A DNA stretch of 64,000 nt. Source: Serratia entomophila. GTDB lineage: Bacteria > Pseudomonadota > Gammaproteobacteria > Enterobacterales > Enterobacteriaceae. Shown piece by piece: positions 1 to 64,000 of the stretch. The position numbers and the translations under genes are program-made. How positions within the stretch are numbered: position 1 is the first letter of the stretch; every line of letters begins with the position of its first letter. Location of the stretch: NCBI RefSeq assembly GCF_021462285.1, contig NZ_CP082787.1, forward strand, positions 4,774,001 to 4,838,000, written 5' to 3'. A model generated the notes under the pieces. That model searched no databases and was not told where the DNA came from. It worked only from the letters and a program-made list of their open reading frames with translations.

Positions 1-56
1 TCTGGAACGTGGTTAACTGGGACGAAGCCGCCGCACGCTTCGCCGCGAAGAAGTAA
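1..56 (+). CDS. sodA: Mn-superoxide dismutase, 3' end only
   Basis: This is the last 17 codons of a gene that enters from the left, ending in TAA. The peptide includes WNVVNWDEAAARFAAKK, which matches the C-terminus of E. coli SodA as I recall it. SodA is the cytoplasmic manganese enzyme that converts superoxide to peroxide and oxygen. A classical terminator follows at once, and yiiM lies close downstream, as in the sodA-kdgT-yiiM order of E. coli. Metal ligands lie outside the window, so the identity rests on the C-terminal match and the context. Confidence 0.85.
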   Translation, partial: WNVVNWDEAAARFAAKK

Positions 57-75
57 TTCGCGCCATTCCCTGCAG

Positions 76-101
76 ATGCCCGCTGATGCGGGCATTTTTT
101 T
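76..101 (+). terminator. Rho-independent terminator of sodA
   Basis: A perfect 8-bp stem (ATGCCCGC / GCGGGCAT) closes a TGAT loop and is followed by a run of seven T. It lies 20 bases after the sodA stop codon. Confidence 0.9.
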
Positions 102-179
102 GCCCAAAATCCGCTAAAGTTTGACCGCCCTTTGCCGATGGTTTGTTCAATTGACGTTCGCCCGAAAAGGAAAAACATT

Positions 180-2108
180 ATGGCGGCATTGCAAACATTG
201 GCAGGAAAATTCACCCACCTCACCGTAGGTAAAAAGCTCGGCCTCGGCTTCTCGCTGATGCTGTTGCTGGCGATTATCATCGCCGGCACCGGGGCGCAGT
301 ACCTGCACATCATCGAGTCCCGCTCCGATCGCATCGACTTCAGCAACCGGCTGAACGACGAGATCAATCAGGCCAAATATAACCGCGCGATGTTCGGCCA
401 GACCTATAAGCCGGAATATCTGAAGAGCAACCGCGCCAACATCGAAAACGCCGTCAACCTGATCGGCCAGGGGCAAAACCTGGACTGGGACCCGCAGAGC
501 CGCAAAGATCTGCAGCGCCTGGTGACGCTGATCGGTGAATACCAGCAGCAGCAAAACGCCTTCGAGCAGGCGGTAACGGCAAAAGACGCGGTGCGCCAAA
601 GCTGGAACATGTCCGAGGTGCAGGCCAGCCTGAGCCAGGTCGAGCGCCAGCTCACCAACGGCGATCTGCAGCTGGCCTTTATCCAACTGAACCAAAAGCT
701 GACCCAGGTGCGCTACGGTGCGCGCGGCCTGCTGTTGAGCCTGAGCCCGGAGTCCGAGGCGCCGCTGATCGCCGCTATCGATGAGGCGCGCGACGCCGCC
801 GGCGCCCTGAGCCGCCGGGTCAGCGATGCGCAACGGCCCCAGCTGCAGCCGCTGCTGGCCGCACTCGACGATTACAAAAGCCGCATTGCCGCCTATCTGC
901 CGGCCTATCAGCAGGAACAGCAGATCAGCCGGCAACTGGGCGAGCGCGCCCAACAGATCGGCACGCTGGTCAACGCCTTTATGCAGGATGAGCTGGCGCA
1001 AACCCATAACGACATCAATCTGGCGCAGTTGCAGATGGGCGTCACCACCCTGATAGCCATCATCGCCGGGGTGCTGATCGCCTGGCGCATCACGCTGCAA
1101 ATCACCCGCCCGCTGCACAGCACCCTGGCGATGGCGGAACGCATCGCCAACGGCGACCTGCGCCAGGCACAGACCAGCGACCGCCGCGACGAACTGGGCC
1201 AGTTGCTCAACGCGGTGGCGGCAATGAGCCAAAACCTGCGCGACATGATTGAGAAGATCCAGATGGGGGTCAGCCAGGTGTCCACCGCCGCGGCGGAGAT
1301 CGCCGCCGGCAATACCGACCTGTCTTCACGCACCGAGCAACAGGCGGCCGCGGTGGAAGAAACCGCCGCCAGCATGGAGCAGCTGACCGCCACGGTGAAA
1401 CAGAACGCCGACAACGCCCACCACGCCAACCAGCTGGCTACCGACGCTTCACAGACCGCACAACAGGGCGGCACGCTGGTGGAGAACGTGGTCAGCACCA
1501 TGCGCGATATTTCCAGCAGTTCTCAGCGTATCGCCGAAATTACCACCCTGATCAACGGCATTGCCTTCCAGACCAACATTCTTGCGCTCAACGCCGCAGT
1601 GGAAGCGGCGCGCGCCGGCGAACAGGGGCGCGGTTTCTCGGTGGTGGCCAGCGAGGTGCGCAATCTGGCGCAGCGCAGCGCCCAGGCGGCCAAAGAGATT
1701 GAAGGGCTGATCGCCGAATCGGTCAGCCGGGTGCAGACCGGCACCGAGCTGGTGGAGAACACCGGCAGCACCATGGAACAGATTGTCCGTTCGGTCACCC
1801 ACGTGCGCGACATCATGGCCGAGATCGCCGCCGCCTCCGACGAGCAGACGCGCGGCATCGCCCAGATTGGCCAGGCGATCGTCGAAATGGACCATACCAC
1901 CCAGCAGAACGCCGCGCTGGTGGAAGAGTCCGCCGCGGCCGCCGATTCGCTGGAGGAACAGGCGGAAATGCTGCTGCAGAGCGTCTCGGTATTCCGCCTG
2001 GCGGAGCAGGCCGAACCGGCCGCCGCCCGGGCCATCGCGCCTAAGGCACCCACGGTTAAACAACCGGCCGCCAACCCGGCGACGGAAGATAACTGGACCA
2101 CCTTCTGA
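180..2108 (+). CDS. methyl-accepting chemotaxis protein
   Basis: Transmembrane chemoreceptor. From the N-terminus it shows a first membrane segment (about residues 20-40), a periplasmic helical sensor region of roughly 250 residues, a second membrane segment (TLIAIIAGVLIAW), a HAMP linker and a long cytoplasmic coiled coil. The conserved hairpin tip that binds CheA/CheW is clear (GIAFQTNILALNAAVEAARA). The protein ends in NWTTF, the NWETF-like pentapeptide that tethers CheR and CheB in high-abundance receptors. The ATG at 180 is chosen over the one at 132 because AAGGA lies about 9 bases before it. It sits where E. coli carries kdgT. The ligand cannot be read from the sequence. Confidence 0.93.
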   Translation: MAALQTLAGKFTHLTVGKKLGLGFSLMLLLAIIIAGTGAQYLHIIESRSDRIDFSNRLNDEINQAKYNRAMFGQTYKPEYLKSNRANIENAVNLIGQGQNLDWDPQSRKDLQRLVTLIGEYQQQQNAFEQAVTAKDAVRQSWNMSEVQASLSQVERQLTNGDLQLAFIQLNQKLTQVRYGARGLLLSLSPESEAPLIAAIDEARDAAGALSRRVSDAQRPQLQPLLAALDDYKSRIAAYLPAYQQEQQISRQLGERAQQIGTLVNAFMQDELAQTHNDINLAQLQMGVTTLIAIIAGVLIAWRITLQITRPLHSTLAMAERIANGDLRQAQTSDRRDELGQLLNAVAAMSQNLRDMIEKIQMGVSQVSTAAAEIAAGNTDLSSRTEQQAAAVEETAASMEQLTATVKQNADNAHHANQLATDASQTAQQGGTLVENVVSTMRDISSSSQRIAEITTLINGIAFQTNILALNAAVEAARAGEQGRGFSVVASEVRNLAQRSAQAAKEIEGLIAESVSRVQTGTELVENTGSTMEQIVRSVTHVRDIMAEIAAASDEQTRGIAQIGQAIVEMDHTTQQNAALVEESAAAADSLEEQAEMLLQSVSVFRLAEQAEPAAARAIAPKAPTVKQPAANPATEDNWTTF

Positions 2109-2115
2109 CGCCGCT

Positions 2116-2143
2116 CCCGCCCGGCGCGTTTCGGGCGGGTTAT
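2116..2143 (+). terminator. terminator after the chemoreceptor
   Basis: An 8-bp GC stem (CCCGCCCG / CGGGCGGG) with an 8-base loop is followed by TTATTCTGTT. It starts 8 bases after the stop codon. Confidence 0.75.
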
Positions 2144-2204
2144 TCTGTTCCTGCCGATCAACTCAGGCTATGCTGAACCTTCGACGCGAGACACGGAGGC
2201 GCAT

Positions 2205-2876
2205 ATGCATCACCCAGAGGTTTACATCGGCAGCATCCAACCCTACGCAGGCGGGCGCCCCAGCGCCATCGCCAAACGCCAGGTGGATGGCGCCGTCAGG
2301 CTGACGCCGCTCGGCCTGGAAGGCGACGAGCAGGCGGAGAAAAGCTACCACGGCGGGCCGGACCGCGCGCTGTGCCACTACCCGCGCGAGCACTACGCCC
2401 ACTGGCGCCGGCAGTTCCCGGCGCAGGCGGAGCTGTTCAGCGCGCCGGCCTTCGGCGAAAACCTCTCCACCGAGGGGCTGACCGAACGCAACGTGTTTAT
2501 GGGCGACATCTACCGCTGGGGCGAGGCGCTGATCCAGGTTACCCAGCCGCGCTCTCCGTGCTTCAAGCTCAACGACCATTTCGCCATCGACGACATTTCG
2601 GTGCTGATGCAGCAGAGCGGCCGCTGCGGCTGGCTGTACCGCGTGGTCTCCCCCGGCATGGTCAGCGGCGATCGCCCGCTGGAGCTGGCGGCGCGCACCA
2701 GTGACCTGTCGGTCGCCGACGCCATCGGCATCGCCTGGCATATGCCGTTCGATGAAGAGCAGTACCGCCGTCTGCTGGCGGTGGCCGGGCTGTCGGCCAG
2801 CTGGAGCAAAACCATGCTGACGCGCATCCGCGAAGGCCGCCTCGAAGACTTTAACCGCCGCCTGCTGGGGCGCTGA
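2205..2876 (+). CDS. yiiM: MOSC-domain protein YiiM
   Basis: 223 residues, essentially the length of E. coli YiiM. The MOSC (molybdenum cofactor sulfurase C-terminal) domain is recognisable from GLEGDEQAEKSYHGGPDRA and the PRSPCFKL segment, whose cysteine is the conserved MOSC cysteine. YiiM and its paralogue YcbX detoxify N-hydroxylated base analogues such as 6-hydroxylaminopurine in a molybdenum-cofactor-dependent way, according to E. coli work. An AcGGAGG ribosome site precedes the ATG. Linkage to sodA matches E. coli and supports the call. Confidence 0.92.
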   Translation: MHHPEVYIGSIQPYAGGRPSAIAKRQVDGAVRLTPLGLEGDEQAEKSYHGGPDRALCHYPREHYAHWRRQFPAQAELFSAPAFGENLSTEGLTERNVFMGDIYRWGEALIQVTQPRSPCFKLNDHFAIDDISVLMQQSGRCGWLYRVVSPGMVSGDRPLELAARTSDLSVADAIGIAWHMPFDEEQYRRLLAVAGLSASWSKTMLTRIREGRLEDFNRRLLGR

Positions 2877-2934
2877 AAAACACCGACCGGGTATAATACC
2901 GTTGTGCAACTTCTTTCAGGCAGGAGCAGAAGCT

Positions 2935-3714
2935 ATGAACACCCCTTCCCATTCGATTCATCACGCCGCCGCCGTGGGTTATCAGGCCAACGCCGACCGC
3001 TACGTGAAAGGCCGGCCGGACTATCCGCCGGAAATCGCCGTCTGGCTGCGTGAGGTCATCGGCCTGCACGCCGGCATGACGGTTATCGATCTCGGCGCCG
3101 GCACCGGCAAATTCACCCCGCGCCTGCTGGAAACCGGCGCGCAGGCGATCGCCGTTGAACCGGTGGCGCACATGCTGGAGAAGCTGTCGGCGGCGCTGCC
3201 GCAGGTGAAAACGCTGGCGGGCACCGCCGAATCCATCCCGCTGCCGGATGAGTCGGTCGATGCCGTAGTGTGCGCGCAGTCCTTCCACTGGTTCGCCACG
3301 CCGCAAGCGCTGACTGAGATCCAGCGCATTCTCAAGCCCGGCGGCAAGCTCGGCCTGGTGTGGAACATGCGCGATGCGCGCGTCGGCTGGGTACGTAAAC
3401 TGAATCAGATCGTCGACCGCCATGAAGGTGACGCGCCGCGTTTCTACACCGGCGAGTGGCGCAGGCTGTTTCCGTTCAAAGGGTTCGAACCGCTGCAGGA
3501 ACAGGTGTTTATGCTCGGCCACCAGGGGGCGGTGGAAGACGTGATCTACAATCGGGTGCGCTCCACCAGCTTTATCGCCGCGCTGCCGCAGCCGCAGCAG
3601 GAACAGGTGATCGAGCAGGTTCGCCGGCTGGTGGCGGAAGAAGAGGATTTGCGGGGCAAGGAAAACGTCACCGTGCCTTATCAGACCAAGGCGTACTTCA
3701 CCACCAAGCAATGA
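2935..3714 (+). CDS. class I SAM-dependent methyltransferase
   Basis: 259 residues. The SAM-binding motif I is plain (VIDLGAGTGKFT), followed by the acidic motif II (AVEP) and the QSFHWF motif common in UbiE/Methyltransf_11 proteins. The substrate is unknown. I take the ATG at 2935, preceded by CAGGAGC, rather than the upstream TTG at 2902. A TATAAT hexamer lies at 2892-2897, but I see no good -35 element. The gene converges with yibL across a GC hairpin. It could act on a small metabolite; nothing nearby points to one. Confidence 0.8.
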   Translation: MNTPSHSIHHAAAVGYQANADRYVKGRPDYPPEIAVWLREVIGLHAGMTVIDLGAGTGKFTPRLLETGAQAIAVEPVAHMLEKLSAALPQVKTLAGTAESIPLPDESVDAVVCAQSFHWFATPQALTEIQRILKPGGKLGLVWNMRDARVGWVRKLNQIVDRHEGDAPRFYTGEWRRLFPFKGFEPLQEQVFMLGHQGAVEDVIYNRVRSTSFIAALPQPQQEQVIEQVRRLVAEEEDLRGKENVTVPYQTKAYFTTKQ

Positions 3715-3718
3715 AACT

Positions 3719-3739
3719 CGGGCGCCGCACAGGCGCCCG
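3719..3739. terminator. hairpin between convergent genes
   Basis: A perfect 8-bp stem (CGGGCGCC / GGCGCCCG) around a 5-base loop lies between the methyltransferase and yibL stop codons. Neither strand has a strong T tract, so it may act as an mRNA 3'-end barrier rather than a full intrinsic terminator. Confidence 0.5.
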
Positions 3740-3745
3740 GGTGGA

Positions 3746-4108
3746 TCAGAAGGCTTTCTTGGCGTAGCCGGTGACCGCTTTCAGGCCCATTTCACGGCCC
3801 AGCGCGGTCATCGGGTGCACCACGATCAGGCCGCGCACGCTTTTCTTCAGCGAGCCCATGTCGGCCTGCTCTTTCTTGGTGATTTCACGGCTGAACGGCA
3901 GCTGGCTCAGCTTCTGCGCTTCCGCGCTCAGCTTCTCGACGCGCACGCCTTTCAGGCGCTCGATTTCCGCCGCCAGCTTCTCTTTCTCTTTGGTGTGCTG
4001 CGCGATCAGGTCAGGGTTGCCCTGCTGGATCACGGTGGCGTCTTTGTGGTTCAGTGCGTCCAGCAGGTCGCTAAGGCGCTTAATCTCTGCCTTTTCTTTC
4101 TCTTTCAT
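3746..4108 (-). CDS. yibL: ribosome-associated protein YibL (DUF2810)
   Basis: 120 residues, the same length as E. coli YibL. The C-terminal half is the conserved part: [10 protein letters not shown], then [20 protein letters not shown]. The N-terminal half is charged and helical, probably a short coiled coil. YibL was found associated with ribosomes in E. coli; its molecular role is unknown. In E. coli it lies beside mtlADR, and here it is separated from mtlR only by a MocR regulator and an exporter, which supports orthology. Confidence 0.93.
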
Positions 4109-4181
4109 GGTGTCTGGCCTGTTGTGCTCAATATGGCACGCTAATCAATGATGCCCACATTGTAGCAAAATGCGCGCGCCG

Positions 4182-5648
4182 TTACCCGTCTTGCGCAATG
4201 CCCGGCGGCAGGCCGCTCATCTCGCAGGCTTTGGCGCCGACGCGGGCCAAAGCCTGGGTATAGCGCGCATTGAACGGATAGCAGCAGGACAGCCGCAGCG
4301 CGTTGCGATAGCGGCCGCTGGGCGAATAGAGCGTGCCCGGCGTCAGGCAGATTTGCTCCTCCAGCAGCTGGTGAAACAGCGTCACGCTGTCGACCCCGGC
4401 CGGAAACTCCACCCAAAACACGAAGCCGCCGGCCGGCTGCGTCGCCCGGGTGCCGCGCGGGAAATGCTGCGCGATCAAGGCTCGCGCCTCGTCGACCTGT
4501 GCAGCATAGCGCTTGCGCAGGTTGCGCAAATGGTGATCGTAGCCGCCGCTTTCCAGGAAGGTGGCCAGCGTTTCCGACAGCAGCTGCGATTCGGACATCG
4601 ACGAAACCGCCTTCAGCTTGCGCAACGCCTCGTTAAAGCGGCCGCCGCTGATCCAGCCGATGCGAAAGTCCGGCGCCAGCGTCTTGGTGAAGCTGGAGCA
4701 GAACAGCACCCAGCCTTCGCGATCGAAAGACTTCACCGCCGGCGACAGCGCGGAACCGAACTGGATCTCGGCATACAGCCCATCTTCAATCAGCGGCACC
4801 TGATGATCGTTCATCAGCCGCGCCAGCCGTTTTTTCGCCGCCAGCGGCATGGTGCAACCCAGCGGGTTCTGCACCGTCGGCATCACAATCACCGCGTTCA
4901 GCCGCCGTTCGTTCAGCAGCAGCTCCAGCGCGTCCAGCGACAGCCCCAGCTGCGGATCGGTCGGAATTTCCAGCGCCTTCAGCCCCAGGCTGGCCAGCAG
5001 CGGCAGCAGGTAGAAATAGGTGGGCGACTCCAGGCCGATGCAGTCGCCCGGTTTGGTGGTCGCCCGCAGCGCCAGCTGCAGCGCTTCCATGCAGCCGTGG
5101 GTCAGGGTAATGTCCCCCGGCTCCAGCAGCATGCCCAGCGTCATCGCGCGGCGGGCTATTTGCTGGCGCAGCCGCAGGCTGCCGGGCGGCAGCGCGTATT
5201 GGCCGATCAGGTTGGGCTGCCGGCGCAGCTGCGAAGACAGCATGCGGCCCAGCTTGCCGCCGGGATAGAAATCGGCGGTCTGCGGGCAGGCGAGGGAAAT
5301 ATTGGTGAACGCCGGGTTCTGCTGGGCGGCGAACACGGTATCGATCAGCGCCAGCACGTCGTCCGCCGGCGGCTCGATGCGCCCGCTGGGCTGGCTGGTC
5401 ATTTTCAGCGCCGGCAGCGTGCTGCGCACGTAGAAACCCGACTGCGGCCGCGCCTCGATCAGCCCGCGGTCTTCCAGCGTGCGATAAGCCGCCACCACGG
5501 TGTTGATGCTGACGCTATGGGTCTGCGCGCAGCGCCGCACCGAGGGCAGGCGGCTGCCGGGCAGCAAGGTGCCGCGGCGGATGGCCTCCGCCAGCGTATC
5601 CGCCAGCTGCAGGTAGCGGGTTTCCGGTGTTTCATCGAGCAGGGTCAC
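4182..5648 (-). CDS. MocR-family (GntR + aminotransferase fold) transcriptional regulator
   Basis: About 488 residues. An N-terminal GntR winged helix (PGSRLPSVRRCAQ, then SVSINTVVAAYRTLEDRGLIEA) is joined to a class I aminotransferase-like domain. The expected PLP lysine is present in SSFTKTLAP, so the domain probably binds PLP as an effector sensor, as in PdxR and GabR. The GTG at 5648 is preferred because GGAGAG lies 5 bases upstream and no good site precedes the ATG at 5735. It is divergent from a LysE-type exporter gene, its likely target. Four CTGTnACC-like boxes lie around and between the two starts. The gene interrupts the E. coli-type mtlR-yibL neighbourhood. Confidence 0.88.
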   Translation of the reverse strand: MTLLDETPETRYLQLADTLAEAIRRGTLLPGSRLPSVRRCAQTHSVSINTVVAAYRTLEDRGLIEARPQSGFYVRSTLPALKMTSQPSGRIEPPADDVLALIDTVFAAQQNPAFTNISLACPQTADFYPGGKLGRMLSSQLRRQPNLIGQYALPPGSLRLRQQIARRAMTLGMLLEPGDITLTHGCMEALQLALRATTKPGDCIGLESPTYFYLLPLLASLGLKALEIPTDPQLGLSLDALELLLNERRLNAVIVMPTVQNPLGCTMPLAAKKRLARLMNDHQVPLIEDGLYAEIQFGSALSPAVKSFDREGWVLFCSSFTKTLAPDFRIGWISGGRFNEALRKLKAVSSMSESQLLSETLATFLESGGYDHHLRNLRKRYAAQVDEARALIAQHFPRGTRATQPAGGFVFWVEFPAGVDSVTLFHQLLEEQICLTPGTLYSPSGRYRNALRLSCCYPFNARYTQALARVGAKACEMSGLPPGIAQDG

Positions 5649-5731
5649 AGTTTCTCTCCAGGCAAGGGGTACAGTTTTAATTTCATGCAACTGTAACCAT
5701 GACAATAGCTGATTTTTGGTTCTGTCACCAT
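5643..5731. promoter_or_regulatory. candidate MocR operator boxes in the divergent promoter
   Basis: CTGTAACCAT (5691-5700) and CTGTCACCAT (5722-5731) are direct repeats 31 bp apart, about three helical turns. Two related boxes face the other way: CTGTACC (minus strand, 5668-5674) and CTGTGACC (minus strand, 5643-5650, covering the regulator's own GTG start). MocR regulators typically bind direct repeats plus an inverted copy. Binding by this regulator is inferred. Confidence 0.55.
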
Positions 5732-5787
5732 CCACTGCGACAGATTATGCTGACACCTTGTTATTCAGCCATTGCAAGGAACCCGTC

Positions 5788-6396
5788 ATGCTGGACTCCG
5801 CCTTTGTCAGTTACGTCACCGTGATGTCGATCACCCCCGGCCCCAACAACCTGCTGCTGGCCTCGTCCGGCGTCAACTTCGGCCTGCGCCGCACCCTGCC
5901 GATGCTGTTCGGCATCAGCCTCGGCTGCGCGGTGCAATTGGCGCTGACCACCAGCCTGCTGGCGTTGGTGCTAAGCTGGGCGGGATCGATACGCTTTCCG
6001 CTGGCGGTGGTGGGCTGCGCCTACCTATTGTGGCTGTCGTGGAAACTGTTCCGCGCGGGTTCGCCGGACGCCAAACAGCAGGCGCGGCCGATGCGGCTGC
6101 TCAATGGCGCGCTGTTCCAGGCGGTCAATCCCAAAGCCTGGCTGATGGCGATTAACGTGGCGATCCTGTTTACGCCGCGCGAAGGAGCTAGCCTGAGCCA
6201 TACGCTGATGACCATCGCCGCGTTCACCGCCCTGAACATCCCCTGCGTGCTGCTCTGGGCGATACTGGGCGACCGCCTGCGCGATGCGCTGCGGGTCGCC
6301 TGGAAACTGCGGTTGTTTAACGGCGTGATGTCGGGGCTGATGGCGGCAACCGCACTGTGGCTGCTGTTTGACGAATGGCGCGCGGCTGTTGCCTAA
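5788..6396 (+). CDS. LysE-type amino acid/metabolite exporter
   Basis: 202 residues with about six hydrophobic segments and the LysE/RhtB signature near the N-terminus (VMSITPGPNNLLLASSGVNFG). The family exports amino acids or related compounds from the cytoplasm. AAGGA lies 7 bases before the ATG at 5788, which beats the upstream ATG at 5716. It is transcribed away from the MocR regulator, a common pairing in which the regulator senses a PLP-reactive amine and switches the exporter on. Substrate unknown. Confidence 0.85.
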   Translation: MLDSAFVSYVTVMSITPGPNNLLLASSGVNFGLRRTLPMLFGISLGCAVQLALTTSLLALVLSWAGSIRFPLAVVGCAYLLWLSWKLFRAGSPDAKQQARPMRLLNGALFQAVNPKAWLMAINVAILFTPREGASLSHTLMTIAAFTALNIPCVLLWAILGDRLRDALRVAWKLRLFNGVMSGLMAATALWLLFDEWRAAVA

Positions 6397-7028
6397 CCGC
6401 GGCCAAGAGGGGACAGCCGGGAGGGCTGTTTGGCGCCGATGCCGGCGATCAAGTCGGTGACCGACAGCACCATGGTGGAACGCACCATCTGCTGATAACG
6501 CTGGCGCTGCATGGCGATCAGCGATTCATCCGCTTCGCCGGGCTGCAGGAAAGCAGGCGCCGGCGGCAGCGCGGCCACGCAGTGCAGCTCGCCGAACGGC
6601 CCGAGAATTTCGTCATCGACAAAGCGGTATTCCGTGCCGTCGTGGTTAAGCTCTTCACGCAACGCCATCAACAGCTCGGCATCTTCATATTCATGCCGTG
6701 AAATCACCCCCAGCCCGTACATCAGCTTCAGGCGCACCGACAGCTCACCCAGCGGCCCGGCGCCGGACAACAGCGGTTCGACGGCATATTTCACCGCGTA
6801 ATCATCCTTGCGGAATACCTGCACCACCAGCACATTGAGCGCTTCCGCCAGCAGCTCTACCGCCGCGATCAGGAAACTGCGCACCGTCTTGCCTGCGTTC
6901 AGCTTTTCCAGAACCTGGTTTTCAAATGCCTGTGCTTCTTCCATCGTCGCTTTTCGAATGGCGTGGGGAGGGCCGTCGATGCCGAACCCGGGTTGCAGGA
7001 GCGCAGCAGGCTGCGCTCGGGTGTTCAT
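6393..7028 (-). CDS. mtlR: mannitol operon repressor MtlR
   Basis: About 211 residues. It closely follows E. coli MtlR across FENQVLEKLNAGKTVRSFLI, QVFRKDDYAVKYAVEPLL and EDAELLMALREELNHDG, with a longer N-terminal extension. MtlR represses mannitol operon expression in E. coli but has no classical DNA-binding motif, and its mode of action is not settled. The start is one of two adjacent ATG codons (7031 or 7028) behind TAGGATCG, 7-10 bases after the mtlD stop, so it is translated from the mtlADR message. Its last bases overlap the exporter stop codon by 4 bp on the opposite strand. Confidence 0.92.
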   Translation of the reverse strand: MNTRAQPAALLQPGFGIDGPPHAIRKATMEEAQAFENQVLEKLNAGKTVRSFLIAAVELLAEALNVLVVQVFRKDDYAVKYAVEPLLSGAGPLGELSVRLKLMYGLGVISRHEYEDAELLMALREELNHDGTEYRFVDDEILGPFGELHCVAALPPAPAFLQPGEADESLIAMQRQRYQQMVRSTMVLSVTDLIAGIGAKQPSRLSPLGRG

Positions 7029-7038
7029 CATCACGATC

Positions 7039-8190
7039 CTACTTGTGCATGGCGTTATACACAGCAACGGCCTCTTCTACAACCTCGCTTTCCGCCGGCA
7101 GGCCGGAAATTTGCGCCAGCGCGGCTTTCGGCCCAAGCTGGTTCAACAGTTCCGCCAACTCCAGCGCCTGCGGATCCTGTTCGCTGCGATAGCGCATGGC
7201 GGCGGCGATGCCCTGGATCAGATTGGCGTGCGGCAGGCCGTATTCCAGCGTGCCCAGCAGCGGTTTGATCAGGCGGTCGCCGGCGCTCAGCTTGCGCAGC
7301 GGCTGACGCCCCACGCGCTCGACGTCGTCGTGCAGATAAGGGTTTTCAAAGCGGCTGAGGATCTTGTCGATGTAGGCGGCATGCTTGTCGGCGTCGAAGC
7401 CGTAGCGTTTGATCAGCACCGCGCCGCTCTCCTCCATCGCCCCTTTCACTACCCGACGGATCGCCGGGTCGAGAATGGCATCGCGGATGGTTGGCGCGCC
7501 GGCCAGCTGGCCGAGGTAAGCGGTGATGGCATGACCGGTGTTGAGGGTAAACAGCTTGCGCTCGACGAACGCCATCAGGTTGTCGGTCAGCTCCATGCCG
7601 GCGATGGCCGGCGGTTGGCCTTTGAACTGGGTCTGGTCGACGATCCACTCGCTGAAGGTTTCCACCGTGACTTCCAGCGGATCGCTGCCGCCCGTTTCCG
7701 CCGGCGGCACGATGCGGTCCACCGCCGAGTCGACGAAGCCGACGTGCTGCTCGACCCAGGCCTGCTCGTCCTGCGGCAGCGCGTCGAATACGTGCTGCTT
7801 CAGCTGGCTGGTGCCGCGCACCATGTTCTCGCAGGCGATGATGTTCAGCGGCTGCTCGTTACCCTGCTGGTGGCGTTTGATCAGCCCCTTGGCGATAGTG
7901 CCGGCGATTTTGCCGAGGATCTGCGGGCCGACGGCGGTGGTGACGATATCGGCTTCAGCGATCAGCGCCACCGCCTCTTCACTGCCGCTGTTGACCGCGC
8001 TGACGTTGTTGACGCTCTCCACCCGCGCCTGTTCGCCCACCACGTGCACCTGGTAGCTCTTGCGGCTGTTCAACTGATCCAACACCGCCTGGTTGACGTC
8101 GGCGAACGTCAGTTCGGCGTGCGCGTCCGCCAGCAGTTTGCCGATAAAACCACGGCCGATGTTCCCGGCGCCGAAATGTAATGCTTTCAT
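7039..8190 (-). CDS. mtlD: mannitol-1-phosphate 5-dehydrogenase
   Basis: 383 residues against 382 in E. coli. It oxidises mannitol-1-phosphate to fructose-6-phosphate with NAD+ in the cytoplasm. The N-terminal Rossmann motif is seen in [12 protein letters not shown], and the polyol dehydrogenase catalytic segment lies in the region [19 protein letters not shown], whose lysine is the family's active-site residue. It follows mtlA by about 60 bases containing a perfect hairpin, and mtlR by about 10 bases, forming the standard mtlADR operon. Confidence 0.97.
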
Positions 8191-8211
8191 AACCCTACCT
8201 TCCTAATGTCG

Positions 8212-8235
8212 AAGGGTGCAGCAAGCTGCACCCTT
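8212..8235. repeat. perfect intra-operon palindrome between mtlA and mtlD
   Basis: An 11-bp perfect stem (AAGGGTGCAGC / GCTGCACCCTT) closes on just AA. There is no T tract. It closely resembles the palindrome at 57552-57575. It may protect the upstream mtlA message or reduce read-through into mtlD. Confidence 0.8.
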
Positions 8236-8250
8236 AAAATGATTCCGTTA

Positions 8251-10167
8251 TCAGGCTTTTTTGCCGCCGAGCAGATCCAGCACTTCCTGCACGCTTGTCG
8301 TGTGCGCCAACCGTTCGATGACGCTATCGTCGTCCAGCGCGTTGGTCAGGCTGGTAATCACCTGAATATGCTCGTTGTTGCGGGCGGCGATGCCGATCAC
8401 CAGGCGGGCCACTTCATCCTCTTCGTCGCCAAAACGCACGCCCTGAGGATACTGGCAGAACACCACGCCGGTGCGCAGCACCCGATCCTTGGCTTCGATA
8501 GTGCCGTGCGGCACGGCGATCGACTCGCCCAGATAGGTGGAGGTGAGTTTTTCACGCTCCAGCATCGCCGCGACGTATTCCGGCTCGACGTAGCCGCCCT
8601 TCACCAGCTGCTCGCCGGCGAAGCGGATCGCCTGTTCTTTGTCGCTGGCCTGCAGGTTGAGGAACACGTTGCTCTCGCTCAGCTTGAACAGGTTCTGTTC
8701 GCTGGCTTCAAAGCTGTCGTCGGGCGCGCCGATCACCTTCTGCTGGTGGTCGGTGGTTTTATTGGCCGCCAGCAGGCGCTCGACCAGATCGCTGTACAGC
8801 TTGCTGTCGAGGAAATTGGTCAGCGAAATATGCTGCGCCTGCGGCGCATGACGCATGGCGCGCTCGGTCAGATCGCGGTGAGTGATCACCAGGTCGACGT
8901 CGTCCGGCAGGTTATTGATGGCGCTGTTGGTCACCGAGATGTTGTTCAGCCCGGCGTCGGCCACTTTCTTGCGCAGCACCCCGGCGCCCATGGCGCTGGA
9001 GCCCATGCCGGCGTCGCAGGCAACGATGATTTTGCGCACGGTGGTCAGGTCGCCGTCCACCGCTGCGTGCGCCGCTGCGCCGCCTTTAGACTGAGACTTC
9101 ATCTCCTGCATGCGGCGTGTAGCTTCTTCCAGATCGTCGTCCTCTTTCACCTTCGAGGTTTTCAACAGCAAGGCGGAGACCACGAAGGATACCGCGAAGG
9201 CCGCGACCACCGCCGCAATGTTGGCGAAGTAGGCGCCTTTCGGCGTCATCGCCAGAATCGCCAGAATAGAGCCTGGGGAAGCCGGGGACACCAGGCCGCC
9301 GTTCAACAGGGTGAGCGTGAATACGCCGGTCATGCCGCCCAGAATCACCGCCAGCAGCAGGCGCGGGTTCATCAGCACGTACGGGAAATAAATTTCGTGA
9401 ATACCACCCAGGAAGTGGATGATCGCCGCACCGCCGGCAGACTGCTTGGCGCTGCCGCGGCCGAAGAACATATAGGCCATCAGCACGCCCATGCCCGGGC
9501 CCGGGTTGGCTTCAATCAGGAAGAACACCGACTTGCCGGCCTCTGTGGCCTGCTGAATGCCCAGCGGCGAGAAGATGCCGTGGTTGATGGCGTTGTTCAG
9601 GAACAGGATTTTCGCCGGCTCGACGAAGATGGACGCCAGCGGCAGCAGGTTGTTCGTCACCATCACGTGCACGCCGGCCGCCAGCAGTTTGGACAGCACC
9701 TCCACCAGCGGCCCGATGCCCAGGAAGGCCAGGATCGCCAGCAGCATGCCGATGATGCCGGCGGAGAAGTTGTTCACCAGCATCTCAAAGCCGCTTTTGA
9801 TCTTGCCGTCTACCCAGCGGTCAAAATGCTTGATAGCCCAGCCGCCTAACGGGCCGGCAATCATGGCGCCGAGGAACATCGGCATATCGGCGCCGACGAT
9901 CACGCCCATGGTGGTGATGGCACCGACCACGCCGCCGCGATCGCCGCCCACCAGACGCCCGCCGGTATAACCGATCAGCAACGGCAGCAGGTAGGTGATC
10001 ATCGGGCCGACCAGCTTGGCCAGGGTTTCATTCGGCAGCCAGCCGGTAGGAATGAATAACGCGGTTATGATACCCCAGGCGATAAAGGCGCCGATGTTGG
10101 GCATCACCATGTTGCTCAGAAAGCGGCCAAAGTTTTGCACTTTAACCTTGATGTCTGGTGAAAACAT
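8251..10167 (-). CDS. mtlA: mannitol-specific PTS enzyme IICBA
   Basis: About 638 residues, matching the three-domain E. coli MtlA (637). The membrane IIC domain carries the conserved GGIHEIYFPYVLMNP segment. The IIB domain follows with its phospho-cysteine in CDAGMGSSAMGAG. The IIA domain ends the protein with its phospho-histidine in VPHGTIEAKD. It imports mannitol and phosphorylates it at the membrane. The ATG at 10167 sits 8 bases after AGGGG and aligns with the E. coli start; the GTG at 10176 is less likely. It is the first gene of mtlADR, and its upstream region carries several CRP sites. Confidence 0.97.
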   Translation of the reverse strand: MFSPDIKVKVQNFGRFLSNMVMPNIGAFIAWGIITALFIPTGWLPNETLAKLVGPMITYLLPLLIGYTGGRLVGGDRGGVVGAITTMGVIVGADMPMFLGAMIAGPLGGWAIKHFDRWVDGKIKSGFEMLVNNFSAGIIGMLLAILAFLGIGPLVEVLSKLLAAGVHVMVTNNLLPLASIFVEPAKILFLNNAINHGIFSPLGIQQATEAGKSVFFLIEANPGPGMGVLMAYMFFGRGSAKQSAGGAAIIHFLGGIHEIYFPYVLMNPRLLLAVILGGMTGVFTLTLLNGGLVSPASPGSILAILAMTPKGAYFANIAAVVAAFAVSFVVSALLLKTSKVKEDDDLEEATRRMQEMKSQSKGGAAAHAAVDGDLTTVRKIIVACDAGMGSSAMGAGVLRKKVADAGLNNISVTNSAINNLPDDVDLVITHRDLTERAMRHAPQAQHISLTNFLDSKLYSDLVERLLAANKTTDHQQKVIGAPDDSFEASEQNLFKLSESNVFLNLQASDKEQAIRFAGEQLVKGGYVEPEYVAAMLEREKLTSTYLGESIAVPHGTIEAKDRVLRTGVVFCQYPQGVRFGDEEDEVARLVIGIAARNNEHIQVITSLTNALDDDSVIERLAHTTSVQEVLDLLGGKKA

Positions 10168-10670
10168 AAAACACACCCCTATTGTTACGCGCTGACAATA
10201 GAGCGCGCGATTATTGTTGTGACGATCCGGCCGTGTTTGTTGCCGTATGCGGGATGGACTCTATCACGCTGTTTTTACCGCGCGAACCTCACGGGATTTT
10301 TGTGATCACCATCACGCACAACACCCCCACACCTCGTCATTTATAGTGACAAAGATCACATTATTGCCGTGTAAATAAACCACAACGAGAACAAAATGGC
10401 GCTATAACGCGCAAAAACGTGATTAAAATCTCACTTTTAGACTGAGAGTTTGTTTTTAAATTGTGACAAATATCACAATTTATTTTGCCCGTGCTGGCCG
10501 AATCCAGGCCATGAAGCGATCTTCCCTGTGGACATTCATCTCGCCGGGAAATAGCAATGCGATGAATGAAAGAAAACTACATGACGGAACAGAATGATTA
10601 ATTGAAGTGTAGTACAAGAAGCGTGGCGCAAGACGCAAGCAAGCTATTGGAAAGGCTGGAAGGAAAGAGC
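10168..10670. promoter_or_regulatory. mtl regulatory region with CRP sites, no protein gene
   Basis: I see no coding region here. Candidate CRP sites (TGTGA-N6-TCACA) lie at 10301-10316 (TGTGA / TCACG), 10345-10360 (AGTGA / TCACA), 10418-10433 (CGTGA / TCTCA) and 10462-10477 (perfect). Several CRP sites upstream of mtlA are established in E. coli. An 8-bp inverted repeat (CATTCATC / GATGAATG) lies at 10533-10540 and 10561-10568, with no assigned role. Confidence 0.75.
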
Positions 10671-10692
10671 TCAGGCCGGCGAGCCGGCCTGA
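10671..10692 (-). terminator. terminator of yiaF
   Basis: A perfect 10-bp stem (TCAGGCCGGC / GCCGGCCTGA) with a 2-base loop lies 20 bases beyond the yiaF stop codon. On the minus strand it is followed by the T/C-rich GCTCTTTCCTT. Confidence 0.65.
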
Positions 10693-10711
10693 ACTTTAAA
10701 CAAGAAAAAGC

Positions 10712-11431
10712 TTACTGAGTCACGCTCTGAATGGTCTTCTGCGCGTTCAGCAGATCCTGCTGCTTGGCCACCAGGTTCGACATCATGGTGTTGTACTGCG
10801 TCGCCTGCTGAGCGGTGCGGAACTGAACGCCATTATTGTTGAAGCTGACCTGATTGCCCTGGGTCTGCAAGAAATCGCCAACCTGCACCAGATCCTGCAC
10901 GAAGCCGGCGGTGGTCGGGATCGCCGGCATCAGCGCGTTAGCCGGTGCGGTGACGATTTTGTCATACGCCTGGTTATACACCGCTTTCAGATCGTCCGGC
11001 AGTTTCAGCGCCGCGCGAGCGGTATCCGCCTGCGATTTGGCCGACTGAATCTGCTGCCCAAGCAGGTTCAACGCCCCTACCGACTGCTGCAGGGCGTCGC
11101 GCTTGGTCATATAATCCTGCGCGGTGCGGATCTGGTTAATCTGATCCAGCGCCGGCGTCAGGCTGGCGCCGACGGATTTGGACAACTGCTGGGAAAAGCC
11201 GACTAAAATGGCGTAATCGCCGGCATAATTGCCGAACTTCTGTTTCTGATCTTCGCTCAGCGTAGGGATGCTCGCCCCGCTGCGCATGACCGTATTCTGT
11301 AAGTAATCAATGAACGCTTTGCGTTGTTCCGGCTCTTTATCGCCGCAGGCGGTCAACTGCATGACCACCAACAATGCCAATACCGGTGCCAACCAACGCG
11401 CGAAGCCTCTGCTCTGGATCCCTACCGCCAT
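10712..11431 (-). CDS. yiaF: lipoprotein YiaF (DUF3053)
   Basis: 239 residues. The N-terminus is a lipoprotein signal with lipobox LTAC, the cysteine being about residue 29. QRKAFIDYLQNTVMRSG and SDYAIL-like segments match what I recall of E. coli YiaF, a DUF3053 protein of unknown function. The residue after the cysteine is glycine, so outer-membrane sorting is expected. AGGAG lies 10 bases before the ATG. It lies close to glyS, as in E. coli. Confidence 0.85.
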   Translation of the reverse strand: MAVGIQSRGFARWLAPVLALLVVMQLTACGDKEPEQRKAFIDYLQNTVMRSGASIPTLSEDQKQKFGNYAGDYAILVGFSQQLSKSVGASLTPALDQINQIRTAQDYMTKRDALQQSVGALNLLGQQIQSAKSQADTARAALKLPDDLKAVYNQAYDKIVTAPANALMPAIPTTAGFVQDLVQVGDFLQTQGNQVSFNNNGVQFRTAQQATQYNTMMSNLVAKQQDLLNAQKTIQSVTQ

Positions 11432-11687
11432 GTGACATAACTCCTGTTATAAACCTGCTTTTTCATCGGACTCCGTCCCTTTTTCTGCACTCCGTGCGCC
11501 TATAAGAATAGATCAACTGACGGCGATCCGATACGCGATTCCGCTTGCGATGAACATTACCGGGCCGGACGCGGCAAAATGCCGTGAACAAAACGCGCTT
11601 GCCTTCATCAGCGTCGAGCTATCAGGCGCTTCGTGTCGCCCCCCAAGTCGCCAGGCGACCTTACCTTTGAATTGCGCCTGCGGATAT

Positions 11688-11713
11688 AAAAAAGGCGCCC
11701 GCAGGCGCCTTTT
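11688..11713 (-). terminator. Rho-independent terminator of glyQS
   Basis: On the minus strand AAAAGGCGCC, loop TGCG and GGCGCC are followed by TTTTTT. It begins 16 bases past the glyS stop codon. Confidence 0.9.
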
Positions 11714-11728
11714 CAGGGTGAACAACGA

Positions 11729-13798
11729 TTACTGCAGCACGGAGATATCCGCCACCTGCAGGAACAGCTCGCGCAGCTTGCTCAGCAGCGTCAGACGGTT
11801 CACGCGCACTTCCGCGTCGTCCGCCATGACCATCACGTTGTCGAAGAACGCATCCACCGGCTCGCGCAGCGCGGCCAGCTCCACCAGCGCTTCCTGGTAG
11901 TTGCCCGCCGCGAAGTACGGCTGCAGCTTGTCGCGCAGCACCACCAGGTGAGTCGCCAGCTGGATCTCAGCCGCGTCCTTCAGCACCGAGGCACGCACGC
12001 TGTCGTTCAGCGTATCGGTCGACTTGGCCAGAATATTGGAGACGCGCTTGTTGGCCGCAGCCAGCGCGGCCGCCGCTTCCAGGGTGCGGAAGTGGGTCAC
12101 CGCCTTGACGCGGGCGTCGAAGTCGGCCGGCCTGGTCGGACGGCGCGCCAGCACCGCCTGAATGGTGTCTACCGCGTGGCCTTCTTCCTGATACCAGGCG
12201 CGGAAACGGCCCAGCATGAACTCCACTACGTCGTCGACCACCTTGGCGTTGGTCAGCTTGCTGCCGTACAGGCGCACGGCCTCTTCGGTCAGGGTTTGCA
12301 GATCCAGCGGCAGGTTTTTCTCCACGATGATGCGCAGCACGCCCAGCGCGGCGCGGCGCAGGGCGAACGGGTCCTTGTCGCCTTTCGGATGCTGCCCGAT
12401 GCCGAAGATGCCGGCCAGGGTGTCCATTTTGTCGGCGATCGCCAACGAGCAGGCCACCAGCGACTGCGGCAGCGCATCGCCGGCGAAGCGCGGCTGATAT
12501 TGCTCGTTCAGCGCAACCGCCACGTCTTCCGCTTCACCGTCGTGGCGCGCATAGTGCATGCCCATCACGCCCTGGGTGTCGGTGAACTCGAACACCATAT
12601 TGGTCATCAGGTCGCACTTCGACAGCAGGCCCGCGCGGGTAGCGTGGTTGACGTCGGCGCCGATCTGGCCGGCAACCCAGCCCGCCAGCGCCTGAATGCG
12701 ATCGGTCTTGTCGCGCAGGGTGCCCAGCTGCTGTTGAAACAGCACGGTTTCCAGGCGCGGCAGGTTGTCTTCCAGACGTTTCTTGCGGTCGGTATTGAAG
12801 AAGAACTCGGCGTCGGCCAGACGCGGGCGCACCACTTTCTCGTTACCGGAGATGATTTGCTGCGGATCTTTCGACTCGATGTTCGCCACGAAGATAAAGT
12901 TCGGCAGCAGTTTGCCCGCGGCGTCGTACACCGGGAAATACTTCTGGTCGCCCTTCATGGTGTACACCAGCGCTTCCGCCGGCACCGCCAGGAATTTCTC
13001 TTCGAACTTCGCGGTCAGCACCACCGGCCATTCCACCAGCGAGGCCACTTCTTCCAGCAGGCTTTCGCTCAGATCGGCCTTGCCGCCAATCTGCTGCGCC
13101 GCCAGCTCGGCGTCGCGCTTGATCAACGCCTTGCGGGCTTCGTAATCGGCGATCACCTTGCCGCGTTCCTGCAGGATCTGCGGGTATTGGTCGGCGTTGT
13201 CGAGGCTGAACTCGGCTTCGCCCATAAAGCGGTGGCCGCGCACGGTGCGCGCAGATTCAATGCCCAGCACGGTGCCCGGGATCAGTTCTGAACCCAGCAG
13301 CATGGTGACGGTGTGAACCGGGCGCACGAACTGCACCTCGGAATCGCCCCAGCGCATCAGTTTCGGGATCGGCAGTTTGGACAGCGCGGTGCTGACCATA
13401 CCGGCCAGCAGCAGCTGGGCGGACTGGCCCTTGACGTGGGCGCGGTACATCAACCACTCGCCTTTGTCGGTCACCAGGCGCTCGGCCTGATCGACGGTGA
13501 TGCCGCAGCCGCGCGCCCAACCTTCGGCCGCTTTGCTCGGCTTGCCTTCGGCGTCGAACGCCTGGGCGATAGCCGGGCCGCGTTTTTCAACTTCGCGATC
13601 GGCCTGCGCCGCGCTCAGGTTGGCCACTTTAAGCGCCAAACGGCGCGGCGCGGCAAACCAGCTCACTTCGCCGTGTTCGAGGTTGGCGTTATCCAGCTCG
13701 GCGGTAAAATTGGCGGCGAAGGATTCCGCCAGTGAACGAAGAGCCTTCGGCGGCAGCTCTTCCGTGCCGATTTCCACCAGGAAAGTCTGTTGAGTCAT
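11729..13798 (-). CDS. glyS: glycyl-tRNA synthetase beta subunit
   Basis: 689 residues, the same length as E. coli GlyS. It is the tRNA-binding subunit of the heterotetrameric alpha2beta2 bacterial glycyl-tRNA synthetase. Landmarks are [15 protein letters not shown] at the N-terminus, an HD-like central region and the C-terminal anticodon-binding-type domain ([10 protein letters not shown] onward). It starts 9 bases after the glyQ stop codon and is co-transcribed with it. Confidence 0.98.
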
Positions 13799-13807
13799 GG
13801 CTGCCTC

Positions 13808-14722
13808 TTAGTTCTCGTTCTTTTTGCACATCGGGAAGCCCAGCGCTTCGCGGGAAGCGTAGTAGGCCTCGGCAACGGCTTTGGTCAGCGTGCGAATGCG
13901 CAGAATATAACGCTGGCGCTCGGTCACCGAAATCGCCTTGCGCGCATCCAGCAGGTTAAAGGTGTGGCCGGCCTTCAGAATGCGTTCGTAAGCCGGCAAC
14001 GGCAGCGGTTTTTCCAGCGCCAGCAGCGACTGAGCTTCTTTCTCGTACTGCTCGAAGCAGGAGAACAGGAAGTCCACGTCGGCGTATTCGAAGTTGTAAG
14101 TGGATTGCTCCACCTCGTTCTGATGGAACACGTCGCCATAGGTGGTGACGCCCAGCGGGCCATTGCTCCATACCAGATCGTAAACGCTGTCCACGCCCTG
14201 GATGTACATCGCCAGGCGCTCCAGACCGTAGGTGATCTCGCCGGTCACCGGTTTGCACTCCAGGCCGCCGACCTGCTGGAAGTAGGTGAACTGCGTCACT
14301 TCCATGCCGTTCAGCCACACTTCCCAACCCAGGCCCCAGGCGCCGAGCGTCGGGTTTTCCCAGTTGTCTTCAACGAAACGGATGTCGTGAATGGTCGGAT
14401 CCAGACCCAGCTCTTTCAGCGAGCCCAGGTAGAGTTCCTGAATGTTGTCCGGCGATGGCTTAATCACCACCTGGAACTGATAGTAGTGTTGCAGACGGTT
14501 CGGGTTTTCGCCGTAGCGGCCGTCGGTCGGGCGGCGGGATGGCTGCACGTAGGCGGCGGCCATCGGCTCCGGGCCCAGTGCGCGCAGGCAGGTCATCGGG
14601 TGAGAGGTGCCCGCGCCGACTTCCATGTCCAATGGTTGAACGATGGTGCAGCCCTGGCGCGCCCAATAGTCCTGCAGTGTCAGGATCAGGCCCTGAAAGG
14701 TCTTGGTATCAAACTTTTGCAT
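13808..14722 (-). CDS. glyQ: glycyl-tRNA synthetase alpha subunit
   Basis: 304 residues (E. coli 303). It is the catalytic class II subunit that activates glycine; [20 protein letters not shown] and the [18 protein letters not shown] core are conserved. The start [10 protein letters not shown] at 14722 matches the E. coli N-terminus, although the frame stays open further upstream to 14965. It forms the glyQS operon. A TATACT -10-like hexamer lies about 50 bases upstream on the minus strand, but I see no convincing -35 element. Confidence 0.97.
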
Positions 14723-14985
14723 GTTGAATTCGCACGCGATACAAGTGGATTTAGATGGAATGCGCCAGTATACCCGTTGACCGTAAGATATACAGCCAGA
14801 ATCCGGCAACAAGTGCGAATCGGTCAAGAAGCGTTGAACTTTTATGCACCCAAATGAGGCAACTGCGCCCGCAGAGTGCCGCCCTGCCGCAAAATTGCGC
14901 CGGATACCCGCCCCCTGCCGGCAAAAGCGCCGCTGGCACCGATCTTGCTGCTTCCTGACATCCAACCTGCCCAGGAGGCCTGCTG

Positions 14986-16326
14986 ATGACCCACGCCCTG
15001 ACCGACAGCCGCTATCGCTACCGCATTTTCGCCATGGTATTCCTTATCGCGCTGATCAATTACGTCGACCGCGGCGCCCTTTCGTTCGCCGCCAACGATA
15101 TTTCTCATGAATTCAACTTCGACAAGGCGCAGCTGGGCGCCGTGCTCGGCTACTTCGGCTTCGGTTACCTGTTCGGTTCGCTATGCGGCGGTTTTCTCGC
15201 CGACCGTATCGGCACCAAAAAAGTCTGGCTGCTGGCCGGCGCCCTGTGGTCGCTGCTGGAGATTGCCACCGCCTGGGCCGGCGAGCTGGGCGTGGCGCTG
15301 TTCGGCGGCTCGGCTATCCTGGGTTTCGCCGCGCTGCGCATCATGTTCGGCTTTGCCGAAGGGCCGGCCTATGCGCTGATGAACAAAACCATCGCCCACT
15401 GGGCGCCGCGCAAAGAGCGGGGATTCGCGCTGGGCATAGGCCTGCTCAGCACCCAGGTCGGTGCGCTGCTGACCGCGCCTTTGGCGGTCGGCCTGCTGCT
15501 GTTGACCGGCGACTGGCGCAGCATGTTTATGCTGTTGGGGTTGTTCTCGCTGCTCGCCATTTTGCTGTTCGCCCGCGGATTCACCGATACCCCGCAGCAA
15601 CACCCGCGGGTCAACGCCGCCGAACTGGCGGCAATCGAAGCGGGGCAGCAGCCCGCAGGACCGCAGCCTCGCCTGCCCTGGTGGGCGTTTTTCACCAACC
15701 GCACGCTGGTGTTCAACGCGCTGGGCTACTTCTCTTTCCTGTACGTAACCTTTGTGCTGGTCACCTGGGGGCCCAAATACCTGCAGGATACCTTTAACTA
15801 CGACCTGCGCTCGCTATGGTACGTGGCGATGATCCCCTGGAGCGGCGCCTGCTTCACCGTACTGCTGGGCGGGCGCCTTGCCGATGCCCTGCTGCGGCGC
15901 TTCGGCAATCTGCGGCTGGCGCGCAATCTGTTCGCCGCGGTGACGCTGTTGCTGACCGCGATATGCTTCCTGTTGATCCCATTTATGCGCTCGCCGGCAG
16001 AAATCATTTTGCTGATGACCCTGGGCAATGCGCTGAATGCGTTAGTGAATAACGTCTATTGGTCGGTAGTGATCGATGTCACGCCGAAAGCCTCGGTAGG
16101 CGCCTACAGCGGCATGACGCTGGCGATAGCCAACGTGGCCGCCATCACCGCACCGATGCTGAGCGGGTGGTTGGCGCAACACCACGGCTATGGCGCGATG
16201 TTCTTTGCCACCGCCGCCGTCTCCTTCTGCAGCATGCTGTGCATGACGCTGCTGCAACCGGAAAAGAAAATAGCCATGCCCCCGACGGCGCCGGGAACCT
16301 CCAAGCTGCAGCGAACCTCCTACTGA
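14986..16326 (+). CDS. MFS transporter, ACS-like
   Basis: 446 residues with about twelve predicted membrane segments. The loop 2-3 signature [13 protein letters not shown] and the N-terminal [13 protein letters not shown] segment place it with anion:cation symporters of the glucarate/hexuronate/galactonate type. AGGAGG lies 9 bases before the ATG. It is divergent from glyQ and appears monocistronic, with a strong hairpin after it. The substrate cannot be read from the sequence; a sugar acid is only a family-based guess. Confidence 0.85.
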
Positions 16327-16347
16327 ACGCCCACCCGCGCCGTTCGT

Positions 16348-16380
16348 CTCTGCCTGAAACCGTTCGCGCTTCAGGCAGAG
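16348..16380 (+). terminator. hairpin after the MFS gene
   Basis: A perfect 11-bp stem (CTCTGCCTGAA / TTCAGGCAGAG) surrounds an 11-base loop and is followed by AATAATTCC. The T tract is weak. It marks the boundary with the A/T-rich island. Confidence 0.65.
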
Positions 16381-16462
16381 AATAATTCCGCTGGTTTTTA
16401 TCACGGGAATATCTTGCCGGTGTTGAGAAACCTCCCTACAAGTAAATAGAATGAAAAAAACG

Positions 16463-16550
16463 ATAACTCAGTGTTATATGATGCCTTTATCAGTAGCGCG
16501 CACCCGTCGGCTAAAATTTACTTGCCATAGTGACTCTGTTAGGATAAATA
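16463..16550 (+). promoter_or_regulatory. putative luxI promoter and palindrome
   Basis: ATAAC-TCAGT-GTTAT (16463-16477) is a symmetric element of lux-box-like layout but does not match the classical lux box. TTGCCA (16522-16527) and TAAATA (16545-16550) with a 17-bp spacer form a plausible promoter. Both are inferred from pattern only. Confidence 0.35.
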
Positions 16551-16598
16551 ATTGGAGTTGCCTGGCGGTTGAAAATTTAATTAGGGAAAATATTTAAA

Positions 16599-17273
16599 AT
16601 GATAGAGCTCTTTGACGTAAACTATAATCTCCTGTCCGATAATAGATCAAGAGAGTTATTCTCTCTTAGAAAGAAAACGTTTAAAGATCGTCTCGATTGG
16701 ATCGTCAGTTGTGAAAACAACATGGAATTTGATGAGTATGACGATCGCCACACCACTTATGTTTTTGGCACCTATAAAGACCAGGTTATTTGCAGCCTGC
16801 GATTTATCGAAACCAGAAACCCTAATATGATCAGCGGCGGCGAATTTAACGCTTATTTCAATAATATCAGCCTGCCCGAAGGCAATTATGTTGAAGCCAG
16901 CAGATTATTTATCGATAAAGAACGCGTTAAAGCCCTGCAGCTTCGTCGGCAGCCAATCAGCGCGATCCTTTTCCTTTCCATGATTAATTACGCCAGAAGT
17001 TCGGGTTATCAGGGCATTTACGCCATTATCAGCCACCCTATGTTGGTTATTTTCCAACGCTCGGGGTGGGAGATATCGGTGGTGGAAACCGGTTGTTCCG
17101 AGAAAAACCAAAATATTTATCTGGTTTATATGCCAATAGACGATGCCAACCAGCAGCGGCTGATCGCGCGCATCGCTCAGCAAACTCGCCTGCCGGACAA
17201 CCCTATGAGCGCATGGCCGTTATCGTTCCCCGTCCGGGAGCAGCGGGCGGATCAGCTGCAGCTCAACGCCTAA
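16599..17273 (+). CDS. LuxI-family acyl-homoserine-lactone synthase
   Basis: 224 residues. It makes N-acyl-homoserine lactones from SAM and acyl-ACP. The family's invariant residues are all in place: R24, F28, W34, E43, D45, D48, R68, E99 and R102 (VEASRLF). The overall type resembles SmaI, SwrI and EsaI of enterobacteria; I do not assign a strain-specific name. It converges with the LuxR gene, and the two 3' ends overlap by 54 bp, an arrangement known for smaI/smaR and esaI/esaR. Base composition is clearly more A/T-rich than its neighbours, which suggests acquisition. The acyl chain made is not predictable here. Confidence 0.95.
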   Translation: MIELFDVNYNLLSDNRSRELFSLRKKTFKDRLDWIVSCENNMEFDEYDDRHTTYVFGTYKDQVICSLRFIETRNPNMISGGEFNAYFNNISLPEGNYVEASRLFIDKERVKALQLRRQPISAILFLSMINYARSSGYQGIYAIISHPMLVIFQRSGWEISVVETGCSEKNQNIYLVYMPIDDANQQRLIARIAQQTRLPDNPMSAWPLSFPVREQRADQLQLNA

Positions 17274-17966
17274 CCTGATGGCGTGCTTGGCATTGGTAAC
17301 GCCCAACTTCTTGACCGCATTGCCAATATGATATTTTACTGTGGTGAGCTTTATCCCCAGGATAAGCGCGATCTCCTGATAGGATTTCCCCATGCTTGCC
17401 CAGTAAATAATCTCATTCTCACGCTTCGAAAAGAACTCCCGCTGATTCATTCGTTCAAAGTCCGCTGAAGTATTCACGCTCTGATAATTTTCCGTGAGCT
17501 TTTCATGCGTAGTAATCAACAGCATCTGAATTTTTTCTTTGTTGTTTTCGAGCTGTTCTTCTATATCCTCGTCACAATGCTCATCCAGCATAATGGAGAG
17601 CACAACCAAATTATGATTATGATCGTGCAGCACGAAAGTATAGCCATTTATCACATTGTAATTTTTAGCCATATCAAAAATTTTTGGCAATTTAAGCCCG
17701 GAACCGATCTTGAGATCTTTATCCCAGGTGAATGGCGTTATTCTGTGCGATGCGGTAATCAATACGGGATCGATAAATTGATAGTTGTTTTTAATATAAA
17801 ACTCAAACCATTCCGTTCTATTTGAAATGATGGAAAAATTGGCCGGATTCCTTTTATTCATTATCGCATAAGCATATTTTATATTATTGTATACGCTCAG
17901 CTGCTCTTCCAAATGATTTTTTATGGAGGTGTTAATGACTTCGTTATTGAAAAATAAATTAGACAC
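17220..17966 (-). CDS. LuxR-family quorum-sensing regulator
   Basis: 248 residues. The N-terminal autoinducer-binding domain has the usual W..Y....Y..IDPV pattern and a later TW plus GYTF. The C-terminal LuxR helix-turn-helix is clear (SKRENEIIYWASMGKSYQEIA...TVKYHI.NAVKKLGV). It probably binds the AHL made by the convergent synthase. The GTG start at 17966 is preceded by AGAGG; the nearby ATG at 17970 is out of frame. By its pairing and orientation it resembles the SmaR/EsaR group, many of which repress without ligand, but the mode here is inference. A/T-rich like luxI. Confidence 0.94.
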   Translation of the reverse strand: MSNLFFNNEVINTSIKNHLEEQLSVYNNIKYAYAIMNKRNPANFSIISNRTEWFEFYIKNNYQFIDPVLITASHRITPFTWDKDLKIGSGLKLPKIFDMAKNYNVINGYTFVLHDHNHNLVVLSIMLDEHCDEDIEEQLENNKEKIQMLLITTHEKLTENYQSVNTSADFERMNQREFFSKRENEIIYWASMGKSYQEIALILGIKLTTVKYHIGNAVKKLGVTNAKHAIRLGVELQLIRPLLPDGER

Positions 17967-18399
17967 GCATCAATCCTCTTAAAAAACCAAGATTCCATCA
18001 TAAATAGCGAGCGAATTATAACATAGAGTTATTCCCTAGCATAATCATATTAAAAAAACCCTGTATATTTACATGGTTAATATAATAATTCATAACGAAG
18101 AAAACCGCAGATGCAAATAAACCAAGTTTATTAGCGCTGATGAAATAAAATCTTATCTTCGATTGCGGGATATTAAGGCGGAACGAACGGGCGGCAGGGA
18201 CAAAGTAACCTTGAGTTAACGCTTATTAAACATAACTTTAATAATTGCGCAGCGTTTTATAAACACTATGGCGAAATGGCATTTTGACGAGGCGGGGTCG
18301 ATCGGTACGCGGAGCCGCTGACAACGGGCTTTACACCCGAGACTGTGCCGCCACGGGAGAAACAAATTGACAGTGAATATTTGGTTATACAATAATAAG
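17967..18399. other. A/T-rich non-coding stretch between luxR and the sRNA
   Basis: No protein gene is supported here. The first part must contain the luxR promoter (minus strand). The right end holds TTGACA (18367-18372) and TACAAT (18388-18393), 15 bp apart; AATAAT at 18391-18396 gives an 18-bp alternative. These could drive the sRNA that follows. I see nothing else definable. Confidence 0.5.
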
Positions 18400-18461
18400 T
18401 AAAATTTTCCCTGGTGTTGGCCAAATGGCTACCTGATCCTTTATAGGATCAGTTTTTTTTT
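18400..18461 (+). ncRNA. candidate ArcZ-like small RNA
   Basis: A compact transcription unit. TTGACA and TACAAT hexamers lie just upstream, and a textbook terminator closes it: CTGATCC (18433-18439), loop TTTATA, GGATCAG (18446-18452), then nine T. The body begins with TTTCCCTGGTGTTGGC (18406-18421), which matches the conserved start of the processed, active 3' fragment of the Hfq-dependent sRNA ArcZ as I recall it from E. coli. The terminator stem differs from that of E. coli arcZ, and arcB, arcZ's usual neighbour, is not here, so this looks like a second copy. The predicted RNA of about 62 nt would equal the processed form without cleavage. Start site and expression are inferred. Confidence 0.6.
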
Positions 18462-18598
18462 GTGCTGCAGAAGCTTCTTGTTATACAACAACAATAAGCA
18501 CTTTTATTCGCGAATGATAGTTGTACTAAAGTACAGTTTTGCCTGCACCTTTCCCCCCGAACGCTCCCTCAACGCCCGATAGCCCCCTTGCCACAGGC

Positions 18599-20587
18599 TC
18601 AGAAACGCGCGCTGACGCCGACGTTGTACATAAACTGCTCGCCGCTGCTCAGCCCGCCGGTTTGCGATACCGTCGCGAAAGCCGCCACCCGATCGGTCAA
18701 CGGCATATTAGCCCCCAGGGTAACGTCCACCCAGTTTTTATCCTGGTCGGCGCTGTCGCGGGTAAACGAGGTTTGCGTCGATTTCAGGCCGCCGCCGGCG
18801 CGATAGACGTCGTCGCCGAACTGGTGCTGATAGCTCACTTCCGCATAGGGGTTAAACAGGCCGAAGCGGGTATCCAGGCGCCATCCCAACGCGCCAATCT
18901 GTGAGTGGTAGGTCTGATCGTTGAAGCGCATGGCGGTGCTGTCGTCACCGTTTTCGCTGTACCCCGCAACCCGGCTGTAATCCCAGGCAAATTGCGCCAT
19001 CGGCCCGGTCGTCAGATAAGACGTGATGGGGAAATCATAGCCGGCGGCAATGCGCGCTCCCCACTGCTTGCCGGAGGTCGAGCCGGTCTCGGTGCGGGCC
19101 AAAGGCCCAAGCTGCATGCTGCGGCGAATATCGTCATAGTCCATTGCAGCATAGTGCAGATCGGCATTCACCCACCCCCGCTCGAAGAACGCCAGCGAGG
19201 TAAACGCCGATAGCAGCAGGCCGCGCGCCTTATACTCGTAACGGCCGGACGGTTGCTGATCGTCGTTGGAGCCGGAAATCAGCGCACCGAACAGCCAGCC
19301 GTCGGTCAGCTGATAGTCCACCCCCAGCGTCAGATTATGCGTCGTGGCGTTGCCGTCCCCCGCTGCCAGGTTGGCGGAGTAATCATAATGCTGGCCGGCA
19401 TAACCACCGAACACGCCCAGCGAACCCTGAGGGTTCCCGCCGTAGCGCAGCTGCTGGAAGCGGCTGTCGAGCGTCGCGCGGCTGTCACGCGCCATCGCCG
19501 CCGTCGCCTGATTCAACGCCACCACCTGCGCCGGGCCGTCCAGCACCGCCTGGATATAATCGGCAATCAGCAGATGCGCCTGCGGGCTGGGGTGGAAATG
19601 GTCGGAGAACAGATAGGACTGGTCGCCGTCGAAGCCGGGCATGCCGGAACGGCACACCGCCGAGGAAACGCCAGCCGGGCAGGCCATGCCGGCGGTATTG
19701 GCGAAGCCGAACTGCGCCGGATTGGCGATAGCCTCACCGAACAGTTTATTCACGTCCACCCGCACGATATTGCCGCCGCCCTGCGCCAGCAGGCGGTCTT
19801 CACTCTGGTTATAGAAATCGGTCAGCTGTGCCGCCTGCGCGCTCAGGCTGTCGTAGGCGGCAATCAACTGAGCAGCGATCGCCTGCTGCACCTGCGGAAT
19901 GGCGCTGCCTTGCCGGGCGGCGGCGGCCAGCGCCTCATGGATCGCCTGGGTGCGCGACGCGTTGTCCGGGGTGGTTAACGAATTGAGGCTGGCATAGGCT
20001 GCCTGTATCGCAGCGCCCTGCACCGGCGGCAGCGCCTGTTGAATGATGAGCTCCATCAGCTGCGGCGTTGAGCCGATATTCGGCACCGTCGGCACAATCA
20101 CCGTGCCGGCGCCGGCGTTCAGCAAGGAGTGCACCTGTGCGGCCGCCGCAGCCGCGCTGTTGTAGGCGACGCCGGGCGCAGTGGCCGGGTTCAGCGCCGC
20201 CGCCGCCAGATCGTTGCCGCCAATCCAGTGGATATACAGCCCATCGCCGTCGGCCCGGCCATCGACCCGATTCAGGTAGCTCTGCACCTGATCCTGCGTA
20301 TTGTCCGCCGGATTCAGAGCAGGCACCGCCACTCCGCCGCCTGCGGCATAGTTGTCCCCACCGTTGTCGGACGCCGCCAGCGCGGCGCCAATGCGCTGCG
20401 CCAGCACCTCGTCATACAGCAGGTGCCGATCGCCATCATAGGTAAACCGACCGTTATTGCCGGTGTCGCTCAGGCTGTCGCCAAACACGTAGAGCTGGTC
20501 GTAAGCCTGAACCGGGGTAGCCATAGAACATAATATTGCCACTGCAAGCGCCGCCGGGCGCGGCATGCACGTTATTTTTAGAGGCAT
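18599..20587 (-). CDS. GDSL-type esterase autotransporter
   Basis: 662 residues. A signal peptide (about residues 1-29, ending PVQA) is followed by a GDSL hydrolase passenger: nucleophile block FGDSLSDTGN, glycine/asparagine block WIGGNDL and the catalytic D..H pair in SDHFHP. The C-terminal 270 residues form a beta-barrel autotransporter domain ending in phenylalanine (VGVSARF). The enzyme should be displayed on the cell surface, as with Pseudomonas EstA and Serratia esterases, acting on short-chain esters or lipids. The ATG at 20587 is chosen because GGAG lies 7 bases upstream and it begins the signal peptide. It is divergent from tag. Confidence 0.93.
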   Translation of the reverse strand: MPLKITCMPRPAALAVAILCSMATPVQAYDQLYVFGDSLSDTGNNGRFTYDGDRHLLYDEVLAQRIGAALAASDNGGDNYAAGGGVAVPALNPADNTQDQVQSYLNRVDGRADGDGLYIHWIGGNDLAAAALNPATAPGVAYNSAAAAAAQVHSLLNAGAGTVIVPTVPNIGSTPQLMELIIQQALPPVQGAAIQAAYASLNSLTTPDNASRTQAIHEALAAAARQGSAIPQVQQAIAAQLIAAYDSLSAQAAQLTDFYNQSEDRLLAQGGGNIVRVDVNKLFGEAIANPAQFGFANTAGMACPAGVSSAVCRSGMPGFDGDQSYLFSDHFHPSPQAHLLIADYIQAVLDGPAQVVALNQATAAMARDSRATLDSRFQQLRYGGNPQGSLGVFGGYAGQHYDYSANLAAGDGNATTHNLTLGVDYQLTDGWLFGALISGSNDDQQPSGRYEYKARGLLLSAFTSLAFFERGWVNADLHYAAMDYDDIRRSMQLGPLARTETGSTSGKQWGARIAAGYDFPITSYLTTGPMAQFAWDYSRVAGYSENGDDSTAMRFNDQTYHSQIGALGWRLDTRFGLFNPYAEVSYQHQFGDDVYRAGGGLKSTQTSFTRDSADQDKNWVDVTLGANMPLTDRVAAFATVSQTGGLSSGEQFMYNVGVSARF

Positions 20588-20782
20588 GAATCGACTCCTG
20601 AGAGCCAGCAAAAAGGAAGCGTCGTTTTTATCATTGGCCTTTTTCAGTTCCGGCCATGTAGTAAATATTGCTGGCTTTTTCGCCACGTCAAGTCAGGCGA
20701 TGATAAAACAATCAGAGACTTGCCAAGCACGCCGCTTCGGGCGATGATTACTGTAAATAAACACAGCATAGGGACGATCAAT

Positions 20783-21349
20783 ATGGCAGATGAACGTTGC
20801 GGTTGGGTGACGGCAGATCCGTTATATCTCGAGTATCACGATAAGGAATGGGGCGCACCGACCACCGATGCGCGCGAGCTGTTTGAGATGCTGTGCCTGG
20901 AAGGCCAGCAGGCCGGTTTGTCCTGGATCACCGTGTTGAAAAAACGCGAAAACTATCGCCGCGCCTTCCACGATTTCGATCCGCAACGGGTGGCCGCCAT
21001 GACCGAACAGGACGTGGAAAGGCTGCTGCAGGACAGCGGCATCATCCGCCACCGCGGCAAGATAGAAGCCATCATCACCAACGCCCGGGCCTATCTGGCG
21101 ATGGAGGCGGCCGGTGAAGACTTCGTCGCCTTCATCTGGCAATTTGTCGGTGGCCAGCCGCAGCTTAATGGCTGGCAAGCGCCGAACCAGGTGCCGGCCA
21201 AGACCGAGATCTCGGACGCCATGTCCAAGGCGCTGAAAAAACGCGGCTTTAAATTTATCGGTTCCACCATTTGCTATGCCTTTATGCAGGCCAGCGGGCT
21301 GGTGAACGATCATCTGACAGGGTGCCTCTGCTACCCAAAGCCGCACTGA
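20783..21349 (+). CDS. tag: DNA-3-methyladenine glycosylase I
   Basis: 188 residues (E. coli Tag 187). It removes 3-methyladenine from alkylated DNA, the first step of base-excision repair. The N-terminal CGW and C-terminal cysteine/histidine residues of the zinc snap are present (CGW.....YHD.EWG; CLCYPKPH). LCLEGQQAGLSWITVLKKRENY is the highly conserved core. It overlaps the acetyltransferase gene by about 28 bases, matching the tag-yiaC order of E. coli. Confidence 0.97.
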   Translation: MADERCGWVTADPLYLEYHDKEWGAPTTDARELFEMLCLEGQQAGLSWITVLKKRENYRRAFHDFDPQRVAAMTEQDVERLLQDSGIIRHRGKIEAIITNARAYLAMEAAGEDFVAFIWQFVGGQPQLNGWQAPNQVPAKTEISDAMSKALKKRGFKFIGSTICYAFMQASGLVNDHLTGCLCYPKPH

Positions 21350-21798
21350 TCCGCCCCTGCGGCCCGGCCGATGTCGAACGGCTGATGGCATTGTGGCTGC
21401 CCAGCACCATCGCAGCCCACCCGTTCGTGGCGGAAGAATACTGGCGGCAAAGCGCCACGCTGGTACGGGAAAATTACCTGCCGCGAGCGCAAAGCTGGGC
21501 CTGCTGGCAGGGGAATGAGATCGTCGGTTTTATCAGCGTGCTGGATGAGCAGTTTATCGGCGCGCTGTTTGTCGAGCGCCAGTTTCACGGGCGCGGCGTC
21601 GCGGCGGCGCTGATGACGCATGTGCAACAGCGCTATCGCCGATTGAGCCTGGAGGTCTACCAGCAGAACCTGCGTGCCTGCGCCTTCTATCATAAGCTGG
21701 GCTTTCGCACTGCACAGCGGCTGTTCAACGAGGAAACTCAGGCCTATACGCTGATCATGAACTGGCCATCGATCGAAAACCCCGCACTTTACGGTTAA
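21322..21798 (+). CDS. yiaC: GNAT N-acetyltransferase YiaC
   Basis: About 158 residues, slightly longer than E. coli YiaC (146). The GNAT fold is visible: acetyl-CoA binding loop RQFHGRGVAAALM (Q/RxxGxG/A type), then LEVYQQNLRACAFYHKLGF. E. coli YiaC has been reported to act as a protein lysine acetyltransferase. The start is uncertain: the GTG at 21322, inside the end of tag, is the only reasonable start before the conserved LIRP segment. The two genes are probably translationally coupled. Confidence 0.85.
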   Translation: MPLLPKAALIRPCGPADVERLMALWLPSTIAAHPFVAEEYWRQSATLVRENYLPRAQSWACWQGNEIVGFISVLDEQFIGALFVERQFHGRGVAAALMTHVQQRYRRLSLEVYQQNLRACAFYHKLGFRTAQRLFNEETQAYTLIMNWPSIENPALYG

Positions 21799-21803
21799 AA
21801 AGG

Positions 21804-21826
21804 GCGCATCCGGCCATCGGGTGCGC
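21804..21826 (+). terminator. hairpin after yiaC
   Basis: An 8-bp stem (GCGCATCC / GGGTGCGC, one G-T pair) with a 7-base loop is followed by TCAATTCGG. The T tract is weak. Confidence 0.5.
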
Positions 21827-22048
21827 TCAATTCGGAATTCGCTGCATGGTGCAGCCCCGCGTTTTGCCGCATAACAAACTCCAGCGCCTATGCACTTATA
21901 ATTTGTCACCTTTTTCTCCGGAACTGCCGGTGATTAAAGGCGTCATAGTTGCGCGGCCGTGCGGTTTGGGCTGCACGTCCAACGGATTTTAGCGCCCCCC
22001 GCGATTGGATTGGCGCACACCGATTTTGATGCCATTAAGGAAAAAAAC

Positions 22049-22711
22049 ATGAAAAAACGCATTGCGATTATTGCCGGCGCGGTGAGCATGGCGCTCACGC
22101 TGTCGGCCTGTACCACCAACCCCTACACCGGCGAATCAGAAGCCGGTAAATCCGGCATCGGCGCAGGCATCGGCGCCGCCTTGGGCGCCGGCGTCGGCGT
22201 GCTGTCCTCCTCCAAAAAAGACCGCGGCAAAGGCGCGCTGATCGGCGCGGCCGCCGGTGCGGCGCTGGGCGGCGGCGCGGGCTATTACATGGACGTGCAG
22301 GAAGCCAAGCTGCGCGACAAGATGAAAGGCACCGGCGTCAGCGTAACCCGTCAGGGCGACAATATCGTGCTGAATATGCCGAACAACGTGACCTTCGACA
22401 GCAGCAGCGCCACCCTGAAACCGGCGGGCGCCAATACCCTGACCGGCGTCGCCATGGTGCTGAAAGAGTACCCGAAAACCGCGGTTAACGTGGTTGGTTA
22501 CACCGACAGCACCGGCTCCCGCACGCTGAACATGAACCTGTCGCAACAGCGCGCCGACGGCGTCGCCAGCGCGCTGATAACCCAGGGCGTCGCGGCAAAC
22601 CGCATTCGCACCTCCGGTGCCGGCCCGGACAACCCGATCGCCTCCAACAGCACCGCGGAAGGCAAGGCGCAAAACCGCCGCGTCGAGATCACCCTCAGCC
22701 CGCTGCAGTAA
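22049..22711 (+). CDS. yiaD: OmpA-family lipoprotein YiaD
   Basis: 220 residues (E. coli 219). The lipoprotein signal ends in LSAC. A glycine-zipper region follows (GIGAGIGAALGAGVGVL and GALIGAAAGAALGGGAGYYM), then an OmpA-like peptidoglycan-binding domain (VTFDSSSATLKPAG, then NVVGYTDSTGS and QQRADGVASAL). E. coli yiaD was isolated as a multicopy suppressor of a bamD defect. AAGG lies 8-9 bases before the ATG. It follows yiaC, as in E. coli except that bisC is absent. Confidence 0.95.
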   Translation: MKKRIAIIAGAVSMALTLSACTTNPYTGESEAGKSGIGAGIGAALGAGVGVLSSSKKDRGKGALIGAAAGAALGGGAGYYMDVQEAKLRDKMKGTGVSVTRQGDNIVLNMPNNVTFDSSSATLKPAGANTLTGVAMVLKEYPKTAVNVVGYTDSTGSRTLNMNLSQQRADGVASALITQGVAANRIRTSGAGPDNPIASNSTAEGKAQNRRVEITLSPLQ

Positions 22712-22718
22712 TCCCGTG

Positions 22719-22741
22719 CGGCGGGGCGCTACGCCCCGCCG
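22719..22741 (+). terminator. terminator of yiaD
   Basis: A perfect 10-bp stem (CGGCGGGGCG / CGCCCCGCCG) with loop CTA starts 8 bases after the stop codon, followed by TCTCATCTTCTT. Confidence 0.7.
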
Positions 22742-22825
22742 TCTCATCTTCTTACGCCATTCAACATTCCCGGCTCCGCGCCCGGTGTGATAGTCTCCTT
22801 GGCAATTAACCAGGGGAGATCGGCT

Positions 22826-23860
22826 GTGAGCAGTGTGAAAGCGATGCGTGCTTCAGGGCGCGCCACCATCAGCGATGTGGCAAAAACCGCCAAAACCGGC
22901 AAGACCAGCGTGTCGCGCTACCTGAATGGCGAGCAGCATCTGCTTTCTGACGATCTCAAACGGCGCATCGAGCAGGCTATCCAGCAGCTCGACTATCGGC
23001 CAAGCCAGATGGCGCGCAGCCTGAAGGGCGGCCAAACGCGGCTGATTGGCCTGATCCTCGCCGATATCACCAACCCCTATTCGGTCGACGTGATGCGCGG
23101 CATCGAAGCCGCCTGCCGCCAACATGGCTTTACCCTGCTGGTGTGCAACACCAACAACGAGGTCAACCAGGAGCAGCATTACCTGCAGCTGCTCAGCAGC
23201 TATCGGGTAGAGGGCATCGTGGTTAACGCGGTCGGCATGCGCGAAGAAGCGCTGTCGACGCTGCAGCAATCGATGCTGCCAATGGTGCTGATCGACCGTA
23301 AAATCCCCGACTTCGCCTGCGACGTGGTGGGCCTGAACAACCACGAAGCGGCGACCACCGCCACCGAACACCTGCTGCAGCAGGGTTTTGAGGCGATCCT
23401 GTTTCTCAGCGAACCGATCGGCACGGTCAATACCCGGCTGGAGCGTCTGCACGCCTTCAATCAAACCATGGCCAAACACTCCGGGCTGCTGGCCGAACAG
23501 GCGGAAATCCCGCTCAACGACCAAGCGCAGCTGGAGCAGGTGCTGAGCGATTTCAGCGGCCGCCATCGCGGCATGCGCAAGGCGGTGATCTCGGCCAACG
23601 GCGCACTGACGCTGCAGGTGGCGCGCGCCATGCGCCGGTTGGGCATCCAGTGGGGCGGCGATATCGGCCTGCTGGGGTTCGATGAGCTGGAATGGGCCGA
23701 ACTGGCGGGCGTCGGCATCACGACGCTGAAACAACCGACCTACCGGATGGGCCATGCGGCGTTGGAGCAGCTGGTGCAACGCATTCAGGGTCTGGATACG
23801 CCTATCGGCGAACAGATGTTCTCCGGCGAACTTATCGTGCGCGGCTCCACCACCCGCTAA
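22826..23860 (+). CDS. LacI-family regulator, PtxS-like (2-ketogluconate)
   Basis: 344 residues. The N-terminal LacI helix-turn-helix (TISDVAKTAKTGKTSVSRYLNG) is followed by the hinge (SQMARSLKGGQTRLIGLILADITNPY) and a periplasmic-binding-protein-like effector domain. The GTG at 22826 is preceded by GGGGAG at 7 bases, and no better start exists. It lies immediately upstream, in the same direction, of kguE-kguK-kguT-ghrB. That is the order of ptxS-kguEKTD in Pseudomonas, where PtxS represses the operon until 2-ketogluconate binds. The function here is inferred from that context. Confidence 0.85.
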   Translation: MSSVKAMRASGRATISDVAKTAKTGKTSVSRYLNGEQHLLSDDLKRRIEQAIQQLDYRPSQMARSLKGGQTRLIGLILADITNPYSVDVMRGIEAACRQHGFTLLVCNTNNEVNQEQHYLQLLSSYRVEGIVVNAVGMREEALSTLQQSMLPMVLIDRKIPDFACDVVGLNNHEAATTATEHLLQQGFEAILFLSEPIGTVNTRLERLHAFNQTMAKHSGLLAEQAEIPLNDQAQLEQVLSDFSGRHRGMRKAVISANGALTLQVARAMRRLGIQWGGDIGLLGFDELEWAELAGVGITTLKQPTYRMGHAALEQLVQRIQGLDTPIGEQMFSGELIVRGSTTR

Positions 23861-23934
23861 CCTCCCACAATGGGCGCGCTCTGCGGCGCTCCCTCCCTCT
23901 CGCCTAAGATTTGCGGCTATTTTTTGCGCAGCTT

Positions 23935-23950
23935 CGTGATTGCGATCATA
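23935..23950 (+). promoter_or_regulatory. candidate CRP site upstream of kguE
   Basis: CGTGA-N6-TCATA matches 7 of the 10 conserved positions of the CRP consensus. It lies 25 bp upstream of the operator palindrome. Pattern evidence only. Confidence 0.35.
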
Positions 23951-23974
23951 TTTTTACACTCTGTCGCTTTTGAT

Positions 23975-23988
23975 TGGAACCGGTTCCA
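23975..23988. promoter_or_regulatory. operator palindrome for the LacI-type regulator
   Basis: TGGAACCGGTTCCA is a perfect 14-bp palindrome with the central CG typical of LacI-family operators. It resembles the PtxS site of Pseudomonas (TGAAACCGGTTTCA). It lies between the regulator gene and kguE, 53 bp before the kguE start. Confidence 0.75.
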
Positions 23989-24041
23989 TTTAACGTACCG
24001 GTAACAGCATCGGTGGCAGCAACGCCGCCTCAGGAGCAAAA

Positions 24042-24794
24042 ATGAAAAAAGAAATTATCGTGGTGACCGGCGCATACGGCACCGATACCGTCCACCAGCA
24101 CGGCGGGCAGGCCGCTTTACTGCCGATCATCGCCGGCGCGGGCGCCGACGGCGTGGAAATTCGCCGTGAACTGTTTTCCGAACCGGAGCTGGCCACCCTG
24201 CCGGCCCTGGCGCAGGAGATTGAACGCCAGCAGCTGTTCGCCGTCTATTCCGCCCCTGAGGCGCTGTTTACCGAACAACACGCACTCAATCCCAACCTGC
24301 CGGCGCTGCTGGCCGAGGCCCAGACGCTGAATGCGCGGCAGCTGAAGCTGTCCCTCGGCCACTATCAGCCGGGCTTTGACTTCACCGAGCTGAAGGTGGC
24401 GTTGGAACAACACCCGGTCAAGCTGGTTGTGGAAAACGACCAAACGCCGGACTGCGGCATCCTGTCGCTGCTGAACGCCTTCTTCCACGCGGCGGAAGAT
24501 AACCATCTGCCGGTCAGCATGACCTTCGATATGGCCAACTGGCACTGGGTGGGGCAAGACGCCTTCGCCGCCGCGGAACGCCTGGCGCGCCACGTCAGCT
24601 ATGTGCACGTTAAAGCCGCCACTCAAGGCCCGCGCGGCTGGCGCGCAATCGCGCTGGACGATACCGACGGCAGCTGGCGCGATCTGCTGGCCCGCCTGCC
24701 GCAGGAGGCGCCGCGCGGCATCGAGTTCCCGCTGCAGGGCGACAGCCTGGAAGAGGTCACCCGTCACTACGTTAACCTTCTGCGTGCGGAGTAA
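24042..24794 (+). CDS. kguE: KguE-like sugar phosphate isomerase/epimerase
   Basis: 250 residues with a xylose-isomerase-like TIM-barrel fold. GADGVEIRRELF at the first strands, KLVVENDQT in mid-barrel, FDMANWHWVG and YVHVKAA provide the usual metal-ligand acidic and histidine residues. KguE is the first gene of the Pseudomonas 2-ketogluconate operon, and its exact reaction is not firmly established. AGGAG precedes the ATG. It ends 2 bases before kguK and is clearly in the same operon. Confidence 0.82.
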   Translation: MKKEIIVVTGAYGTDTVHQHGGQAALLPIIAGAGADGVEIRRELFSEPELATLPALAQEIERQQLFAVYSAPEALFTEQHALNPNLPALLAEAQTLNARQLKLSLGHYQPGFDFTELKVALEQHPVKLVVENDQTPDCGILSLLNAFFHAAEDNHLPVSMTFDMANWHWVGQDAFAAAERLARHVSYVHVKAATQGPRGWRAIALDDTDGSWRDLLARLPQEAPRGIEFPLQGDSLEEVTRHYVNLLRAE

Positions 24795-24796
24795 GC

Positions 24797-25759
24797 ATGA
24801 TGACAATGCTGACAACGGCGCCTGACGCGCCATTAGACGTGGTCACGCTGGGTGAAGCCATGGCGATGTTCGTGGCGACGCAAACCGGCGATCTGGCCGA
24901 GGTGGAAAGCTTCACCAAACGCATCGCCGGCGCCGAGCTGAATGTGGCGATTGGCCTGTCCCGCCTGGGACTGAACGTGGGCTGGGTCAGCCGGGTCGGC
25001 AACGACGCGTTCGGCCGCTTTACTCTGCAGCAGCTGAAAAAAGAGGGCATCAACCACCGGCAGGTAACGGTCGACGGCCGCTACCCGACCGGTTTTCAGA
25101 TCAAGTCCAAAACCACGGATGGTACCGATCCCAATGTGGAGTACTTCCGCAAAGGCTCCGCGGCCAGCCACCTGTCGACCGCCGATTTCAACCGCGACTA
25201 CTTCGGTTCCGCGCGCCATCTGCACCTGAGCGGCGTAGCGGCGGCGCTGTCCGGCCAGTCGCTGGCGCTGTGCCACCATGCCGCCCGCGAAATGCGCGCC
25301 ATGGGCAAAACCATTTCCTTCGACCCCAACCTGCGGCCGGTGCTGTGGTCCAGCCAACAGGTGATGATCGAGCAGCTGAACCAGCTGGCGTTCGCCGCCG
25401 ACTGGGTGCTGCCGGGGTTGAAAGAGGGGCAGATCCTCACCGGGCAATCCACGCCGGAGGGCATCGCCGATTTCTATCTGGAACGCGGCGTGCAGGCGGT
25501 GATCATCAAAACCGGCCCGGACGGCGCCTGGTTTAAAACCGCCGCCGGCGATCGGGCCGCGGTAGACGCCATCAAGGTCGACAACGTGGTGGATACCGTC
25601 GGCGCAGGAGACGGCTTTGCCGTCGGTACCCTCAGCGCCCTGCTGGAAGGCAAAACGCTGAAACAGGCAGTGCAGCGCGGCAACAAAATCGGTTCGCTGG
25701 CGATCCAGGCCATCGGCGACAGCGAAGGATTGCCGACCCGCACGGCGCTGGCTGAATAA
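24797..25759 (+). CDS. kguK: 2-ketogluconate kinase (PfkB family)
   Basis: 320 residues. PfkB carbohydrate kinase signatures are present: the N-terminal glycine-rich region (KRIAGAELNVAIGLSRLG) and the C-terminal DTVGAGDGFAVG with the catalytic aspartate. Its position between kguE and kguT indicates that it phosphorylates 2-ketogluconate to 2-keto-6-phosphogluconate in the cytoplasm. Sequence alone would also fit 2-keto-3-deoxygluconate kinase (KdgK), to which it is similar; context decides for KguK. Confidence 0.82.
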   Translation: MMTMLTTAPDAPLDVVTLGEAMAMFVATQTGDLAEVESFTKRIAGAELNVAIGLSRLGLNVGWVSRVGNDAFGRFTLQQLKKEGINHRQVTVDGRYPTGFQIKSKTTDGTDPNVEYFRKGSAASHLSTADFNRDYFGSARHLHLSGVAAALSGQSLALCHHAAREMRAMGKTISFDPNLRPVLWSSQQVMIEQLNQLAFAADWVLPGLKEGQILTGQSTPEGIADFYLERGVQAVIIKTGPDGAWFKTAAGDRAAVDAIKVDNVVDTVGAGDGFAVGTLSALLEGKTLKQAVQRGNKIGSLAIQAIGDSEGLPTRTALAE

Positions 25760-25833
25760 CAATAAAAAAACGACTTCTCCGCAAGACGTCAGCCTCTGGC
25801 CCTACAACCAGATCGCGTCGGGAGAGCCTCTAT

Positions 25834-25871
25834 CCCAACGGCTTTTACGTTGCAGTATGAAAGGCGTTGGG
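25834..25871 (+). repeat. inverted repeat between kguK and kguT
   Basis: CCCAACGGCTTT (25834-25845) and AAAGGCGTTGGG (25860-25871) are complementary at 11 of 12 positions around a 14-base loop. The element lies 28 bases before the kguT start. It could stabilise or pause the message between kinase and transporter. Confidence 0.55.
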
Positions 25872-25899
25872 TATGCAACACCACTGAAGGAATCTGAAC

Positions 25900-27168
25900 A
25901 TGAATAAAGCGACTATCGCGGCCAAACGCTGGTGGTACATCATGCCCATCGTGTTTATCACCTACAGCCTGGCCTATCTCGATCGCGCCAACTTCAGCTT
26001 TGCCTCGGCCGCCGGCATCAACGACGATCTGGGCATCACCAAAGGCATGTCCTCGCTGCTGGGCGCACTGTTTTTCCTCGGTTATTTCTTCTTCCAAATT
26101 CCCGGCGCGATCTATGCCGAACGCCGCAGCGTGAAAAAGCTGATCTTCTGGTGCCTGATCCTGTGGGGCGGCTGCGCCTCGCTGACCGGCGTGGTGAGCA
26201 ATATCCCGATGCTGGCCGCCATCCGCTTTATTCTCGGCGTGGTGGAAGCCGCGGTGATGCCGGCGATGCTGATCTACATCAGCAACTGGTTCACCAAATC
26301 GGAGCGCTCACGCGCCAACACCTTCCTGATCCTCGGCAACCCGGTGACGGTGCTGTGGATGTCGGTGGTGTCCGGCTACCTGATCCACGCCTTCGGCTGG
26401 CGCGAAATGTTTATCATCGAAGGCATTCCGGCGGTGATCTGGGCTTTCTGCTGGTGGGTGCTGGCGAAAGACAAACCGGCGCAGGCCAAATGGTTGAACG
26501 AAGAAGAAAAACTGGCGCTGCAGCGCCAGCTGGATGAAGAACAGAAAGGCATCAAAGCGGTGCGCAACTACGGCGAAGCCTTCCGCTCGCGCAACGTGAT
26601 CCTGCTGTGCGCGCAATATTTCGCCTGGAGCATCGGCGTATACGGCTTCGTGCTGTGGCTGCCGTCTATCCTGCGCAGCGGCATGCAGATGGGCATGGTG
26701 GAAGCCGGCTGGCTGTCTGCGGTGCCTTATCTGGCGGCGACTATCGCCATGATCGTCGTGTCCTGGGCCTCCGACAAACTGCAAAACCGCAAGCTGTTCG
26801 TCTGGCCGCTGCTGCTGATCGGCGCGCTGGCGTTCTTCGGTTCTTATGCCGTCGGCCCCAACCATTTCTGGATTTCCTACGGCCTGCTGGTGATCGCCGG
26901 CGCGGCGATGTACGCCCCGTACGGCCCGTTCTTCGCCATCATCCCGGAAATGCTGCCGAAAAACGTCGCCGGCGGCGCGATGGCGCTAATCAACAGCATG
27001 GGTGCGCTCGGCTCGTTCTTCGGCTCCTGGTTCGTCGGCTATCTGAACGGCGCCACCGGCAGCCCGGCCGCATCCTATATGTTTATGGCCATCGCGCTGG
27101 TGGCGGCGGTGGTGCTGACGCTGATCGTCAAGCCCGCCCGCAACGAGGTTCAGCCGCAACTGGCTTGA
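25900..27168 (+). CDS. kguT: 2-ketogluconate transporter, MFS/ACS family
   Basis: 422 residues with about twelve membrane segments. [21 protein letters not shown] and [20 protein letters not shown] are typical of the anion:cation symporter family (phthalate/hexuronate/ketogluconate permeases). AAGGA lies 9 bases before the ATG. It lies between kguK and the reductase gene, separated from kguK by 140 bases with an inverted repeat. Uptake of 2-ketogluconate by proton symport is inferred from operon order. Confidence 0.82.
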
Positions 27169-27211
27169 TTTGGTTATACTTTATTTATATCTAACCCAAT
27201 GGATGTTCGTG

Positions 27212-28189
27212 ATGAAGCCTTCTATCGTATTGTACAAAAGCCTTCCCGCCGACCTGCGCGAGCGGCTGGAACAGCACTTTACCGTGCACGCCTTCGACGG
27301 CCTGAACCCGGATAACCGCGACGCGCTGCGCCAGGCGTTGCAGCAGGCGGAGGGGATCATCGGTTCCGGCGGTAAAATCGACGAGGCATTCCTGCAGCAG
27401 GCGCCCAAGCTGCGCGCGGCCTCCACCATTTCCGTCGGCTACGACAACTTCGACGTCGCGGCGCTCAACGCCCGTAACGTGCTGCTGATGCACACGCCAA
27501 CGGTGCTGACCGAAACCGTCGCCGACACCATCATGAGCCTGGTGCTGGCCACCGCGCGCCGCGTGGTGGAAGTGGCCGACCGGGTGAAAGCCGGTGAATG
27601 GCAGGGCAGCATCGGCCCGGACTGGTTTGGCGTCGACGTGCACCATAAAACCATCGGCATCCTGGGCATGGGCCGCATCGGCCTGGCGCTGGCGCAGCGC
27701 GCGCACTTCGGTTTCGGCATGCCGGTGCTGTACAACGCCCGCCGCACTCACGCAGAAGCCGAGGAGCGCTTCAACGCCCGCCGCTGCGATCTGGACACCC
27801 TGCTGGCCGAGTCCGACTTCATCTGCATTACGCTGCCGTTGACCGACGAGACCTTCCACCTGATCGGCCGTGAACAACTGGCGAAGATGAAAAAGAGCGG
27901 CATATTGATCAACGCCGGCCGCGGCCCGGTGGTTGATGAACAAGCGCTGATTGAGGCATTGCAAAACGGCACCCTTCACGCCGCCGGGCTGGATGTGTTC
28001 GAGAAAGAGCCGTTGCCGGCGTCTTCAGCGCTGCTGACGCTGCCGAACGTGGTGGCCCTGCCGCATATCGGCTCGGCCACCCATGAAACGCGCTACGGCA
28101 TGGCGGAATGTGCGGTGGATAATTTGATCGCCGCGCTGAGCGGCACGGTGAAAGAAAACTGCGTGAATCCGCAGCTGCTGCAGCGGTGA
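27212..28189 (+). CDS. ghrB: 2-ketoaldonate/glyoxylate reductase GhrB (KguD)
   Basis: 325 residues, close to E. coli GhrB (324). It is a D-2-hydroxyacid dehydrogenase: NAD(P) motif [15 protein letters not shown], catalytic arginine in [11 protein letters not shown], glutamate in DVFEKEPL, histidine in [13 protein letters not shown]. coli GhrB reduces glyoxylate, hydroxypyruvate and 2-ketogluconates. As the last gene after kguT it fills the KguD role, reducing 2-keto-6-phosphogluconate to 6-phosphogluconate. The A/T-rich 27171-27200 just upstream may hold its own promoter. The ATG at 27212 matches the E. coli start; the in-frame ATG at 27203 lacks a ribosome site. Confidence 0.92.
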
Positions 28190-28190
28190 T

Positions 28191-28355
28191 TTAACGGGGC
28201 CGGTTATCTGCGGATAGCCGGCTCGAATTGTCTTCCGGCATAGCGCCGCGCCGCGGGTGAAACAGCGCCTGCAGCTGGTGCTCTTCGGCGAAGTCTCGCA
28301 GTTCGGCTTCCTGAATCGCCTGCACGATCTCTTCCCGCCATCCTTTATCCGTCAT
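28191..28355 (-). CDS. small hypothetical protein, 54 residues
   Basis: I do not recognise this protein. It starts MTDKGWREEIVQAIQEAELRD and is charged and largely helical, with no membrane segment. Support comes from the strong ribosome site AAGGAG 9 bases before the ATG and from codon use like its neighbours. It converges tail to tail with ghrB, with only 1 base between stop codons. An imperfect stem (CCGGTTATC / GGATAGCCGG) near its 3' end could serve as a shared terminator. Without a homology search, conservation is unknown. Confidence 0.55.
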   Translation of the reverse strand: MTDKGWREEIVQAIQEAELRDFAEEHQLQALFHPRRGAMPEDNSSRLSADNRPR

Positions 28356-28447
28356 TCGTCGTCTCCTTATTCCGTTGAACGCATCCAATCTGACCCAGGA
28401 CGCGCATAAAACCAAGCGGTATCTGTCCGAAAAAGCTCCCCCTGCGC

Positions 28448-28480
28448 CCTCCTCCCCTAAAAATTAGCGGCGGGATGAGG
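28448..28480. promoter_or_regulatory. MalT boxes upstream of malS
   Basis: GGGGAGGAGG on the minus strand (28448-28457) is a full match to the MalT box GGGGAKGAGG as I know it. CGGGATGAGG on the plus strand (28471-28480) matches 9 of 10. They lie 75-107 bp before the malS start. Activation of malS by MalT is established in E. coli. Confidence 0.65.
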
Positions 28481-28554
28481 CCGTTTTTTTCGCCTTTGTC
28501 ACACTGAGCGCTACCTTAGGATAGATACGCTTCCCGCCGCACGTAAGGAGAGCC

Positions 28555-30621
28555 ATGAAACGCCCGATCCTTCCTCTGTTAATGTTGCTGTCGCCGCCGG
28601 CAATGGCCGGCTGGGCGCTGCAAGGCCTGCCGGCTTTTGAGGAGCCCGCCGCCGGCCTGTTCGTCAGCCAGGCGACGCTGGCCAAAGGCCAACTGCCGCT
28701 GCAGCTGTATAAGGATCGGCAGTGCTGGCAGCCGACGACGGCGGTGAAGCTGAACCAGAGCCTGTCGCTGCAGCCCTGCGGTACAAATTCGCCGGTAAAC
28801 TGGCGGCTGTTCCGCGACGGCGATTATCAGGTGCGGATCGATACCCGCAGCGGCACGCCGACGCTGCAGCTCAGCCTGAAGAGCGCGCCGCAGACCGCCG
28901 CGGCCGCCGTCACCCGCAGTTGCCCACGCTGGGACGGCAAGCCGGTGACGCTCGACGTCTCCGCCACCTTCGCCGAGGGCGAAACGCTGCGCGACTTCTA
29001 TTCCGGCCAGACGGCGCAGGTGCGCCAGGGCAAAGTCACCCTGCAGCCGGCCGAGGGCAGCGGCGGGATGCTGCTGCTGGAACCCGCCGGGGTAAGCCAG
29101 CCGGCGGCCTTCAGCTGGCGCAACGCCACGGTGTATTTCGTGCTTACCGACCGCTTTGAAAACGGCAATCCCGCCAACGATCACAGCTACGGCCGCCGCA
29201 GCGACGGCATGCAGGAGATCGGCACCTTCCACGGCGGCGATCTGGCCGGCCTGACGCAGAAGCTGGATTACCTGCAGCAGCTCGGCGTCAACGCCCTGTG
29301 GATCAGTTCGCCTCTGGAACAGATCCATGGCTGGGTCGGCGGCGGCACCAAGGGCGATTTCCCGCACTACGCCTACCACGGCTACTACGCGCTGGACTGG
29401 ACCCGGCTCGACGCCAATATGGGCAGCGAGCAGGATTTGCGCACGCTGGTCGAACAGGCGCACCGGCGCGGCATCCGCATACTGTTTGACGTGGTGGTGA
29501 ATCACGTCGGTTACGCCACGCTGGCGGATATGCAAGAGTTCCGGTTCGGTTCGCTGTACCTCAAGGGCCAGGAGCTTGAAAAAACGCTGGGCAAACGCTG
29601 GAACGACTGGCGGCCTGGCCCCGGCCAAAATTGGCACAGCTTTAACGATGTCATCAACTTCAGCGACCAGGCAGGCTGGAGCAAATGGTGGGGGAAAAAC
29701 TGGATCCGCACCGATATCGGCGACTACGACTCACCGGGCTATGACGATCTGACCATGTCGTTGGCTTTTCTTCCGGACATCAAAACCGAGGCGCCAGGCG
29801 CCAGCGGCCTGCCGCTGTTCTATCGCCACAAGCCCGACACCGCCGCACATGACATTCCCGGCGCCACCACCCGCGACTACCTGACCACCTGGCTCAGCCA
29901 GTGGGTGCGCGATTACGGCATCGACGGCTTTCGCGTCGATACCGCCAAACACGTGGAAAAACCGACGCTGGCGCTGCTGAAACAGCGCGCTGCGGCGGCG
30001 CTGGCGGCGTGGAAAGCCGAAAATCCGCAGCAGGCGCTGGACGATGCGCCGTTTTGGATGACCGGCGAAGCCTGGGGCCACGGCGTGATGAAAAGCGACT
30101 ATTATCAGAACGGCTTCGACGCGATGATCAACTTCGATTTTCAGGACCAGGCGTCGCAGGCGCTGGGCTGCTTCGCAGATATCGACGCCACCTACCGCCA
30201 GATGGCCGATAAGCTGCAGGATTTCAACGTGTTGAGCTATCTCTCCTCGCACGATACCCGGCTGTTCTTCGCCGACGACGCCAAAGGCTCTCTGCCGCTG
30301 CAGCAGCGGGCGGCGGATCTGCTGCTGTTGGCGCCGGGGGCGGTGCAGATTTACTACGGCGATGAAAGCGGGCGGCCGCTGGGGCCAACGGGGTCTGACC
30401 CTCTGCAGGGTACCCGCTCCGATATGAACTGGCGCGAGATTGCGGGCGACAAAGCCCCGCTGCTGGCCCACTGGCAACGGCTTGGCCAATTCCGCGCCCG
30501 CCATCCGGCGATCGGCGCCGGGGTGCAGCAGCCGCTGCCAAACCCAGGCTACTACGCCTTCAGCCGCCGGCTCGGCGAAGACAGGGTGATGGTGGTGTGG
30601 GTTGGCGATCGGTCACAATAA
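28555..30621 (+). CDS. malS: periplasmic alpha-amylase MalS
   Basis: 688 residues (E. coli 676). The signal peptide ends PAMA. The GH13 amylase domain spans the C-terminal two thirds: substrate loop DVVVNHVGYA, nucleophile aspartate in DGFRVDTAKH, acid/base glutamate in WMTGEAWGHG and the HD of YLSSHDTRLFF. Cysteines in the N-terminal part fit a periplasmic disulfide-bonded protein. It hydrolyses maltodextrins in the periplasm to feed the maltose transporter. It is followed by avtA as in E. coli, and MalT boxes lie upstream. Confidence 0.96.
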   Translation: MKRPILPLLMLLSPPAMAGWALQGLPAFEEPAAGLFVSQATLAKGQLPLQLYKDRQCWQPTTAVKLNQSLSLQPCGTNSPVNWRLFRDGDYQVRIDTRSGTPTLQLSLKSAPQTAAAAVTRSCPRWDGKPVTLDVSATFAEGETLRDFYSGQTAQVRQGKVTLQPAEGSGGMLLLEPAGVSQPAAFSWRNATVYFVLTDRFENGNPANDHSYGRRSDGMQEIGTFHGGDLAGLTQKLDYLQQLGVNALWISSPLEQIHGWVGGGTKGDFPHYAYHGYYALDWTRLDANMGSEQDLRTLVEQAHRRGIRILFDVVVNHVGYATLADMQEFRFGSLYLKGQELEKTLGKRWNDWRPGPGQNWHSFNDVINFSDQAGWSKWWGKNWIRTDIGDYDSPGYDDLTMSLAFLPDIKTEAPGASGLPLFYRHKPDTAAHDIPGATTRDYLTTWLSQWVRDYGIDGFRVDTAKHVEKPTLALLKQRAAAALAAWKAENPQQALDDAPFWMTGEAWGHGVMKSDYYQNGFDAMINFDFQDQASQALGCFADIDATYRQMADKLQDFNVLSYLSSHDTRLFFADDAKGSLPLQQRAADLLLLAPGAVQIYYGDESGRPLGPTGSDPLQGTRSDMNWREIAGDKAPLLAHWQRLGQFRARHPAIGAGVQQPLPNPGYYAFSRRLGEDRVMVVWVGDRSQ

Positions 30622-30755
30622 TCCAGAGGAATATGCTAACAAACGGCTATTGAGCAACCTTTATGCCCAGTAGCCGAATTGTCCGCCGCATTGCACCGGG
30701 GTTTGTCTGGCGGTATGGTGGGCCATTACCCGCTAAAAACATTACTGCTGCACCT

Positions 30756-32006
30756 ATGACTTTTTCACTTTTCGGCGACAAATTTACCCGTTACGCGGGC
30801 ATCACCCGCTTGATGGACGACCTGAACGAAGGCCTGCGCACCCCCGGTGCCATCATGCTCGGCGGCGGAAATCCCGCGCAGATCCCCGAGATGGAAAGCT
30901 ACTTCAAACAGCTGTGCCAGGACATGCTCGATCAGGGCAAGCTGACCGAGGCGCTGTGCAACTACGACGGCCCGCAGGGCAAGGACGCACTGCTGAAAGC
31001 GCTGGCCAATATGCTGCGCGACGAGCTCGGTTGGCAGATCTCGCCACAGAATATTGCACTGACAAACGGCAGCCAAAGCGCGTTTTTCTACTTGTTCAAC
31101 CTGTTCGCCGGCCGCTACGCCGACGGTTCACGCCGCCGCGTGCTGTTCCCGCTGGCGCCGGAATACATCGGCTATGCCGATGCCGGGCTGGACGAAGGGC
31201 TATTTGTTTCGGCCAAGCCGAACATCGAGCTGCTGCCGGAAGGCCAGTTCAAATATCACGTTGATTTTGAACACCTGAATATCGGCGACGATATCGGCAT
31301 GATCTGCGTGTCGCGCCCAACCAACCCGACCGGCAACGTGATCACCGACGAAGAGCTGATGAAGCTCGATCTGCTGGCGCAACAGCGCAACATCCCGTTG
31401 GTTATCGACAACGCTTACGGCGTGCCCTTCCCCGGCATCATCTTCAGCGACGCCACGCCGTTGTGGAACCCGAACATCATTCTGTGCATGAGCCTGTCGA
31501 AGCTCGGTCTGCCGGGTTCGCGCTGCGGCATCGTGATCGCCGACGAGAAGGTGATCGGCGCGCTGACCAACATGAACGGCATTATCAGCCTGTCACCGGG
31601 CAGCATGGGGCCGGCGATGGCGGCGGAAATGATCGAACGCGGCGATTTGCTGCGCCTTTCCAACGAGGTGATCCGCCCGTTCTACAAACAGCGCGTGGAA
31701 CACACCATCGAGATCATTCGCCGCTACCTGCCCCCGGAGCGCTGCCTGATCCACAAGCCGGAAGGGGCGATTTTCCTCTGGCTGTGGTTCAAGGATCTGC
31801 CGATCACCACCGAGCTGCTGTACCAGCGCCTGAAAAAGCGCGGCGTGCTGATGGTGCCTGGGCACTACTTCTTCCCGGGGCTGGAGCATGAGTGGCCGCA
31901 CACCCACCAGTGCATGCGCATGAACTACGTGCCGGACCCCGAGAAGATTGAACGCGGGGTGGCGATCCTGGCGGAAGAGATCGAGCGCGCTCATCAGGAA
32001 GGCTGA
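30756..32006 (+). CDS. avtA: valine-pyruvate aminotransferase (transaminase C)
   Basis: 416 residues (E. coli 417). It interconverts valine plus pyruvate with 2-ketoisovalerate plus alanine, using PLP. Conserved features are LGGGNPAQIPEME, the substrate/PLP segment SRPTNPTGNVITDEE and the Schiff-base lysine in CMSLSKLGLPGSRCG. The ATG at 30756 is taken from agreement with the E. coli N-terminus (MTFSLFGDKF). The ribosome site there is weak, and the frame is open to 30663. It follows malS as in E. coli. Confidence 0.95.
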   Translation: MTFSLFGDKFTRYAGITRLMDDLNEGLRTPGAIMLGGGNPAQIPEMESYFKQLCQDMLDQGKLTEALCNYDGPQGKDALLKALANMLRDELGWQISPQNIALTNGSQSAFFYLFNLFAGRYADGSRRRVLFPLAPEYIGYADAGLDEGLFVSAKPNIELLPEGQFKYHVDFEHLNIGDDIGMICVSRPTNPTGNVITDEELMKLDLLAQQRNIPLVIDNAYGVPFPGIIFSDATPLWNPNIILCMSLSKLGLPGSRCGIVIADEKVIGALTNMNGIISLSPGSMGPAMAAEMIERGDLLRLSNEVIRPFYKQRVEHTIEIIRRYLPPERCLIHKPEGAIFLWLWFKDLPITTELLYQRLKKRGVLMVPGHYFFPGLEHEWPHTHQCMRMNYVPDPEKIERGVAILAEEIERAHQEG

Positions 32007-32055
32007 CCCGAGCCGTTTGAAAATCGACCGCGAAAGAGATGCGATGCATAACGCA

Positions 32056-32085
32056 ACGGGGGAGGCCCATATGGACCTCCCCCGT
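32056..32085. terminator. terminator between avtA and ibpB
   Basis: A perfect 10-bp stem (ACGGGGGAGG / CCTCCCCCGT) around a 10-base loop lies between convergent genes, followed on the plus strand by ATCATTATC. Probably bidirectional. Confidence 0.7.
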
Positions 32086-32108
32086 ATCATTATCGCCGTT
32101 TTAGACGG

Positions 32109-32537
32109 TTATTTGGCTTCCAGCTCCGGCGTGCCGCCGATGGCGATGCGTTGCGGCTGCAGCGCCTCCGGCACCTGACGCACCAGATCGATATGCAGCA
32201 GGCCGTTTTCAAATTTCGCTTCGGAAACCTGCAGGTGTTCCGCCAGGGTAAACGTCAGCTGGAATTCTTTGCACACCAGCCCCTGGTGCAGATACTCGAC
32301 CTGTTTTTCCGGCGGGGTCGGCTTGCCGCTGACGGCCAGCCGCGGGCCTTCCACCTCGATATCCAACTCACTCTGCCGGAAACCGGCCAGCGCCAGGGAG
32401 ATGCGATAATGGTTGTCGTCGCTTTTCTCAATATTGTAAGGCGGGAACCCCTGAGGTTCCTGACCACCCATAGAACTGGCTAATTTATCAAAACCAATCC
32501 ATTGACGCAGAAGCGGGGATAAATCGTAATTACGCAT
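32109..32537 (-). CDS. ibpB: small heat-shock protein IbpB
   Basis: 142 residues, the E. coli length. It is an alpha-crystallin-domain holding chaperone that works with IbpA on aggregated proteins and passes them to DnaK/ClpB. Conserved features are [36 protein letters not shown] and the domain core [12 protein letters not shown]. It is 108 bases downstream of ibpA in the same direction. A hairpin (32614-32635) and a GAAGGAG ribosome site lie in the gap. Confidence 0.96.
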
Positions 32538-32613
32538 AGGGACAACTCCTTCTATTTAAGCGAGATGTGTTTATTCAGCCCCCTGACGGCAGGCTAACGA
32601 CTATTGCAGATTC

Positions 32614-32635
32614 ACCGGCGCGACGTCGTGCCGGT
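32614..32635 (-). repeat. hairpin in the ibpA-ibpB gap
   Basis: ACCGGC and GCCGGT enclose GCGACGTCGT, itself partly self-complementary. It lies 10 bases after the ibpA stop codon. It may separate or stabilise the two coding parts of the message. Confidence 0.5.
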
Positions 32636-32645
32636 AAAATAAGAA

Positions 32646-33059
32646 TTATTTAATTTCTATGCGGCGCGGTTTTAGTGTTTCCGGCACGATGCGTTGCATA
32701 TCGATATACAGCAGGCCGTTTTCCAGTTTGGCGCCCTTAATGTGAATATGTTCGGCCAGCTGGAATTTACGCTCAAAATTTCGCTCGGCAATGCCTTGAT
32801 ACAGGTAAGTTTTTTCTGCCGGCTCATTATTATGGGCACCGCGTACAATCAGCAGATTGTCTTGCGTGGTGATCTCCAGCTCCTGCTCGGCAAACCCGGC
32901 CACCGCAATGGCGATACGATAATGATTTTCATCCACCAGCTCGACGTTATAAGGGGGATAGCCGCCGTTACCCTGGCTTTGTCCAGCCTCCAACGCATTA
33001 AACAGACGGTCAAAACCGATCGCGGAACGGTATAGCGGGGAAAGATCAAAGTTGCGCAT
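32646..33059 (-). CDS. ibpA: small heat-shock protein IbpA
   Basis: 137 residues, the E. coli length and nearly identical over long stretches ([59 protein letters not shown]). The C-terminal IEI-type motif (RRIEIK) that drives oligomer assembly is present. It is the partner of IbpB in aggregate binding. It is controlled at two levels visible here: a sigma-32 promoter and a ROSE-type RNA thermometer in the leader. Confidence 0.97.
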
Positions 33060-33120
33060 AAAACGGCCTCCTAAGGCACTTCAGCGAGGTTTTAATAAAT
33101 AAGCCTTCCACTCTGGACAG
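33060..33120 (-). promoter_or_regulatory. ROSE-type RNA thermometer in the ibpA leader
   Basis: The leader carries CCTCGCT followed 10 bases later by the ribosome site AGGAGG (33072-33067), 7 bases before the ATG. CCTC can pair with GAGG, and the UYGCU-type motif of ROSE elements is present as UCGCU (33087-33083). Repression of ibpA by such a thermometer is established in E. coli. Pairing here was read by eye. Confidence 0.75.
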
Positions 33121-33173
33121 GCTAATTGGCCAGAATTCCCTTACGGCAAATTCTTAATTTGGCCTTGCTAACA

Positions 33174-33201
33174 AAATGGGGGTCAGTTTCATCATTTCAA
33201 G
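33174..33201 (-). promoter_or_regulatory. sigma-32 promoter of ibpAB
   Basis: On the minus strand CTTGAA (33201-33196), a 14-bp spacer and CCCCATTT (33181-33174) match the heat-shock consensus CTTGAA-N13-15-CCCCATnT. The implied leader is about 105 nt. Confidence 0.85.
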
Positions 33202-33367
33202 CCGACGGCAGGCAAAAAATTGACAATCAATGCTGCGAATGTTTTTTTATCACTTACACTAAAGTGAGAGAACCGCCACAGAGCGGGACTTTACTTCTTT
33301 TAAAACATCAACGGGATGTTATAAATCAGGATATTTTAGGGGCACAGCAACCCTGCAGGATGGATTA

Positions 33368-33712
33368 ATGACAACGATAAAAGTGATAGCGACCAGCTGC
33401 ATGCTGTTAGCGACCAGCGGTTGCTCCAGCGTAATGAGTCATACCGGCCCGAATCAGGGCTACTATCCCGGCACCCGCGCCAGCGTGGATATGCTGAAAG
33501 ACGACAATACCAGTTGGGCGATGATGCCGCTGGTGGCGTTGGACCTGCCCTTCTCGGCGGTGATGGACACCGTGCTGCTGCCTTACGACTACCTGCGCTC
33601 CGGCAGCGACGGCACGGCAGACTCCCCGAAAGCGCGCATCCTGCGCAGCGAACAGCAAAACCTGGCGACCACCGGCAATCCGGGCCAGGGCGCCGATACC
33701 ACGACCCACTAA
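33368..33712 (+). CDS. yidQ: lipoprotein YidQ (YceK family, DUF1375)
   Basis: 114 residues. The lipoprotein signal ends in a TSGC lipobox, followed by SSVMSHTGPNQGYYPGTRA and LDLPFSAVMDTVLLPYD, the conserved parts of the YceK/YidQ family. It is probably an outer-membrane lipoprotein facing the periplasm, of unknown function. AGGATGG lies before the ATG. It is divergent from ibpA as in E. coli. Confidence 0.93.
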   Translation: MTTIKVIATSCMLLATSGCSSVMSHTGPNQGYYPGTRASVDMLKDDNTSWAMMPLVALDLPFSAVMDTVLLPYDYLRSGSDGTADSPKARILRSEQQNLATTGNPGQGADTTTH

Positions 33713-33723
33713 TTTTGCCGGCA

Positions 33724-33743
33724 GCGGGCGGCGTATCGCCCGC
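33724..33743. terminator. hairpin between yidQ and yidR
   Basis: A 7-bp GC stem (GCGGGCG / CGCCCGC) with a 6-base loop lies between the convergent stop codons. No T tract. Confidence 0.45.
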
Positions 33744-33754
33744 CGCCGCAACGC

Positions 33755-35035
33755 CTAGGCTTCAGCGACAAAAATCTGGCTGAAGCCCGCGACTTCACGC
33801 ATAAACGCCACTTTTTTACCATCAGGCGAAAACACCACCGCGTCGCCCGACGGCGGCTGCACGCTGCGCTGCGTCAAACGCCGCATGCGCCCGCCGGCGA
33901 TATCGCACAGCATCACGCTGTTGTCGCTCACCAGCGCCACCCTGTCGCCCTGCGGGTGCCAACTGAACGCCGACTGCACGCCATGCTCACTGCGGGTGAC
34001 CTGGCGCGGTTCGCCGCCGTTCGGCGACACCGTCCACAGTTGCACCACGCCGTTATCGTCTTTCATCAGGAAAGCTATCTGGCTGCCGTCCGGCGAGCTG
34101 CGCAGCCAGTGGCGAGGCGCGGTGGCCACGCCGGGGTAGCGCCGCCCGCCGGTAAAGGTCAGGCGCCGTTGGCGCACCCCGAGCGGCGGAGCCGGCAAGC
34201 CGTGCTCGGTGCCCTGAATCGGCCGCCCGCCCGCTTTGGCGTAGTCGGCGTCGTGGTGCGGCAAATCGACTATAAACACCTCCGGCAGCTTCTCGCCGGC
34301 GGCCGACAGCGTGTCGCCGATAAACGCCAGCGCCCAGCGTTGCCGCTGGCCGTCGGGCTTCAGGTAGCCATTGCCGCCAATCCAGCCTTCCTCATAGGCG
34401 CGCGTGATCTGATCGCTGCCCGGCTGCGGTTGCGGCGTGGTCTCGCTGACCAGCACGCAATAATGGCTGCCGTCGTATTCACGCGGATGCTGCTTGGGTG
34501 GATTCACCCCCTGCAGCGGCACGGCAATGCCGACGTTGCGCAGATCCAGCGCCGGATCGCGCTCATGCATCACGTGGTCGTTATAGGTAAAGCTAAGCCG
34601 GCTGCCGTCCGGGCTGAATACGTGCACATGGCTGCCGCCGCGCAGCGCGCCGGGAGTGTAAGGCGCGGTAATGTCCAGCGCATCGAGGGTGATGGCCAAC
34701 TCGCGGTCCGGTTCGCTGACGATCACCCCGCGGCGATGGTGAAAATCGTAATGCCAGGCGCTGTCCGGGTGTTCCGGGCCATGGATAAAGACGTAACGGG
34801 CAGGCGCATCGGGGCTGACGGTGACCACGCCGACGTGCGCGCCGTGCTGGGCGCGGTACACCACCTCGACCTCGCCGCTGGCGACATTGACCCGCTCGAT
34901 GCTCAGGCCGGTGAAGGAAGCGCCGCTCGGGCGCACGTCGTAGGCCAGCCACTGGCTGTCCGGCGTCCAGACGTTGATGTTGGTTAACTGATGTCCTCGC
35001 GGATCGAAAGTCAGCTGTGTTTCCCGATGGCTCAT
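33755..35035 (-). CDS. yidR: YidR, TolB-like beta-propeller protein (DUF3748)
   Basis: 426 residues. Repeats of the WD40/TolB type (FSPDGSRLSF, SSPDGSQIAFLM, FSPDGKKVAFMR) indicate a beta-propeller. The protein starts MSHRETQLTFDPRGHQLTN. The ATG at 35035 has GGGGAG at 6 bases and is preferred to the longer reading from 35098. There is no signal peptide with this start, so it is probably cytoplasmic. Function unknown; its place beside ibpA-yidQ is as in E. coli. Confidence 0.9.
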   Translation of the reverse strand: MSHRETQLTFDPRGHQLTNINVWTPDSQWLAYDVRPSGASFTGLSIERVNVASGEVEVVYRAQHGAHVGVVTVSPDAPARYVFIHGPEHPDSAWHYDFHHRRGVIVSEPDRELAITLDALDITAPYTPGALRGGSHVHVFSPDGSRLSFTYNDHVMHERDPALDLRNVGIAVPLQGVNPPKQHPREYDGSHYCVLVSETTPQPQPGSDQITRAYEEGWIGGNGYLKPDGQRQRWALAFIGDTLSAAGEKLPEVFIVDLPHHDADYAKAGGRPIQGTEHGLPAPPLGVRQRRLTFTGGRRYPGVATAPRHWLRSSPDGSQIAFLMKDDNGVVQLWTVSPNGGEPRQVTRSEHGVQSAFSWHPQGDRVALVSDNSVMLCDIAGGRMRRLTQRSVQPPSGDAVVFSPDGKKVAFMREVAGFSQIFVAEA

Positions 35036-35081
35036 GGCGGCTCCCCTGCGCATGCTGGCACGAGCCGCCATCTTACCGGAT

Positions 35082-35109
35082 CGGCCGGCGCGTTTCATTG
35101 CGCCGGCCG
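35082..35109. repeat. strong palindrome between phoN-like gene and yidR
   Basis: A perfect 10-bp stem (CGGCCGGCGC / GCGCCGGCCG) around GTTTCATT lies 14 bases past the phosphatase stop codon. There is no T tract, so it is either a 3'-end protecting hairpin or a weak terminator. Confidence 0.6.
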
Positions 35110-35123
35110 GGGATGGGAAAAGA

Positions 35124-35858
35124 TTAGTTTTTCAGGCTGCCGAATTCGTCCTTGGCCTTTTGCAACTGGGCGATAAAGGCGGGTTCGGCATGCAAACGCG
35201 CCACGATGGCCGACGCCACCATGCGCGCCGCAGTCACGTCGCTTTGCCAGTGATAACCGCAGATAACCCGGCTTTGGCCCATATCATAGCCGCGCTGCAG
35301 GATTTCGCCCTGCCTGGCGGGGTTGATTTCAGCCAGCACCAGCGCGGTCGCCCAGCCGATGGTGGTATGCCCGGAAGGGTAAGAACCGTTCTTCGACAGG
35401 GTGCTTTCTTCGTCCGGCCGGCAGGTCGATTCGTTATAAAAAGCAAAAGGACGAATGCGCATATAGTGATTTTTTGCGCTGCGGGTCGCCAGATCGCCGG
35501 CGTCTTCACGCATTTTCATCACCAGCTTAAACAGCTCCGGCGCTTTCTGCTGGGTTATTTCCACGCCGAAGGCGTTGGAAAATGCGGCGGCGACGCCGTC
35601 TCCGGCAACGTGGGCGTCATCATAAGCCTGCTTGCCCCTGGCGGTATTGCGCACTATTTTCCCGGCGTCGTATTGCGCCTTGTCATTAAGGAAATCAATG
35701 CTGTCCATCGCCGGTGGCGGCGGCAGCAATGCCAGGCTATCTATGGACTGCGACTCTTGCAGAAAATACACCTCAGGCTGGGTGGTGACATCTTTGGCGG
35801 CAAATGAAAACGGCGTTAACGCGGCACTGGTTAACGCGGCTAATAATATTTTTTTCAT
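35124..35858 (-). CDS. class A nonspecific acid phosphatase (PhoN/PhoC type)
   Basis: 244 residues with a signal peptide ending FSFA. The PAP2/class A phosphatase signature is complete: K......RP in [13 protein letters not shown] in [10 protein letters not shown] and SR.....H...D in [12 protein letters not shown], whose histidine forms the phospho-enzyme. It is a secreted periplasmic enzyme that removes phosphate from many organic esters. It sits between yidR and an accessory pair of genes. The name phoN or phoC cannot be chosen from sequence reading alone. Confidence 0.93.
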
Positions 35859-36078
35859 ATTTATTCCCTAATTAAAATAATTAATTTTGATGCGACTTCC
35901 TTGAAGCAAATAATTTAAAGATATGGCCGGTTAACTATAAATTAATAAGAACTTTTCACCTCAATAGCGATCACAGAACGCAACATTGCTTTTCTGACCG
36001 AATCTGGGGTTTACAAAGAATACTAAAAAGTACAAACTGGATTTTTAAGTCTACAAACAACCGCCTACAGGAGCCGGT

Positions 36079-37047
36079 ATGAGCCACCTCTTCGATGCCA
36101 TCGTTTCCGCCCATCAACAGCTGCGCCCACAGGTTTCCGTGACCCCGCTGGAGCGCAGCGTGCTGCTCTCGCAGCAGCTGGGCTGCGAGCTGTATCTGAA
36201 ATGCGATCACCTGCAACCGACCGGTTCCTTCAAATTCCGCGGTGCCAGCAACAAGCTGCGGCTGCTGAACGACGAACAGCGCCGCCGCGGCGTGATTGCC
36301 GCCTCCTCCGGCAATCACGGCCAGGCCATGGCGCTGGCGGGCCGGCTGATAGGCGTGAGCGTAACGGTATACGCGCCGGAAACCGCGGCGGCGGTCAAGC
36401 TTGAGACCATCCGCGCGCTGGGCGGCCAGGTGGAGCTGGTGCCGGGCGATGCGCTGAACGCCGAACAGGCGGCCGAGAAAGCCGCCCATGAACAAGGCAA
36501 GGTCTATGTCTCCCCCTATAACGACGAGCAGGTGATTGCCGGCCAGGGAACCTGCGGCATGGAGCTGGTTGAGCAGCAGCCCGATCTGGATGCGGTATTC
36601 GTGGCGGTGGGCGGCGGCGGCTATATTTCCGGAATAGGCACCGTTCTGAAGCGATTGTCGCCAAAAACGCAGCTTATTGCCTGCTGGCCGGAGAACGCCA
36701 CCAGTATGTACAGCGCGCTGGAGGCCGGCCATATCTTCCCGGTGGACGAACAAGATACCCTGTCCGACGGCACCGCCGGCGGCGTCGGGCCAGACGCCCT
36801 GACCTTCCCGCTATGCCAGCGGCTGATCGATCGCAAAGTTTTAGTCAGCGAAGCGGAAATCAAAGCGGCGATGCGCCAGATAGCCGCCAGCGAACGCTGG
36901 ATTATCGAGGGCGCGGCCGGGGTGGCGCTGGCGGCGGCGATCCGGCTGGCGCCGGAATTCCAGGGTAAGAAGGTGGCGGTGGCGCTGTGCGGTAAAAACA
37001 TCGTGCTGGAGAAATACCTCAAGGCAATCGCCGATGAAGACCGTTAA
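36079..37047 (+). CDS. threonine/serine dehydratase-like PLP enzyme (EutB-like)
   Basis: 322 residues of fold-type II PLP family. The Schiff-base lysine lies in GSFKFRGA, the substrate loop in SSGNHGQAMA and the phosphate-binding glycine loop in VGGGGYISG. It is short, without the regulatory domain of biosynthetic IlvA, so it resembles catabolic dehydratases, serine racemases or the EutB protein of ectoine use. It overlaps the next gene by 14 bases. A pair of this kind (EutB/EutC) occurs in ectoine degradation, but the hydrolase genes of that pathway are not here. Substrate unknown. Confidence 0.82.
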   Translation: MSHLFDAIVSAHQQLRPQVSVTPLERSVLLSQQLGCELYLKCDHLQPTGSFKFRGASNKLRLLNDEQRRRGVIAASSGNHGQAMALAGRLIGVSVTVYAPETAAAVKLETIRALGGQVELVPGDALNAEQAAEKAAHEQGKVYVSPYNDEQVIAGQGTCGMELVEQQPDLDAVFVAVGGGGYISGIGTVLKRLSPKTQLIACWPENATSMYSALEAGHIFPVDEQDTLSDGTAGGVGPDALTFPLCQRLIDRKVLVSEAEIKAAMRQIAASERWIIEGAAGVALAAAIRLAPEFQGKKVAVALCGKNIVLEKYLKAIADEDR

Positions 37048-37975
37048 CCGCCGGCAGATCCTCGAGGTTTTCGATGCCGATAGCCTCACCTTACTGCAAA
37101 AAGAAGGCTTTATCGCCCATTCACAGCAGCGGGTGCAGCAGCCTCCGGTGCAGCATTTCCTGTTCGCGCAGGCCGGCGGCGACTGCTGCGTCAAATCCGC
37201 CTGGCAGGAGGGGGATGAGCAGTTTGTCATCAAGGTTTCCACCGGCTTTTATCGCAACCCGGCGCAGGGGCTGGCCAGCAATCAGGGGCTGATGATGGCC
37301 TTTTCCGCCCAGACCGGCGAGCCGCAGACGCTGCTGCTGGACGAGGGCTGGCTGACGGCGCTGCGCACCGCGCTGGCCGGGCGCATCGCCGCCGAACTCT
37401 GCGCCCCGCCAAATATTCAGGCAATCGGCATTATCGGCTGCGGCATGCAGGCCAGGCTGCAGCTGCAGCAGCTGAAAGCGGTGACCGCCTGCCGCGAGGC
37501 GTGGCTATGGGGCCGCAGCGAGCCGGCGCTGCGCGCCTTTCGGCGCGACGCCGAAGCCGAGGGCTTTCGGGTGCAGATTACGCAGGATGCGGCGCAGCTG
37601 GCGGCACACTGCCAACTGATAGTCACCACCACCCCCAGCCGCGAGCCAATTCTGCAGGCGGCGGACATCCGGCCCGGCACCCATATCACCGCGGTGGGCG
37701 CCGACGCCGACGGCAAACAGGAGCTGGCGACCAATCTGGTGGCCAAAGCGGATGTCATTGTGGTCGACGCGCTATCGCAATGTTCGCAATACGGCGAGAT
37801 AGCCACGGCTTATCGCCAGGGTTTGCTGGCATCGACGCCGATCGTCGAACTGGGCGCCGCGCTGCAGCAGGGGGGAAAGGCACGCAGCGACCCGCAGCAG
37901 ATCACCCTGGCCGATTTAACCGGGCTGGCGATTCAGGACGCACAGATAGTGAAAGGCATTTTAGCCGCGCTGTGA
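37034..37975 (+). CDS. ornithine cyclodeaminase family protein (EutC-like)
   Basis: 313 residues of the OCD/mu-crystallin family. The substrate-side lysine region FVIKVSTGFYRNP and the Rossmann motif GIIGCGMQARLQL are clear, with ITAVGADADGKQEL later. Members are ornithine cyclodeaminases, alanine dehydrogenases or ketimine reductases. It starts inside the dehydratase gene, so the two are translationally coupled and probably act on one substrate. The pairing resembles EutB/EutC. Activity is not assignable from sequence alone. Confidence 0.82.
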   Translation: MKTVNRRQILEVFDADSLTLLQKEGFIAHSQQRVQQPPVQHFLFAQAGGDCCVKSAWQEGDEQFVIKVSTGFYRNPAQGLASNQGLMMAFSAQTGEPQTLLLDEGWLTALRTALAGRIAAELCAPPNIQAIGIIGCGMQARLQLQQLKAVTACREAWLWGRSEPALRAFRRDAEAEGFRVQITQDAAQLAAHCQLIVTTTPSREPILQAADIRPGTHITAVGADADGKQELATNLVAKADVIVVDALSQCSQYGEIATAYRQGLLASTPIVELGAALQQGGKARSDPQQITLADLTGLAIQDAQIVKGILAAL

Positions 37976-37976
37976 A

Positions 37977-37994
37977 GGGGCGCCAAAGCGCCCC
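37977..37994. terminator. terminator between the cyclodeaminase-like gene and yidA
   Basis: A perfect 7-bp stem (GGGGCGC / GCGCCCC) with loop CAAA sits directly after the stop codon, between convergent genes. No clear T tract. Confidence 0.5.
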
Positions 37995-38001
37995 GCCGGA
38001 A

Positions 38002-38817
38002 TCAGGCGTTGAGCACAAACTTCTCGATGGCGCGCGCCACGCCGTCTTCGGTATTGGTGGTGGTGACAAACTGCGCCACCGCCTTCAGTTCGGGAATGGC
38101 GTTGCCCATCGCCACCCCGAGGCCGGCGTACTCGATCATCGCCGTGTCGTTAGCCTGATCGCCCAGCGTCATCACGTTTTCCCGCGCCACGCCGAGATGC
38201 TCGGCCAGCATTCTGACGCCGGCGCCCTTATCGACGTTTTTGTGCAGAATTTCAAGGAAATAAGGTGCGCTCTTCAGGATAGTGTAACGCTCCCGTGTCT
38301 CGGCGGGAATGTGCGCAATGGCGCGATCCAGCAGCTCCGGCTCGTCGATCATCATCACCTTCGGGAAGCGGATCTGGCGATCCATCTCCTCCACGCTGCG
38401 GTATTTCAACGGGATACCGGTCATTTCCGACTCGTGCACGGTGTATTTGCCGATATCTTTGTTCGGGGTGTACAGGGTATCGAAATCGAATGCCTGGAAG
38501 TGGACGCCAAACTCCCGCGCCATCTGCTCAAAATGAAGGTAGTCCTCGAAGCCCAGGGTTTCCTGCAGGATGCAGGCGCCGTCGACCGCCTGCAGCACCA
38601 GAGCGCCGTTATAGGTAATGCAGTAATCACCAGGCCCCTGAATGTCCAACTGACGCAGGTAGTCCTGCACGCCGACGTAAGGCCGCCCGGTAGCCAGCAC
38701 CACGTACACCCCTTTGCGGCGCGCTTCGGTGATGGCCTGCTTTACCGCCGGCGTAATCTGGTGCTGCGGGTTGAGCAGCGTGCCGTCCATATCGATCGCA
38801 ATCAGTTCAATAGCCAT
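38002..38817 (-). CDS. yidA: HAD-type sugar phosphatase YidA
   Basis: 271 residues (E. coli 270). HAD superfamily, Cof-type: motif I IAIDMDGTLLN with both aspartates, motif II in VVLATGRP, the lysine and motif IV GDQANDTAMIEYAG. It dephosphorylates sugar phosphates such as erythrose-4-phosphate and alpha-glucose-1-phosphate in E. coli assays. It lies just downstream of gyrB in the same direction, as in E. coli (dgo genes are absent). Confidence 0.95.
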   Translation of the reverse strand: MAIELIAIDMDGTLLNPQHQITPAVKQAITEARRKGVYVVLATGRPYVGVQDYLRQLDIQGPGDYCITYNGALVLQAVDGACILQETLGFEDYLHFEQMAREFGVHFQAFDFDTLYTPNKDIGKYTVHESEMTGIPLKYRSVEEMDRQIRFPKVMMIDEPELLDRAIAHIPAETRERYTILKSAPYFLEILHKNVDKGAGVRMLAEHLGVARENVMTLGDQANDTAMIEYAGLGVAMGNAIPELKAVAQFVTTTNTEDGVARAIEKFVLNA

Positions 38818-38895
38818 TCAAGCTTCTCCCAGTGGTTTTTTCCCATGCTAACGCGTTTCAGCCCGCGTTGTCAGCGCCAAAAAAGGCGTAAAAAA

Positions 38896-38921
38896 ATCCG
38901 CGCAAGTCACCCGGCGCGGAT
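38896..38921 (-). terminator. Rho-independent terminator of gyrB
   Basis: On the minus strand ATCCGCGC, a 10-base loop and GCGCGGAT are followed by seven T. It lies about 70 bases beyond the gyrB stop codon. Confidence 0.9.
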
Positions 38922-38937
38922 TTTCAACGATCCCCTT

Positions 38938-38980
38938 CATACTTCAAAGTCGCCTTGATGCAACTTGAATTATTTTGGAG
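38938..38980. repeat. imperfect stem-loop repeat between gyrB and its terminator
   Basis: CATACTTCAA and AACTTGAATTATT form imperfect arms around a short loop. The GCAACTTGAA and CATACTTCAA words recall the ends of ERIC-type intergenic repeats of enterobacteria. It sits between the gyrB stop codon and the terminator. Family membership is a suggestion only. Confidence 0.4.
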
Positions 38981-38990
38981 GATAAGGACG

Positions 38991-41423
<2,433 letters not shown>

Positions 41424-42509
41424 TTAGTCCTGTGGTTGAACCTCTATTTTACCTTGTTCCACGCGGAACATCTTGCCCTTTTCACCGGCCATGTCGGTCA
41501 CTTGTTCAGCGCTGACTGCGCTGACAAAGACCTGGGCCTGGGTGGCTTTCAGGCGATCGGCCAGCAACCGGCGACGGCCGGTGTCCAGCTCGGAGGCAAA
41601 ATCATCAATCAGATACAGGCAACGCCGCCCGCTCTGCCGGGTGAGAAACTCACCCTGCGCTAAGCGCAACGCGCACATCAGCAGCTTCAGCTGACCGCGC
41701 GATAACAAATCCTCTACCGGCGTGCCGTCGGCACGAATGCGGAAGTCCGCCTTATGCGGCCCCACCGCGGTATAGGTTAACGCCCTGTCGCGCTCAAACT
41801 GGCGCTCCAGCAGCTCTCCGTAGTCGCTCTCTTTGTCCCAGCCGCGCTGGAAAGAGAAACTCAGGGCAAATTCGGGCAGAAACTGCGCGCAGGTCGCGGT
41901 AATATCCGCGGCGATCGCCTCGCTGTATTCTGCCCGCCACTCGCTGATGCGCTCGGCCAATGGGATCAGTTCCTGATCCCAGGCGCGGATCTGCGCATAG
42001 CGACTGACCTGGCGCAGCGCGGCATTGCGCTGCTTCAGTAACCGTTTCAGGTTGCTCCAGGCGGTGAAAAAACCGGGTTCGTTATGGAAACATCCCCAGT
42101 CCAGGAAAGCGCGCCGGAATTTCGGCCCGCCGTTTAGCAGGGTGAAGCCTTCGGGGGTGATCAGCTGCATCGGCAACAGCTGCGCCAGTTCGGCCACTTT
42201 GTGGCCGTCGCTGCCATCGATACGCACTTTGCTGTCACCCTGACGGCTCTTGCTCAATCCTACGGATATTTCACGTTCTGCGCCTTCGATGCGGCCGTGC
42301 AGCACGAACTCCGGCTGGTCGTGGCGGATCACTCGCCCGGCCTGCAGGCTGCGAAACGCGCGCCCGTGGCCAAGGGTATATACCGCCTCCAGCACGCTGG
42401 TCTTGCCGCTGCCGTTGGCGCCCACCAGGAAGTTGAACCCCGGCGCCAGCGCCAAATCCGCCGCTTCGATATTGCGAAAATCTTTAATCAGTAAACGCGT
42501 TAATGCCAT
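41424..42509 (-). CDS. recF: recombination mediator RecF
   Basis: 361 residues. SMC/ABC-like ATPase: Walker A in [14 protein letters not shown], signature [11 protein letters not shown] and Walker [14 protein letters not shown]. It helps load RecA at single-strand gaps together with RecO and RecR. It is the third gene of the dnaA operon, but the gap from dnaN is 145 bases and filled by a long imperfect palindrome, whereas the genes abut in E. coli as I recall. Confidence 0.97.
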
Positions 42510-42542
42510 ACGACTATTTCTTATGATCGAGGGCGTAATTGT

Positions 42543-42640
42543 CGCAGACAGGTTGGGTGCGGACAGCGCACAGCCACCGGAGCGTACTTAATGTACGTGA
42601 GGATGGCGAGCACTGCCCAATCCCAAGCTGGCAAGTAAAA
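42543..42640. repeat. ERIC-like imperfect palindrome between dnaN and recF
   Basis: The centre is CGTAC-TTAAT-GTACG (42583-42597). Outer arms pair imperfectly over about 45 bases each side (for example GGTTGGG against CCCAATCC). The centre GGAGCGTACTTAATGTACGT is built like the ERIC core (GGAGCTTAC...GTAAGTGA). It is a non-coding insert inside a conserved operon. Confidence 0.6.
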
Positions 42641-42654
42641 TAGCCCGCCATAGA

Positions 42655-43755
42655 TCAGAGACGCATTGGCATGACGACATAGGCCGCAGACTTGCTGGCG
42701 CCGTCCTCGATCTGCACGCTGGAGACCGAGTCGGTCAGCAGCAGGCGCACATCCTCGCACTTGAGCGCGTTCAACACGTCGAGCACGTAGCTGACGTTGA
42801 AGCCAATTTCCATCTCGGTGCCGTCATAGCTGACATCCAGGATCTCTTCCGCCTCTTCCTGCTCGGGGTTGTTGGCGGTGATCTTCAGCTGGTTCTGGCT
42901 AACGTACAGGCGCACGCCGCGGAACTTTTCGTTCGACAGAATGGCCGCGCGGGCAAACGCCTGCTTGAGCAGATCGCAGCCGGCTTCCAGCGTTTTGTCG
43001 GGGTTCTTCGGCAATACGCGGCGATAATCAGGGAAACGGCCGTCAACCAGCTTGGAAGTGAAGATAAAATCACCGACGTGGGCGCGAATGTTGTTGCTGC
43101 CGATCTGCAGCTGCAGCGGGGTATCGCCGCCGTCCAGCAGGCGCACCAGCTCCATCACCCCTTTACGCGGCACGATCACCGAATGCGACGGCAGCTGCTG
43201 GCCGATCGGCATCGAACACACCGCCAGGCGGTGGCCGTCGGTCGCGACGGTGCGCAGCTCTTCGCCTTCGGTTTCGAACAGCATGCCGTTCAGGTAGTAA
43301 CGCACGTCCTGATGCGCCATCGAGAACTGGGTGGCTTCGATCAGGCGCTTCAGCGTCGCCTGCGGCAGGGTGAATTCCACCTCGCTCTGCCAGTCGTCCA
43401 GGTTCGGGAAGTCCGCCGCCGGCAGCGTGGACAGCGAAAAACGGCTGCGGCCGGAACGCACCAGCATGCGCTCGCTTTCCAGCGTTACCGCGATCTCCGC
43501 CCCTTCCGGCAGGCCACGGCAGATATCAAAGAATTTACGCGCGGGCACGGTGGTCGCGCCCGCCTCATGCGGCTGGGACAGGGCGACGCGCGCCACCATC
43601 TCCATCTCCAGATCGGTACCTGTCAGCAGCAGGGAGCCTTCCGTCACCTGCAGCAGCAGGTTACCCAGAATCGGCAGCGTTGGGCGGCCGCCCAGCGGGC
43701 TGCTCACCTGTTGCAGCGGTTTTAGCAGATGCTCACGTTCAACGATAAATTTCAT
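42655..43755 (-). CDS. dnaN: DNA polymerase III beta clamp
   Basis: 366 residues, the E. coli length. It forms the sliding clamp dimer that tethers polymerases to DNA. The N-terminus MKFIVEREHLLKPLQQVSSPLGGRPTLPILGNLL and the C-terminal YVVMPMRL, which forms part of the partner-binding cleft, match E. coli as I recall. It starts 4 bases after the dnaA stop codon. Confidence 0.98.
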   Translation of the reverse strand: MKFIVEREHLLKPLQQVSSPLGGRPTLPILGNLLLQVTEGSLLLTGTDLEMEMVARVALSQPHEAGATTVPARKFFDICRGLPEGAEIAVTLESERMLVRSGRSRFSLSTLPAADFPNLDDWQSEVEFTLPQATLKRLIEATQFSMAHQDVRYYLNGMLFETEGEELRTVATDGHRLAVCSMPIGQQLPSHSVIVPRKGVMELVRLLDGGDTPLQLQIGSNNIRAHVGDFIFTSKLVDGRFPDYRRVLPKNPDKTLEAGCDLLKQAFARAAILSNEKFRGVRLYVSQNQLKITANNPEQEEAEEILDVSYDGTEMEIGFNVSYVLDVLNALKCEDVRLLLTDSVSSVQIEDGASKSAAYVVMPMRL

Positions 43756-43759
43756 AGCG

Positions 43760-45160
43760 CTAGGAAGATAATGTTCTGATTAAATTGGAGAAATCTTCTT
43801 TGATGTCGTGACTTTCCTCACGCAACTGCTCGATCTTCCGGCAGGCGTGCAACACCGTGGTATGGTCGCGGCCACCAAACGCATCGCCGATTTCTGGCAG
43901 GCTGTGGTTGGTGAGTTCCTTTGCCAGCGCCATCGCCATCTGGCGCGGGCGGGCAACCGAACGCGAACGCCGCTTAGACAGCAAATCCGCGACTTTAATT
44001 TTATAGTACTCGGCCACCGTCTTTTGAATATTGTCGATGGTGACCAGCTTTTCCTGCAGCGCCAACAGATCGCGCAGCGCTTCACGCACGAAATCGATGG
44101 TGATGGCGCGGCCGGTAAAGTTGGCGTTGGCTATCACGCGGTTCAACGCCCCTTCGAGCTCACGCACGTTGGAACGCAGGCGTTTGGCGATAAAGAACGC
44201 CACTTCGCCCGGCAGACGGATATCGTTCTCGTCGGCCTTTTTCATCAGGATCGCCACGCGGGTTTCCAGCTCCGGCGGTTCGATCGCCACCGTCAGCCCC
44301 CAGCCGAAGCGGGATTTCAGACGATCCTCCACCCCGTTAATCTCTTTCGGGTAACGGTCCGAGGTCAGGATGATCTGCTGATTGCCTTCCAACAGGGCAT
44401 TAAAGGTATGGAAGAACTCTTCCTGCGAACGCTCCTTGTTGGCAAAGAACTGGATGTCATCGATCAGCAGCGCGTCGACCGAACGGTAATAGCGCTTAAA
44501 TTCTTCAATGGCGTTGTTCTGCAAGGCTTTGACCATGTCTTGCACAAAGCGTTCCGAGTGCATGTAAACCACTTTGGCATTGGCCTTGCGCGCCATGATG
44601 CCGTTGCCGACCGCGTGCAGCAGGTGAGTCTTACCCAGGCCGGTGCCGCCGTACAGGAACAGCGGGTTATAGGCGCCGCCCGGGTTGTCCGCCACCTGGC
44701 GAGCCGCCGCGCGCGCCAGCTGGTTGGATTTACCCTCAACGAAGTTATCGAAGGTGTGCTTTGGGTTTACGTTGGAGCGGTAAGAGAGTTCAGGCTGCGG
44801 CGCCGCGTTGTCCCAGCTCGGGCGCGAAGGCGCCGCGGTGCGCGCCACCGGCGCCGCAGGGGCGCTGCTGCTGCTGACGCTGGCGGTGACGGTCTGGCTG
44901 ATGATTTGGCCGATCGGTTTGCTGCCCACTTCGAAACGCAGCAAAGGAGCATCCGTACCGCAGAAATCGTTCAGCAGACCATTGATATTGTTTAAGTACT
45001 TATCGCGAACCCAATCCAGCACAAAACGGTTAGGCGCATACAGCGCCAGGGTGTTGTCACTCAGTTCCGCCTGCAATGGGCGTATCCACATACTAAATTC
45101 TGTGGCAGGTAACTCATCCTGCAATCGGGCAAGACACTGCTGCCAAAGCGAAAGTGACAC
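43760..45160 (-). CDS. dnaA: chromosomal replication initiator DnaA
   Basis: 466 residues (E. coli 467). Domain I (about 1-85) binds DnaB and DiaA; a variable linker is rich in Ala/Ser/Pro here. The AAA+ domain has Walker [10 protein letters not shown], Walker [10 protein letters not shown] and the sensor regions. Domain IV ends in the DnaA-box reader [16 protein letters not shown]. The GTG at 45160 is chosen because GGAG lies 8 bases upstream and the protein then begins MSLSLWQQC as in E. coli, where GTG is also used; the frame is open to 45172. It heads dnaA-dnaN-recF-gyrB, and its upstream region holds a DnaA box and many GATC sites. Confidence 0.98.
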
Positions 45161-45302
45161 GGCGGACTCCACTCGAACAAGATCAATAATAAAGAAAAGA
45201 ATCAGGCTACTTTTTATGACTCATGATTTTTTGACACATACCCGGCATCGGCTGTTTGCCTGTGGGGGATGCGAACCGCCTTTCACGGTTTATGTCCCTC
45301 GG

Positions 45303-45551
45303 GATCCCCGCTTGAGGGATCGCGATCGGAATGACGGATCATAGCGCAATCCGCGCAAGAGATCCTCCCCTTCATCACAGATTAGATCCATTTTATCCAC
45401 AGGCCGCGGCAGGCGGCGATCTTTTCGCCGCCGTCGCCGAATTACAGGCAAGATCCCGGCCGCTGCGGGCTGATTTTTACATTGTCAACCGGTTATACCC
45501 TGTTATCCACGGCAGATCCTGCGCGATAACGCAAAGGATCGCTCCGGGATC
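45303..45551. promoter_or_regulatory. dnaA control region: DnaA boxes and dense GATC sites
   Basis: A perfect DnaA box TTATCCACA lies at 45393-45401 and a one-mismatch box TTATCCACG at 45503-45511. Eleven GATC (Dam) sites start at 45303, 45318, 45324, 45337, 45361, 45385, 45418, 45452, 45515, 45537 and 45548. Autoregulation of dnaA by DnaA and sequestration of its promoter by SeqA are established in E. coli. I see no protein gene in the 685 bases between dnaA and rpmH. Confidence 0.8.
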
Positions 45552-45552
45552 C

Positions 45553-45580
45553 TTGCGATTTCACCCCGAGTCCGTATAAT
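45553..45580 (+). promoter_or_regulatory. distal rpmH promoter
   Basis: TTGCGA (45553-45558), a 16-bp spacer and TATAAT (45575-45580), followed by CTTCGCCCT. A C/G-rich discriminator would suit stringent control. Read from pattern. Confidence 0.6.
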
Positions 45581-45712
45581 CTTCGCCCTACGTGTGATAC
45601 CTGGTTCCTTAACGGTGCATCATTGGCCAGACAGGATTCTGCGGTGACCACGGGCCAAAACCGGATTTTACTCCGTATTGGCAGACAACCAGGTAGGCTA
45701 GCGCAATGTGAA

Positions 45713-45741
45713 TTGACTCAGGACTGTACAATTATTACAAT
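45713..45741 (+). promoter_or_regulatory. proximal rpmH promoter
   Basis: TTGACT (45713-45718), an ideal 17-bp spacer and TACAAT (45736-45741), about 105 bases before the rpmH start. Confidence 0.7.
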
Positions 45742-45833
45742 CCCGCCTCTTTATGTATTGCGATTGAGGCGTCGGTCATCTTCACGCCGAGTAGCCAAAC
45801 GCGTTTACTGATCAGTAATTATTTTAAGTTTAG

Positions 45834-45986
<153 letters not shown>

Positions 45987-46004
45987 TAAAAGCTAACCCA
46001 CTGA

Positions 46005-46364
46005 GTGGTTAAGCTCGCTTTTCCCAGGGAGTTACGTTTGTTAACTCCCACTCATTTCACTTTCGTCTTCCAGCAGCCACAACGGGCTGGCACGCCGCAA
46101 ATCACCATCCTCGGCCGCCTGAACCAGCTGGGGCATCCCCGCATCGGTCTTACCGTCGCCAAAAAACACGTCAAACGCGCGCATGAACGCAACCGGATCA
46201 AACGCCTAACCCGCGAAAGCTTCCGCCAGCGTCAGCATGAGTTACCGGCGATGGATTTTGTGGTGGTGGCCAAAAAAGGGATAGCGGATTTGGATAACCG
46301 CGCGCTGACGGAAGCTTTGGAAAAATTATGGCGTCGCCACTGTCGCCAGGCTCCCGCATCCTGA
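46005..46364 (+). CDS. rnpA: ribonuclease P protein component
   Basis: 119 residues, the E. coli length. It is the protein cofactor of RNase P, which matures tRNA 5' ends. The RNR motif is seen in [15 protein letters not shown]. It starts with GTG at 46005, 18 bases after rpmH; the E. coli protein begins with the same residues. Its last 37 bases overlap yidD. Confidence 0.98.
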
Positions 46365-46585
46365 TCGGGCTGGTGCGAGCCTACCAGCTCGTCATCAGTC
46401 CGCTGCTTGGGCCTCGTTGTCGCTTCCAGCCGACATGCTCTCATTACGCAATTGAGGCATTAAGCAGGTTTGGCATGATAAAAGGCAGTTGGTTAGCATT
46501 GAAACGCGTATTAAAATGCCACCCCTTGAACCCAGGTGGCGATGATCCCGTGCCGCCAAAAACCGACGATAACAGAGAACACTAA
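46328..46585 (+). CDS. yidD: membrane protein insertion efficiency factor YidD
   Basis: 85 residues. The three-cysteine core [15 protein letters not shown]...KC and the amphipathic N-terminal helix ([18 protein letters not shown]) are characteristic. YidD aids YidC-dependent insertion of inner-membrane proteins. It overlaps rnpA and ends 2 bases before yidC, so the genes are probably translationally coupled. Confidence 0.97.
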
Positions 46586-46587
46586 CG

Positions 46588-48225
46588 ATGGATTCGCAAC
46601 GCAATCTTCTCCTCATCGCTCTGCTGTTCGTGTCTTTCATGATCTGGCAGGCATGGCAAACGGACAACGCTCCGCAGCCGGCCGCTCAGACCACGCAACA
46701 GACTTCGAACGCAGCTACCGGTGATGCCGCCAGCCAGGCTGTGCCAGCCAGTGGCCAGGGTAAACTGATTACCGTTAACACTGACGTGCTGTCGCTGACC
46801 ATCAACACCCGTGGTGGCGATATCGAGCAGGCTAAACTGTTGGCCTACCCGGATACTCTGGGTTCATCGACTCCATTCCAACTGCTGGAAACCACCCCGT
46901 CATTTGTTTATCAGGCGCAAAGCGGCCTGACCGGCAGAAACGGCCCGGATAACCCGGCAAACGGCGAACGTCCTCTGTTCCAGGCGGCGCAGGACAGCTA
47001 CACCCTGCCGGAAGGCCAGGACGAGCTGCGCATTCCGCTGACCTTCACCGGTAAAGACGGCGCAATCTACACCAAGACTTTCGTGCTCAAGCGTAACCAT
47101 TATGCGGTCGGCGTTGATTACAGCATCGACAACAAGAGCGCCACTCCGCTGGAACTGACCCTGTTCGGCCAACTGAAGCAGACCACCGAGCTGCCTAAGC
47201 ACCGCGATACCGGCAGCAACAACTTCGCTCTGCACACCTTCCGCGGCGCGGCGTATTCTTCCAGCGAAGACAAATACCAGAAGTATGCGTTCGACAAGGA
47301 CGAGAACCTGAACGTCACCACTCAGGGCGGTTGGGTTGCCATGCTGCAACAGTACTTCGCCACCGCGTGGGTGCCGGCGACTCAGGGCAGCAACACCTTC
47401 TATACCGCTAAACCGGGTGACAACCTGTCTACCATCGGCTTCAAATCGACGCCGGTCGTGGTGCAGCCAGGTGCGCAACAGCAGCTGAACGCCACCCTGT
47501 GGGTCGGCCCGGAGCTGCAGGATCAGATGGCCCAGCTGGCGCCGCATCTGGACCTGACCGTGGATTACGGTTGGCTGTGGTTCATCTCCCAGCCGCTGTT
47601 CAAACTGCTGAAGTTCATCCACGGCTTTATCGGTAACTGGGGCTTCTCCATCATCATCATCACCTTCATCGTGCGCGGCATCATGTACCCGCTGACCAAG
47701 GCGCAGTACACCTCGATGGCGAAAATGCGCATGCTGCAGCCGAAGCTGCAGGCGATGCGTGAGCGTATCGGCGACGACAAACAGCGCATGAGCCAGGAAA
47801 TGATGGCGCTGTACAAGTCGGAGAAAGTGAACCCGCTGGGTGGCTGCCTGCCACTGATCATTCAGATGCCAATCTTCCTGGCGCTGTACTACATGCTGAT
47901 GGGCTCGGTCGAGCTGCGCCATGCGCCGTTCGCCCTGTGGATCCATGACCTGTCGGCGCAGGACCCGTACTACATCCTGCCAATCCTGATGGGCGTGACG
48001 ATGTTCTTCATCCAGAAGATGTCGCCGACCACCGTGACTGACCCGATGCAGCAGAAAATCATGACCTTTATGCCGGTGATCTTCACAGTGTTCTTCCTGT
48101 GGTTCCCGTCCGGTCTGGTGCTGTACTACATCGTCAGTAACCTGGTGACCATCCTCCAGCAGCAGCTGATCTATCGCGGCCTGGAAAAACGTGGTCTGCA
48201 CAGCCGCGACAAGAAAAAAACCTAA
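46588..48225 (+). CDS. yidC: membrane protein insertase YidC
   Basis: 545 residues (E. coli 548). The N-terminal membrane anchor ([18 protein letters not shown]) is followed by the large periplasmic beta-sandwich domain (about residues 60-340). The C-terminal five-helix insertase core contains [20 protein letters not shown], and the tail is basic ([12 protein letters not shown]). It inserts membrane proteins alone or with SecYEG. A Rho-independent terminator follows. Confidence 0.98.
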
Positions 48226-48231
48226 GCGTAT

Positions 48232-48260
48232 TGTAGGGGCTCGGCGCGCCGGCCCTGGCA
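48232..48260. repeat. GC-rich palindrome after yidC
   Basis: AGGGGCTCGGC and GCCGGCCCT form an imperfect stem beginning a few bases after the yidC stop codon. It recalls the other GGGGC...GCCCC palindromes in this window. Confidence 0.4.
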
Positions 48261-48271
48261 GTAACACCAAG

Positions 48272-48295
48272 AGGCGGTCATTAGACCGCCTTTTT
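48272..48295 (+). terminator. Rho-independent terminator of the rpmH-yidC operon
   Basis: AGGCGGTC, loop ATTA and GACCGCCT, then a T tract. It lies between yidC and mnmE. Confidence 0.9.
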
Positions 48296-48323
48296 GCATA
48301 TTGAATTGTCAGAGAGAACCGTT

Positions 48324-49691
48324 ATGAGCAGCACTACCGATACCATCGTAGCCCAAGCCACCCCGCCGGGACGCGGCGGCGTCGGCATTTTGCGCATTTC
48401 CGGCAGCAAAGCCAAAGAGGCCGCTCTGGCGCTGCTCGGCAAGCTGCCGAAGCCGCGCTACGCGGACTATCTGCCGTTCCGCGACGCCGCGGGCGCCACC
48501 CTCGATCAGGGCATCGCGCTGTGGTTCCCGGGCCCGAATTCCTTTACCGGCGAAGACGTGCTGGAACTGCAGGGCCACGGCGGGCCGGTGATCCTCGATC
48601 TGCTGTTGAAGCGCGTGCTGGCGCTGCCCGGCGTGCGCATCGCGCGGCCCGGCGAGTTCTCCGAGCGCGCCTTCCTCAACGACAAACTCGATCTGGCGCA
48701 GGCGGAAGCGATTGCCGACCTGATCGACGCCAGCTCCGAGCAGGCGGCGCGCTCGGCGATGAACTCGCTGCAGGGGGCGTTTTCCAGCCGCATCCACCAC
48801 CTTGTGGAAGCACTTACTCACCTGCGAATCTATGTGGAAGCAGCGATCGACTTCCCGGACGAGGAAATCGACTTCCTCTCGGACGGTAAAATCGAGGCGC
48901 AGCTCAACGGCGTGATGGCCGATCTGGACAGCGTGCGCGGCGAAGCGCGCCAGGGCAGCCTGCTGCGCGAAGGCATGAAGGTGGTGATCGCCGGGCGGCC
49001 AAACGCCGGAAAATCCAGCCTGCTCAATGCGTTGGCCGGCCGCGAGGCGGCGATTGTTACCGATATCGCCGGCACCACCCGCGACGTGCTGCGCGAACAT
49101 ATTCATATCGACGGCATGCCGCTGCACATTATCGACACCGCCGGCCTGCGCGAAGCCAGCGACGAAGTTGAGCGTATCGGCATCGAACGCGCCTGGAACG
49201 AGATCGAACAGGCCGACAGAGTGCTGTTTATGGTGGATGGCACCACCACCGGCGCCACCGAGCCGGCGGAGATCTGGCCGGAGTTTATGGCGCGGCTACC
49301 GCAGCGTTTGCCGATCACCGTAGTGCGCAATAAGGCCGACATTACCGGCGAAACGCTGGGTATGACAGAAGTGAATGGTCACTCACTTATTCGTCTGTCG
49401 GCACGCACCGGCGAAGGTATCGACCTGCTGCGCGATCACCTGAAACAAAGCATGGGCTTCACCAGCAACATGGAAGGCGGCTTCCTGGCGCGCCGCCGCC
49501 ACCTGCAGGCGCTGGAACAGGCGGCGCAGCATCTGGTGCAGGGCAAAGAACAGTTAGTGAGCGCTTACGCGGGGGAGCTGCTGGCCGAAGAATTGCGCCT
49601 GGCGCAGCAGGCGCTGAGCGAAATCACCGGTGAATTCACCTCCGACGATCTGCTGGGGCGTATTTTCTCCAGCTTCTGCATCGGTAAATAA
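48324..49691 (+). CDS. mnmE: tRNA modification GTPase MnmE
   Basis: 455 residues (E. coli 454). With MnmG it installs the 5-carboxymethylaminomethyl group on wobble uridine 34. The N-terminal folate-binding domain starts [21 protein letters not shown]. The GTPase domain has G1 [13 protein letters not shown]3 DTAGLRE and G4 NKAD. The C-terminus carries the catalytic cysteine motif CIGK. The ATG at 48324 aligns with E. coli; the reading from 48294 is over-long. In E. coli tnaCAB follows; here it does not. Confidence 0.97.
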
Positions 49692-49799
49692 CCGCCTGCG
49701 GGCGCCGTATCCCCCGGCGTCCGCGTTTAGTTCCTCCTCCTGCGCCAAAACTCTCCTAAGCTTATCTCAGCGATTTCAGACCGGGAGAGATAAGCAAAA

Positions 49800-51113
49800 A
49801 TGAACGAACCTCTGGACCTGCTTGGCGTGGGGCTGGGCCCTTTCAACCTCAGCCTGGCCGCCCTGGCCTCTGAAAGCGGCGCCGTTAACTACGCCTTTCT
49901 CGACCGCAACGCCAGCTTCCGCTGGCATCCCGGCATGCTGCTGCCTTCCGCCTATATGCAGACCTACGTCCTGCAGGACCTGGTTACCGCCGTCAGCCCA
50001 CGCAGCCAGTTTTCGTTCATCAACTACCTGGTAGAACAGAAAAAGATTTATCGCTTCTTAATCACCGAGCAGCAAATTATCAGCCGCGAAGAATTCTCCG
50101 ACTATTTAAGCTGGGCCTGTGACAGATTAGACGGACTACAGTTTTCACAATCCGTGGAGAGCATTGATTTTGACGATGAACAGGGGCTGTTTGAGGTGCG
50201 CACCATCAATCAGACGCTGTGGGCGAAGAACATCTGTCTCGGTACCGGCCACGATCCCTGGCTGCCGAAAGCGTTTTACCCGGCGCTGGGCGACAACTGC
50301 ATGCACGCCGCCGAGATAGCCCTTCGTAATCCGGATCTCAGCGGCAAACGGGTTATGGTGGTGGGCGGCGGCCAAAGCGGCGCCGATGTGTTTCTGAATG
50401 CGCTGCTCGGCCACTGGGGCGAGCCGGCGCAGCTGGATTGGCTCTCGCGGCGCCCCAACTTTCAGCCGCTGGACGAGTCCGCTTTCACCAACGAATATTT
50501 TACCCCCGAATACGTCGACTATTTCTATACGCTGCCGCCGGAGATCCGCGCACGTGAAATCAAGACCCAGAAACTGCCGGCCGACGGCATCAGCAATCAT
50601 ACGCTGCGCACCCTGTACCGTGAGCTCTATATGCGTTTTGACGTGATGCACCAGGCGCGCAACGTGCGTTTACTGCCCCATCGCACCCTGCAGGCCATCG
50701 AACCGGCAGGCGAAGCTTTTCGGTTACGCACTCTCCATGGCCTGGAAAACCGCCAGGAAGGTTTCAGTGCGGACGTCATCATTCTGGCCACCGGCTATCG
50801 CCCTTCACTGCCGGCCTGCCTGGAACCCTTGCTGCCGCGCATCCCGCTCGACCATCAGCAGCATCTGCCGCTGCTGCCGGATTTTAATTTGGCATGGCGC
50901 GGGCCGGAGCAAAACCGGATTTATGCGGTTAATGCCGGCATACACAGCCACGGCAGCGCCGAAGGGGGGCTGAGCCTGATGGCCTGGCGTTCCGCACGCA
51001 TCCTCAATCACCTGCTGGGCACACCCCATTTTGATTTGGCGCCGAACGCATCCATGATCCAGTGGTGGAGCGGCGCCGCGCCGGACGATGACCTTGCCGG
51101 GGTTGATAAATAA
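49800..51113 (+). CDS. L-lysine/ornithine N-monooxygenase (IucD/AlcA-like)
   Basis: 437 residues. Flavin N-hydroxylating monooxygenase: FAD motif GVGLGPFNLSLA, NADPH motif VVGGGQSGADVF and the ATGYRP motif near the C-terminus. Enzymes of this family hydroxylate the side-chain nitrogen of lysine or ornithine (or a diamine) as the first step to hydroxamate siderophores. No siderophore synthetase or receptor lies nearby, so it is an orphan here. It occupies the place of tnaCAB-mdtL in E. coli. GGGAGAGA lies about 8 bases before the ATG. I found no convincing Fur box upstream. Confidence 0.88.
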   Translation: MNEPLDLLGVGLGPFNLSLAALASESGAVNYAFLDRNASFRWHPGMLLPSAYMQTYVLQDLVTAVSPRSQFSFINYLVEQKKIYRFLITEQQIISREEFSDYLSWACDRLDGLQFSQSVESIDFDDEQGLFEVRTINQTLWAKNICLGTGHDPWLPKAFYPALGDNCMHAAEIALRNPDLSGKRVMVVGGGQSGADVFLNALLGHWGEPAQLDWLSRRPNFQPLDESAFTNEYFTPEYVDYFYTLPPEIRAREIKTQKLPADGISNHTLRTLYRELYMRFDVMHQARNVRLLPHRTLQAIEPAGEAFRLRTLHGLENRQEGFSADVIILATGYRPSLPACLEPLLPRIPLDHQQHLPLLPDFNLAWRGPEQNRIYAVNAGIHSHGSAEGGLSLMAWRSARILNHLLGTPHFDLAPNASMIQWWSGAAPDDDLAGVDK

Positions 51114-51205
51114 GATAAAACGCATACCTTTTTTTGATGATAAATCCTCGGCTTATGCTTAATCTAACACTCTTGAGTTATCCCCCCTCGGTTACGGAGT
51201 GAATA

Positions 51206-51931
51206 ATGGCGTGTCATTTTGCCCGATGGAACCCAGCCTCCACCGTTCTGGATACCCGGAGATTATCCGCCGAGGTGATCGCCACCACCGCCACATTCTC
51301 CATTAAGCGCCGCCAACGCTTTTTGCAAGGGCGTATTTTGCTCGCCGAGCTGATGTTTTACCTGTATGGGCTGCCGACGCTGCCTCCGATAGCCACCACG
51401 CCTACCGGCCGCCCCTGCTTTGCCGATCACCACCTGCCGGACTTCAGCCTGGCTTATGCCGGCAATACGGTGGGGGCGTTGTTGAGCGCTGAAGGCAAGG
51501 TGGGGCTGGATATTGAAGTCATGCGCGCGCGCGGCGGGCGGCAAAACAAACTGCAGACGCCGCATCAGACGCCGGCGGAAAGCGCCTGGATCGGCGTGCA
51601 GGACGATCGGCTGGAAGCGGAGACCCAGCTATGGAGCATTCGCCAAAGCGTGCTGAAGATTTCCGGGCTGGGCAACAGCGGGCAATCGACGCTGCGCCTG
51701 CATCCTTTTTCCGGCCACCTGCGCTCCAGCGCCACACCCGAAGTGCAGGTGATGAGCGATGCCGACGAATACCTGAGCTGGGCCTGCGCCCGGGCACCCG
51801 GGCTGGAACGGCTGGTGTGCTGGCAATACGAGGAATGCCAGGGCCTGCAGAAAGAGGGTGAGATCTCACCGCGCAGCCCGGCCGTCTCTACCCGCTTCGT
51901 CAAACTGACCAACCTCACCACGTCCGGCTGA
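51206..51931 (+). CDS. yieE: YieE, phosphopantetheinyl-transferase-like protein
   Basis: 241 residues. PPTase superfamily features are present: TPTGRPCFADHHLPDFSLAYAGN and the metal-binding VGLDIE. The second motif, normally WxxKE(A/S)xxK, reads WSIRQSVLK, so the metal-ligand glutamate is replaced by glutamine. As I recall, E. coli YieE is also irregular here. Transfer activity is therefore doubtful. It lies next to chrR as in E. coli (yieE-yieF). GGAG precedes the ATG by 7 bases. PswP of S. marcescens is another PPTase-type protein; I cannot tell whether it is the same gene. Confidence 0.82.
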   Translation: MACHFARWNPASTVLDTRRLSAEVIATTATFSIKRRQRFLQGRILLAELMFYLYGLPTLPPIATTPTGRPCFADHHLPDFSLAYAGNTVGALLSAEGKVGLDIEVMRARGGRQNKLQTPHQTPAESAWIGVQDDRLEAETQLWSIRQSVLKISGLGNSGQSTLRLHPFSGHLRSSATPEVQVMSDADEYLSWACARAPGLERLVCWQYEECQGLQKEGEISPRSPAVSTRFVKLTNLTTSG

Positions 51932-52107
51932 AAACCCCTTCAGTAGCGCAATGCGCTGAGATAAAACTTTCTTTAACCTATTAATTTCTGAATAAAATTG
52001 TAAAGTCAGCTAAATATTCAGCAATGGCCTATTCTCCCCTGCACGTTTGGCCTACTATTTGTTCATGTTCTACGCTGAATCTGTTCATTCGAAAAGGGAG
52101 AATCTCC

Positions 52108-52674
52108 ATGTCAGGCCAAGCATTAAAAATCGTCACCCTGCTCGGCAGCCTGCGCAAAGGCTCCTACAACGCCATGGTAGCCCGCGCCCTGCCAGGTCTG
52201 GCCCCGCAAGGCGTCACCGTCGAAGCTCTGCCCTCTATCCGTGATATCCCGCTGTACGACGCTGACCTGCAACAGGGCGAAGGCTTTCCCGCCGCGGTTG
52301 AAGCCATTGCCGCGCAGATCCGCCAGGCCGACGGCGTCATCATCGTCACCCCCGAATACAACTATTCGGTACCGGGCGGGCTGAAGAACGCCATCGACTG
52401 GCTCTCCCGCTTGCCTAACCAACCGTTGGCAGGCAAGCCGGTCGCTATTCAAACCAGTTCAATGGGGCCGATTGGCGGCGCGCGCTGCCAGTATCACCTG
52501 CGCCAGATCCTGGTGTTCCTCGACGCCATGGTGATGAACAAGCCCGAGTTTATGGGCGGCGTGATCCAGAATAAAGTCGATGAACAGGCGGAAGAAGTGA
52601 TCGATCAAAGCACGCTGGACTTCCTGACCGGCCAGCTTGCAGCATTCAGCGATTTTATCCGTCGCGTGAAATGA
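52108..52674 (+). CDS. chrR: NAD(P)H:quinone/chromate reductase ChrR (YieF)
   Basis: 188 residues, the E. coli length. Flavodoxin-like FMN reductase: GSLRKGSYNAMVARALP binds the FMN phosphate, and TPEYNYSVPGGLKNAIDWLSR is the family signature. It reduces quinones by two electrons and, in vitro, chromate. The ATG at 52108 follows GGGAGAATCTCC and matches the E. coli start; the reading from 52024 is over-long. Confidence 0.95.
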   Translation: MSGQALKIVTLLGSLRKGSYNAMVARALPGLAPQGVTVEALPSIRDIPLYDADLQQGEGFPAAVEAIAAQIRQADGVIIVTPEYNYSVPGGLKNAIDWLSRLPNQPLAGKPVAIQTSSMGPIGGARCQYHLRQILVFLDAMVMNKPEFMGGVIQNKVDEQAEEVIDQSTLDFLTGQLAAFSDFIRRVK

Positions 52675-52714
52675 TCTTTCCTGCGGCGCCCGGCGGGTGC
52701 CGCAGCAGGACACG

Positions 52715-53806
52715 ATGTCCATTAATTCATTAAAAAATCAAAGTTATACCATTATGCGTTTTTTTATTTTAACGATATTTTTCACTTTCATCACCAGCCC
52801 CTCATTCGCCGCAGAAATGCGCTATCCGGCCGGAGAAGTGCCGGTGGAACTGCCCGCACACAGCCCGCTGAACGCCCAGCGGCCGCGTTCCGCCCAAAGT
52901 CAGGAAGATAAAAAGATCGAAGCCATGTCGCTGTACCTGACGCTGATGCGCGAAGACGGCCGCAACGTCTGGGCGCCCTATCAGCTGGCCGCCTCCTCGG
53001 CGGAAAAAGGGCAAACTGAACTGGCGGAACGCTATCTGCAGCTAAGCGCCAAGCGCGGGCTGTGGTACTACTACAATCTGCTGGAGGACGAGGCTTTCAA
53101 CAGCATCCAGCACGGCGCAGCCTATCAGTCGATCCTCGCCGCCACCAAGGCCCGCTATCAGCAACACGCCCATCAGTTCGAAGGCAAGGCAAGCGTTGCT
53201 CTGCCCGACGGCCCCCCGCCGCAGGAGGGCTGGCCGACGGTGGTATTTCTACACACCTACGGCAAAGCCGCCACCATCAGCCCGCAAGAGCGGCTGCTGT
53301 TTGGCGAGATGGGCGTGGCCTATATCGAGCTTAACGGTACGCAAATGCTATCGGAAAACAGCTTCCGTTGGTCTAACTACAGTGACGAAAGCACCCATAG
53401 CGCCATTCAGCGTGCGGTTCAGCAACTGGCGCCGCAGCTGAAGCTGAATACGCAGCGGGTTTACCTCAGCGCGCGCGGGCAGGGCGCGCTGCACGCCGCC
53501 AACCTGATCGCCAAATACCCGCAGCACTACGCCGGCGGCTTGCTGATCGCCCCCAACGGCGGCATCAAACCGGCGCAGCAGTCGCTGGCGGCGCGCAAAC
53601 GTATGGTGGTGGCGTATTACGATCGGCAAAACTTCAGCGATCGGGCGCTGGCGCTGCACTTCGCCAATTTATTCGGTGAGGAGAATCAGGTACAGACGCT
53701 GCATTTCGCCCAGGGAGAGGACGCCGCCGGCAGTTGGCAGGCGCGTTTCAAACGTCCGTTGCAGTGGGTGTTGAATCAGGCGCCGGACGCGACGCCGGGA
53801 GCATAA
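52715..53806 (+). CDS. secreted alpha/beta-hydrolase-like protein (DUF3530 type)
   Basis: 363 residues. A signal peptide (ending PSFA) is followed by a helical TPR-like region (YQLAASSAEKGQTELAERYLQLSAKRG) and an alpha/beta-hydrolase-like domain (WPTVVFLHTYGKAA, then VYLSARGQGALHAANLIAKYP). In the nucleophile elbow the usual serine is glycine (A-R-G-Q-G), so it may not be a hydrolase. The ATG at 52715 has AGGA at 5 bases; the one at 52754 lacks a ribosome site but would also leave a signal peptide. Function unknown. It lies between chrR and adeP, where E. coli has no gene. Confidence 0.72.
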   Translation: MSINSLKNQSYTIMRFFILTIFFTFITSPSFAAEMRYPAGEVPVELPAHSPLNAQRPRSAQSQEDKKIEAMSLYLTLMREDGRNVWAPYQLAASSAEKGQTELAERYLQLSAKRGLWYYYNLLEDEAFNSIQHGAAYQSILAATKARYQQHAHQFEGKASVALPDGPPPQEGWPTVVFLHTYGKAATISPQERLLFGEMGVAYIELNGTQMLSENSFRWSNYSDESTHSAIQRAVQQLAPQLKLNTQRVYLSARGQGALHAANLIAKYPQHYAGGLLIAPNGGIKPAQQSLAARKRMVVAYYDRQNFSDRALALHFANLFGEENQVQTLHFAQGEDAAGSWQARFKRPLQWVLNQAPDATPGA

Positions 53807-53811
53807 AGCAG

Positions 53812-53838
53812 CGGGGCCGACCAACGTCGGCCCCGTTT
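53812..53838. terminator. bidirectional terminator
   Basis: A perfect 10-bp stem (CGGGGCCGAC / GTCGGCCCCG) with loop CAAC is followed by TTT. It lies between the convergent hydrolase-like gene and adeP. Confidence 0.75.
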
Positions 53839-53841
53839 GCA

Positions 53842-55179
53842 TCAATGGCCGTCTACGAAGACGATTTTCAGCACGAACAGCAGCGCCACCACGATCACGC
53901 AAGGGCCTATCTCGCGCCAGCGGCCGGTGCCGAGCTTCATCACGCAGTAAGAGATAAAGCCGAGCGCGATGCCTTCGGTGATCGAGAAGCTGAACGGCAT
54001 CATCACCGCGGTGACAAACGCCGGCACCGCTTCGGTCAGGTCGTCCCACTTCACCCGCGCCAGGCTGGAGGTCATCAGCACCCCCACGTAGATCAGCGCG
54101 CCAGCGGCGGCATAGGCAGGCACCATGCCCGCCAGCGGCGACAGGAAGATAACCAGCAGGAACAGAAGGCCGGTCACTACGGCGGTCAGGCCGGTGCGGC
54201 CGCCAACGGCCACGCCGGACGAGCTTTCGATGTAGGCGGTAACGGAAGAGGTGCCCGCCAGCGAGCCGGCCACCGAGCTGATGCTGTCGACGTACAGCGC
54301 CTGCTTCATGCGCGGGAACTTGCCGGTCTCGTCGGTCAGGCCGGCCTTATCGGTCACGCCGATCAGCGTGCCGGAAGAGTCGAACAGGTTAACCAGCATG
54401 AAGGAGAAGATCACCCCGGCCAGGCCAAGGTTCAGCGCGCCGGCCAGATCGACCTGGCCCACCACCGAGGTGATGCTCGGCGGCATGGAGAACACGCCGC
54501 CGTATTTTACGTCGCCCAGCGCCCAGCCGATCAGGGTGGTCACCACGATGGAAACCAGCACCGCCGCATGGAAATTGCGCGAAGACAGCACCGCAATGAT
54601 AAAGAAGCCGAGCGCGCCCAGCAGCACGTTGTGCGACGTCAGGCTGCCGATGGTCACCAGCGTATCCGGGTTGGCCACTACGATGCCGGCATTCTTCAGC
54701 CCCATCATGCCGATGAACAGGCCGATGCCGCTGGTGATGCCGATCCGCAGGCTGACCGGGATATTGGCTATCATCCAGTAGCGAATGCGGAAAATGGTCA
54801 GCAGCAGCAGGCCGACGGCACCCCAGAAGATCGCGCCCATCCCCACCTGCCAGGAAATGCCCATCGCCCCGACCACCACGAAGGCGAAGAAGGCGTTCAG
54901 ACCCATCGCCGGCGCCAGCGCCACCGGCAGATTCGCCAGCAGGCCCATGAAAATGCTGCCGAAGGCGGCGATCAGGCAGGTTGTCACAAACACCGCCTGC
55001 GTATCCATGCCCGCCGCGCCCAGGATTTGGGGGTTAACGAACACGATATACACCATGGTCAGGAAAGTGGTGATACCGGCAATCGTTTCCGTACGCGCCG
55101 TGGTTCCATGCTGCTTGAGTTTAAACACGCGCCCAAGCAAGCCTTGCTCTGCGGCAAGGCCAGATACTGGTTTGGTCAT
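53842..55179 (-). CDS. adeP: adenine permease AdeP (NCS2/AzgA family)
   Basis: 445 residues, as E. coli AdeP (YieG). About 14 membrane segments. NCS2 features are MGLNAFFAFVV after NLPVALAPA and the helix 10 segment SVTAYIESSSGVAVGGRTGLTAVVTGL. It imports adenine by proton symport. It is divergent from yieH, as its neighbour in E. coli. I looked for a purine riboswitch or PurR box in the leader and saw none. Confidence 0.94.
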   Translation of the reverse strand: MTKPVSGLAAEQGLLGRVFKLKQHGTTARTETIAGITTFLTMVYIVFVNPQILGAAGMDTQAVFVTTCLIAAFGSIFMGLLANLPVALAPAMGLNAFFAFVVVGAMGISWQVGMGAIFWGAVGLLLLTIFRIRYWMIANIPVSLRIGITSGIGLFIGMMGLKNAGIVVANPDTLVTIGSLTSHNVLLGALGFFIIAVLSSRNFHAAVLVSIVVTTLIGWALGDVKYGGVFSMPPSITSVVGQVDLAGALNLGLAGVIFSFMLVNLFDSSGTLIGVTDKAGLTDETGKFPRMKQALYVDSISSVAGSLAGTSSVTAYIESSSGVAVGGRTGLTAVVTGLLFLLVIFLSPLAGMVPAYAAAGALIYVGVLMTSSLARVKWDDLTEAVPAFVTAVMMPFSFSITEGIALGFISYCVMKLGTGRWREIGPCVIVVALLFVLKIVFVDGH

Positions 55180-55326
55180 TATCAGAATTCCGAAGAGAGG
55201 AATGGACAGTCGCCGGCTATCCTATAACAAAAAGTCAGGCTTTTGACGCCGCTCACAGGTTTTTTTCGCCGTCTTTACGGCTATAAACCCCAACAGGTTG
55301 TATTTGCTGATATTCATCGGAAAACC

Positions 55327-55386
55327 AGGATTCAGGAGTCGCAATCCTGCCCGATGGGGTTAAAGTGGGGTATCTCCCCTTTAACC
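55327..55386 (+). promoter_or_regulatory. two stem-loops in the yieH leader
   Basis: AGGATT / AATCCT (55327-55348) is followed by a stronger bulged hairpin: GGTTAAA pairs with TTTAACC and GGGG with CCCC, loop TATCT (55358-55386). The second ends 3 bases before the AAGGA ribosome site. It could affect translation start. Confidence 0.45.
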
Positions 55387-55402
55387 AAGGACCCTTATCC
55401 CG

Positions 55403-56071
55403 ATGGATCAGATCGACTGCATTTTATTTGATTGCGACGGCACGCTGGTGGACAGCGAAGTGCTGTGCAGCAAGGCCTATGTGCATATGTTCGCCCACTA
55501 TGGCATTCAGCTGCCGCTGGAAGAGGTGTTCAAGAAGTACAAAGGGGTGAAGCTGTACGAGATTATCGATCGGGTCAACGCCGAACACGGCGTTGCGCTG
55601 GAGAAAGAAGAGCTGGAGCCGCTGTACCGCCAGGAAGTGGCGCGGCTGTTCGACAGCGAGCTGCAGGAGATCCCCGGTGCCCGCAACCTGCTGGCGCAGG
55701 TGACTGCGCCTATCTGCACCGTTTCCAACGGACCGGTCAGCAAGATGCAGCACTCGCTTGGCCTGACCGGCATGTTGCCCTATTTTGATGACCGGTTGTT
55801 CAGCGGCTATGACATCCAACGCTGGAAACCGGATCCGGCCATCGTATTTCACGCGGCGGAAAAGATGCGGGTGCCGGTGGATCGCTGCATTCTGGTGGAC
55901 GACTCCCCTGCCGGCGCCCAGGCCGGCATCGCCGCCGGCATCCCGGTGTTTTACTTCTGCGCCGATCCGCACAATCCGCCGATAGACCACCCGCTGGTAA
56001 CCCCCTTCGACGATTTGAGCCAGCTGCCCGCGCTGTGGCGCGAACGCGGCTGGCAACTCACCCGCGATTAG
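55403..56071 (+). CDS. yieH: HAD phosphatase YieH (6-phosphogluconate phosphatase)
   Basis: 222 residues (E. coli 221). HAD subfamily IA: motif I FDCDGTLVDSE, motif II TVSNGP, motif III lysine in RWKPDPAIVFHAA and motif IV VDDSPAGAQAG. E. coli YieH dephosphorylates 6-phosphogluconate and purine pathway intermediates in vitro. Start behind AAGGA. It converges with the ABC permease gene, overlapping its end by 4 bases. Confidence 0.94.
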   Translation: MDQIDCILFDCDGTLVDSEVLCSKAYVHMFAHYGIQLPLEEVFKKYKGVKLYEIIDRVNAEHGVALEKEELEPLYRQEVARLFDSELQEIPGARNLLAQVTAPICTVSNGPVSKMQHSLGLTGMLPYFDDRLFSGYDIQRWKPDPAIVFHAAEKMRVPVDRCILVDDSPAGAQAGIAAGIPVFYFCADPHNPPIDHPLVTPFDDLSQLPALWRERGWQLTRD

Positions 56072-56808
56072 CTGGCCGGCAGCGGCGGCTTGTTGCGCCA
56101 CCAGCGCCAGGACCGCTTCAGCGCCCGGGTTTGCGCGCTGAAGCGGCGGTTGACCGCATTGGCCAGCAGATCGAGCGCCAAACAGAAAATGAAGTACACC
56201 AGCGCGACGAACAAAAACATTTCCATCGGATACACCATGCTGCGATTGTTGACCTGGGTCGCCAGGAAGGTCAGCTCGCCGACGCCGACGATATAAGCCA
56301 GAGAGGTATCCTTGATCAGGGAGATCCACTGATTGATGAACGACGGCACCATCATGCGCAGCGCCTGCGGCAGCACTATCATGCGCAACGTTTGCCAACG
56401 GGTCAGCCCCAGCGACAAGCCGGCCTGCCACTGCCCGGGGCCGATAGCGGCGATGCCGGCCTTCACCGCATGGGCCAGATAGGCCGAGGCGATCAGCGCC
56501 AGCGCGCACACCACGGTGGTAATTTCCGGTATATCGACGCCAAATACGATGGGTAGCAGGAAATAGGTCCAAAAAATCAGCATGATCACCGGAATGGCGC
56601 GAAAAAATCCCAGCCCCGCAGCCAGCAAACCGGCCGCCACGCCGCGCGACATCGCCAACGCCACGCCGAGCAGCGTGCCGAGAATGGCCGAGGCCACGCC
56701 GGCCATCAGGCTGATCGCCAGCGTCAGCGCCGCGCCGCCCAAAGGGCCATCCGGCCAGGTGCCCCACAGCAGATAGCCCAGGTTGTCGTAAATTACGCTG
56801 AAATCCAT
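56068..56808 (-). CDS. amino-acid ABC transporter permease (second subunit)
   Basis: 246 residues with about five membrane segments. The His/Glu/Gln/Arg/opine-type permease family is shown by FFRAIPVIMLIFWTYF and by the EAA loop GLTRWQTLRMIVLPQALRMMVPS that docks onto an ATPase. It starts 1 base after the preceding permease gene ends. The substrate is not predictable. Confidence 0.88.
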   Translation of the reverse strand: MDFSVIYDNLGYLLWGTWPDGPLGGAALTLAISLMAGVASAILGTLLGVALAMSRGVAAGLLAAGLGFFRAIPVIMLIFWTYFLLPIVFGVDIPEITTVVCALALIASAYLAHAVKAGIAAIGPGQWQAGLSLGLTRWQTLRMIVLPQALRMMVPSFINQWISLIKDTSLAYIVGVGELTFLATQVNNRSMVYPMEMFLFVALVYFIFCLALDLLANAVNRRFSAQTRALKRSWRWWRNKPPLPAS

Positions 56809-56809
56809 C

Positions 56810-57523
56810 TTAATGCCCCCTCAGCGGCTTGCGCTGCTGGCGCCACATGCCCCAGCCTTCCAGCAGCGCAATGATGGCGATGTACAGCACCGTGGCGACG
56901 CCGAACGCCTGGAAGGTGCGCAGGGTTTCGGTTTCCACCTGGCGCGACGCATACGACAGCTCGGCGACGCCGATCGCCATGGTCAGCGACGAATTCTTTA
57001 TCACGTTCATGTACTGCCCCAGCAGCGGTGGCAAGGCGATTTTCAACGCCTGCGGCAGCACCACATAGCGCATCGCCTGCCAGCCGGTCAGCCCCAGCGC
57101 GTTGGCGGCGTATTTTTGCCCGCTGGCGACGCCGCGGATGCCGGAGCGGATCTCTTCGGCGATAAAGGCGGTGGAATACAGCGTCAGGCCGAAGAAGCCG
57201 GCAAGAAACTCAAACGACGGCCACTCAAGCGGGCCGATGTGGTGCGAGGCGTTCAGCCACTGCATGGCGCCGGCAGGCAGGATCTGCCCCGCGGCGAAAT
57301 ACCAGAAAAACAGCTGTACCAGCAGCGGCGTATTGCGAAATAGCGAACTGTAGGCCACCGCCAGCCAGCGCAACGGGCGCAGGCCGCTGTCGCGCATCGC
57401 CGCCAGCAGGAAACCGAGCAGCGTAGCCGCCAGGCCCGCACAGGCGGAGAGCCATAGCGTCAGCAAAAACCCTTGCCACAGCCAGCTCAGGTATTGCGGC
57501 GCCAACAGCCAGTCCAGATTCAT
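56810..57523 (-). CDS. amino-acid ABC transporter permease (first subunit)
   Basis: 237 residues. Same family: SSLFRNTPLLVQLFFWYF and the EAA loop GLTGWQAMRYVVLPQALKIALPP. The ATG at 57523 has AAGGA at 7 bases; the ATG at 57529 is too close to it. It follows the binding-protein gene by 78 bases that contain a perfect palindrome. It forms a heterodimeric channel with the next gene product. Confidence 0.88.
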   Translation of the reverse strand: MNLDWLLAPQYLSWLWQGFLLTLWLSACAGLAATLLGFLLAAMRDSGLRPLRWLAVAYSSLFRNTPLLVQLFFWYFAAGQILPAGAMQWLNASHHIGPLEWPSFEFLAGFFGLTLYSTAFIAEEIRSGIRGVASGQKYAANALGLTGWQAMRYVVLPQALKIALPPLLGQYMNVIKNSSLTMAIGVAELSYASRQVETETLRTFQAFGVATVLYIAIIALLEGWGMWRQQRKPLRGH

Positions 57524-57551
57524 GGTCATTCCTTGTCTTGCAAAATGCGTC

Positions 57552-57575
57552 AGGGGCGCAGCAAGCTGCGCCCCT
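57552..57575. repeat. perfect intra-operon palindrome after the binding-protein gene
   Basis: AGGGGCGCAGC / GCTGCGCCCCT closes on AA. It shares GGG-GCAGCAAGCTGC with the mtlA-mtlD palindrome (8212-8235). No T tract. Confidence 0.8.
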
Positions 57576-57601
57576 ACTCTCACCTGTCAGCCTGCCGGTA
57601 A

Positions 57602-58441
57602 TCAGGCCTTGGGCTGTTGATCCAAAGGCGCGATCTTGAAGTCGCCGCGCGGCTGGGCCGATTTGGTTTCCGGGCCGAACCAGCGATCGTAGATCTTCAC
57701 CGCTTCACCGTCTTTTTCAAGCTTGACCAGCGTGTCGTTGATGGTGGCGGTCAGACGATCTTCGCCTTTCGGGATCCCCACCCCCTGATATTCTTTGGTG
57801 ATGCTGAACGGCGAGATCTCGAAGTCCGCCTTCTGCGCCGCCGGCAGGTTGCCGAGCAGGCCCACCAGCTTGGCGTCGTCCTGAGTGATCGCCTGCACGT
57901 TGCCGTTGCGCAGCGCCACAAACGCCAGCGGGGTGTCGTCGTAAGAGATCACCTTCGCCGTCGGGTAGTGTTCGCGCAGCGTGATCTCCTGCACCGTGCC
58001 CTTGTCCGCGCCGATGCGCAGCTTTTTGATGTCTTCCGGGGTTTTCAGCACGCCCTTATGGGCGATAAATTTCTGGCCGGTAGCGAAATACGGCACGCTG
58101 AAGTTCACTTCCTTGGCGCGCTCGTCGGTAATGGTGAAGTTGGCGGCGATCAGATCGACCTTCTTCGACACCAGCAGCGGAATGCGGTTGGCCGGGTTGG
58201 TGGCGCGCAGTTCTACCTTCACGCCCAACGCCTTGCCGATAGCCTCCGCGACGTCAACGTCGTAGCCCACCAGCTTTTTACTTTGCGGATCGATATAACC
58301 AAACGGCGGATTGCTGTCGAACACCGCGATGCGCACTACGCCGGCTTGCTTGATATCGTCGAGTTTGTCCGCGTGCGCGGCGCCGGCGGCGAGGCCGGTC
58401 AGGCTGGCTAACAGGGTTAAGGCCAAAGCGCGATGTTTCAT
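57602..58441 (-). CDS. ABC transporter substrate-binding protein, family 3
   Basis: 279 residues. The signal peptide ends AHA before DKLDDIKQAG. The SBP family 3 signature is seen in GYDVDVAEAIGKALG, with the ligand-contacting DLIAANFTITDERAKEVNFS. It is a periplasmic receptor for a polar amino acid or related compound. AGGAGC lies before the ATG. It heads a three-gene operon without an ATPase gene. Confidence 0.9.
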   Translation of the reverse strand: MKHRALALTLLASLTGLAAGAAHADKLDDIKQAGVVRIAVFDSNPPFGYIDPQSKKLVGYDVDVAEAIGKALGVKVELRATNPANRIPLLVSKKVDLIAANFTITDERAKEVNFSVPYFATGQKFIAHKGVLKTPEDIKKLRIGADKGTVQEITLREHYPTAKVISYDDTPLAFVALRNGNVQAITQDDAKLVGLLGNLPAAQKADFEISPFSITKEYQGVGIPKGEDRLTATINDTLVKLEKDGEAVKIYDRWFGPETKSAQPRGDFKIAPLDQQPKA

Positions 58442-58564
58442 AAACAGCTCCTAAGTGGTTGATGTCCTGCTGGCTGATAAGCTAGCAAGAGCCACATAGG
58501 TCAGGAAATAATATAAAAAGCTATATTTATAACCTTTATATCTTTAGGCGTTTCAGATGGAATA

Positions 58565-58586
58565 AAGGCGCAGAATACTGCGCCTT
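58565..58586 (-). terminator. terminator of the pst-phoU operon
   Basis: A perfect 9-bp stem (AAGGCGCAG / CTGCGCCTT) with a 4-base loop lies 24 bases beyond the phoU stop codon. On the minus strand it is followed by TATTCC. Confidence 0.7.
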
Positions 58587-58609
58587 CAGAGGACAACGCC
58601 CGGGGAGGA

Positions 58610-59344
58610 TTAGGCTTTTTCTTCGCCCTTGCCGTCGGAAGACAGCAGCTTTTCCAGCGCGTCGCCGCCGATATGGCGGAAATCCTGGCCTTTAACGAAG
58701 TAGAAGATAAATTCGCAGATGTTCTGGCAGCGGTCGCCGATACGCTCGATCGAACGGGCGCAGAACAGCGCGGTCAGCACGCTCGGAATGGTGCGCGAAT
58801 CTTCCATCATGTAAGTCATCAGCTGGCGCACGATGCCTTCATATTCCTGGTCGACCTTTTTATCTTCGCGATAAATACGGATTGCCTCGTCCAGATCCAT
58901 ACGCGCAAAGGCGTCCAGCACGTCATGCAGCATCTGCACGGTGTGGCGGCCCAGCGACTCCAGGCTCACCAGCAGCGGCTGGTGCTGGTGCGAAAACTTC
59001 TCCAGCGCAGTGCGACAGATCTTATCCGCCACGTCGCCGATGCGCTCCAGCTCGGAAATGGTCTTGATGATCGCCATGACCAGGCGCAGATCGCTGGCGG
59101 TCGGCTGGCGTTTGGCGATGATGCGCACGCAGGCTTCGTCGATCGCCACTTCCATCATGTTGACCTTGGCGTCGCCTTCGATCACGCGCTTGGCCAACTC
59201 GCCGTCCTGGTTATGCATGGCGGTGATGGCGTCGGTCAGTTGCTGTTCCACCAGCCCGCCCATGGTCAGCACCTGGGTGCGGATATGTTCGAGCTCTGCG
59301 TTGAACTGGCCGGAAATGTGTTTATTTAAGTTCAGGTTATCCAT
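58610..59344 (-). CDS. phoU: phosphate regulon negative regulator PhoU
   Basis: 244 residues (E. coli 241). All-helical, two PhoU domains with the metal-binding E/D motifs ([12 protein letters not shown] and [12 protein letters not shown]). It links Pst transporter state to PhoR and keeps the Pho regulon off when phosphate is plentiful. The ATG at 59344 aligns with E. coli ([19 protein letters not shown]). It is the last gene of pstSCAB-phoU, 11 bases after pstB. Confidence 0.97.
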
Positions 59345-59355
59345 GATGCGTCCTA

Positions 59356-60180
<825 letters not shown>

Positions 60181-61071
60181 TTATGAATGCTTTTTCTTGG
60201 CGAAAATCACACGCGCCAGAATATTCAGTAACAGTACGCACAGGGTGATCAACAGCACCCCGGCCCAGGCCAGCTGCTGCCATTCGGCGAACGGGCTCAT
60301 GGCGAATTTGAAGATGGTCACCGGCAGGTTGGCGATCGGCTGCATCAGGTCGGTGCTCCAGAACTGATTCGACAGCGAGGTGAACAGCAGCGGAGCGGTT
60401 TCCCCGGCGATGCGCGCAATCGCCAGCAGCACGCCGGTAATGATGCCGGATACCGAGGCTTTCAGCGTGATGGCGGAGATCATGCGCCATTTCGGCGTGC
60501 CCAGCGCATAGGCGGCTTCACGCAGCGTATCCGGCACCAGCTTCAGCATGTTCTCGGTGGTGCGGATAACGATAGGCACCTGCAGCAGCGCCAGCGCGAT
60601 AATGCCGGCCCAGCCGGAGAAGTGCTCCATCTTCGCCACCACGATGGTGTAGACGAACAGCCCCACCACGATCGACGGCGCAGACAGCAGAATATCGTTG
60701 ATAAACCGGATGACTTCCGCCAGCCAGGATTTGCGGCCATATTCCGCCAGGTAGATGCCGGCCATGATGCCCAGCGGCGTGCCGAATATCGTCGCCCACA
60801 GGATCAACAGGCCGCTGCCGGCGATGGCGTTGGCCAGGCCGCCGCCCGCGGTGTTCGGCGGCGGGGTCATTTCGGTGAACAGCGCCAGCGACATGCCGTC
60901 GACGCCTTTGGTTACGGTGGAGAACAGGATCCACACCAGCCAGAACAGGCCAAACACCATGGTCGCCATCGACAGAAACAGCGCCAGGCGGTTCTTCTGC
61001 CGGCGCCAGGCCTGCATTTTGCGACGGCTTTCCGCCAGCGCTACGTTGTTTTGCATATCCATCGTCGTCAC
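60181..61071 (-). CDS. pstA: phosphate ABC transporter permease PstA
   Basis: 296 residues, the E. coli length. Six membrane segments and the EAA loop [22 protein letters not shown]. The arginine- and glutamate-bearing membrane segments important for phosphate transport in E. coli lie within the conserved core. The gene starts 1 base after pstC ends. Confidence 0.97.
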
Positions 61072-61072
61072 C

Positions 61073-62029
61073 TTAGCGGCCCTCGTTCTTGGCCAGACGC
61101 ATGATCATCAACTTCGACAGCGCCAGGACGATAAAGGTAATCACAAACAGAATCAGGCCCAGCTCCATCAGCGCGGCGGTATGCACGCCGGATTCGGCTT
61201 CGGCGAATTCGTTGGCCAGCGCCGAGGTAATGCTGTTGCCCGGCATATACAGCGAAGCGCTGTCGAGTTGGTAGGTGTTGCCGATGATGAAGGTCACCGC
61301 CATGGTTTCCCCCAGCGCGCGCCCCAGGCCCAGCATCACGCCGCCTATCACGCCGTTCTTGGTAAAGGGCAGCACGATGCGCCAGATAACTTCCCAGGTG
61401 GTGCAGCCGATACCGTAGGCCGACTCTTTCATCATCACCGGGGTCTGTTCGAACACGTCGCGCATCACCGCGGCGATGTAAGGAATGATCATAATGGCCA
61501 GGATCACCCCGGCGGCCAGAATGCCGATGCCGAAAGCCGGGCCGGAGAACAGCTCACCGACGATCGGGATGCCGGACAGCACCTCGCCGACCGGCGTCTG
61601 GAAATACTCGGCGAACAGCGGGGCGAACACGAACAGGCCCCACATGCCGTAAACGATGCTCGGGATCGCCGCCAGCAGCTCAATGGCGATGCCCAGCGGG
61701 CGCTTCAGCCAGTTTGGCGCCAGTTCGGTCAGGAACAGCGCGATGCCGAAGCTCACCGGCACGGCGATAATCAGCGCAATCAGCGAGGTAACCACGGTGC
61801 CGTAGATAGGCACCAGCGCACCGAACTGCTCGGCCGGCGCATCCCACTCTTTGGTCCACAGGAAGGCGAAGCCGAATTTTTGCATGCTTGGCCAGGAGGC
61901 GAAGATCAGCGAAACAATAATGCCGCCCAGCAACAATAGGGTAATCAACGCAGCCAGTCGAACCAGCGCGCTGAAGATGAGGTCACCATTTTTACCTGGT
62001 GCTTTAATGGTCGGCTTGTACTCAGCCAT
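61073..62029 (-). CDS. pstC: phosphate ABC transporter permease PstC
   Basis: 318 residues (E. coli 319). It has membrane segments and the EAA loop [23 protein letters not shown]. It forms the channel with PstA. It is 91 bases downstream of pstS, the gap containing a GC palindrome. Confidence 0.97.
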
Positions 62030-62089
62030 AGATTACTCTCTGTTTGAACCCTGGCAGACCCAAATGGGTTGGGCCCAGAAAAACTGAGT

Positions 62090-62113
62090 GGGGCGCGGTG
62101 AGTCCCGCGCCCC
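62090..62113. repeat. GC-rich palindrome between pstS and pstC
   Basis: GGGGCGCGG and CCGCGCCCC form a 9-bp stem around TGAGTC, beginning a few bases after the pstS stop codon. It lacks a T tract. It resembles in placement and sequence the palindromes after mtlA and after the binding-protein gene at 57602. Confidence 0.7.
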
Positions 62114-62120
62114 TGCGTTG

Positions 62121-63161
62121 TTAGTACAGCGCTTTACCGGAACTGTCTTTTACGTTGGTTTTCCATGCTGCGCGCACCTGCTCAACCACTTCGTTCGGCA
62201 GGGAAGCGTAATCCAGGTCGTTAGCCTGTTTGGCGCCGGTTTTGTACGCCCAGTCGAAGAACTTCAGCACTTCGGCGCCCTGAGCAGGGTTCTTCTGCTC
62301 TTTGTGCACCAGGATGAAAGTGGTGGAGGTGATAGGCCACGCGTTCTCACCTTTCTGGTTGGTCAGGTCCTGAGCGAAGGTCTTGCTCCAGTCCACGCCT
62401 TTGGCGGCGTTGCTGAAGCTCTCTTCGGTCGGGCTCACCGGCTTGCCGTCTGCGGAGATAAGCTTGGTGTAGGCCAGGTTGTTCTGCTTGGCGTAGGCGT
62501 ACTCAACGTAGCCGATGGAGCCCGGCAGACGCTGTACGAAGGCGGCGATGCCGTCGTTGCCCTTGCCGCCCAGGCCGGTTGGCCAGTTAACGGTGGAGCC
62601 GGCGCCGATTTTCTCTTTCCACTGCGCGTTGGCTTTGGTCAGGTAGCTGGTGAACACGAACGAGGTGCCCGAACCGTCAGCGCGGCGCACCACGGCGATG
62701 TTTTGATCCGGCAGCTTCACGCCCGGGTTCAGCTTGGCGATCGCCGGGTCATTCCACTTCTTCACGTTGCCCAGGTAGATATCGCCCAGGGTTTTACCGT
62801 CCAGGGTCAGTTCGCCGGATTTGATGCCAGGAATATTGACCGCCAGCACCACGCCGCCGATCACGGTCGGGAATTGGAACAGGCCGTCAGCCGCCAGCTT
62901 GTCGTCAGACAGCGGGGCATCGGAGGCGCCAAAGTCAACGGTGTTGGCAACGATCTGCTTCACGCCGCCAGAGGAGCCGATCCCCTGATAGTTAACTTTG
63001 TTGCCGGTTTCTTTCTGATAAGAATCTGCCCACTTGGCGTAAACCGGAGCGGGGAATGTCGCACCTGCACCGGTCAGGCTGGCAGCAGCGAACGCGGACA
63101 CGGCGGTCAGGGAGAAAGTCGCTGCCACAATACTGGCGACGGTGGTACGCATCAGTTTCAT
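62121..63161 (-). CDS. pstS: periplasmic phosphate-binding protein PstS
   Basis: 346 residues (E. coli 346). The signal peptide ends AFA before [19 protein letters not shown]. Phosphate ligands lie in [24 protein letters not shown] and [13 protein letters not shown]. It captures phosphate for PstCAB. A strong GGAGGGA ribosome site precedes the ATG. Pho boxes lie about 80-120 bases upstream. Confidence 0.98.
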
Positions 63162-63238
63162 AATCCCTCCTAATGGGATATTTAAAATCGACTTTGAGTC
63201 GTTTTAATCAGAGTAAGTATTGCTGCAGGAGGGAAAAT

Positions 63239-63278
63239 AGGACAGTTTGGTGACAGAAAAATGTACGCAATATGACAG
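63239..63278 (-). promoter_or_regulatory. Pho boxes upstream of pstS
   Basis: On the minus strand four heptamer-like units recur every 11 bases: CTGTCAT (from 63278), TTACATT-like (from about 63267), CTGTCAC (from 63256) and CTGTCCT (from 63245). This makes two adjacent PhoB sites, arranged as in E. coli pstS. The rest of 63162-63450 shows no gene. Confidence 0.85.
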
Positions 63279-63450
63279 TTATATTACACTCAACCAGGCC
63301 AGGTTAACTCACTATAGAAATCAGCACTTTAAATACAAAACACCTCAATTATTAATCAATAAAAAAACCGTTTTCACCCTGCCTATCCGCTTGAATATGA
63401 CAACTTTTATCCAAAATGCCGCTTCAGCGTCGTTGTTGTTACCGCCATGA

Positions 63451-63477
63451 AAAAAGCCGGCGCAGCGGCCGGCTTTT
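63451..63477 (-). terminator. Rho-independent terminator of glmS
   Basis: GCCGGC / GCCGGC with a 6-base loop, flanked by A on one side and T on the other; on the minus strand it ends in TTTTT. It lies 20 bases beyond the glmS stop codon. Confidence 0.9.
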
Positions 63478-63496
63478 CGATGATGCCTGAAAGAAA

Positions 63497-64000
63497 TTAC
63501 TCTACGGTGACAGACTTCGCCAGGTTGCGCGGCTGGTCAACGTCGGTGCCTTTGATCAGCGCCACGTGGTAAGACAGCAGCTGCAACGGCACGGTATAGA
63601 AGATAGGGGCCACGATCTCTTCAACGTGCGGCAATGGGATGATGGTCATGCCTTCGCTGCTGACGAAACCGGCGTCCTGATCGGCGAACACGTACAGCTG
63701 GCCGCCGCGCGCGCGCACCTCTTCAATATTCGACTTCAGCTTCTCCAGCAGTTCGTTGTTCGGCGCCACCACGATCACCGGCATATCGGCATCGATCAGC
63801 GCCAGCGGGCCGTGTTTCAGCTCGCCCGCCGCATAGGCTTCGGCGTGAATGTAGGAGATCTCTTTCAGCTTCAGCGCCCCTTCCATGGCGATTGGGTACT
63901 GATCGCCGCGGCCGAGGAACAGCGCGTGATGCTTGTCGGAGAAACCTTCCGCCAGCGCTTCGATGTTTTTGTCCATCGACAGCATCTGCTCGATGCGCGC
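63497..64000 (-). CDS. glmS: glucosamine-6-phosphate synthase, 3' part
   Basis: The C-terminal 167 residues of GlmS, continuing beyond the right edge. It carries the second SIS domain: [45 protein letters not shown] core, read in pieces, and the C-terminal tail [15 protein letters not shown] that closes the active site. The enzyme makes glucosamine-6-phosphate from fructose-6-phosphate and glutamine for cell-wall synthesis. Followed by pstS as in E. coli. Confidence 0.97.

What the first reader, a model, noticed from the sequence alone, without database searches (positions are those of the whole stretch)
18400..18461. ArcZ-like small RNA beside a quorum-sensing locus
Seen: a TTGACA/TACAAT pair, then TTTCCCTGGTGTTGGC (18406-18421), then a perfect terminator with nine T. 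Known: this core begins the processed, active fragment of ArcZ, an Hfq-dependent sRNA that in E. coli activates rpoS and represses flhDC; in Photorhabdus and Xenorhabdus ArcZ represses hexA and so controls secondary metabolism. Inferred: this is an extra ArcZ-type sRNA, carried in an A/T-rich island with luxI/luxR, and its promoter makes the short active form directly with no RNase E processing. It could link cell density to motility and pigment or surfactant control.
Basis: partly seen in the sequence, partly recalled or inferred. Interest (0 to 1): 0.82.

Follow-up and report, generated by a model that had tools for sequence, protein, structure and literature searches.

The report
Quorum-sensing RNA pair around ArcZ seed
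Next to a bacterial cell-density sensing system lies a tiny RNA gene that copies the active part of a global regulator RNA called ArcZ, overlapped by a second, sensor-controlled RNA predicted to block it, which suggests a route by which crowding could control movement and stress responses.

Summary
The exact 16-nt ArcZ core (18406-18421) lies between a promoter and a terminator with nine T. A canonical arcZ lies elsewhere, beside arcB, and Rfam ArcZ does not match the window. The element belongs to an apparently undescribed group of ~58-nt ArcZ-seed sRNAs, often beside luxR: 50 of 60 high-scoring family regions fetched and 31 of 46 counted Serratia hits, against 0 of 10 canonical-type ArcZ cores.

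A lux box (18519-18538) and a -10 hexamer at recurrent spacing predict a second promoter on the opposite strand, whose RNA would cross the sRNA and carry the complement of the ArcZ seed. Nine Serratia loci without luxIR keep the sRNA but lack the box. The geometry matches YenS, the reported apo-YenR-activated RNA, and YenS itself carries this complement (17 of 17 within two changes).

I infer a quorum-hindered anti-ArcZ RNA paired with an ArcZ mimic. Sequence, conservation and promoter geometry are shown; transcription in this organism, ArcZ sequestration and effects on motility or rpoS are inferred.

The parts
16599..17273 (+). luxI homologue (acyl-homoserine-lactone synthase)
   Evidence: Pfam PF00765, 222.6 bits
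17220..17966 (-). luxR homologue, convergent with luxI; 49-51% identical to the LuxR beside YenS in three Yersinia loci and 44% to an EanR-like LuxR
   Evidence: Pfam PF03472 and PF00196; identities
18367..18396 (+). sense promoter: TTGACA 18367-18372, AATAAT 18391-18396 (18-nt spacer)
   Evidence: TTGACA invariant in 15 related luxR-bearing loci and in the 3 luxR-less loci aligned
18401..18461 (+). ArcZ-seed sRNA, about 58-61 nt; start inferred
   Evidence: model R1 match 18401-18459, 73.6 bits; fold
18406..18421 (+). ArcZ core TTTCCCTGGTGTTGGC
18418..18431 (+). small hairpin
   Evidence: predicted fold
18433..18461 (+). intrinsic terminator with nine T
18401..18484 (-). predicted 5' part of the antisense RNA (start near 18484; 3' end unknown, may run on towards luxR); complement of the ArcZ seed at 18421-18406, unpaired in the predicted fold
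   Evidence: inferred from promoter geometry; fold; no opposite-strand terminator found in 17500-19500
18491..18496 (-). antisense -10 hexamer TATTGT, 35 nt from the lux-box centre
   Evidence: spacing test; alignment
18519..18538 (-). lux box AGTTGTACTAAAGTACAGTT (+ strand reading), with the palindrome TGTACTAAAGTACA at 18522-18535

Best explanation
The locus encodes two overlapping, opposed RNAs. The + strand RNA (about 18401-18461), from a constitutive-looking sigma-70 promoter, is a ready-made copy of the active part of ArcZ. The - strand RNA starts near 18484 from a promoter whose lux box sits where EsaR/YenR-type LuxR proteins, which bind DNA without their signal, activate. At low density apo-LuxR turns on the - strand RNA; it carries the complement of the ArcZ seed, so it should pair with the + strand mimic and also with chromosomal ArcZ and lower ArcZ activity (motility up, rpoS down). 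At high density the signal releases LuxR, the blocker stops and ArcZ activity returns. Shown: sequences, conservation, promoter geometry, neighbourhood. Inferred: both transcripts in this organism, LuxR binding, the pairing, the phenotypes.
For: Exact core in only two places of the genome. Same unit in many loci, 50 of 60 with luxR against 0 of 10 canonical-type cores. In the sRNA hairpins 16 cells are G-U on the + strand and none is of the kind that would be G-U on the other strand. Lux box kept in 7 layout-A loci with luxR and absent in 9 without, which keep the sRNA. Antisense -10 at 34-35 nt from the box in 34 of 56 loci (shuffles mean 4.5, maximum 13), the same spacing as in YenS (by eye). 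YenS carries GCCAACACCAGGG in 17 of 17 with at most two changes, 8 of which keep G-U pairing. EsaR activates PesaS and represses PesaR in opposite directions (passage). In P. ananatis two opposed, Hfq-dependent, low-density RNAs lie beside eanIR (passages), and primer sites place the ArcZ core on pPAR237 and its complement on pPAR238. YenS promotes motility beyond its effect on yenI (passage); EanR lowers rpoS expression while ArcZ raises RpoS (passages).
Against: No transcript data for this organism. In P. ananatis the sense RNA pPAR237 also falls at high density, so a simple on/off toggle of the mimic does not hold there. Two of 17 YenS sequences break the pairing, and whole-molecule YenS-ArcZ energies beat all 100 shuffles in only 3 of 17. 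The anti-seed is not the most conserved part of YenS (0.915 against 0.929 for its 3' hairpin). Pairing with flhD and rpoS leaders is mostly not above chance. The window LuxR has not been shown to act without signal. YenS is reported to act on yenI mRNA, which needs no ArcZ. The original YenS and EsaS papers could not be read.
Confidence: 0.55

Rival explanations
1. A plain second ArcZ: the + strand sRNA adds ArcZ activity and the lux box has nothing to do with it, for example serving only luxR.
For: Sense promoter, core and terminator are kept in nine loci without luxIR or lux box.
Against: Where luxR is present the box lies 3' of the sRNA in layouts A, B and C although luxR sits in different places, and a -10 reading into the sRNA lies at a recurrent spacing. 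Relatives EsaS, YenS and pPAR238 point the same way.
Confidence: 0.2
2. A local quorum-sensing switch: sense and antisense RNAs act on luxI or luxR only, and the ArcZ likeness is a by-product. In the window the antisense RNA could be the luxR leader and the sense RNA could mask the luxI ribosome site.
For: The window luxI leader has AGGGAAAA, complementary to TTTTCCCT of the sRNA. luxR lies downstream on the antisense strand with no terminator found between. YenS is reported to inhibit yenI.
Against: luxI-leader pairing is weak overall: sense core mean z -0.68, 5 of 28 below -2; anti-core mean z 0.02, and not kept in several layout-A relatives. The sRNA persists where luxIR are gone.
Confidence: 0.2
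3. A chance match or decayed remnant with no function.
For: No transcript data for this organism were available; some relatives are decayed (L050).
Against: Found as a whole unit in many genera, with changes on both sides in four of ten hairpin pairs.
Confidence: 0.03

Closest known systems
ArcZ (Rfam RF00081)
   Same: Exact 16-nt core; single-stranded seed, small hairpin and terminator follow
   Different: No Rfam match; not beside arcB; no long 5' part in this layout; different hairpin and terminator sequences; canonical arcZ present as well
YenS (Rfam RF02374, Yersinia)
   Same: Carries the complement of the ArcZ seed like the predicted antisense RNA; lux box at matching distance; divergent from luxR; an ArcZ-core RNA nearby in 16 of 17
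   Different: A separate gene in tandem with the ArcZ-core RNA, not its antisense; no Rfam match in the window
EsaS (Pantoea stewartii)
   Same: Reported as EsaR-activated without signal and pointing away from esaR (passage); in layout B that is antisense to the ArcZ-core sRNA
   Different: Its own sequence was not examined here; in the window luxR lies on the other side, downstream of the antisense RNA
pPAR237/pPAR238 (Pantoea ananatis)
   Same: Opposed RNAs at the same kind of locus; sense strand carries the ArcZ core (passages; primer sites)
   Different: Longer sense RNA (191 nt); the passages read do not link it to ArcZ; luxR lies downstream of the sense RNA
CJnc190/CJnc180 (Campylobacter)
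   Same: A trans-acting sRNA with a cis-encoded antisense antagonist (PMC8687705, abstract)
   Different: Unrelated bacterium; target ptmG; no quorum-sensing control in the abstract

Membership tests
ArcZ (RF00081) | Covariance-model match at the gathering score (66 bits) | tested here: not met
   No match in the window, even at E up to 10 for 18000-18600; the genome's own arcZ scores 82.8
ArcZ (RF00081) | Conserved core TTTCCCTGGTGTTGGC | tested here: met
   Exact
ArcZ (RF00081) | Location beside arcB | tested here: not met
   The canonical gene lies between arcB and elbB; this one lies between luxR and a GDSL-lipase autotransporter
ArcZ (RF00081) | Hfq-dependent, RNase E-processed, regulates rpoS and flhDC | not testable with these tools
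   Duplex energies for rpoS and flhD leaders inconclusive
YenS (RF02374) | Covariance-model match at the gathering score (80 bits) | tested here: not met
   No YenS match in the window
YenS/EsaS-type quorum-hindered RNA (functional kind) | Lux box and -10 at YenS-like spacing, reading away from the box | tested here: met
   Window 35 nt centre to centre; 34 of 56 loci at 34-35; YenS box centre at -44 in nine of 17 rows, -69 in seven, -30 in one
YenS/EsaS-type quorum-hindered RNA (functional kind) | Activated by LuxR without signal | not testable with these tools
   Reported for YenR and EsaR (passages); inferred here

The most novel reading that the evidence does not exclude
EsaR/YenR-type quorum regulators across Enterobacterales act in good part through ArcZ. 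Without signal they switch on an anti-ArcZ RNA (YenS, EsaS and the antisense RNA here) that soaks up ArcZ and a dedicated ArcZ mimic, so that the global ArcZ regulon becomes a cell-density output.
Probability: 0.45. Interest if true: 0.9.

Novelty: new variant of a known kind. Interest (0 to 1): 0.8.

Why it matters
How YenS stimulates motility downstream of yenI was left open in the review passage read. A conserved complement to the ArcZ seed gives a direct, testable answer. It would tie AHL signalling to one of the best-studied global sRNAs of the same bacteria, and make quorum sensing the input of an sRNA sponge that comes with its own mimic. No paper linking YenS, EsaS or quorum-sensing loci to the ArcZ seed was seen in the listings of searches (open-licence PubMed Central papers only). 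The original YenS and EsaS papers were not read.

Tried and rejected
Membership by Rfam, ArcZ or YenS: not met in the window. Cargo of the luxIR island: rejected by nine luxIR-less loci. ArcZ targets: for flhD 89 of 200 (new RNA) and 56 of 200 (ArcZ) dinucleotide shuffles paired at least as well; for rpoS 9 of 200 or 31 of 200 with the new RNA, depending on the stretch, and 88 or 151 of 200 with ArcZ. luxI leaders as conserved targets: weak (where 28 of 43 loci gave a start and 15 did not; 25 loci, some of them the same, of which 5 had no luxI). YenS pairing to three yenI leaders: long and scattered, not decisive. Whole-RNA YenS-ArcZ energies: better than every one of 100 shuffles in 3 of 17; contiguous pairing is 13-16 in 15 of 17, shuffle means 9.3-9.9, maxima of 60 shuffles 12-15, so single shuffles sometimes reach it.

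Rows dropped. One search used 46 of the 91 rows: the 45 with 38 bits or more and one 32.1-bit row known to lie beside luxR; the other 45 (canonical arcZ and other elements) were left out. Of the 132 places, 70 score 44.8 bits or more; I fetched 60 of these, leaving out nine of the window's genus and one that was fetched later, and then 20 more (19 of the 62 lower ones and that one). The sequences of alignment A1 were picked by their exact core, so invariant core columns in it are by construction; L030 was not caught by that pick, L076 was left out for its long insert and one of two identical sequences (L017, L024) was left out. L029 and L067 lack the exact core and were left out and one search counts; L056 and L064 were not placed. 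Some luxR matches counted are partial or distant (L156, L175, L199, L212). The lux-box consensus used for scanning was recalled, not taken from a call. Spacing tests treat related loci as separate.

Full report
What is there. The window carries a luxI homologue (16599-17273, +), a convergent luxR homologue (17220-17966, -) and, beyond luxR, the reported element. TTTCCCTGGTGTTGGC at 18406-18421 is exact, and in the whole genome the exact 16-mer occurs at two places, here and in the canonical arcZ. The canonical gene scores 82.8 bits against Rfam ArcZ and lies between arcB and elbB. Rfam ArcZ does not match the window. So this is an additional gene with the ArcZ core, not a diverged arcZ.

It is a conserved gene. 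A 111-base query found matches in 25 of 30 same-genus genomes; the genus is Serratia, judging by contigs of the same length and named species. The loci fall into three layouts, which I call A (the window's), B and C, with the same unit: A/T-rich start, ArcZ core, small hairpin, terminator, T run. Alignment A1 was chosen by exact core, so its core columns say nothing; in its hairpins four of ten pairs changed on both sides, 16 cells are G-U on the + strand and none is of the kind that would be G-U on the other strand, which favours the + strand as the folded RNA. In layout A, TTGACA is invariant in 15 loci with luxR (in part only a fragment) and in the three luxR-less loci aligned.

It goes with luxR. 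Model R1 scores the window at 73.6 bits and the genome's canonical arcZ at 31.8. In 392 genomes drawn from the GTDB family, 97 had a match at E 1e-5. Of 60 fetched regions with 44.8 bits or more, 50 have a luxR match: 45 of 53 with the core found by pattern and 5 of 7 placed by coordinates. Of 20 further regions, the 10 with canonical-type ArcZ cores have none, 7 others have luxR and 3 do not. In the genus, 31 of the 46 hits counted lie within 3 kb of a PF03472 gene, and 31 of 87 PF03472 genes have such a neighbour. A pattern scan of named species gave 32 stretches from Serratia, Mixta, Edwardsiella, Erwinia, Izhakiella, Pantoea, Rouxiella and others; 24 of the 32 show a luxR match, some partial, 2 only luxI and 6 neither within the 8 kb or less held. 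The unit also occurs with luxIR on plasmids (a relative).

But the sRNA does not depend on luxIR. In nine Serratia loci of layout A luxIR are absent, glyQ and estA flank the sRNA, and the sRNA, its promoter and its terminator are kept. In the same nine the lux box is missing. In the seven layout-A loci with luxR shown TGTACTAAAGTACA is kept 3' of the terminator (window 18522-18535).

The box serves the opposite strand. A box scoring 14 of 20 or more starts 96-128 nt past the core start in 28 of 46 loci scanned (background 8 of 40,480 shuffled positions), whether luxR is downstream (B), upstream and divergent (A) or convergent (C). Reading from the box towards the sRNA, a -10 hexamer sits 34-35 nt from the box centre in 34 of 56 loci, against a shuffle mean of 4.5 and maximum of 13; a second peak at 57-58 nt (17 of 56; shuffles 4.0, maximum 10) fits loci with two boxes where the scan took the far one. 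The loci are related, so these are not independent events. In the window the hexamer is TATTGT (18491-18496), which puts the start near 18484. The RNA would cross the whole sRNA and run towards luxR; a simple scan found no terminator on that strand. Its anti-seed is unpaired in the predicted fold.

Known relatives fit this strand. EsaR binds a bidirectional promoter, represses PesaR and activates PesaS (PMC13365800, passages), so EsaS points away from esaR. In P. ananatis two Hfq-dependent RNAs, partially antisense to each other, lie beside eanIR and are abundant at low density (PMC6749038, passages). Seven of ten published primers tried map to one fetched, unnamed locus (L180), where they place pPAR237 on the ArcZ-core strand and pPAR238 on the other; pPAR238-R, pPAR237-nR and one eanR primer did not match exactly. 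The passages read do not connect pPAR237 with ArcZ, which that paper lists separately.

YenS carries the complement of the seed. Rfam YenS (RF02374) matched three fetched loci that also hold an ArcZ-core RNA and 17 of 25 Yersinia-group genomes over cut-off (the genus is inferred from the family name). All 17 have GCCAACACCAGGG at about position 88: seven exact, nine with one change, one with two. Seven have C to T and one A to G, which keep G-U pairing with ArcZ; two (L243, L247) break it. Contiguous pairing with ArcZ is 13-16 in 15 of 17, against shuffle means of 9.3-9.9 and maxima of 12-15. One, L237, has a second copy, and an ArcZ-like CCTGGTGTTG lies 365-495 nt 3' of the YenS start in 16 of 17. 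The lux-box centre chosen is at -44 in nine rows, -69 in seven and -30 in one; in the -69 rows a second box is visible nearer (by eye). Anti-seed columns are 0.915 identical, against 0.890 before, 0.658 just after and 0.929 in the 3' hairpin. Both reported YenS forms, 165 and 105 nt with one 5' end (PMC3493969, passage), would include it.

Mechanism. At low density apo-LuxR makes the anti-ArcZ RNA and lowers free ArcZ and mimic; at high density the signal stops it. This would explain why yenS loss suppresses the hypermotility of yenI mutants (PMC4773443, passage) and why EanR lowers rpoS expression while ArcZ raises RpoS (PMC7883899, passages). That ArcZ represses flhDC is from the finding and from PMC6749038 (passage). 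Shown here: sequence, conservation, promoter geometry, neighbourhood. Shown by others in relatives: two opposed RNAs, Hfq and density dependence, activation by LuxR without signal. Inferred: both transcripts here, LuxR binding, pairing with ArcZ, phenotypes. Against it: pPAR237 falls at high density too; two YenS sequences break the pairing; flhD and rpoS pairing is mostly not above chance.

Novelty. Neither this sRNA group nor the YenS-ArcZ complementarity was seen in the literature searched (listings, with passages of nine papers opened). The ArcZ review PMC11331407 has no occurrence of paralog, duplicat or copies, and the two YenS reviews none of ArcZ. The original YenS and EsaS papers were not available. 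I file it as a new variant of a known kind: quorum-regulated sRNAs and sRNA antagonists exist, but an ArcZ mimic paired with a LuxR-controlled anti-ArcZ RNA is not described in what I could read.

Noticed in passing
G000:C1:48565-48618 (-), locus L010: A third element with most of the ArcZ seed (TTTCCCTGGTGTTGTT) followed by a terminator, 29.7 bits with model R1; no Rfam match at E 0.1.
   Followed up: partly
L268-L271 and L272: In other genomes of the genus, TTTCCCTGGTGTTG starts further terminator-bearing elements with different 3' parts (TTGTGTGTCATTTCCAGCG... in four, another in L272) that are not near a PF03472 gene; the seed may be a recurrent sRNA module.
   Followed up: partly
L065, L066, L067: The sRNA-luxR-luxI unit sits on plasmids: between IS91 transposases in Yersinia hibernica, on an IncI1 plasmid of S. 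marcescens; a Serratia symbiotica plasmid carries glyQS with luxI-luxR and a related sRNA stretch.
   Followed up: no
L183 and L184 (G580:C1, about 9.8 kb apart): Two copies of the layout-A unit lie close together in one genome.
   Followed up: no
window 44573-44653 (+): AsdA antisense RNA of dnaA, 81.5 bits.
   Followed up: no
window 18599-20686 (-): GDSL lipase autotransporter whose 3' end faces the sRNA locus; the same gene follows the sRNA in the layout-A Serratia loci other than L029.
   Followed up: no
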